Shown: positions 1 to 24,821 of the stretch, piece after piece
Layout: every line of letters begins with the position of its first letter
Position numbering within the stretch: the first letter of the stretch is position 1
Virus record (IMG/VR): IMGVR_UViG_3300006033_000105
Span: 1-24,821 of that record
Length of the DNA: 24,821 nucleotides
DNA from: a virus
Reading direction: 5' to 3' (one strand)
The notes under the pieces: model-generated
The model's database searches: none
Told to the model about the DNA's origin: nothing
The model's input: only the letters and a program-made list of their open reading frames with translations
Translations under genes and position numbers: made by a program

Positions 1-1250
1 TAAAATACCTATTTCATTCCCGCGACAAACCGAAGGATTCCCTCAATGGAAGCCGCTACAGCTTCTTCTTCGGCGGAACATCAAGCGGGAAACCGGTGAA
101 TGAAACGACCGCCATGCAGATGACGGCGGTGTACTCCTGCGTGAGGATTCTGTCGGAGACCGTTGCGGGCTTGCCGCTGAATGTTTACAAATACAACGAC
201 AGTGGCGGTAAAGAGAAGGCGTTCAAGCATCCGCTCTACCGGCTGTTGCACGATGAGCCAAACCCCGAGATGACGAGCTTCGCGTTTCGGGAAACACTCA
301 TGAGCCACCTGCTCTTGTGGGGTAACGCCTACGCGCAAATCATCCGAAACGCCAGAGGCGAGGTAATCGCGCTCTACCCGCTCATGCCGAACAAAATGAC
401 AGTCGACCGTGATCAAAACGGCCGGCTTTTTTATTTGTATCAGCGCGGGTCGGAGGATCCGACCACGCTCGGTAAATCGACGCAGGTGACGCTTTCCCCC
501 TCGGACGTGCTGCACATCCCCGGACTCGGGTTTGATGGCCTGATTGGCTACAGCCCAATCGCCATGGCGAAGAACGCGATCGGATTGGCGATCGCGACGG
601 AGGAGTATGGAGCTAAGTTCTTCGCGAACGGTGCGGCGCCTTCCGGCGTGCTGGAACACCCCGGCACGATCAAGGATCCGCAGCGGGTCAAGGAGAGCTG
701 GAACTCGGCGTATCAGGGCAGCGCGAATGCGCACAAGATCGCGGTACTGGAAGAGGGCATGAAGTACACGCCCATCGGGATCGCGCCGGAACAGGCGCAG
801 TTTCTGGAAACGCGGAAGTTTCAGATCAATGAGATCGCGCGTATCTTCCGTGTACCGCCGCACATGCTGGCGGACTTGGAGAAATCGTCGTTCAGCAACA
901 TCGAACAGCAGTCGCTGGAATTTGTGAAATACACGCTCGATCCATGGGTCGTGCGCTGGGAACAGAGTATGTGCCGCGTGCTGTTCAGCGAGAGCGAGAA
1001 GCCGTCGTATTTCATCAAGTTCAATGTCGACGGACTGCTGCGTGGCGACTACGCCTCCCGCATGAGTGGGTACGCCACCGCGCGGCAGAACGGTTGGATG
1101 AGTGCGAACGATATCCGCGAACTGGAGAACCTCGACCGTATCGCGCCTGACCTTGGCGGCGATCTTTATCTGATCAACGGGGCTATGACGAAATTGGAGG
1201 ATGCCGGGTTATTCGCGGGAACACAATACAAGAAGGAGGATTCCGCTTGA
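1..1250 (+). CDS. HK97-family portal protein, 5' end outside window
   Basis: The portal is the dodecameric ring at the capsid vertex through which DNA is packaged and ejected, and where head meets tail. The frame is open from base 3 with no stop, so the first GTG at 96 is not the start. The upstream residues (SRDKPKDSLNGSRYSFFFGG, then NETTAMQMTAVYSCVRILSE) are typical of the portal N-terminus. Further family hallmarks are the GLPLNVY segment, the FRETLMSHLLLWGNAYA region, the RIFRVPPHMLADLEKSSFSN motif and FVKYTLDPW near the C-terminus. The 3' end overlaps the TTG start of the protease gene by 4 bp, indicating translational coupling. A terminase gene would be expected just outside the left edge. 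Only a short N-terminal stretch appears to be missing. Confidence 0.95.
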   Translation, partial: KYLFHSRDKPKDSLNGSRYSFFFGGTSSGKPVNETTAMQMTAVYSCVRILSETVAGLPLNVYKYNDSGGKEKAFKHPLYRLLHDEPNPEMTSFAFRETLMSHLLLWGNAYAQIIRNARGEVIALYPLMPNKMTVDRDQNGRLFYLYQRGSEDPTTLGKSTQVTLSPSDVLHIPGLGFDGLIGYSPIAMAKNAIGLAIATEEYGAKFFANGAAPSGVLEHPGTIKDPQRVKESWNSAYQGSANAHKIAVLEEGMKYTPIGIAPEQAQFLETRKFQINEIARIFRVPPHMLADLEKSSFSNIEQQSLEFVKYTLDPWVVRWEQSMCRVLFSESEKPSYFIKFNVDGLLRGDYASRMSGYATARQNGWMSANDIRELENLDRIAPDLGGDLYLINGAMTKLEDAGLFAGTQYKKEDSA

Positions 1251-1981
1251 ATAGAAGGTTCTGGAACTGGGTGCGAAACGAAGACGGCACCCGAACATTG
1301 ACATTGAACGGCACGATCGCCGAAGAAAGCTGGTTCGAAGACGACGTCACCCCGAGGATGTTCAGAGACGAACTGAGCGCCGGAACGGGTGACGTTGTTG
1401 TATGGATCAACAGCCCGGGCGGCGACTGTGTGGCGGCGAGCCAGATTTACACAATGCTCATGGATTACAAAGGGCATATCACGGTCAAGATCGACGGCAT
1501 TGCGGCTTCTGCCGCGTCGGTCATCGCTATGGCGGGAACCGAGGTGCACATGGCACCGACGAGCTTGCTCATGATCCATAATCCGTTGACTGTAGCGATT
1601 GGCGACAGCGAGGAAATGCAAAAAGCCATCGCCATGTTGGACGAGGTCAAGGAGAGCATCATCAACGCATACGAGTTGAAAACGGGTATGTCCCGCGCGA
1701 AGCTCGCACACCTCATGGACGCGGAAACGTGGATGAACGCGAATAAAGCGATCGAGCTTGGCTTCGCGGATGGTGTTCTGGCGGATGAGAAGAAGCAAGT
1801 GACGCACGACGACGTGGTATTTAGCTTCTCACGCCGCGCGGTTACAAACTCTCTGCTGAATAAAGTCCAGCGAAAACAGGCAAGCAAAGTCGTTACGGAA
1901 GACCCACCGCCTGCCCAAACAACCGAATCGAGATACCCCGCAGAGCCGCTTTATCAGCGGCTCTCTTTGATTTCACATTAG
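1247..1981 (+). CDS. ClpP-like head maturation (prohead) protease, family S14
   Basis: This serine protease processes the capsid precursor during head maturation. The fold is ClpP-like: SPGG at residues 56-59, the nucleophile motif GIAASAAS with catalytic Ser88, MIHNP with His111, and LMDAETWMNA giving the probable Asp158, followed by ELGFADGVL. Length (244 aa) is usual for the phage family. The start is TTG at 1247, which overlaps the portal stop, is preceded by AGGAGGAT, and is the only start that gives the full N-terminal strand. It lies between portal and capsid, the standard order in HK97-like head modules. The last codons run through the hairpin at 1942-1964, so the C-terminal tail (ending RLSLISH) is encoded partly by that structure. 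The catalytic assignment is by alignment from memory to E. coli ClpP. Confidence 0.93.
   Translation: MNRRFWNWVRNEDGTRTLTLNGTIAEESWFEDDVTPRMFRDELSAGTGDVVVWINSPGGDCVAASQIYTMLMDYKGHITVKIDGIAASAASVIAMAGTEVHMAPTSLLMIHNPLTVAIGDSEEMQKAIAMLDEVKESIINAYELKTGMSRAKLAHLMDAETWMNANKAIELGFADGVLADEKKQVTHDDVVFSFSRRAVTNSLLNKVQRKQASKVVTEDPPPAQTTESRYPAEPLYQRLSLISH
1942..1964 (+). terminator. Hairpin before the capsid gene, terminator-like or RNA-processing
   Basis: AGAGCCGC (1942-1949) and GCGGCTCT (1957-1964) form a perfect 8-bp stem with a 7-nt loop, followed by CTTTG rather than a long T run. It overlaps the protease 3' end and stands just upstream of the capsid ribosome binding site. It could attenuate transcription, or protect the 5' end of a processed capsid mRNA. 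The weak T tract favours partial readthrough. A second hairpin with the same downstream leader stands before the tape measure gene. Confidence 0.5.
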
Positions 1982-1991
1982 GAGGAAACGA

Positions 1992-3191
1992 ATGAATACG
2001 ATTTTGCAACTGCGCGAGAACCGCGCAAAGAAATGGGACGCCGCGAAGGCATTTCTGGACGTCAAACGAGGCACGGATGGCTTGCTCTCCGCCGAGGACG
2101 CTGGCGCATACGAAAAGATGGAAGCCGAGGTTGTCGCGCTCGGTAAAGAGGTCGAGAGACTCGAACGTCAGGCGGCGTTGGATGCCGAACTGAACAAACC
2201 CACCGCCGACCCGCTGACCAGTAAGCCCGCGCAAACCAACACGGAACAGAAGACGGGTCGCGCAACCGCCGAGTATAAAAAGGCGTTCTGGAACGCGATC
2301 CGTTCCAAGAATCCTCGTACCGAGATCCTGAACGCGCTACAAGAAGGCACCGACAGCGAGGGCGGGTATCTCGTTCCCGACGAGTTTGAGCGTACCTTGG
2401 TGCAGAAACTGACGGAAGCAAACGTGCTGCGTCCGCTCTGTCATGTCATCCAGACCGGCTACGGGGATCGCAAGATCCCGGTGGTTGCGTCGAAAGGGAC
2501 CGCCGACTGGGTCGACGAAGAGGGTACTTATCCGCTTTCGGACGATTCCTTCTCGCAGGTCGTCCTTGGCGCGTACAAGCTCGCGACCATGATCAAAGTG
2601 TCGGAGGAACTGCTCTCCGACAGCATCTTCGACATAGAAGGGTATGTTTCCGAGCAGTTCGGCAAGCGCATCGGTGACAAGGAGGAGGACGCGTTCCTCA
2701 ATGGCAACGGCGTGAGCAAACCCATCGGTGTCCTCAATGCCACCGGCGGCGCGGAGGTAGGCGTGACCACGGCGGGTGCTGCTACGATCACAGGCGACGA
2801 ACTGATCGATCTCGTGTACTCGCTCCGCGCGCCGTACCGTAAGGGCGCGGTGTTCATACTCAACGATACGACGGTGAAGTTGCTCCGCAAACTCAAAGAT
2901 GGCGATGGTCAGTATCTCTGGCGACCGGGTATCACAGAAAACGCGCCGGATACGATCCTCGGACACCGCATCGTAACGAGCGAGTTCATGCCTTCCGTTG
3001 CGGCGGGGAACAAGTCCATCGCGTTCGGCGATTTCTCCTACTACTGGATCGCCGATCGTCAGGGTCGTACGTTCAAACGCCTGAACGAGCTGTACGCAAC
3101 CACCGGCCAGGTCGGATTCCTCGCGTCTCAGCGTCTCGACGGCAAGCTCATCTTGCCGGAAGCGATCAAGGTCCTTCAGCAGAAGGCGTAA
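1992..3191 (+). CDS. Major capsid protein, HK97 fold
   Basis: This is the structural subunit of the icosahedral head. Residues 1 to about 90 are charged and coiled-coil-like (LRENRAKKWDAAKAFLDVKR, then YEKMEAEVVALGKEVERLER). They match the delta/scaffold region that the upstream protease normally removes. The mature HK97 domain starts around EGTDSEGGYLVPDEF and includes the typical MIKVSEELLSDS, DAFLNGNG and KPIGVLNATGG stretches and a C-terminal GFLASQRLDGKLILPEAIKVL. Length (399 aa) is normal for this family. The start ATG at 1992 has the strong site AGGAGGAAACG. It lies in the canonical order portal, protease, capsid. The exact cleavage point cannot be read from sequence alone. Confidence 0.95.
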   Translation: MNTILQLRENRAKKWDAAKAFLDVKRGTDGLLSAEDAGAYEKMEAEVVALGKEVERLERQAALDAELNKPTADPLTSKPAQTNTEQKTGRATAEYKKAFWNAIRSKNPRTEILNALQEGTDSEGGYLVPDEFERTLVQKLTEANVLRPLCHVIQTGYGDRKIPVVASKGTADWVDEEGTYPLSDDSFSQVVLGAYKLATMIKVSEELLSDSIFDIEGYVSEQFGKRIGDKEEDAFLNGNGVSKPIGVLNATGGAEVGVTTAGAATITGDELIDLVYSLRAPYRKGAVFILNDTTVKLLRKLKDGDGQYLWRPGITENAPDTILGHRIVTSEFMPSVAAGNKSIAFGDFSYYWIADRQGRTFKRLNELYATTGQVGFLASQRLDGKLILPEAIKVLQQKA

Positions 3192-3203
3192 CGGAGGGTA
3201 TAC

Positions 3204-3500
3204 ATGGAAATCGTGGAGACCCCTGTGGGCGATGTAACCCGCAACTGTAAGAACTTCCTCGCAGACGGCGGGGATCGACTGGTGATCGGCGGTACTCTGG
3301 AGGTTCTGGATACCGCCACTGTCACCGGGCTGCAATCGGGATATGCGACAGAGCAAACGGCTGGCAGCGTGTACCAGGCTTTGAATCAGGGGGAAAGCGC
3401 CGCAACAACGATCGCTGATTTGAAGAGCGATTTCAACGCGCTTCTGCTAAAACTCAAGAACGCCGGAATCATGGCAGCAGACCAGCCGGGTTCGATGTGA
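3204..3500 (+). CDS. Head fibre-like protein (phage fibre family), small
   Basis: This 98-residue protein has an N-terminal beta-rich half (NFLADGGDRLVIGGTLEVLDTATVTGL). Its C-terminal motif (NQGESAATTIADLKSDFNALLLKLKNAG) is frequently annotated as head fibre protein in Bacillota phages, related to the phi29 gp8.5 type. It probably decorates the capsid surface. The start ATG at 3204 has GGAGGG upstream. It follows the capsid by 12 nt and precedes the connector by one base. The family assignment rests on the C-terminal motif only. A capsid-stabilising decoration protein is the alternative. Confidence 0.7.
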   Translation: MEIVETPVGDVTRNCKNFLADGGDRLVIGGTLEVLDTATVTGLQSGYATEQTAGSVYQALNQGESAATTIADLKSDFNALLLKLKNAGIMAADQPGSM

Positions 3501-3501
3501 G

Positions 3502-3819
3502 ATGGCAACGCTGCTGAGCAAGGTCAAGGCGAACCTGATCCTGACACACGACGCGGACGATGAACTGATTCAAAGACTCGTTGACGCCGCAGTGTCCTAC
3601 GCAGAAAGCTACCAACACCTGACTGCCGGAACCTACGAAGTGGCGGGTATGCCGCCAACGACAGAGGCGGCTGTGATCATGCTTGCATCGCACTTCTATG
3701 AGAGCCGGGACGGAAGTACGGGCGGGTTCTTTGCAGACAATGTGCAGGCGGGGCAGCAAGTATGGAACACAGTGAACACCCTGCTTCGCCTTGACCGCGA
3801 TTGGAAGGTGGGTTCGTGA
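3502..3819 (+). CDS. Head-tail connector (gp6-like DNA packaging protein)
   Basis: This 105-residue helical protein matches the connector family found between capsid and head closure genes, which forms a ring under the portal. Visible family features are a first helix (SKVKANLILTHDADDELIQRLVDAAVSYAESY), the helix TTEAAVIMLASHFYESRDG, and a C-terminal VWNTVNTLLRLDRDW. There is no strong ribosome binding site directly upstream, and the ATG lies one base after the preceding stop, so translation is probably coupled. Its stop overlaps the GTG of the next gene. Function is inferred from family and gene order. Confidence 0.85.
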   Translation: MATLLSKVKANLILTHDADDELIQRLVDAAVSYAESYQHLTAGTYEVAGMPPTTEAAVIMLASHFYESRDGSTGGFFADNVQAGQQVWNTVNTLLRLDRDWKVGS

Positions 3820-4148
3820 GCTACGGCAGAATGAACACGCTGATCTCCATCGCGCGGGAAGGAGTGACAAAGGACGCGGAGGGATTCGCCTCAAAGGTCG
3901 ATCAAGTGTTAGCTTCATCGTTTGCATATCAGGAAGGGCGGCACGGTTCCAAGAAGTGGGTCAACCGTGCTGTCTTCTCGGAGGCGACGGATTTGTTCCG
4001 CTTTCGCACCATCCCGGGACTATCCGTAACCACGGTGCATGTGATCCTTTGCGGCGATGATCGCTTTGAAATCACGTCCGTCGAGGATGTGAAAGGCAGG
4101 GGGATGTATCTTGAAGTTCTGGCAAAGAAGGTGATGCCGGATGGCTAA
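3816..4148 (+). CDS. Phage head closure / head-tail joining protein
   Basis: This 110-residue protein corresponds to the SPP1 gp16/HK97 gp9 type adaptor that closes the head pore after packaging. It has a beta-rich pattern ending in FRFRTIPGLSVTTVHVILCGDDRFEITSVEDVKGRGMYLEVLAKKV, typical of the head-tail joining family. I chose GTG 3816, which overlaps the previous stop by 4 bp and has GGAAGGTGGG upstream. The TTG at 3801 would add five residues and has a poorer site. Its 3' end overlaps the next gene by 8 bp. Confidence 0.8.
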   Translation: MSYGRMNTLISIAREGVTKDAEGFASKVDQVLASSFAYQEGRHGSKKWVNRAVFSEATDLFRFRTIPGLSVTTVHVILCGDDRFEITSVEDVKGRGMYLEVLAKKVMPDG

Positions 4149-4569
4149 GGTGAAGATCGAAATGCCGGATGAGTTCCTGAACCAAATCGCCGATATGGGC
4201 AGCGCGCTCGACGCTGCGATCCCGAAAGCGCTCGCGGTGGGCGGTAAGGTCGTCATGGAAAAGATGAAATCAAACCTGCAAGCGGCGATTGGGCGAGGCA
4301 CGAAATACAAATCTCGCTCGACTGGAAAGCTTGCTGCGGCGCTTGGCGTGTCACCCGCGAAGTTAGATCGCGTAGGGAATCTCGATGTGAAGGTGGGCTT
4401 TTCGGAAGGGCGCGGTGATGTGAGTAACGCTATGCTCGCCAATGTATTGGAATATGGAAAGCACGGTCAGCGGCCAAAGCCGATTCTAAAACAGACCAAG
4501 TCTTCGAGCCGGAAACCGTGTATTGAAGCGATGCAGACGGCGCTGAAGGAGGAACTGGATCTACCGTGA
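4141..4569 (+). CDS. HK97 gp10-like head-tail protein
   Basis: This 142-residue protein has the gp10 pattern: an N-terminal amphipathic helix (MPDEFLNQIADMGSALDAA), the AIPKALAVGGKVVMEKMKSNLQ helix, a Ser/Thr-rich Gly turn, then FSEGRGDVSNAMLANVLEYGKHGQRPKPIL, the family signature ending in a proline-rich turn. It takes part in completing the neck between head and tail. It overlaps the upstream gene by 8 bp and the downstream gene by 4 bp. Gene order agrees with the assignment. Confidence 0.85.
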   Translation: MAKVKIEMPDEFLNQIADMGSALDAAIPKALAVGGKVVMEKMKSNLQAAIGRGTKYKSRSTGKLAAALGVSPAKLDRVGNLDVKVGFSEGRGDVSNAMLANVLEYGKHGQRPKPILKQTKSSSRKPCIEAMQTALKEELDLP

Positions 4570-4907
4570 GTATGCTAGAAGAACTGAATTTGATCGTGGA
4601 GAGCGCCGGACTCCTTGTGGAGACCGGCGTTTTCTCTACCGCAGTGCCGGATGAGTATGTTGTGATCACACCGATTTCGGAGCACTTCGAGCTGTTTTCG
4701 GACAATGCGCCGGGCATGAACATCGAGGAAGCGCGGCTGTCGCTCTTTTCAAAGGGCAACTATGGCGCGAAGAAACGGAAGCTCGTTCGACTACTGCTCT
4801 CGACGGGATTTCTGGTGTCGGAACGTAGATATATTGGGTTGGAAGAGGACACGGGCTATCACCACTTTGCCATCGATGTGGCGAAGGAGTATATGGAGGA
4901 AGAATAG
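4566..4907 (+). CDS. Tail terminator-like protein (gp6/gp11-type), tentative
   Basis: This 113-residue protein occupies the slot between gp10-like and tail tube genes, where phages encode the protein that caps the tail tube and fixes its length. It starts with LNLIVESAGLLVETGVFSTAVPDEYVVITPISEHFELFSDN and ends with a beta hairpin around ERRYIGLEEDTGYHHFAIDVAKEY. This agrees with the small alpha/beta tail-completion fold (compare the DUF3168/gpU types). Start GTG 4566 overlaps the previous stop; ATG 4572 is a possible alternative. Function is inferred mainly from position and shape. Confidence 0.65.
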   Translation: MSMLEELNLIVESAGLLVETGVFSTAVPDEYVVITPISEHFELFSDNAPGMNIEEARLSLFSKGNYGAKKRKLVRLLLSTGFLVSERRYIGLEEDTGYHHFAIDVAKEYMEEE

Positions 4908-5498
4908 ATGGCAACCATCGGATTGGATAAATTGTATTACGCGAAGATCACCGAAGGCGCGAATGGAGATGAGACCTACGCCGCGCCTGTTTCACTCGCC
5001 AAGGCGATGTCCGCGGAATTGAAGATCGATATCAACGAAGCGACGCTCTACGCCGACGATGGCGCGGCCGAGGTGGTCAAAGAGTTCAAGAGCGGAACGC
5101 TAACGCTGGGCATAGACAACATTGGTGCGGCGGTGGCGAGCGATTTGACCGGGTCGCAGATCGACGACAACAAGGTGCTGGTGTCCCAGAGCGAGAATGG
5201 CGGTCAGCCTGTCGCGATCGGGTTCCGCGCGAAGAAGAGCAACGGCAAATACCGCTACTTCTGGCTCTACCGTGTCGTGTTTGGCATTCCTGCAACGAAC
5301 TTGCAGACGAAGGGCGACAACATTACGTTTTCGACACCGTCGATCGAAGGAACGATCATCCGGCGTAACAAACTGGACGGACAGGGCAAGCATCCATGGA
5401 AAGCGGAAGTCAACGAGGACGATACGAGCGTACCGGCGGCGACGATCTCGGTCTGGTACACGCAGGTTTACGAGCCGACATTCGCTGCGGAGGGTTAA
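4908..5498 (+). CDS. Major tail (tube) protein, phi13 family
   Basis: The protein polymerises into the tail tube. This 196-residue sequence shows phi13-type features: the opening IGLDKLYYAKITEGANGDETY, then AMSAELKIDINEATLYADDGAAE, TLTLGIDNIG, FGIPATNLQTKGDNITFSTPSIEGTIIRR and a final VYEPTF. ATG 4908 directly follows the stop of the upstream gene, with GGAGGAAGA ten bases before it. It is one of the most recognisable genes of the tail module and anchors the assignments of its smaller neighbours. Confidence 0.92.
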   Translation: MATIGLDKLYYAKITEGANGDETYAAPVSLAKAMSAELKIDINEATLYADDGAAEVVKEFKSGTLTLGIDNIGAAVASDLTGSQIDDNKVLVSQSENGGQPVAIGFRAKKSNGKYRYFWLYRVVFGIPATNLQTKGDNITFSTPSIEGTIIRRNKLDGQGKHPWKAEVNEDDTSVPAATISVWYTQVYEPTFAAEG

Positions 5499-5501
5499 TT
5501 C

Positions 5502-5915
5502 ATGGAAAACGACAGAGGCGCGATGATCCTGATCGGCAATCGGGAGTATGAAATGCTCCTGACCACCCGCGCGACAAAAGAGATTGCGAAGCGCTACGGT
5601 GGGCTGGAGCACCTTGGTGACAAGCTCATGAAGGCGGAGAATTTCGAGCTTGCGCTGGACGAGGTAGTGTGGTTGATCGCGCTGCTAGCCAATCAGAGCA
5701 CGCTGGTCCATAACCTGCTTGAGCCTGACAATAAACGCGAGCTTTTAACTGAGGAAGCGGTCGAGCTTCTCACCACTCCGCTGGATCTTTCTGGCTATAA
5801 ATCCGCGATCATGGAAGCGATGGTCAAGGGGACGAAGCGCTATGTCGAAAGCGAGGAGGAACCCTCAAAAAACGTGCAAGTCGGGCAAGCGACGAAGAGC
5901 TGTTTGCCCGACTGA
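5502..5915 (+). CDS. Tail assembly chaperone gpG (unshifted product)
   Basis: This 137-residue protein is the short form of the tail assembly chaperone, which binds the tape measure protein and helps tube polymerisation. It is mostly helical (TTRATKEIAKRYGGLEHLGDKLM, DEVVWLIALLANQSTLVHN, EEAVELLTTPLDLSGYKSAIMEAMVKGTKR). ATG 5502 has GGAGGG six bases upstream. The stop at 5913-5915 lies inside a hairpin just after a slippery heptamer. The last 13 residues are thus specific to the unshifted form; ribosomes that slip enter the gpT frame. This is the expected gene between tail tube and tape measure in lambda-like siphoviruses. Confidence 0.88.
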   Translation: MENDRGAMILIGNREYEMLLTTRATKEIAKRYGGLEHLGDKLMKAENFELALDEVVWLIALLANQSTLVHNLLEPDNKRELLTEEAVELLTTPLDLSGYKSAIMEAMVKGTKRYVESEEEPSKNVQVGQATKSCLPD

Positions 5916-6067
5916 TCTTCTATGGGGTGACACTGCTGGGACGGTCGGAGCGCGAGGTTTGGCTGATGCCACTTGGCGCTCTTTTAGACCAGTGGGAAGT
6001 GTATCGGATAGTGAACGGAATGGCAAGAAGAGGCAAGGAAGGGAGTATCGATGAAATTATTCCATAA
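5502..6067 (+). CDS. Tail assembly chaperone gpGT, -1 frameshift fusion
   Basis: This is the long form, made when ribosomes shift -1 on the A AAA AAC heptamer ending at 5873. It has 124 residues of gpG followed by 64 residues read from 5873 to the TAA at 6065-6067. The gpT part reads DEELFARLIFYGVTLLGRSE, then REVWLMPLGALLDQWEVYRI, and ends GKEGSIDEIIP. This is the usual sequence pattern of the gpT part in Clostridia phages. The gpT frame has no good start of its own, which supports expression by frameshifting. In lambda the gpT part recruits the tape measure protein. Here the tape measure gene is displaced about 3.8 kb downstream by an inserted gene pair. Confidence 0.88.
5867..5913 (+). promoter_or_regulatory. 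Programmed -1 ribosomal frameshift signal (slippery site plus stem-loop)
   Basis: The heptamer AAAAAAC (5867-5873) is in the right phase (A AAA AAC) for the gpG frame. After a 5-nt spacer, AGTCGGGCAA (5879-5888) pairs perfectly with TTGCCCGACT (5904-5913). The stem extends inward by three pairs (G-U, C-G, G-U) to 13 bp with a 9-nt loop. The gpG stop sits at the base of the stem. Heptamer, spacer and stable stem together fit the standard -1 frameshift model. Confidence 0.9.
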
Positions 6068-6122
6068 TGACAAATGAAATTCCAACCCCGACTACTTTCA
6101 ATTGACTCACAGAAGTCATTTG

Positions 6123-6151
6123 TTGACTTTAGCATCCTTGAATAGTAACAT
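6123..6151 (+). promoter_or_regulatory. Sigma-70/SigA-type promoter of the ietAS pair
   Basis: TTGACT (6123-6128), a 17-nt spacer and TAACAT (6146-6151) form a good vegetative promoter about 40 nt before the GTG of the ATPase gene. A second TTGACT lies 21 nt upstream at 6102-6107. It is the left arm of an inverted repeat, TGACT (6103-6107) with AGTCA (6114-6118), that could bind a regulator. This suggests that the inserted gene pair is expressed from its own promoter in the lysogen, not only with the late operon. Confidence 0.65.
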
Positions 6152-6188
6152 TAGTATGGTTTTAATCAATATAAGGGGAGGCGATTTT

Positions 6189-7145
6189 GTGGCAACGGCA
6201 GAGCATATCAAAAATCTGATCAAAGCTCATATTGATCATGATGATGAAAAGTTTAAGACTGTCATCCTGCAAATTGCCGCTTATGAAGCAAAGCATGAGC
6301 ATGAAAACCTTGCTCGTGATCTTAAGCAGTATGCAGAAAAGATTGGGGGAACGAGGGGTAATATCCTACGTTTGAATCAACAAAACCCGATGCTTCTCAT
6401 GACTGTACCCTCAGATCGGATTTCTGATCTTGTTGTCTCCGAAGAGATTTCTGAACGTATCCAGCGAATTATTAATGAGTTTCGAAACAGAAACAGACTA
6501 AAAAAATACGGGCTTTGCAACAGAAGGAAAATATTAATTGAAGGACGACCGGGCACTGGTAAAACTTTCACCGCTTCTGTAATTGCGTCTGAGTTAGGGC
6601 TCCCGCTTTACAGCGTGCAAATGGATAAGATTGTGACTAAATTCATGGGTGAAACCAGTACAAAACTTCGTCAAGTTTTCGATGCGGTTAGTTTGTCCAC
6701 GGGGGTATATTTTTTTGATGAATTCGATGCGATTGGTGCTAATAGAGATCTAGATAATGAAGTTGGCGAGATGCGCAGGATTCTAAACTCGTTCCTCCAG
6801 TTTATTGAGCAAGATACATCAGAAAGCATAATAATCGCTGCAACCAATAATCAAAGGTTGCTTGACCATGCACTATTTCGACGCTTTGATGATGTTCTGC
6901 ATTATTCAATGCCAACGAAAGATGAAGCGCGTCGGTTGTTTGAAATTAAGCTATCAAACTACGACCGGAACTTTCATGTCTCAGATGATCTTGTCGAGAA
7001 GGCGCAGGCACTTAGCCATGCTGAAATAATTCGCGTTTGTGACGATGCAATAAAAAATTCAGTTTTAGCAAGTGAGCCAATAAACCAGAAGCAATTGGTT
7101 TCGTTAATAAACGAACGCATTACAGCGTACTCAAGGGAGGCGTAA
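6189..7145 (+). CDS. ietA: IetA-like AAA+ ATPase of an IetAS defence pair
   Basis: This 318-residue AAA+ ATPase has an N-terminal helical region (1 to about 75). Its ATPase core carries Walker A GRPGTGKT (119-126), Walker B YFFDEFD (174-180), sensor 1 in AATNN (Asn220) and arginine-finger candidates in LFRRFDD (Arg231/232). Family proteins of this size paired with a subtilisin are known as IetA, first described in plasmid maintenance/incompatibility in Agrobacterium and later as part of an anti-phage system. The start GTG 6189 has GGGGAGG seven bases upstream; the in-frame TTG at 6102 lies upstream of the promoter -10 box and was rejected. The stop is three bases before the protease start. 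Base composition is clearly more AT-rich than the flanking tail genes, indicating acquisition. The trigger is unknown. Confidence 0.82.
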   Translation: MATAEHIKNLIKAHIDHDDEKFKTVILQIAAYEAKHEHENLARDLKQYAEKIGGTRGNILRLNQQNPMLLMTVPSDRISDLVVSEEISERIQRIINEFRNRNRLKKYGLCNRRKILIEGRPGTGKTFTASVIASELGLPLYSVQMDKIVTKFMGETSTKLRQVFDAVSLSTGVYFFDEFDAIGANRDLDNEVGEMRRILNSFLQFIEQDTSESIIIAATNNQRLLDHALFRRFDDVLHYSMPTKDEARRLFEIKLSNYDRNFHVSDDLVEKAQALSHAEIIRVCDDAIKNSVLASEPINQKQLVSLINERITAYSREA

Positions 7146-7148
7146 GTA

Positions 7149-9626
7149 TTGGCGGTTGAGAAAAAGAATATCTTCTTGCGTGATACGATGAGGTCTTTAC
7201 CTTATACATCAAGCAGTACTCCTATAAATAGGAATTTTCCTGAGAGAATTAACCCTCAAACCCATGCAGCCTTTATTGAGCGAAAACTTCAAGAGTGCCG
7301 CAAACAATCCATGACCCAGAAACAAGTGGCAGCAATTCGATACAAACAAGGTGTATATTTAGAGTTTTCTAGTTCTGCAAAACATAACTTGGCGATAAAA
7401 AGTTTGGAAAATCGACAAAAGGGCATACGACTTTTAAATGTTAAAACGGATGTCGATTCAGAAGTGCTCAGGGCAACAGTTTATATTCCTGCTGGACAAG
7501 AATCATATTTTATCGGGAAAGTTCAAGAATATGCCGAACCAGTTCCGGAAGGCAAAAATCCAAAGAATAATGATTTAGTTAGAAGTATTGAGGATGTCAA
7601 GCTAGCAATTCTTGATTCTTTTTGGGTCGGTGATCCCAGAACTATGCCTACTGATACTCCTGTCTGGTGCGAAGTTTGGCTTCGCTACGAATATGGTGAT
7701 GTTCCAGCCGCACAGAATGACTTTTTATCATGCTGTTCGGATCTCAAAATTGAAGTTAACGAACGACTCATAATATTTCCTGAACGTGTTGTGCGACTAA
7801 TTCGAGCAAATTCACCGCAGCTTAAAGACATTATAACTGAATGTTCATATATTGCAGAAATTCGTCGCGCTCCAGAATCAACTGCTTATTTTGACGAACT
7901 TCTTGGTGGCGAGCAAAAAGAGTGGGTTGACGAACTGCTATCACGGTCATCATTTCTGGAAACGAATGCAACTGTTTGCCTTTTAGATAGAGGGTTATCA
8001 GCGTCTCACCCATTGATAGCTCCTGCCGTTCAGGAGCAGCATGTTCAGGCAGTGGAAACGGCGTGGGGTACAGGGGATGATGAGGGACATGGTACTGAGA
8101 TGGCAGGCATTGCTTTATACTATAATCTTGAAAAGTGTCTTCTAGATCGACAAATTCTGCTGATTTCTCACAAGATAGAATCGGTAAAAATATTGCCACC
8201 TCGCGGGGTAAACAAACCTGAGCTCTACGGAGCAATAACTGAACAAGCGGTAGCGATTGCTGAAATCGCAAATCCAGCTGCGGAACGTGTTTTGTGCATG
8301 GCTGTTACATCATCTGAGTATAACACACCTGATGGAAGCCCGACGTCTTGGTCAGCAGCTGTGGACAGTCTGACTTCTGGGGCAGATGGAAGTGAAGAAA
8401 GAAGACTATTCTTTATTAGTGCAGGAAATGTTGATCCAAGTGAACTATCGAGCATAACTTATCCAGAAGCCAATATTATTCATAGCGTTGATAATCCGGG
8501 ACAATCGTGGAATGCATTAACCGTAGGTGCATATACAGAAGATATAACTGTCGAAACTCCATTGTATCGTGATTTTTCAGCTGTGGCTGACGCGGGAGAA
8601 TTATCTCCGTATAGTTCTACTTCTGTAAACTGGGATAGTAAATGGCCAGTCAAACCAGAAATCCTAATGGATGGAGGGAATGTTGTTTCAAATGGGCAAG
8701 ATTTTTTGACTTGTCCTGATTTGTCTTTGCTTACAACAAATAGAAACCATCTCATTCGTCAGTTTTCAACGATATGGGGTACAAGTTCAGCGACAGCTCA
8801 AGCTTCTTGGATGGCAGCACAACTTTATGCAGAGTATAAAGGAATTTGGCCTGAAACAGTGCGTGCTTTGCTAGTACATTCTGCTAAATGGACGACAAAG
8901 ATGCGGGAGCAGTTTTGCGTAGAAGATTCAAAAAGCAAAGGACGTAGGGTGTTGCTTCGTACTTGTGGATATGGGATCCCCAACTTGAGTAGGGCTATCC
9001 AATGCATGAACAACTCCGTCAACATGATTATTCAGGGTGAACTTCAGCCGTTTGAAAAAATTGGTGGAAGTTGTCATATGAAAGATATGCACATGCATAG
9101 GTTACCATGGCCTAAAGATGTGCTTCGTATACTAGGCGAGACAGACATTGAATTGCGGGTAACGTTGTCTTATTTTGTTGAACCGGGGCCTGGTGAAGTG
9201 GGATGGAGAGACAAGTATCGTTATCCTTCTTGTAACTTGCGATTTGAAGTAATAAATACTGATGAAACCCTAGAAGGTTTCGAAAAGCGTGTAAACGTTC
9301 AGATGCGAGGTGAAGATAAAAAGGATAAGGGTGACGGAAGCAGTGGAAGCGCACGTTGGTATCTGGGATCTGATAACCGAGATGTAGGTTCACTTCATTC
9401 CGATTTTTATATTGATAGTGCGGTGAATCTGTGTAATGTCAATTATTTAGCTGTCTATCCTGTCATTGGATGGTGGCGTGAGCGTAGTTATTTAGGGAGA
9501 TATGATAGTAAAATTAGGTACTCGTTGATAATATCATTATCCACCCCTAAACAGGATGTTGATTTGTATACTCCAATTATTAATCAGATAACTAGCGAAA
9601 TCCAAGTCAACATACCGACTGCTTAA
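7149..9626 (+). CDS. ietS: IetS-like subtilisin-family (S8) serine protease
   Basis: This 825-residue protein has about 270 residues of non-catalytic N-terminus, then a subtilase domain. Asp280 is in CLLDRGLSASHP, His314 in DEGHGTEMAG, oxyanion Asn427 in FFISAGN and Ser546 in WGTSSATAQAS. The usual proline of GTSxAxP is replaced by Ala550. A C-terminal region of about 230 residues after the catalytic core looks beta-rich. There is no signal peptide, so it probably acts in the cytoplasm, unlike secreted subtilisins. The start TTG 7149 has AGGGAGG eight bases upstream. Pairing with the AAA+ gene three bases upstream matches IetAS, where both genes are needed for phage defence; what the protease cleaves is unknown. 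Codon use is AT-rich like its partner. Confidence 0.82.
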   Translation: MAVEKKNIFLRDTMRSLPYTSSSTPINRNFPERINPQTHAAFIERKLQECRKQSMTQKQVAAIRYKQGVYLEFSSSAKHNLAIKSLENRQKGIRLLNVKTDVDSEVLRATVYIPAGQESYFIGKVQEYAEPVPEGKNPKNNDLVRSIEDVKLAILDSFWVGDPRTMPTDTPVWCEVWLRYEYGDVPAAQNDFLSCCSDLKIEVNERLIIFPERVVRLIRANSPQLKDIITECSYIAEIRRAPESTAYFDELLGGEQKEWVDELLSRSSFLETNATVCLLDRGLSASHPLIAPAVQEQHVQAVETAWGTGDDEGHGTEMAGIALYYNLEKCLLDRQILLISHKIESVKILPPRGVNKPELYGAITEQAVAIAEIANPAAERVLCMAVTSSEYNTPDGSPTSWSAAVDSLTSGADGSEERRLFFISAGNVDPSELSSITYPEANIIHSVDNPGQSWNALTVGAYTEDITVETPLYRDFSAVADAGELSPYSSTSVNWDSKWPVKPEILMDGGNVVSNGQDFLTCPDLSLLTTNRNHLIRQFSTIWGTSSATAQASWMAAQLYAEYKGIWPETVRALLVHSAKWTTKMREQFCVEDSKSKGRRVLLRTCGYGIPNLSRAIQCMNNSVNMIIQGELQPFEKIGGSCHMKDMHMHRLPWPKDVLRILGETDIELRVTLSYFVEPGPGEVGWRDKYRYPSCNLRFEVINTDETLEGFEKRVNVQMRGEDKKDKGDGSSGSARWYLGSDNRDVGSLHSDFYIDSAVNLCNVNYLAVYPVIGWWRERSYLGRYDSKIRYSLIISLSTPKQDVDLYTPIINQITSEIQVNIPTA

Positions 9627-9790
9627 CGCAAGGTGCATTGCTGCCATACCTGAGATCATGATCCTTTCCTGAGGCGATTCTGCATTGATATTTATGTGCA
9701 TGATTTGAAGGACTACCTAAACCAATAAGTGTCCCGTAAATTTGTGCAAGGGTCGAATAAAACAACATAACAAGAGTGGATTCTATTCAT

Positions 9791-9816
9791 AAAAGCGACC
9801 TTCGGGTCGTTTTTTT
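9791..9816 (+). terminator. Intrinsic terminator between ietS and the tape measure gene
   Basis: CGACC (9796-9800), loop TTCG and GGTCG (9805-9809) form the core of a hairpin followed by seven T residues. Flanking A and T residues extend the stem. It stops transcription from ietAS and would also attenuate late transcription reaching the tape measure gene unless an antiterminator or a further promoter acts. From 9627 to 9790 I see no gene. Confidence 0.8.
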
Positions 9817-9846
9817 GTACCCAATTTCACATCAGGAGGTGATGAA

Positions 9847-12186
9847 ATGCCGTCCGACTTCGGACTCAAGATTGGGATTGAGGGCGAAAAAGAGTTCAAG
9901 AAAGCCCTCTCAGAGATTAATCAGTCGTTTAAGGTTCTGGGGAGCGAGATGAACCTCGTCACATCCCAGTTCGACAAACAGGACAAATCGGTCGGTGCTC
10001 TGACCGCCCGAAATCAGGTCCTACGAAAAGAGATCGACGCCCAAAAAGATAAGGTCGAAAACCTCGAAGCCGCGTTGCAGAACGCGGCTTCTTCTTTTGG
10101 GGAAAATGATAAACGCACTCAGTCTTGGCAGATTCAACTGAATAATGCCAAAGCCGCTCTCAACGGTATGGAGCGTGAGCTTGGAGCGAACGAAACCGCG
10201 CTGGAAAGCACTGCGAGCGGACTAGATTCTGCCGGTAAGCAGGCAGACGAATTCGGTGACCAGATCAAGCAATCTGCCAATCAAGCCGACGATGCAGGAG
10301 GGCGTTTCGACAAGCTCGGGTCGGTCGTGAAAGGTATTGGCGTCGCACTCGGCGCGGCTATGGTTGCAATCGGAACGGCGGCTGTGGCTACAGGCAAAGC
10401 GCTGATCGATATGACGGTCAACACCGCGGCATATGCGGATGAAATGCTGACGCAGAGCTCCATCACCGGCATGAGCGTGGAACGATTGCAGGCATATTCG
10501 TATGCTGCCGACCTAGTGGATGTATCACTGGAAACCATGACCGGCTCCATGGCAAAGAACGTGAAATCCATGTCTAACGCCGCCGGCGGTAGCGAGCAGT
10601 TTGCCAAGGCATACGATCGTTTAGGTGTATCGGTGACCAACGCAGACGGATCCTTGCGTAACAGCGAGGATGTCTATTGGGATGCCATCGACGCATTAGG
10701 GCAGGTGGCGAATGAAACGGAACGCGACGCGCTGGCCATGCAGCTCTTTGGCAAGAGCGCACAGGATCTCAATCCATTGATCGCGCAGGGCAGCGAAGGC
10801 ATCGCGGCATTGACCGACGAAGCCAAGTGGATGGGCGCGGTGCTAAGCGAGGAAACGATCGCAAAATTCGGCGCATTCGATGATTCCGTGCAACGGTTAA
10901 AGCAGGGCGCGGCAGCGGCACAACGGGTCATGGGAACGGTACTGCTACCGCAGCTTCAGACGCTCGCGGATGACGGCGTGTCCCTGCTCGGGGACTTCAC
11001 CGCTGGCCTTGCGGAAGCGGGCGGCGACTTCAATAAAATTACCGTTGTGCTTGGTGAAACGGTCGGCGGAGTCGCGAATTTGATCCTCGGCAGCCTGCCG
11101 CAGTTTGTGCAGGTAGGCATGAGTATCGTGAGCGCAATCGGCGGCGCCTTGGCGGCGAATCTTCCAATGCTGATTTCCGCCGCATCCGGCATCGTCATGA
11201 CGCTGCTACAGGGTGTGATCACGGCACTTCCGCAGTTTACGGACGGCGCGGTGCAGCTGATTACTACACTCGCGCAGGGGATTGTCGATATGCTGCCAGC
11301 GTTGGTGGAGGCGGCGATTCAGATGATTGCGTCGCTCGTGCAGGGTATTGGGGACGCGCTGCCGACGCTGATTCCCGCGATCATCGAAGCGGTGCTGCTG
11401 ATCTGCGAAACACTGTTCGATAACATGGACAAGATAATGGATGCGGCGTTTTCGATCGTGAAGGGCCTTGCAGAGGGCATAATTCGCGCGCTGCCGAAGC
11501 TGATCGAAGCGCTGCCGAAGCTCATTACGGGGATCATCAACTTCTTCATGCAGAATCTTCCCATGCTCGTGACCATGGGCATCCAGCTCACGATTCAGCT
11601 CGCGATCGGCTTGATCAAGGCGCTCCCGCAGCTGATTGCAGCTTTGCCGCAGATCGTCTCCGCAATCCTGAACGGGTTCGGATCGTCAGTGTCTTCCGTG
11701 GTGGAAATCGGCAAGAACATCGTGAGCGGCTTGTGGGAAGGCATTAAGAGCATGGCATCTTGGCTTGCTTCGAAGGTGCGAGACTTCTTCTCCAACATCG
11801 TGAAAAGCGCAAAGAGAGCGCTTGGCATCGCGTCACCGTCCAAGGTATTCGCCGGGATCGGCGAGAACATGGGCGAAGGGGTCGGTGTTGGGTTCACTGA
11901 CGCTATGGAGGACGTGAACAAGCAGATTCAGAGCGCGATCCCGACCAGCATAGATGTCGGCGCAATCGACGTACTGACGAACCTGCCGAATAGCATCTGC
12001 ATCGGCAGCACGAGCGATATGCTGTCTCAGAAACTGGACGTGCTGATCTCTGAAGTGCGGCGGTATCTGCCTCAGATCGCAGGTATGCAGCTGGTTGCGG
12101 ACACGGGTGCGACGATCGGCTGGCTTGCGCCGGCCATGGACGACGCGCTGGGCGCAATCAAAAGGCGAAAGGAGCGGCTGGTGTGA
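9847..12186 (+). CDS. Tail tape measure protein
   Basis: This 779-residue protein sets tail length and is ejected with the DNA. Residues about 35-150 are coiled-coil (VGALTARNQVLRKEIDAQKD, VENLEAALQNA). A glycine/alanine-rich hydrophobic segment follows (GSVVKGIGVALGAAMVAIGT), then long hydrophobic repeats from about 400 to 640 with recurring ALPQ/MLPA motifs. The C-terminus (ASPSKVFAGIGENMGEGVGVGF) is typical of Bacillota tape measures. ATG 9847 has AGGAGG just upstream. Normally this gene follows gpGT directly; here the AT-rich protease/ATPase pair separates them. The stop overlaps the next start by 4 bp. Confidence 0.95.
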   Translation: MPSDFGLKIGIEGEKEFKKALSEINQSFKVLGSEMNLVTSQFDKQDKSVGALTARNQVLRKEIDAQKDKVENLEAALQNAASSFGENDKRTQSWQIQLNNAKAALNGMERELGANETALESTASGLDSAGKQADEFGDQIKQSANQADDAGGRFDKLGSVVKGIGVALGAAMVAIGTAAVATGKALIDMTVNTAAYADEMLTQSSITGMSVERLQAYSYAADLVDVSLETMTGSMAKNVKSMSNAAGGSEQFAKAYDRLGVSVTNADGSLRNSEDVYWDAIDALGQVANETERDALAMQLFGKSAQDLNPLIAQGSEGIAALTDEAKWMGAVLSEETIAKFGAFDDSVQRLKQGAAAAQRVMGTVLLPQLQTLADDGVSLLGDFTAGLAEAGGDFNKITVVLGETVGGVANLILGSLPQFVQVGMSIVSAIGGALAANLPMLISAASGIVMTLLQGVITALPQFTDGAVQLITTLAQGIVDMLPALVEAAIQMIASLVQGIGDALPTLIPAIIEAVLLICETLFDNMDKIMDAAFSIVKGLAEGIIRALPKLIEALPKLITGIINFFMQNLPMLVTMGIQLTIQLAIGLIKALPQLIAALPQIVSAILNGFGSSVSSVVEIGKNIVSGLWEGIKSMASWLASKVRDFFSNIVKSAKRALGIASPSKVFAGIGENMGEGVGVGFTDAMEDVNKQIQSAIPTSIDVGAIDVLTNLPNSICIGSTSDMLSQKLDVLISEVRRYLPQIAGMQLVADTGATIGWLAPAMDDALGAIKRRKERLV

Positions 12187-12824
12187 GCGATATCCGATTC
12201 GGAACCAAATGGGCGCATGCGGACTACGGTCTGATCGTCGCGCCCTACGCGATCTCAATGCCGGAACCACAGACGAACTTCGTGGAGATCCCCGGGCGCG
12301 ACGGCGCGCTCGATCTTTCCGAGGCGTTCGGTACGGTGCGTTACGCCGACCGAATCATCCCGCTGACGCTGTATGCCCGCGCACCGTTCGACGCGCTGAT
12401 CTCCACATTTGCAGCGGACGTGCATGGGCGGCACATGAACGTGATCTTTGACCGCGACCCGACTTTCTATTACGATGCGCGAATTTCGATCGAAGATGTA
12501 GAGCGGCACTGGGGTTACTGCGAACTTTCACTGGAATGCCGCGCAAAACCGTACAAAATGGAACACTTTGAGACTACGATTACGATACTTTCAACGGGCA
12601 GCGCAACCGTGACGCTGACGAACACGCGCATGCCGGTCGTACCGACAATTAACGTATCCGCCGAAATGACGCTCACTTTCATGATCGCAGGAGTGGTTTA
12701 TTCGATTCACCTTGCTGCTGGATCTCACGTCGTTCCATCGCTTGTGCTCATGGAGGGCGAAACGGAAATCGGGATTAATGGAACGGGTTCGATCACGTTC
12801 ACCTACAGGAAAGGAGCGCTCTAA
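12183..12824 (+). CDS. Distal tail protein (Dit)
   Basis: Dit forms the hexameric ring that joins the tail tube to the baseplate. The 213-residue sequence has the Dit-like N-terminal pattern: FGTKWAHADYGLIVAPYAIS, the conserved VEIPGRDGALDLSEAFG, then YADRIIPLTLYARAP and DPTFYYDARISIEDVERHWG. The C-terminal half is beta-rich (galectin-like in the family). Start GTG 12183 overlaps the tape measure stop; GGAGCGG lies upstream. Its stop overlaps the ATG of the next gene by one base. Confidence 0.88.
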   Translation: MSDIRFGTKWAHADYGLIVAPYAISMPEPQTNFVEIPGRDGALDLSEAFGTVRYADRIIPLTLYARAPFDALISTFAADVHGRHMNVIFDRDPTFYYDARISIEDVERHWGYCELSLECRAKPYKMEHFETTITILSTGSATVTLTNTRMPVVPTINVSAEMTLTFMIAGVVYSIHLAAGSHVVPSLVLMEGETEIGINGTGSITFTYRKGAL

Positions 12825-14467
12825 TGTACCGAATATTCTGCGATTCATATGTGCTCTACGATCCGCGATTACCGGATTTGTTCGTGTTTGAACCAGAGCT
12901 GACACAGAAGAAAAACGAGCCGGGTGAGCTGACGTTCAAGATACTAAAGGAGCATCCGCACTATGGAGTGATGGAGAAGCTTAAGAGCCGCGTCAAGGTC
13001 TACCGGGATGACACCCTGATCTGGGCTGGGCGTGCCATTGAGGACGAGCGCGATCTCTACGAAAATCGTAAGGTCGTTGTAGAAGGGCCGCTGGCATATC
13101 TGCTCGACAGCGTCATACGACCGTTTGCCATGGATGGTACGGCGTCGGATATTTGGGCATATATCCTAGCCCAACATAACAATCAGGTAAACGTGAATCA
13201 GCAACTTAGTATTGGGAATTGTAATCTTTCTGACTCGGTCAGTATTGCAACAAAGGACTACCTTTCCGCATGGCAGGTTCTGAAAACCTCTCTGCTTGAT
13301 CCACTCGGCGGTTACCTGATCGTCCGATTCGATCAGGATGAAAATCCGATCCTAGACTATTTCACCGATGTCCCCGATACATCGACGCAACGGATCGAAT
13401 TCGGCGAGAACCTGATCGACCTTGTAATGAGTAAGAGCGCGTCCGAGACCTATACCGCTTGCATTCCGCTTGGCGCTTTGCTGCGGGACATCGACCCGGA
13501 ATCGGAGAGCGACGCGCGGCTTACGATTGCGAGCGTGAACGATGGGCAAGATTTCCTGATCGATTCGGCTCTTGCGGCAGATTACGGAGTTATCTTTGCT
13601 CCATCCAGCTTGACCACATGGGATGAAATCACCGACGCGAACGTCCTTGCGAACCGAGGCCGCGATTGGTTAAGCGGCACCGGTGCGCGGTTCAAACAAA
13701 CGATCAAACTCTCAGCGGTCGATTTGCACAACGCGGACGCGAACGTAGAGTCGTTCCAATTCCTCGATAAGGTAGTCGTATCCTGTGGCACGCTCTGCCC
13801 GGAAGAGACGTACATTCTGTCAGAACTGACCATTCCGCTGAACAACCCGGCAAGCACCGGCATCGTGCTGGGCGATTCGCGTCCGTCCTTGATCGGCGAG
13901 GAGATCCGGCAGAACGCGTCGGTGAGGAACCGCGTCGCATCGATCGAAGCGGATTATACCACGCATGGTGAGATCAAAGAAATCGTGCAGGAGCAGATCA
14001 CACAGAACACCTCGATTCTGCAATCGGCGCAGCAGATCATTATGACCGCGTTGGAGGATTATGTTCGAACGCAGGATTTCGTTGCGCTGCAGAATACGAT
14101 TCAAACCTCGTTTTCCATCATGGCGGGGACGATCGAGGCGAACTTCACGGAAACGGCAAGCCGGATCTCGACGCTGAACGGCGAAACATCGCAGCAATTC
14201 GAATCAGTACGAAGCTTTATTCGACTGATTTCATCCGGTATCGTGATTGGAAAGAGCACGTCCGCGATCAAGCTGAAACTGGAAAACGATGTGCTTTATT
14301 TCTTCTCTGGCAGCGAGGATAGCGTGACAACCGACAGCGCAATCGCCTACTTTTCGTCCGGCAAGTTGTACGTCAACGACGTACAGGTACTTTCATCGCT
14401 GCGGATTGGCAGCTTCGCCTGGGTGCCCGAGAGCGGGAATTTGAACTTTAAAAAGATCGCGGGGTGA
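12824..14467 (+). CDS. Tail-associated endopeptidase-like / Tal baseplate protein
   Basis: This 547-residue protein occupies the Tal position after Dit. The N-terminal part (to about 370) matches the prophage endopeptidase tail / ReqiPepy6 gp37-like fold: LFVFEPELTQKKNEPGELTF, then YRDDTLIWAGRAIEDERDLY, and WQVLKTSLLDPLGGYL. Residues about 380-470 are helical and likely coiled-coil (IVQEQITQNTSILQSAQQII, then SRISTLNGETSQQFESVRSF), followed by a short beta-rich end. I see no convincing peptidase catalytic motif, so cell-wall cleavage is not supported by sequence alone. It probably forms the hub at the tail tip. AAAGGAG lies before the ATG. Confidence 0.82.
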   Translation: MYRIFCDSYVLYDPRLPDLFVFEPELTQKKNEPGELTFKILKEHPHYGVMEKLKSRVKVYRDDTLIWAGRAIEDERDLYENRKVVVEGPLAYLLDSVIRPFAMDGTASDIWAYILAQHNNQVNVNQQLSIGNCNLSDSVSIATKDYLSAWQVLKTSLLDPLGGYLIVRFDQDENPILDYFTDVPDTSTQRIEFGENLIDLVMSKSASETYTACIPLGALLRDIDPESESDARLTIASVNDGQDFLIDSALAADYGVIFAPSSLTTWDEITDANVLANRGRDWLSGTGARFKQTIKLSAVDLHNADANVESFQFLDKVVVSCGTLCPEETYILSELTIPLNNPASTGIVLGDSRPSLIGEEIRQNASVRNRVASIEADYTTHGEIKEIVQEQITQNTSILQSAQQIIMTALEDYVRTQDFVALQNTIQTSFSIMAGTIEANFTETASRISTLNGETSQQFESVRSFIRLISSGIVIGKSTSAIKLKLENDVLYFFSGSEDSVTTDSAIAYFSSGKLYVNDVQVLSSLRIGSFAWVPESGNLNFKKIAG

Positions 14468-14471
14468 GGAA

Positions 14472-16550
14472 ATGGCAAATTGGCCGTATGAGTCAATTCA
14501 TGACGGATACACGATCGTCAACGGTTCTCTTTCAGGAACTGCGGCAAGCAAGGTTTCCTGTTGGCTGGAGTACAAGATCGTTTCACAGTCTGCTGCTAGC
14601 AACGCTTCAACCATCCGGTTCTATGTATTTCTGGCGACCTCGGGCAACACTTCGCAGTTTGACGTTTACTGCAATAACATCGATTCAAATTCTCGCGGCG
14701 CAATGAGCGTATCGGTTGATGGAAATGTTGTCTACAACCGTATCGGGAGAGGTTTCGCGATCTCACGGATTCCCTATCGCAACGAATATATCACGCAGTA
14801 TCAGGAACCGTACGATACGGCGCTGGGTTACCAGTACCTCATGATTCTGACCGATAATGCGAGCACAGAGAGCGAAGCATATGGCGAAATTACAGTAACC
14901 CACAGCTCAGATGGAACGCGTCAGATCACGTTGGCGTTCACGGCGAATTGCACCTACTCCGCATCAATCGGAACTGCAAACGGCAGTGTAGTCATCTCGC
15001 TGCCGGCGATTCCACGTATTACCATGCCCACCGTCTCCGTCGTCACACTCGGCAGCGCGACGACGATCACACTAACACCCGCGTCGAGTGCGTTTGTGCA
15101 TACGCTGCGAGCTAAGTTCGGTTCGCGTGCGGAAACGACGATCGCGACGCAGACCTCGGCGACGAGCATAGTTTGGACGCCGCCGTTGGATGAAGCCAAC
15201 GCCGCGCCGAACGCCTCGAGCGTCGTGGGCACACTTTATTGCGATACGTATTCCGGCGGAGTCCTTCTGGGTACGACACAGGTTAGCGTGACAGCCGCGA
15301 TTCCGGCTTCGGTCGTACCGACGGGAACGATCTGGTATTCGGAAGCGGAAGAGGAACTGACGACCCAATTTGGCTGCTTTGTGCAACGAAAGAGCAAGCT
15401 AAGTGTCAGCATTTCCGCAGCGGGCGTATACGGCTCGTCCGTTTCCTCAATCTCGACCACGGTCAATGGCGCGACGTATTCGGGCAACACCTTTTCGACA
15501 AACGAACTGATGACCGCGGGTACGAATACGATCCGAACGACGATCACGGATACCCGTGGACGAACCACAGTTCTGACAGGAACGTTCGAAGTGGTTTCAT
15601 ATGACGTGCCCGCCGTGCAATCCGTTTCGGTTTATCGATGCGATATTTCAGGCAACGCCAGCAATACTGGAACCTACGCGATGGTTACGATCGCGGGAGC
15701 AATTTCATCTGTGAACAACAAGAACACCCGCGTACTCAAGATCGGGTGTAAGCGCAAGAGCGAAACGTATTACACAGATACGTCAATAACGCTGGCAGAT
15801 TACGCGGTCAACGGATCCTTCCGCATCGGCGGGAGCCTTTCAAATCAGTACACCTACGATATCCGCGTCACACTCGGCGACTATTTCGGTGAAGCATATG
15901 GATATATCGATCTCAGCACGGCGGAAGTTATCCTGTCGGTGCGAAGTACCGGCATGGGACTGGCGGTTGGCAAGGTTGCCGAGGAGGACAGTTTCGACGT
16001 TGGCTGGCCGGCGCGATTCCGCGAGAATGTGCAGTTTGACGATGGTTTGGTCTTCTCGAGCGTTCTGTGGTTGGCAAACCTCATCTTCCCGGTGGGGAGT
16101 ATCCGCATGACTGTGTCGGCGGCGGATGAAAGTGTATTCCTCGGCGGAACATGGATAAGATGGGGCACAGGGCGAGTACCGGTTGGAGTGAACTCCTCCG
16201 ACACGAACTTCAGCACCGTGGAGAAAACAGGCGGCGCGAATACGCATACGCTATCTGCGGCGGAGATGCCGTCACACAACCACTCGTTCAGTGGTTCGGT
16301 GACGGTGAATGCCAATGGCGCGCATACTCATCAGGCATCGTCGGGTTCCTATAAGGTTGGCAGCGGATCGACATCTACCTATTACTATTTGACGAATGGC
16401 GGAAGCACGAGCGGTCAAACGACCGGCTCCGGCGGTTCGCATGACCATACTGGCACGGTGTCTGGCTCTGTTGGCAGCAATGGCAGTGGATCAGCGCATA
16501 ACAATCTGCAACCCTATATTACCTGCTATTTCTGGAAGAGAACGGCATAG
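14472..16550 (+). CDS. Tail fibre / minor structural protein with gp10-like C-terminus
   Basis: This 692-residue protein is probably host-recognising. The N-terminal two thirds are Ser/Thr-rich and beta-rich, with DUF859-like minor structural protein character (ANWPYESIHDGYTIVNGSLS; immunoglobulin-like repeats between about 170 and 420). Residues about 545-692 form a baseplate gp10 C-terminal/collar-like domain: FPVGSIRMTVSAADESVFLG, then GTWIRWGTGRVPVGVN. His/Gly repeats follow (PSHNHSFSG, GAHTHQASSG, GGSHDHTG), typical of metal-binding receptor tips, then NLQPYITCYFWKRTA. GAGG precedes ATG 14472, four bases after the upstream stop. It is followed by a terminator, closing the structural operon. 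Confidence 0.85.
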   Translation: MANWPYESIHDGYTIVNGSLSGTAASKVSCWLEYKIVSQSAASNASTIRFYVFLATSGNTSQFDVYCNNIDSNSRGAMSVSVDGNVVYNRIGRGFAISRIPYRNEYITQYQEPYDTALGYQYLMILTDNASTESEAYGEITVTHSSDGTRQITLAFTANCTYSASIGTANGSVVISLPAIPRITMPTVSVVTLGSATTITLTPASSAFVHTLRAKFGSRAETTIATQTSATSIVWTPPLDEANAAPNASSVVGTLYCDTYSGGVLLGTTQVSVTAAIPASVVPTGTIWYSEAEEELTTQFGCFVQRKSKLSVSISAAGVYGSSVSSISTTVNGATYSGNTFSTNELMTAGTNTIRTTITDTRGRTTVLTGTFEVVSYDVPAVQSVSVYRCDISGNASNTGTYAMVTIAGAISSVNNKNTRVLKIGCKRKSETYYTDTSITLADYAVNGSFRIGGSLSNQYTYDIRVTLGDYFGEAYGYIDLSTAEVILSVRSTGMGLAVGKVAEEDSFDVGWPARFRENVQFDDGLVFSSVLWLANLIFPVGSIRMTVSAADESVFLGGTWIRWGTGRVPVGVNSSDTNFSTVEKTGGANTHTLSAAEMPSHNHSFSGSVTVNANGAHTHQASSGSYKVGSGSTSTYYYLTNGGSTSGQTTGSGGSHDHTGTVSGSVGSNGSGSAHNNLQPYITCYFWKRTA

Positions 16551-16562
16551 GGGCAAATCGAT

Positions 16563-16588
16563 AGGGCACTCCTCTCGGAGTGCCCTTT
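16563..16588 (+). terminator. Intrinsic terminator after the tail fibre gene
   Basis: AGGGCACTCC (16563-16572), loop TCTC and GGAGTGCCCT (16577-16586) form a perfect 10-bp stem followed by a short T run. It lies 13 nt after the fibre stop and separates the structural genes from the lysis cassette. The 148 bases between it and the endolysin start show no gene. A hexamer CGAATC is repeated there near 16690-16707, but I see no strong promoter. Confidence 0.8.
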
Positions 16589-16736
16589 GCGTCGCATGAC
16601 TCGATTGTAAGAATGATTAAAAATACGATTTCGACCGAGCCATGCTCTTTACGAATTCACTGTAGCAAACTTTTGTGAACGGAACATCAACGAATCAAGT
16701 CGAATCTTGAAAGGATTTCTAAAACGGGAGAGTAAG

Positions 16737-17489
16737 ATGGAATTTACACGCAATTTGAAGAAAGGCATGTCCGGCGAGGACGTGCTTTTTTGTAAGCAAA
16801 AGCTCCTTGAACTTGGGTTCTATGCCGACCACATCACAACTGTTAGCAAGAAAACGTTCGGTGCAGACACGCTAGAGGCTGTGAAGCGGTTTCAGGCCCA
16901 AGCCGCGCTGACCGTCGATGGAGTGATTGGGAAAGAAACATGGGCGGCTCTGATTGACGGCACGATTACGGAGACGGAGCCGATCACAAAAGCGACGGTC
17001 ACGGATAAGGCGAAAGCGATCTGTGCCCTGTCGCTGACACGTATCGGGGATCTGTATGTTTGGGGCGCATCCGGTTTGACCAATCTTACCGATGCAAAGA
17101 TTCAAGCGATGGATGAGGAATTCGCGCGCGCGATCTCGTTTCGCGAGAGTCAGTACAAAGCGGGATTCGCCGACCTCATGGCACATGACTGTTCGGGATT
17201 TCTTTCGTGGCTCATGCGCGAGACGGAGATTTGGGACGATCGTAAGAATTGCGACGGACTCTGGGCACTGTGCGACATTGTTGCGCGTAACGAACTGATT
17301 GCCGGCGATTTCCTGTTCCGCAATAGTTCCGCGAACGCCGAGGATGAAACGCATGTTGGGCTTTATCTGGGACGTGGCGTGGTGATCCATGCGAAAGGCC
17401 GCGACGTCGGCGTCGTTGTGGAGGGAATCAATCAGGGCGGCAGTGGCTACTGGCACAAGTGCGGCCGTTGCAAGCTGCTATATCAATAG
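16737..17489 (+). CDS. Endolysin: peptidoglycan-binding domain plus NlpC/P60 peptidase
   Basis: This 250-residue cell-wall hydrolase releases progeny. Residues 1 to about 75 are a PG_binding_1 domain (FTRNLKKGMSGEDVLFCKQK, then LGADTLEAVKRFQAQ-like repeats and VDGVIGKETWAAL). From about 95 on there is an NlpC/P60 peptidase domain: LTRIGDLYVWGASG, catalytic Cys in AHDCSGFLSWLM, then GDFLFRN and His in DETHVGLYLGRGVVIHAKG. About 40 residues separate YVWG from DCSG, longer than in classical NlpC/P60 enzymes. The binding domain precedes the catalytic one. I chose ATG 16737, preceded by GGGAG; the in-frame TTG at 16707 would add ten residues without a better site. There is no signal peptide, which fits holin-dependent release. 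Confidence 0.88.
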   Translation: MEFTRNLKKGMSGEDVLFCKQKLLELGFYADHITTVSKKTFGADTLEAVKRFQAQAALTVDGVIGKETWAALIDGTITETEPITKATVTDKAKAICALSLTRIGDLYVWGASGLTNLTDAKIQAMDEEFARAISFRESQYKAGFADLMAHDCSGFLSWLMRETEIWDDRKNCDGLWALCDIVARNELIAGDFLFRNSSANAEDETHVGLYLGRGVVIHAKGRDVGVVVEGINQGGSGYWHKCGRCKLLYQ

Positions 17490-17505
17490 AAAAGGGGAAT
17501 CGGAG

Positions 17506-17808
17506 TTGGATTATATCGGAGAGATCATATCGGGCGTATTCGCGCTATTGGTCGTTTGGCTGGAAGTGCGCATGACACGGGACCGAAAACAGGCGGAGAA
17601 GAGAGCCGCCATCCGCGCAAAGGAGTCGAAACTCGCCATGAAGATGCAGGATGCGGGTTTATCGCTTTCGTTAGCTACCTGTATCGCCGTGGAGCGTGGA
17701 GAAACGAACGGCGAAATGAAAACCGCGCGGGAGAAAGCAAAGACCGCACAAGAAGAATATAACGATTTTGTCCATGAGCTTGCTTCGGAGCAGGCTACAT
17801 CAATCTAA
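17506..17808 (+). CDS. Small membrane-anchored protein of the lysis cassette, function unknown
   Basis: This 100-residue protein has one N-terminal hydrophobic segment (about 3-20, IGEIISGVFALLVVWLEVRM) followed by a long basic/acidic helix with coiled-coil character (RKQAEKRAAIRAKESKLAMK, KTAREKAKTAQEEYNDFVHE). I chose TTG 17506, with AAAGGGG eight bases upstream; an earlier in-frame start at 17389 would overlap the endolysin by 100 bases. Its place between endolysin and holin suggests a lysis accessory or small holin role, but I do not recognise the family. Confidence 0.7.
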   Translation: MDYIGEIISGVFALLVVWLEVRMTRDRKQAEKRAAIRAKESKLAMKMQDAGLSLSLATCIAVERGETNGEMKTAREKAKTAQEEYNDFVHELASEQATSI

Positions 17809-17826
17809 ATGAAGGAGGAACTCAAT

Positions 17827-18306
17827 ATGAAAAAGAAACTGATCTTGGTACTAATCGCGCTTCTGATGCTAGCACTCCCCGCCGTCGCGCTGGCGGACAC
17901 TGGCGGAGGAGTAGATGAAACCGTCGTCGATATCTTGATCGAGAATGCCGTGAACATCGCCACGGCATTTTTTATTGCTCTGATCGGCATGTTTGGCGCA
18001 TGGCTGACCGCAAAGCTCGGTAAGGCAACTCAGCTCGATACTGTGAACCGCGCACAGCAGGAGTTGATTAAGCTAGCGCAGATCACGGTTGGCGAGCTGG
18101 AACAGACGGTTGTGGACGGCATGAAGGCGGCTCACAAAGACGGCAAGCTGACCAAGGAAGAGATCGCTCAGCTCGGTCAACTGCTCTACGAGAAGACCAC
18201 GGCGAAGCTTTCCGCATCCGCGATGGATGTGCTGACCGCTGCGCAGGTCGATATCTCCGCGCTGATCACGGGCACGGCGGAACAGTTGATTGCGGGAATG
18301 AAATAA
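17827..18306 (+). CDS. Phage holin, LLH-type
   Basis: This 159-residue protein starts with a signal-peptide-like segment (KKKLILVLIALLMLALPAVALA) and has a second hydrophobic helix at about 41-61 (AVNIATAFFIALIGMFGAWL). A long cytoplasmic or extracellular helical tail follows, with NRAQQELIKLAQITVGELEQ and the motif DGKLTKEEIAQLGQLL. This last motif is characteristic of LLH-type holins, which make the membrane lesions that let the endolysin out. I chose ATG 17827, with AAGGAGGAA eight bases upstream; ATG 17809 lies before that site. It is followed by a terminator. Confidence 0.78.
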   Translation: MKKKLILVLIALLMLALPAVALADTGGGVDETVVDILIENAVNIATAFFIALIGMFGAWLTAKLGKATQLDTVNRAQQELIKLAQITVGELEQTVVDGMKAAHKDGKLTKEEIAQLGQLLYEKTTAKLSASAMDVLTAAQVDISALITGTAEQLIAGMK

Positions 18307-18321
18307 GCGCATATGGGCTTG

Positions 18322-18353
18322 AAAAGGGGGAACGGTTTTCCGTTTCCCCTTTT
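18322..18353 (+). terminator. Intrinsic terminator after the holin gene
   Basis: AAAAGGGGGAACGG (18322-18335) and CCGTTTCCCCTTTT (18340-18353) form a 14-bp stem with one G-U pair and a TTTT loop. The A/T ends make it bidirectional in principle. It ends the lysis transcript 16 bases before the next gene, whose ribosome binding site starts just after it. Confidence 0.85.
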
Positions 18354-18368
18354 CTATTGGAGAGAACA

Positions 18369-18800
18369 ATGAAACGAGAAGACTTAAAACAAGTTCGGTC
18401 ACTTCGAGAAGCGGGCTATAGCTACTCCGGAATTGCAACTGTTCTCGGTGTTCCGAAGAATACCGTGAAGTCATATTGCAATCGGTTCGGGATTCGGCTA
18501 GGAATTGAAGACTCAGTTTCGGAGGCGGATGGTGCACTGCATTGCAGACAATGCGGGAAAGAAATCGATCTCGCGCGGCGGACGGCGGTAAAACGATTCT
18601 GCTCCCGTGAATGCCGGATGCGATGGTGGAATGTTCACAGGGATCACACAACATCCAAGGCAGTAGGAGTCACGATTTGTGCCAACTGCAAAAAAGCATT
18701 TCGCAGCTATATTGGGGACCATCGGAAATATTGCTGCCATGAGTGCTACATTATTGATCGGTTTGGAGGAGTATCTGCTCATGACAAACGAACAGTATGA
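18369..18800 (+). CDS. Helix-turn-helix protein with two Cys-rich zinc-finger motifs
   Basis: This 143-residue probable DNA-binding regulator begins with a sigma-4/resolvase-like helix-turn-helix (residues about 5-45: VRSLREAGYSYSGIATVLGV, then PKNTVKSYCNRFGI). Two CxxC zinc fingers follow: CRQCGKEIDLARRTAVKRFC followed by SREC, and CANCKKAF...YCCHEC. Proteins of this design are often found just upstream of serine recombinase genes in Clostridia. I chose ATG 18369 after GGAGAG. The last 20 bases overlap the next gene. A role in controlling excision or integrase expression is inference. Confidence 0.75.
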   Translation: MKREDLKQVRSLREAGYSYSGIATVLGVPKNTVKSYCNRFGIRLGIEDSVSEADGALHCRQCGKEIDLARRTAVKRFCSRECRMRWWNVHRDHTTSKAVGVTICANCKKAFRSYIGDHRKYCCHECYIIDRFGGVSAHDKRTV

Positions 18801-18942
18801 GCGCGAATGGCGGTATCGAATAGCGATTTCGGTTGCGGTAGCTATGTTAAAAAAGGGACTGCTGAAAGAGGATGAGTATCGCATCATAAACGATCAGATG
18901 ATCGAAAAATATAGGCCAGTTTTCGGTGGACTTGCTCGCTGA
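18781..18942 (+). CDS. Small SHOCT-like protein (53 aa)
   Basis: This short gene starts at ATG 18781 with TGGAGGAG nine bases upstream. The product has a single amphipathic helix and the pattern MLKKGLLKEDEYRIINDQMI, then EKYRPVFGGL. This matches the short C-terminal (SHOCT) domain family found immediately before recombinase genes in many Clostridia elements. The function of the family is unclear; it may modulate partner proteins or oligomerisation. The final codons, from 18909, fall in a repeat: a second copy of this gene's 3' end is found at 19809-19851 in front of the intact recombinases. Confidence 0.72.
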   Translation: MTNEQYEREWRYRIAISVAVAMLKKGLLKEDEYRIINDQMIEKYRPVFGGLAR

Positions 18943-18981
18943 TTTGGTTGATGTTCTTGATCTTTTGAAGCAAAATCACAC
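18909..18981 (+). repeat. Direct repeat copy 1: SHOCT 3' end plus recombinase leader
   Basis: This segment aligns without gaps to 19809-19881, exactly 900 bp downstream, with 49 of 73 positions identical by my count. Blocks include TTTCGGTG, TCGCT, GGTTGAT and ATCACAC. Copy 1 contains the real end of the SHOCT gene and continues with a ribosome binding site (AGGAG) and the start of a recombinase fragment. The two copies flank the nuclease gene. Confidence 0.82.
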
Positions 18982-18986
18982 AGGAG

Positions 18987-19106
18987 ATGGAACCCGAGAT
19001 CAAATTCAGGCGACATTATTTATCCACCCTTCCTTCGGTCAAGCACGTAGCTGTACATATACGAGTTAGTAATCTCGAGGATGCAATTTTAGGACAATCC
19101 TGCTAA
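18987..19106 (+). pseudogene. N-terminal remnant of a serine recombinase
   Basis: From ATG 18987, six bases after the leader repeat and directly after AGGAG, 39 codons run to TAA at 19104-19106. They are clearly related to the start of the intact recombinase at 19900: MEPEIKFRR versus MEREINIRR, TLPSVKHVAVHIRVSN versus ALPSFKRVAAYVRVSS, then EDAIL versus KDAML. The residue equivalent to the catalytic Ser28 is present (RVS), but the rest of the resolvase and recombinase domains is gone. It is best read as the stump of a former recombinase gene, replaced by the nuclease cassette. It could still be translated as a peptide. Confidence 0.82.
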
Positions 19107-19117
19107 TATGATGAACA

Positions 19118-19136
19118 ATGACATAAGAATTGTCAT
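19118..19136. repeat. Inverted repeat upstream of the nuclease gene
   Basis: ATGACA (19118-19123) and TGTCAT (19131-19136) form a perfect 6-bp inverted repeat with a 7-nt spacer, 39 bases before the nuclease ATG and followed by a run of A. A TAATAT (19104-19109) just upstream could be a -10 box, but no clear -35 is visible. The repeat may be an operator. It marks the junction where recombinase homology has ended. Confidence 0.4.
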
Positions 19137-19175
19137 AAAAAAACAACTACCGCTTCTGAATTTGGAGGACATTAT

Positions 19176-19766
19176 ATGCTGGATGCAATCGATACTATTC
19201 GTAAAACAGGTAGAGAAGTATTCCTCAATGGAGACGCTGGCACTTTACTGGATTACTGGGCTTGGGCTCATTCAGATATTATGGGTAATACTGAACGAGG
19301 AAAAATCGCAGAATATATTGTTGCAATGGCAATGAACGCACATAGAAATACTCGGACAGAGTGGGGGAGTTACGATATTCTTACTCCGGATAATATTAAA
19401 ATTGAAGTAAAATCATCCGCATATATTCAAACTTGGGTTCAAAAAAAGTATTCCAACATATCATTTGGAATACGACCAACGCAGGCATGGAATCAAAGCG
19501 ACAATACTTATGAGTCAACCCAAAAAAGGCAAGCAGATGTATATGTATTTTGTCTTCTTCATTGCAAGGAGCAGGATACAGTGAATCCTATTGACTTGAA
19601 TCAGTGGGAATTTTTTGTACTGAGCGCAGAAAAACTTAATAGAATATTGCCGAATCAGAAGTCAATCAACCTGACCGGTATTCAGAGGATTGGAGCTCGG
19701 AAAACAGATTATTCTGGATTACATCAATCAATACATTGCGAGTTTGCAGAGAATAAACGTTCATAG
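19176..19766 (+). CDS. Orphan PD-(D/E)XK-type nuclease-like protein
   Basis: This 196-residue protein is AT-rich compared with the surrounding phage genes. It shows a likely restriction-endonuclease-like active site: Glu46 in RGKIAEYIVAMAM, Asp67 in SYDILTPDN, and Glu77/Lys79 in IKIEVKSSAY. These are spaced as in PD-(D/E)XK nucleases. The C-terminal half (QADVYVFCLLHC, then LNQWEFFVLSAEKLN) fits a conserved beta strand/helix extension. No methyltransferase gene is next to it, so it is not an ordinary type II system. ATG 19176 has TTTGGAGG eight bases upstream. It lies between a recombinase stump and duplicated SHOCT-end DNA, as a cassette. Anti-phage or anti-element activity is possible but inferred. 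Confidence 0.68.
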   Translation: MLDAIDTIRKTGREVFLNGDAGTLLDYWAWAHSDIMGNTERGKIAEYIVAMAMNAHRNTRTEWGSYDILTPDNIKIEVKSSAYIQTWVQKKYSNISFGIRPTQAWNQSDNTYESTQKRQADVYVFCLLHCKEQDTVNPIDLNQWEFFVLSAEKLNRILPNQKSINLTGIQRIGARKTDYSGLHQSIHCEFAENKRS

Positions 19767-19806
19767 TGTGAATGATCGATTTATCATCTCGCCGAAACTA
19801 TATATT

Positions 19807-19815
19807 TGATATAAT
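19807..19815 (+). promoter_or_regulatory. Extended -10 promoter for the recombinase pair
   Basis: TGATATAAT (19807-19815) is a perfect extended -10 element about 85 nt before the recombinase start; no good -35 is visible. It is bracketed by an imperfect inverted repeat, CGCCGAAA (19790-19797) and TTTCGGTG (19821-19828), which could be an operator. The -10 box lies right at the left end of the direct repeat. Confidence 0.5.
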
Positions 19816-19881
19816 CTCGATTTCGGTGCATTGGTTCGCTTATTGGGTTGATAAGTTTAGCATTCAGAGGTAATATCACAC
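19809..19881 (+). repeat. Direct repeat copy 2: SHOCT 3' remnant plus recombinase leader
   Basis: This copy, 900 bp after the first, contains a decayed SHOCT 3' end. In the matching frame it reads FGALVRLLG and then TGA (FGGLAR in the intact gene). The leader up to ATCACAC and the strong site GGAAGGAGGG of the intact recombinase follow. The upstream part of the SHOCT gene is missing here, so it is a truncated scar. Confidence 0.8.
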
Positions 19882-19899
19882 GTACGGAAGGAGGGTAAA

Positions 19900-21216
19900 A
19901 TGGAGAGAGAAATCAACATTAGGCGACCAATAAAGCCAGCCCTTCCATCGTTTAAGCGAGTTGCTGCCTATGTACGTGTGAGCAGTATTAAGGACGCAAT
20001 GCTTCAGTCGCTTTCCAACCAGGTGAGTTACTACAATTACTTCATTCAGCATCATGCTGGGTGGCAATTTGCTGGGGTCTATGTGGATGAAGGCTTTACG
20101 GGTACTAAGGATATGCGTCCCGAATTCCAGCGTTTACTTGCGGATTGTAAGAGTGGAATGATTGACATGGTCGTTACCAAATCCACCACTCGTTTTGCAA
20201 GGAACACGGTTACGATGCTGGAAACAGTGAGGATGCTGAAAGAATTCAGCGTAGACGTTTTCTTCGAAAAAGAGAATATCCACTCGATGAGCGGGGATGG
20301 CGAGCTAATGCTTACCATCCTCTCTTCTTTTGCACAGGAGGAAAGCCGCAGTGTTTCGGAGAATTGCAAATGGCGACTTCAGGAGAAGATGAAACACGGT
20401 GAGATAGTCGGCCTTCGTGCAATGTACGGCTACAACATAATAAAAGGAAGCGTTGAGATCAATGAGGAGCGGGCGGCTATCGTCCGCTCCATTTTTTTTG
20501 ACTATTTGAGTGGCGTTGGTACTGCCGAAATTGCACGGCGATTAACAGAGAAGAGTGTGCAGACGATTCACGGGGGGCAATGGACCGCAACTAAAATCCT
20601 TGGGATGCTGCAAAACGAAAAATACACCGGAAACGCGCTCTTGCAGAAAAAGTACGTCGCAGACCACTTGAGCAAGCGCAAAGTCCGAAACAAAGGCGAG
20701 CGCCCTAAGTATTATGCGGAGGATACGCATCCGGGGATTATAAATAAAAGCACCTTTGAGAGAGTGCAAGGCCGCATCGCAGAAGAATTACTCGCAAGTG
20801 GAGGACATCGCCCGAACAGTCAAAGATATCCTTTTAGCGGGAAAATTGTTTGCGGCAAATGTGGGAAACACTTCAAAAGGATTACAAAGCGTGGAGTACC
20901 GTACTGGCATTGCACGACGACTGTTCAATCCGGGGCAGCAGCATGCCAATCAAAACGAATCCCTGAGGCTACGTTTTTAACCATAACAGCGAATATTCTG
21001 GGCATCAGTGTGTTCAGCGCAGAAGTATTCGAGAGCAGAATTGACCATATTGAAGCCTATGATGGGAACCGCCTTGCTTTTGCTTTCAAGGATGGGCAGA
21101 CCGTTGAAACCATATGGCAGGATCACTCACGGACGGAGAGTTGGACGGATGAAATGAAGCAAAACGCACGAGAGAAAAATCTAATAAGGAGACAAGAGAC
21201 ACGATGCCAAAAGTAA
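19900..21216 (+). CDS. Large serine recombinase 1 (SpoIVCA/integrase-like)
   Basis: This 438-residue site-specific recombinase has a resolvase domain at about 18-165 with catalytic Ser28 in YVRVSS, FTGTKDMRPEFQRLL, and the DMVVTKSTTRFARNTV arginine motif. A recombinase domain follows (about 175-295; YGYNIIKGSVEINEERAAIV, then GTAEIARRL and KYTGNALLQKKYVADHL). A zinc ribbon comes next (CGKCGKHF...CTTTVQSGAACQ region, about 310-345). It lacks the long coiled-coil extension present in its neighbour, ending instead with HSRTESWTDEMKQNARE, so it is one partner of a two-gene set. ATG 19900 has GGAAGGAGGG. It overlaps the next gene by 13 bp. It probably acts with recombinase 2 in prophage integration/excision. 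Confidence 0.88.
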   Translation: MEREINIRRPIKPALPSFKRVAAYVRVSSIKDAMLQSLSNQVSYYNYFIQHHAGWQFAGVYVDEGFTGTKDMRPEFQRLLADCKSGMIDMVVTKSTTRFARNTVTMLETVRMLKEFSVDVFFEKENIHSMSGDGELMLTILSSFAQEESRSVSENCKWRLQEKMKHGEIVGLRAMYGYNIIKGSVEINEERAAIVRSIFFDYLSGVGTAEIARRLTEKSVQTIHGGQWTATKILGMLQNEKYTGNALLQKKYVADHLSKRKVRNKGERPKYYAEDTHPGIINKSTFERVQGRIAEELLASGGHRPNSQRYPFSGKIVCGKCGKHFKRITKRGVPYWHCTTTVQSGAAACQSKRIPEATFLTITANILGISVFSAEVFESRIDHIEAYDGNRLAFAFKDGQTVETIWQDHSRTESWTDEMKQNAREKNLIRRQETRCQK

Positions 21217-22778
21217 CTATTATCCCGCCGACAATTCAAAGGTTTTCTGGAACCGCAGTTTGTAACGCAAAGCAACGTCGTGTTGCCGGTTATGCACGTG
21301 TTTCCACGGATTCGGACGAACAGTTCACGAGCTTCGAGGCTCAAGTCGAATATTATACACGGAAAATTCAAGAGAATCCGGAATGGGAATTTGTCCGTGT
21401 TTATACCGATGAAGGCATCTCCGCGACAAACACCAAGAAAAGAGACGGATTCAACGCCATGATCGCGGACGCACTGGCAGGTGAGATTGACCTGATCATC
21501 ACAAAATCGGTCAGCCGCTTTGCGCGCAACACGGTTGATACACTGACAACCGTTCGTAAATTGAAAGATCAAGGGATTGAGGTTTTCTTTGAAAAAGAGA
21601 ATATTTACACGTTGGATGCCAAGGGCGAATTGCTAATCACGATCATGAGCTCTCTTGCACAAGAGGAAAGCCGATCGATCAGCGAAAACGTCGCATGGGG
21701 CAAACGCGCAAAAGCCGCGAACGGGCGGGTGTACCTTCCCTACAAACAGTTTCTGGGGTACGAGAAAGGATCTGATGGGTTACCGCAAATTGTTGAAAGC
21801 GAAGCGGAGACGGTTCGAATGATCTACAAACTGTTTCTCGAGGGCAAAACGCCATCAGGAATAGCCCGACATCTTGAACGCTCGCACATTCTCTCGCCGG
21901 GCGGCAAGGAAAAGTGGCAGCACGGAACGATCGTGAGCATCCTGACCAACGAAAAGTACAAGGGCGACGCAATTCTGCAGAAGACTTTTTGCGCGGATTT
22001 CCTGACCAAAAAAATAAAGCGAAACGAAGGTGAGCTTCCGCAATATTACGTTAGTGGGAGCCATCCGGCGATCATAGCGGCTGAGGTTTTTGAAGAAGTT
22101 CAACTGGAGATGAAGCGCAGACGCGAGTCTAACTATACGGCTCGAGAGCATTGCTTCTCAGGCAGGATCATATGCGGAGATTGCGGCGCGCCGTATATCG
22201 AAAAGGTGTGGCACAGCACATCTCAATATAAAAGAAGAATCTGGCAATGTTCCCGTAAATTCAAGAACGATGAGCGTTGCCGAACGCCGCATCTATACGA
22301 GGAGGACGTGAAGGCGACATTTATCCGGGCGATGAACGCAATGATTGATGGAAAGGATGATTTGATTTCAGATTACAAACAGATCATCCGGCTGCTCACG
22401 GATCACGCCGCACTGGACTCAGAAGCAAAACAGCCGACCGAGGAAAGGAATGTTGTGGCTGAACTAATTCGAAAATGCGTTGCAGAGAACGCCGCGAACT
22501 CACAGGATCAAGAAGCGTATCTTGAGCGCTACAAAGGCTTGAAGGTGCGCTACGAGGTAGCCGCGCAGCGGCTAAAACAGATCGAGGATCAACGCACGGA
22601 GCGCAAACAGCGTCGCCAAAAAATGCTGGAGTTCATTCGGATGCTGGAGCAGGCTGATGGACTGGTGACGGAATTCGATGAGGGGCTGTGGAATGCGGCG
22701 GTAGAGAAGGTAATAGTACAACGCGACGGCTGCATGGTTCTTTGGTGGAAGAACGGAATGCAAGAGTGTGTGAAATAA
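21204..22778 (+). CDS. Large serine recombinase 2 (integrase-like)
   Basis: This 524-residue enzyme has a resolvase domain with catalytic Ser34 in YARVST, GISATNTKKRDGFNAMI and IITKSVSRFARNTVDTL. A recombinase domain follows (IYKLFLEGKTPSGIARHLER, then ILSPGGKEKW), with a zinc ribbon (CGDCGAPY...WQCSRKF...CRTPH, about 325-370). A coiled-coil region (about 420-485, LERYKGLKVRYEVAAQRLKQ) is the element that in other large serine integrases controls synapsis direction. The end is FDEGLWNAAVEKVIVQRDG, standard for the family. ATG 21204 overlaps the upstream gene; AAGGAG is 12 bases upstream, so coupling is likely. As the last gene before non-coding DNA at 22779, it is the best candidate for the prophage integrase. 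Confidence 0.9.
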   Translation: MPKVTIIPPTIQRFSGTAVCNAKQRRVAGYARVSTDSDEQFTSFEAQVEYYTRKIQENPEWEFVRVYTDEGISATNTKKRDGFNAMIADALAGEIDLIITKSVSRFARNTVDTLTTVRKLKDQGIEVFFEKENIYTLDAKGELLITIMSSLAQEESRSISENVAWGKRAKAANGRVYLPYKQFLGYEKGSDGLPQIVESEAETVRMIYKLFLEGKTPSGIARHLERSHILSPGGKEKWQHGTIVSILTNEKYKGDAILQKTFCADFLTKKIKRNEGELPQYYVSGSHPAIIAAEVFEEVQLEMKRRRESNYTAREHCFSGRIICGDCGAPYIEKVWHSTSQYKRRIWQCSRKFKNDERCRTPHLYEEDVKATFIRAMNAMIDGKDDLISDYKQIIRLLTDHAALDSEAKQPTEERNVVAELIRKCVAENAANSQDQEAYLERYKGLKVRYEVAAQRLKQIEDQRTERKQRRQKMLEFIRMLEQADGLVTEFDEGLWNAAVEKVIVQRDGCMVLWWKNGMQECVK

Positions 22779-22799
22779 TTGATCGCTTAATGATTTGAT

Positions 22800-22814
22800 A
22801 CATGAATATCATGT
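22800..22814. repeat. Perfect inverted repeat downstream of recombinase 2
   Basis: ACATGA (22800-22805), ATA and TCATGT (22809-22814) form a dyad 21 nt after the recombinase stop. It could be a recombinase-binding site (attachment sites of serine integrases are imperfect dyads) or a weak transcription end. There is no T run. Confidence 0.35.
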
Positions 22815-23025
22815 TGATTCCTTTTCGTCGACTGATTACAATAAGTGGTAGTTGAGTTGGTATCGAACGAATCAACCCATGTAACTGTCGGATAAAGTGG
22901 CATGTCACAGGTTAATGGAGTTTCCGCGCGATAATGATAAGAAAGATTTACCGAATATTGTTCGCATCTACTATTCGAATATGTTGTTCCTAAAATGGGC
23001 TTAAAACGACAACAATCATATATAG

Positions 23026-23044
23026 ATGCTCAGTAAACGAGCAT
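23026..23044 (+). promoter_or_regulatory. Inverted repeat before the thsA-like gene
   Basis: ATGCTC (23026-23031) and GAGCAT (23039-23044) are perfect arms around a 7-nt loop, 42 bases before the chosen start. It may be an operator or an mRNA leader hairpin. There is no T run, so it is not a terminator. Confidence 0.35.
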
Positions 23045-23086
23045 GTGGAACTAACAAGGATTTTCGTGAGCATTCCGGAGGATTTG

Positions 23087-23893
23087 ATGAAGAAGCCAAA
23101 TAAGTTGTATCAACTTAAAAGTGCGAAACTGTGGAAAGACAGCATTGCTATAGGCCTTGCAATATTTGGTGTGCTCTCTGCGTTTTTAGGAGTATTTTTG
23201 CCATCACTAAATGAAATTTTCGACAGCGTTGTAGAAGGTGCTTTAGCCACAATTGGTATCATCTTCGTCTGCTATTTGACAGCTGTTTTCTATCAGTGGT
23301 GGAATGTAAGAAGTTCCATAACTATAAAAGTTCGCGGAATAAAAGTGACTATACGGCAAGGGAATATTTTTGATGAAACAGATGGTTGGAAAGTAATTGG
23401 TGTTGACGATACTTTCAGCACATCAAGCGATGACAGCGTTATTTCACATACTTCGTTACATGGAAAGCTAATACAAAAACTCATCAAAGAAAATGAGATT
23501 CAGAACTTTCAGGACGCAGTTTCAGTTGGTGATGGTAGAAATGATATACAGCTTGGGAGCGCAAGAACTTATAAGGATTACATATTATTGGTGATGACAA
23601 AATTAAATCATGATAATGAAGCTCATACGGATAATCAAAAATACGAAGGCACTTTAAGAAAAATGTGGACTGAGATCAGTCGCTTGTATTCTGGGAAAGC
23701 TATATATTTGCCGCTATTGGGAGATGGTGTGATACGTTTTGATGGAGTATCAGAGAAACCTTCGCCTTCCGCGCTGTTAAAGTGCATCATATGCACTCTC
23801 AGAACGAGCAGTGCTCAGTTAAAGGCGCCGGTCACGATTTTAATCTATGACAGAATGAATGAGATAAACTTATACGATTTGAAAGGATTATAA
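23087..23893 (+). CDS. thsA: ThsA-like Thoeris effector: two membrane helices plus macro domain (type II)
   Basis: This 268-residue protein has two predicted transmembrane helices (about 19-41, SIAIGLAIFGVLSAFLGVFL; about 49-71, VVEGALATIGIIFVCYLTAV). A cytoplasmic domain follows from about 78, matching the Thoeris macro domain (DUF6430-type): ITIKVRGIKVTIRQGNIFDE, then HTSLHGKLIQ and YLPLLGDGVIRF. In type II Thoeris the macro domain binds a TIR-made signal (reported as histidine-ADP-ribose) and the membrane part then disables the infected cell. I chose ATG 23087, with CGGAGG five bases upstream; the GTG at 23045 would add 14 residues. It is two bases from the TIR gene, an operon. AT-rich composition suggests horizontal origin. 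The function is inferred from family and pairing. Confidence 0.8.
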   Translation: MKKPNKLYQLKSAKLWKDSIAIGLAIFGVLSAFLGVFLPSLNEIFDSVVEGALATIGIIFVCYLTAVFYQWWNVRSSITIKVRGIKVTIRQGNIFDETDGWKVIGVDDTFSTSSDDSVISHTSLHGKLIQKLIKENEIQNFQDAVSVGDGRNDIQLGSARTYKDYILLVMTKLNHDNEAHTDNQKYEGTLRKMWTEISRLYSGKAIYLPLLGDGVIRFDGVSEKPSPSALLKCIICTLRTSSAQLKAPVTILIYDRMNEINLYDLKGL

Positions 23894-23895
23894 TT

Positions 23896-24429
23896 ATGCT
23901 TAGTTTCAAAGACAGACTTACAAGACCGTATACATACATTGCTGCAGATTGGGAAGGCGATAGTAGTGCGGTACAAACTCTTCAGCAATGGAACAAAGAT
24001 TTTCGTAAGTCCTTGTCTTTTAGGGATGCTCATGATTTGATGCAATCTCGCGACAGTAGCTTAAACTGTAGCATCAAAACGTCGCTTAGTTCTCGTATCG
24101 ATGAGTCATTCAGATTTATTCTCATTGTTGGCAATAAAACGAGTGTGGTGCGTAGCGGCGCTTGTCATCTCTGCCCGAGTTATAATAGTTACACTAAATC
24201 ATGTGCAAGAGGTCGATTTGTAGATTATCGAAGTTATATTGACTTCGAGTGCGAGAAAGCAGTTCGAGATGGTTTGCAGATTGTCGTTTTATATAACTCG
24301 TACACTATCGATAAAAGCAGATGCCCTGATTCCGTGAAAAATACTGGAACGCACAGAGAAATGTGGGCTTGGGATGGTTCTAAGTGGATTTGGGATTACA
24401 ACAAAATCTCAACAGCCATAGGACAATAG
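23896..24429 (+). CDS. thsB: ThsB-like TIR-domain enzyme of Thoeris
   Basis: This 177-residue TIR protein of the ThsB-like class has RPYTYIAADWEGDSSAV, FRDAHDLMQSRDSS, SSRIDESFRFILIVGNKTS and SYIDFECEKAVRDGLQIVVLY. Glu118 or Glu120 in the last motif is the probable NAD-hydrolase glutamate. In Thoeris the TIR senses infection and makes the nucleotide signal for ThsA. A cysteine cluster (Cys90, Cys93, Cys103; ACHLCPSYNSY...SCARG) lies before the catalytic helix. ATG 23896 has AAAGGA upstream and directly follows thsA. Only one TIR gene is present. Confidence 0.8.
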   Translation: MLSFKDRLTRPYTYIAADWEGDSSAVQTLQQWNKDFRKSLSFRDAHDLMQSRDSSLNCSIKTSLSSRIDESFRFILIVGNKTSVVRSGACHLCPSYNSYTKSCARGRFVDYRSYIDFECEKAVRDGLQIVVLYNSYTIDKSRCPDSVKNTGTHREMWAWDGSKWIWDYNKISTAIGQ

Positions 24430-24526
24430 CGAGCTCAATGATCCTTAAACTCTACAGAAGTGTAGTGGTAAGGTAAGCGCCAAACTCCTCAAGCGCTTTT
24501 TTCATTTTCATAAACTCTGAAACGTT

Positions 24527-24538
24527 CCCCCTAGGGGG
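24527..24538. repeat. Short GC palindrome
   Basis: CCCCCTAGGGGG is a perfect 12-bp palindrome in an otherwise AT-rich gene-free stretch (24430-24628). I see no gene there. Read on the minus strand there is a short open stretch that ends at 24452, with no recognisable product. Confidence 0.4.
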
Positions 24539-24628
24539 TTCCAATTTTTGAACCCAAAATCGGTTTATAGCGGCTTAGAACAACCAAAGAAATGTCGCTT
24601 AATTTAATATGCAAACAATACTATCGAA

Positions 24629-24650
24629 AAACGCCCCAATTAGGGCGTTT
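24629..24650 (+). terminator. Hairpin terminator after the Thoeris pair
   Basis: AAACGCCC (24629-24636) and GGGCGTTT (24643-24650) make a perfect 8-bp stem with a 6-nt loop. A/T flanks on both sides allow use in both directions. It is the first terminator-like structure after the thsB stop, about 200 nt downstream. Confidence 0.6.
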
Positions 24651-24669
24651 CTTGCATCTAGGGGTATAG

Positions 24670-24704
24670 AAAAACCCCACCGAAATTGTATCTACTTCGG
24701 TGGG
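24670..24704 (-). terminator. Intrinsic terminator of the tRNA-Val gene
   Basis: On the minus strand CCCACCGAA and TTCGGTGGG (plus positions 24696-24704 and 24676-24684) form a 9-bp stem followed by a T run (plus A run 24670-24674). It begins seven bases after the CCA end of the tRNA, so it ends that transcript. Confidence 0.75.
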
Positions 24705-24710
24705 ATTACG

Positions 24711-24787
24711 TGGTGGGGATGGAGGGGCTCGAACCCACGACCTCTTCGATGTGAACGAAGCGCTCTGACCAACTGGGCTACATCCCC
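24711..24787 (-). tRNA. tRNA-Val (anticodon CAC)
   Basis: Read on the minus strand, GGGGATG (from 24787) pairs with CATCCCC, followed by the discriminator A and an encoded CCA. The anticodon arm is CTTCG-TTCACAT-CGAAG, giving CAC (valine, codon GTG). The D loop has AGTTGGTCA and the T loop TTCGAGC. All arm lengths are canonical, but the D stem has one C-A mismatch (GCCC/GAGC) and the T stem one U-U mismatch (GTGGG/CCCTC). It is probably functional, though slightly irregular. Its 3' end faces the mobile region. Confidence 0.87.
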
Positions 24788-24821
24788 GCGCAAAAGATAT
24801 TTTACCGTATCGGGGTGAAAA

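What the first reader, a model, noticed from the sequence alone, without database searches (positions are those of the whole stretch)
6102..9846. IetAS-type ATPase/subtilisin defence pair inserted inside the tail operon, between gpGT and the tape measure
Visible: an AAA+ ATPase with complete Walker motifs and a cytoplasmic subtilase with Asp280/His314/Ser546, three bases apart, AT-rich, with their own promoter and a terminator after them. Known: AAA+ plus S8 protease pairs (ietA/ietS) occur in plasmid maintenance and as an anti-phage system. Unusual: gpG/gpGT and tape measure are normally adjacent because their products interact, and late genes are silent in a lysogen. A cargo with a private promoter at this spot is a 'moron' that may defend the lysogen against other phages.
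Basis: partly seen in the sequence, partly recalled or inferred. Interest (0 to 1): 0.75.

Follow-up and report, generated by a model that had tools for sequence, protein, structure and literature searches.

The report
Protease defence pair in phage cargo slot
A gut-type bacterial virus carries a two-gene protease and ATPase pair, of a family known to kill or protect its host cell, in a slot between two of its tail genes; close relatives fill the same slot with many unrelated genes, so the pair is exchangeable cargo and not part of the virus particle.

Summary
An AAA+ ATPase (best start GTG 6189, not TTG 6102) and a subtilase (7149-9626) with all catalytic residues lie between gpGT (T ends 6067) and the tape measure gene (9847). 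Profiles name them IetA and IetS (PADLOC 4e-69, 2e-34), though below NCBIfam's equivalog cut-offs. In every IMG/VR locus with enough sequence (49 of 49), ietA lies directly before ietS.

What is new is that in the window's own phage clade this spot is a permanent cargo slot. Of 27 distinct loci, 26 are occupied, with about 20 different gene sets: IetAS only here, elsewhere CBASS, a kinase, a GGDEF enzyme, QueD/PerR, LysE/LysR, an HD hydrolase and unknowns. One is nearly empty (69 bp). More distant relatives are mostly empty (~15 bp). The right edge is an identical terminator (9796). The left edge lies inside gene T: its last ~20 codons change with the cargo.

Most likely this is a lysogen-expressed IetAS cassette acting by controlled proteolysis (abortive infection and/or prophage addiction). 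Neither activity was tested, and much of the slot's cargo is not defence.

The parts
5502..5915 (+). gpG, tail assembly chaperone, 0 frame
   Evidence: PHROG 2115 tail protein 1e-24; 91-96% identical in close relatives
5867..5873 (+). A_AAA_AAC slippery heptamer for the -1 frameshift giving gpGT
   Evidence: read from sequence; AAAAAAC found in 26 of the close-clade loci
5868..6067 (+). T domain of gpGT, -1 frame; conserved body to about 6005, variable tail 6005-6067
   Evidence: translation; body 85% and tail 46% identical between phages with different cargo, tail 92% with the same cargo; empty-site control tail 75%
6005..9795 (+). IetAS cargo cassette (variable 3' end of T, promoter, ietA, ietS, 3' spacer)
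   Evidence: identity breaks at 6005; homology to relatives resumes exactly at 9796; GC 41%
6123..6151 (+). promoter-like site TTGACT-17-TAACAT
   Evidence: p = 0.035 against shuffles; inferred, not shown to be active
6189..7145 (+). IetA-type AAA+ ATPase (GTG start, 318 aa); Walker A Lys125
   Evidence: PADLOC IetA 4e-69; alignment A2
7149..9626 (+). IetS-type subtilase (TTG start, 825 aa); Asp280/His314/Ser546
   Evidence: PADLOC IetS 2e-34; Peptidase_S8 3e-59; A1, A3; subtilisin-like fold
9796..9816 (+). intrinsic terminator shared by unrelated cargoes at this slot
9847..12186 (+). tape measure protein
   Evidence: PHROG 58 5e-67; 89-95% identical in close relatives

Best explanation
This is a moron-type cargo cassette in a recurrent cargo slot of a temperate Christensenellales siphophage. 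It carries an IetAS-type operon. Shown: the pair is an insert; the site is occupied by different genes in nearly every close relative; the right edge is a conserved terminator and the left edge lies in the 3' end of gene T; the active-site residues are intact. Inferred: the promoter at 6123 transcribes ietA-ietS in the lysogen, and the terminator at 9796 keeps that transcript out of the tape measure and later genes. IetA, a Cdc48-like AAA+ ATPase, holds IetS, a cytoplasmic subtilase, in check. When a competing phage disturbs IetA, or when IetA is lost, IetS cleaves cell proteins and stops growth or kills the cell, which protects the lysogen's kin (abortive infection) and also punishes loss of the prophage. 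Cassettes are swapped by homologous recombination between the conserved T body and the terminator/tape-measure start. My split: cargo cassette of the IetAS family about 0.95; defence as the main selected role about 0.6; addiction as the main role about 0.25.
For: IetA/IetS profile hits. Catalytic residues invariant. IetA directly precedes IetS in 49 of 49 viral loci with room, and the other 4 are cut by contig ends. A 64/75% identical pair sits in an unrelated prophage of a relative's host genome, after the lysis genes. Slot occupied in 26 of 27 close loci by about 20 gene sets, including CBASS cyclase + SLATT_4 and a Stk2-like kinase. Empty form: L020, 69 bp, and ~15 bp in most distant relatives. 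Terminator conserved between unrelated cargoes. T tail co-varies with cargo, with an empty-site control. Cargo moves between phages: L214/L034 cargo DNA is 79% identical against 67% for the tape measure gene; L055/L024 77% against 67% over only 331 bp. Integrases in the phage. Relatives act as toxin-antitoxin in SGI1 and mycoplasma.
Against: No expression, toxicity or phage assay. Promoter evidence is weak. Neither protein reaches NCBIfam's equivalog cut-off for the named anti-phage pair (198 of 510 and 51 of 900 bits). Much of the slot's cargo is regulatory or metabolic, so location does not imply defence. IetAS is found here in one phage only. A terminator inside a late operon must be passed in lytic growth, by antitermination or leakage, and no such factor was identified.
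Confidence: 0.62

Rival explanations
1. Addiction module: IetS is a toxin and IetA its antitoxin, kept because cells that lose the prophage die, with no important role against phages.
For: The activity demonstrated for pTiC58 (Yamamoto 2009, cited in PMC8562856), for SGI1 S026/S025 and for mycoplasma pairs is toxin-antitoxin and element stability. Other occupants of the same site in distant phages include PIN- and RelE-like toxin-antitoxin genes (read; the PIN protein has only a weak profile hit).
Against: An integrated prophage with integrases needs little stabilising; neighbouring phages carry CBASS and a kinase in the same slot. The two roles do not exclude each other.
Confidence: 0.25
2. 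Host-benefit or regulatory protease (protein quality control or cleavage of a host regulator), one more lysogenic-conversion gene of a slot that mostly carries regulators and metabolic genes.
For: Slot cargo includes GGDEF, PerR/QueD, LysE/LysR, HD hydrolase and lipoproteins.
Against: The two-gene order and family are those of known toxin/defence pairs.
Confidence: 0.1
3. Phage morphogenesis function (processing protease for tail or head assembly) inserted in the tail operon.
For: It lies in the tail operon on the same strand, and phages do use proteases in assembly.
Against: Absent from all other phages with 89-95% identical tape measure proteins; 41% GC; terminator between it and the tape measure gene; homologues on plasmids and in unrelated prophages.
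Confidence: 0.02
4. Anti-defence gene: the protease is made in the lytic cycle and destroys host defence proteins.
For: It lies among late genes, which will be transcribed through it in lytic growth.
Against: Anti-defence is usually early; own promoter-like site and terminator; family precedent is toxin/defence.
Confidence: 0.03

Closest known systems
IetAS / IteAS (AAA+ ATPase and S8 peptidase; pTiC58 ietAS, SGI1 S026/S025, anti-phage IteA/IteS in NCBIfam)
   Same: gene order, domain content, catalytic residues, 33-64% (IetS) and 38-75% (IetA) identity to relatives
   Different: below NCBIfam equivalog cut-offs; found here inside a phage tail operon of a Clostridia phage instead of on a plasmid, island or other prophage locus
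HK97 gp15 moron (superinfection exclusion)
   Same: lies between gpGT-type frameshifted chaperone and tape measure genes, followed by a terminator (record annotation)
   Different: one small protein against a 3.8-kb enzyme pair; here the same slot holds about 20 alternative cargoes
P2/P4 defence hotspots and the Vibrio and Bacillus prophage hotspots (Rousset 2022, PMC9122126)
   Same: a fixed place in related prophages with high turnover of defence genes
   Different: the Vibrio and Bacillus ones named lie next to repressor, regulator or integrase genes; this one is inside the tail operon, with a fixed terminator and cargo-linked 3' end of gene T, and carries much non-defence cargo
Tab moron of phage JBD26 (PMC10884400)
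   Same: defence gene with own promoter inside the late operon
   Different: between terminase genes, blocks tail assembly, unrelated protein

Membership tests
IetAS | IetA: AAA+ ATPase matching IetA profiles | tested here: met
   PADLOC IetA 4e-69 over nearly the whole protein; Walker A Lys125 invariant
IetAS | IetS: S8 peptidase matching IetS profiles with intact triad | tested here: met
   PADLOC IetS 2e-34, PF00082 3e-59, D280/H314/S546 invariant
IetAS | two-gene operon, ietA then ietS | tested here: met
   three bases apart; same order in 49/49 viral loci with room
IetAS | NCBIfam equivalog cut-offs for anti-phage IteA/IteS | tested here: not met
   198 of 510 and 51 of 900 bits: same family, not an equivalog of the tested pair
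IetAS | toxicity of IetS relieved by IetA, or phage protection | not testable with these tools
   needs expression and plaque assays
Phage moron | insert between genes adjacent in relatives | tested here: met
   T and tape measure genes ~15 bp apart in most distant relatives, 69 bp in L020
Phage moron | own promoter and terminator | tested here: inconclusive
   terminator strong; promoter only p = 0.035
Phage moron | expressed in the lysogen | not testable with these tools
   needs RNA
Prophage defence hotspot | one site, related phages, high turnover of cargo including defence systems | tested here: met
   26/27 occupied, about 20 gene sets; CBASS, Stk2-like kinase and IetAS among them

The most novel reading that the evidence does not exclude
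The gpGT/tape-measure junction of these Clostridia phages is a dedicated cassette-exchange locus: each cassette brings its own 3' end of the frameshift-expressed T domain (in one case with a promoter-like site inside it) and docks against a fixed terminator. Its unassigned occupants (L008, L009, L011, L039, L041) would then be candidates for untested defence systems or lysogenic-conversion genes.
Probability: 0.4. Interest if true: 0.65.

Novelty: new variant of a known kind. Interest (0 to 1): 0.5.

Why it matters
It gives one more place to look for phage-borne defence and lysogenic-conversion genes, in Christensenellales phages, a little-studied group. The slot can be found by its two conserved neighbours and a fixed terminator, so its cargo can be listed from metagenomes. 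The linkage of the T tail to the cargo raises a testable question: does the end of T tolerate anything, or must it match the cassette? It also shows that a defence-type gene pair inside a virion operon need not have anything to do with the virion.

Tried and rejected
Single-protein pattern search for IetS in IMG/VR found nothing; the alignment search found 53 loci. Insert ends were searched for direct or inverted repeats, as a transposon or integrase would leave: no more than shuffled sequence gives. No recombinase was recognised among the cargo ORFs of the close clade, so homologous recombination is favoured by elimination only. The promoter test across all cargoes is not clearly above the control (10/26 against 5/26 with p < 0.1), so I do not claim a promoter for every cassette. 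A first ungapped T-tail comparison mixed loci of different T length; it was redone by alignment and with an empty-site control. The idea that the T tail always travels with its cargo across distant phages was only partly borne out (L214/L034 yes, L055/L024 no). The IetS model (pLDDT 77) supports a subtilase fold only; the N- and C-terminal regions remain unassigned. IetAS is rare in the host order: 1 weak hit in 297 genomes. No open-access report of IetAS in a gpGT/tape-measure slot was found in 9 paper searches; subscription papers were not searchable, so priority is not certain.

Full report
What is there. The window is a 24,821-base IMG/VR virus record. It runs from portal and major head genes through the tail genes to an endolysin-like gene and two integrases. 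Between the frameshifted tail chaperone gpGT and the tape measure gene lie an AAA+ ATPase gene and a subtilase gene. The chaperone is intact: A_AAA_AAC at 5867-5873, T domain in the -1 frame to the stop at 6065-6067. The pair is 41% GC against 52-60% in the flanks.

Identity of the pair. PADLOC places the proteins with IetA (4e-69) and IetS (2e-34). Lys125 and the triad Asp280/His314/Ser546 are invariant in alignments of plasmid and viral relatives. The predicted IetS fold is subtilisin-like, and the sequence search finds no solved structure of IetS itself. NCBIfam's equivalog models for the anti-phage pair are hit far below cut-off, so the pair is a family member and not an orthologue of a tested system. 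Plasmids hold 488 records with relatives. Of 53 viral loci, ietA directly precedes ietS in all 49 that have room for it.

The place. I collected relatives by the chaperone, the major tail protein and the tape measure protein. In most distant relatives T and the tape measure gene are about 15 bases apart. In the window's own clade (tape measure over 85% identical) 27 distinct loci were found: 26, counting the window, hold 500 to 6,758 bases, and one (L020) holds 69. Several come from overlapping sampling projects, so they are not fully independent. The 26 hold about 20 gene sets. Profile hits: SMODS cyclase with SLATT_4 effector (CBASS type, L002); Stk2-like kinase (L021); a weak AbiTii-like match (L026); a lone IetA-like AAA+ protein (L024, L025, L030); GGDEF (L010, L016, L037); PTPS/QueD with a Fur-family regulator; LysE with LysR (L017); a SpoT-like HD hydrolase (L031, L033); large lipoproteins; and five with no recognised function (L008, L009, L011, L041; L039 with DUF7669 only). 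More distant phages carry, at the same site, a SoFic-type Fic protein, a NERD nuclease protein and toxin-antitoxin-like pairs. IetAS occurs at this site only in the window.

The edges. On the right, CGACCTTCGGGTCGTTTTTTT followed by the ribosome site and start of the tape measure gene is shared by phages with unrelated cargo; homology of the window to its relatives resumes at its first base, 9796. Inserts whose only or last gene points the other way tend to lack it or carry a degenerate copy (read by eye). On the left, identity drops inside gene T at about 6005. Between phages with different cargo the T body is 85% identical and the tail 46%; with the same cargo the tail is 92%; between cargo-free phages of equal body identity the tail is 75% and never below 55%. 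The 3' end of T therefore belongs to the cassette within this clade. In L031/L033 the best promoter-like site lies inside it.

Movement. The same cargo occurs in phages whose tails are far apart: L214 and L034 share the 257-aa membrane protein and the HD hydrolase at 79% DNA identity while their tape measure genes are at 67%; L055 and L024 share the AAA+ protein at 77%. One host genome (G002) holds two related prophages with different cargo, and another (G001) holds two such slots in divergent prophages plus a second IetAS pair in a third, after its lysis genes. No repeats or recombinase genes mark the edges. Homologous recombination in the conserved flanks is the simplest account, by inference.

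Function. That IetS is a toxin held by IetA is established for relatives (PMC5006074; PMC8562856), and a review lists ietAS among anti-phage systems with phage determinants (PMC10286901). For this pair nothing was measured. I favour defence of the lysogen by abortive infection, with addiction as the main rival. The slot argues for lysogenic cargo but not for defence, because much of its cargo is regulatory or metabolic.

Comparison. The HK97 record has the gp15 moron and a terminator between the same two genes, so the location has a classic precedent; HK97 gp15 as a superinfection exclusion protein is Cumby 2012, cited in PMC10884400 (paper itself not held). Defence hotspots in prophages are known from P2, P4 and others, but the ones described there lie elsewhere. 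I therefore class the finding as a new variant of a known kind: a known pair, in a known type of place, that turns out to be a high-turnover cargo slot with a fixed terminator and a cargo-linked gene end.

Noticed in passing
window 19900-22778: Two overlapping large serine recombinases in tandem (PHROG 95 integrase, E 2e-115 and 2e-142), the second starting 13 bases before the first ends.
   Followed up: no
window 24711-24787: tRNA-Val(cac) on the - strand near the right end, in a GC-poor stretch after the integrases; may be host flank, which would put the prophage end between about 22800 and 24700.
   Followed up: no
L002:1881-3303: CBASS-type pair (SMODS cyclase PF18144 4e-43, SLATT_4 effector PF18186 3e-53) in the same slot of a phage with a 94% identical tape measure protein.
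   Followed up: partly
L314:8700-12128 (G001 contig 14): Second IetAS pair (64/75% identical to the window's) at the end of a different prophage, downstream of lysis-type genes, in the genome that also holds the L226 prophage.
   Followed up: partly
L033:4113-4541, L031, L034, L214, L375, L376: A 143-aa HD hydrolase resembling the SpoT/RelA hydrolase domain recurs at this slot, often behind a 257-aa membrane protein with no family; could be a small alarmone hydrolase.
   Followed up: partly
L010:7846-8886, L004, L005, L007, L016: QueD-like and Fur/PerR-like genes travel together on the - strand in the slot, an unusual metabolic/regulatory phage cargo.
   Followed up: no
L024:6640-8220, L025, L030, L055: A 527-aa protein with an IetA-like AAA+ domain and no protease partner occupies the slot in four phages, one of them of very different tail type.
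   Followed up: partly
L227:354-6844: Largest cargo (6.8 kb, six genes: lipase-like, a 153-aa protein that looks like a LytTR regulator, two membrane proteins, HD hydrolase, lipoprotein) looks like several smaller cargoes joined end to end.
   Followed up: no
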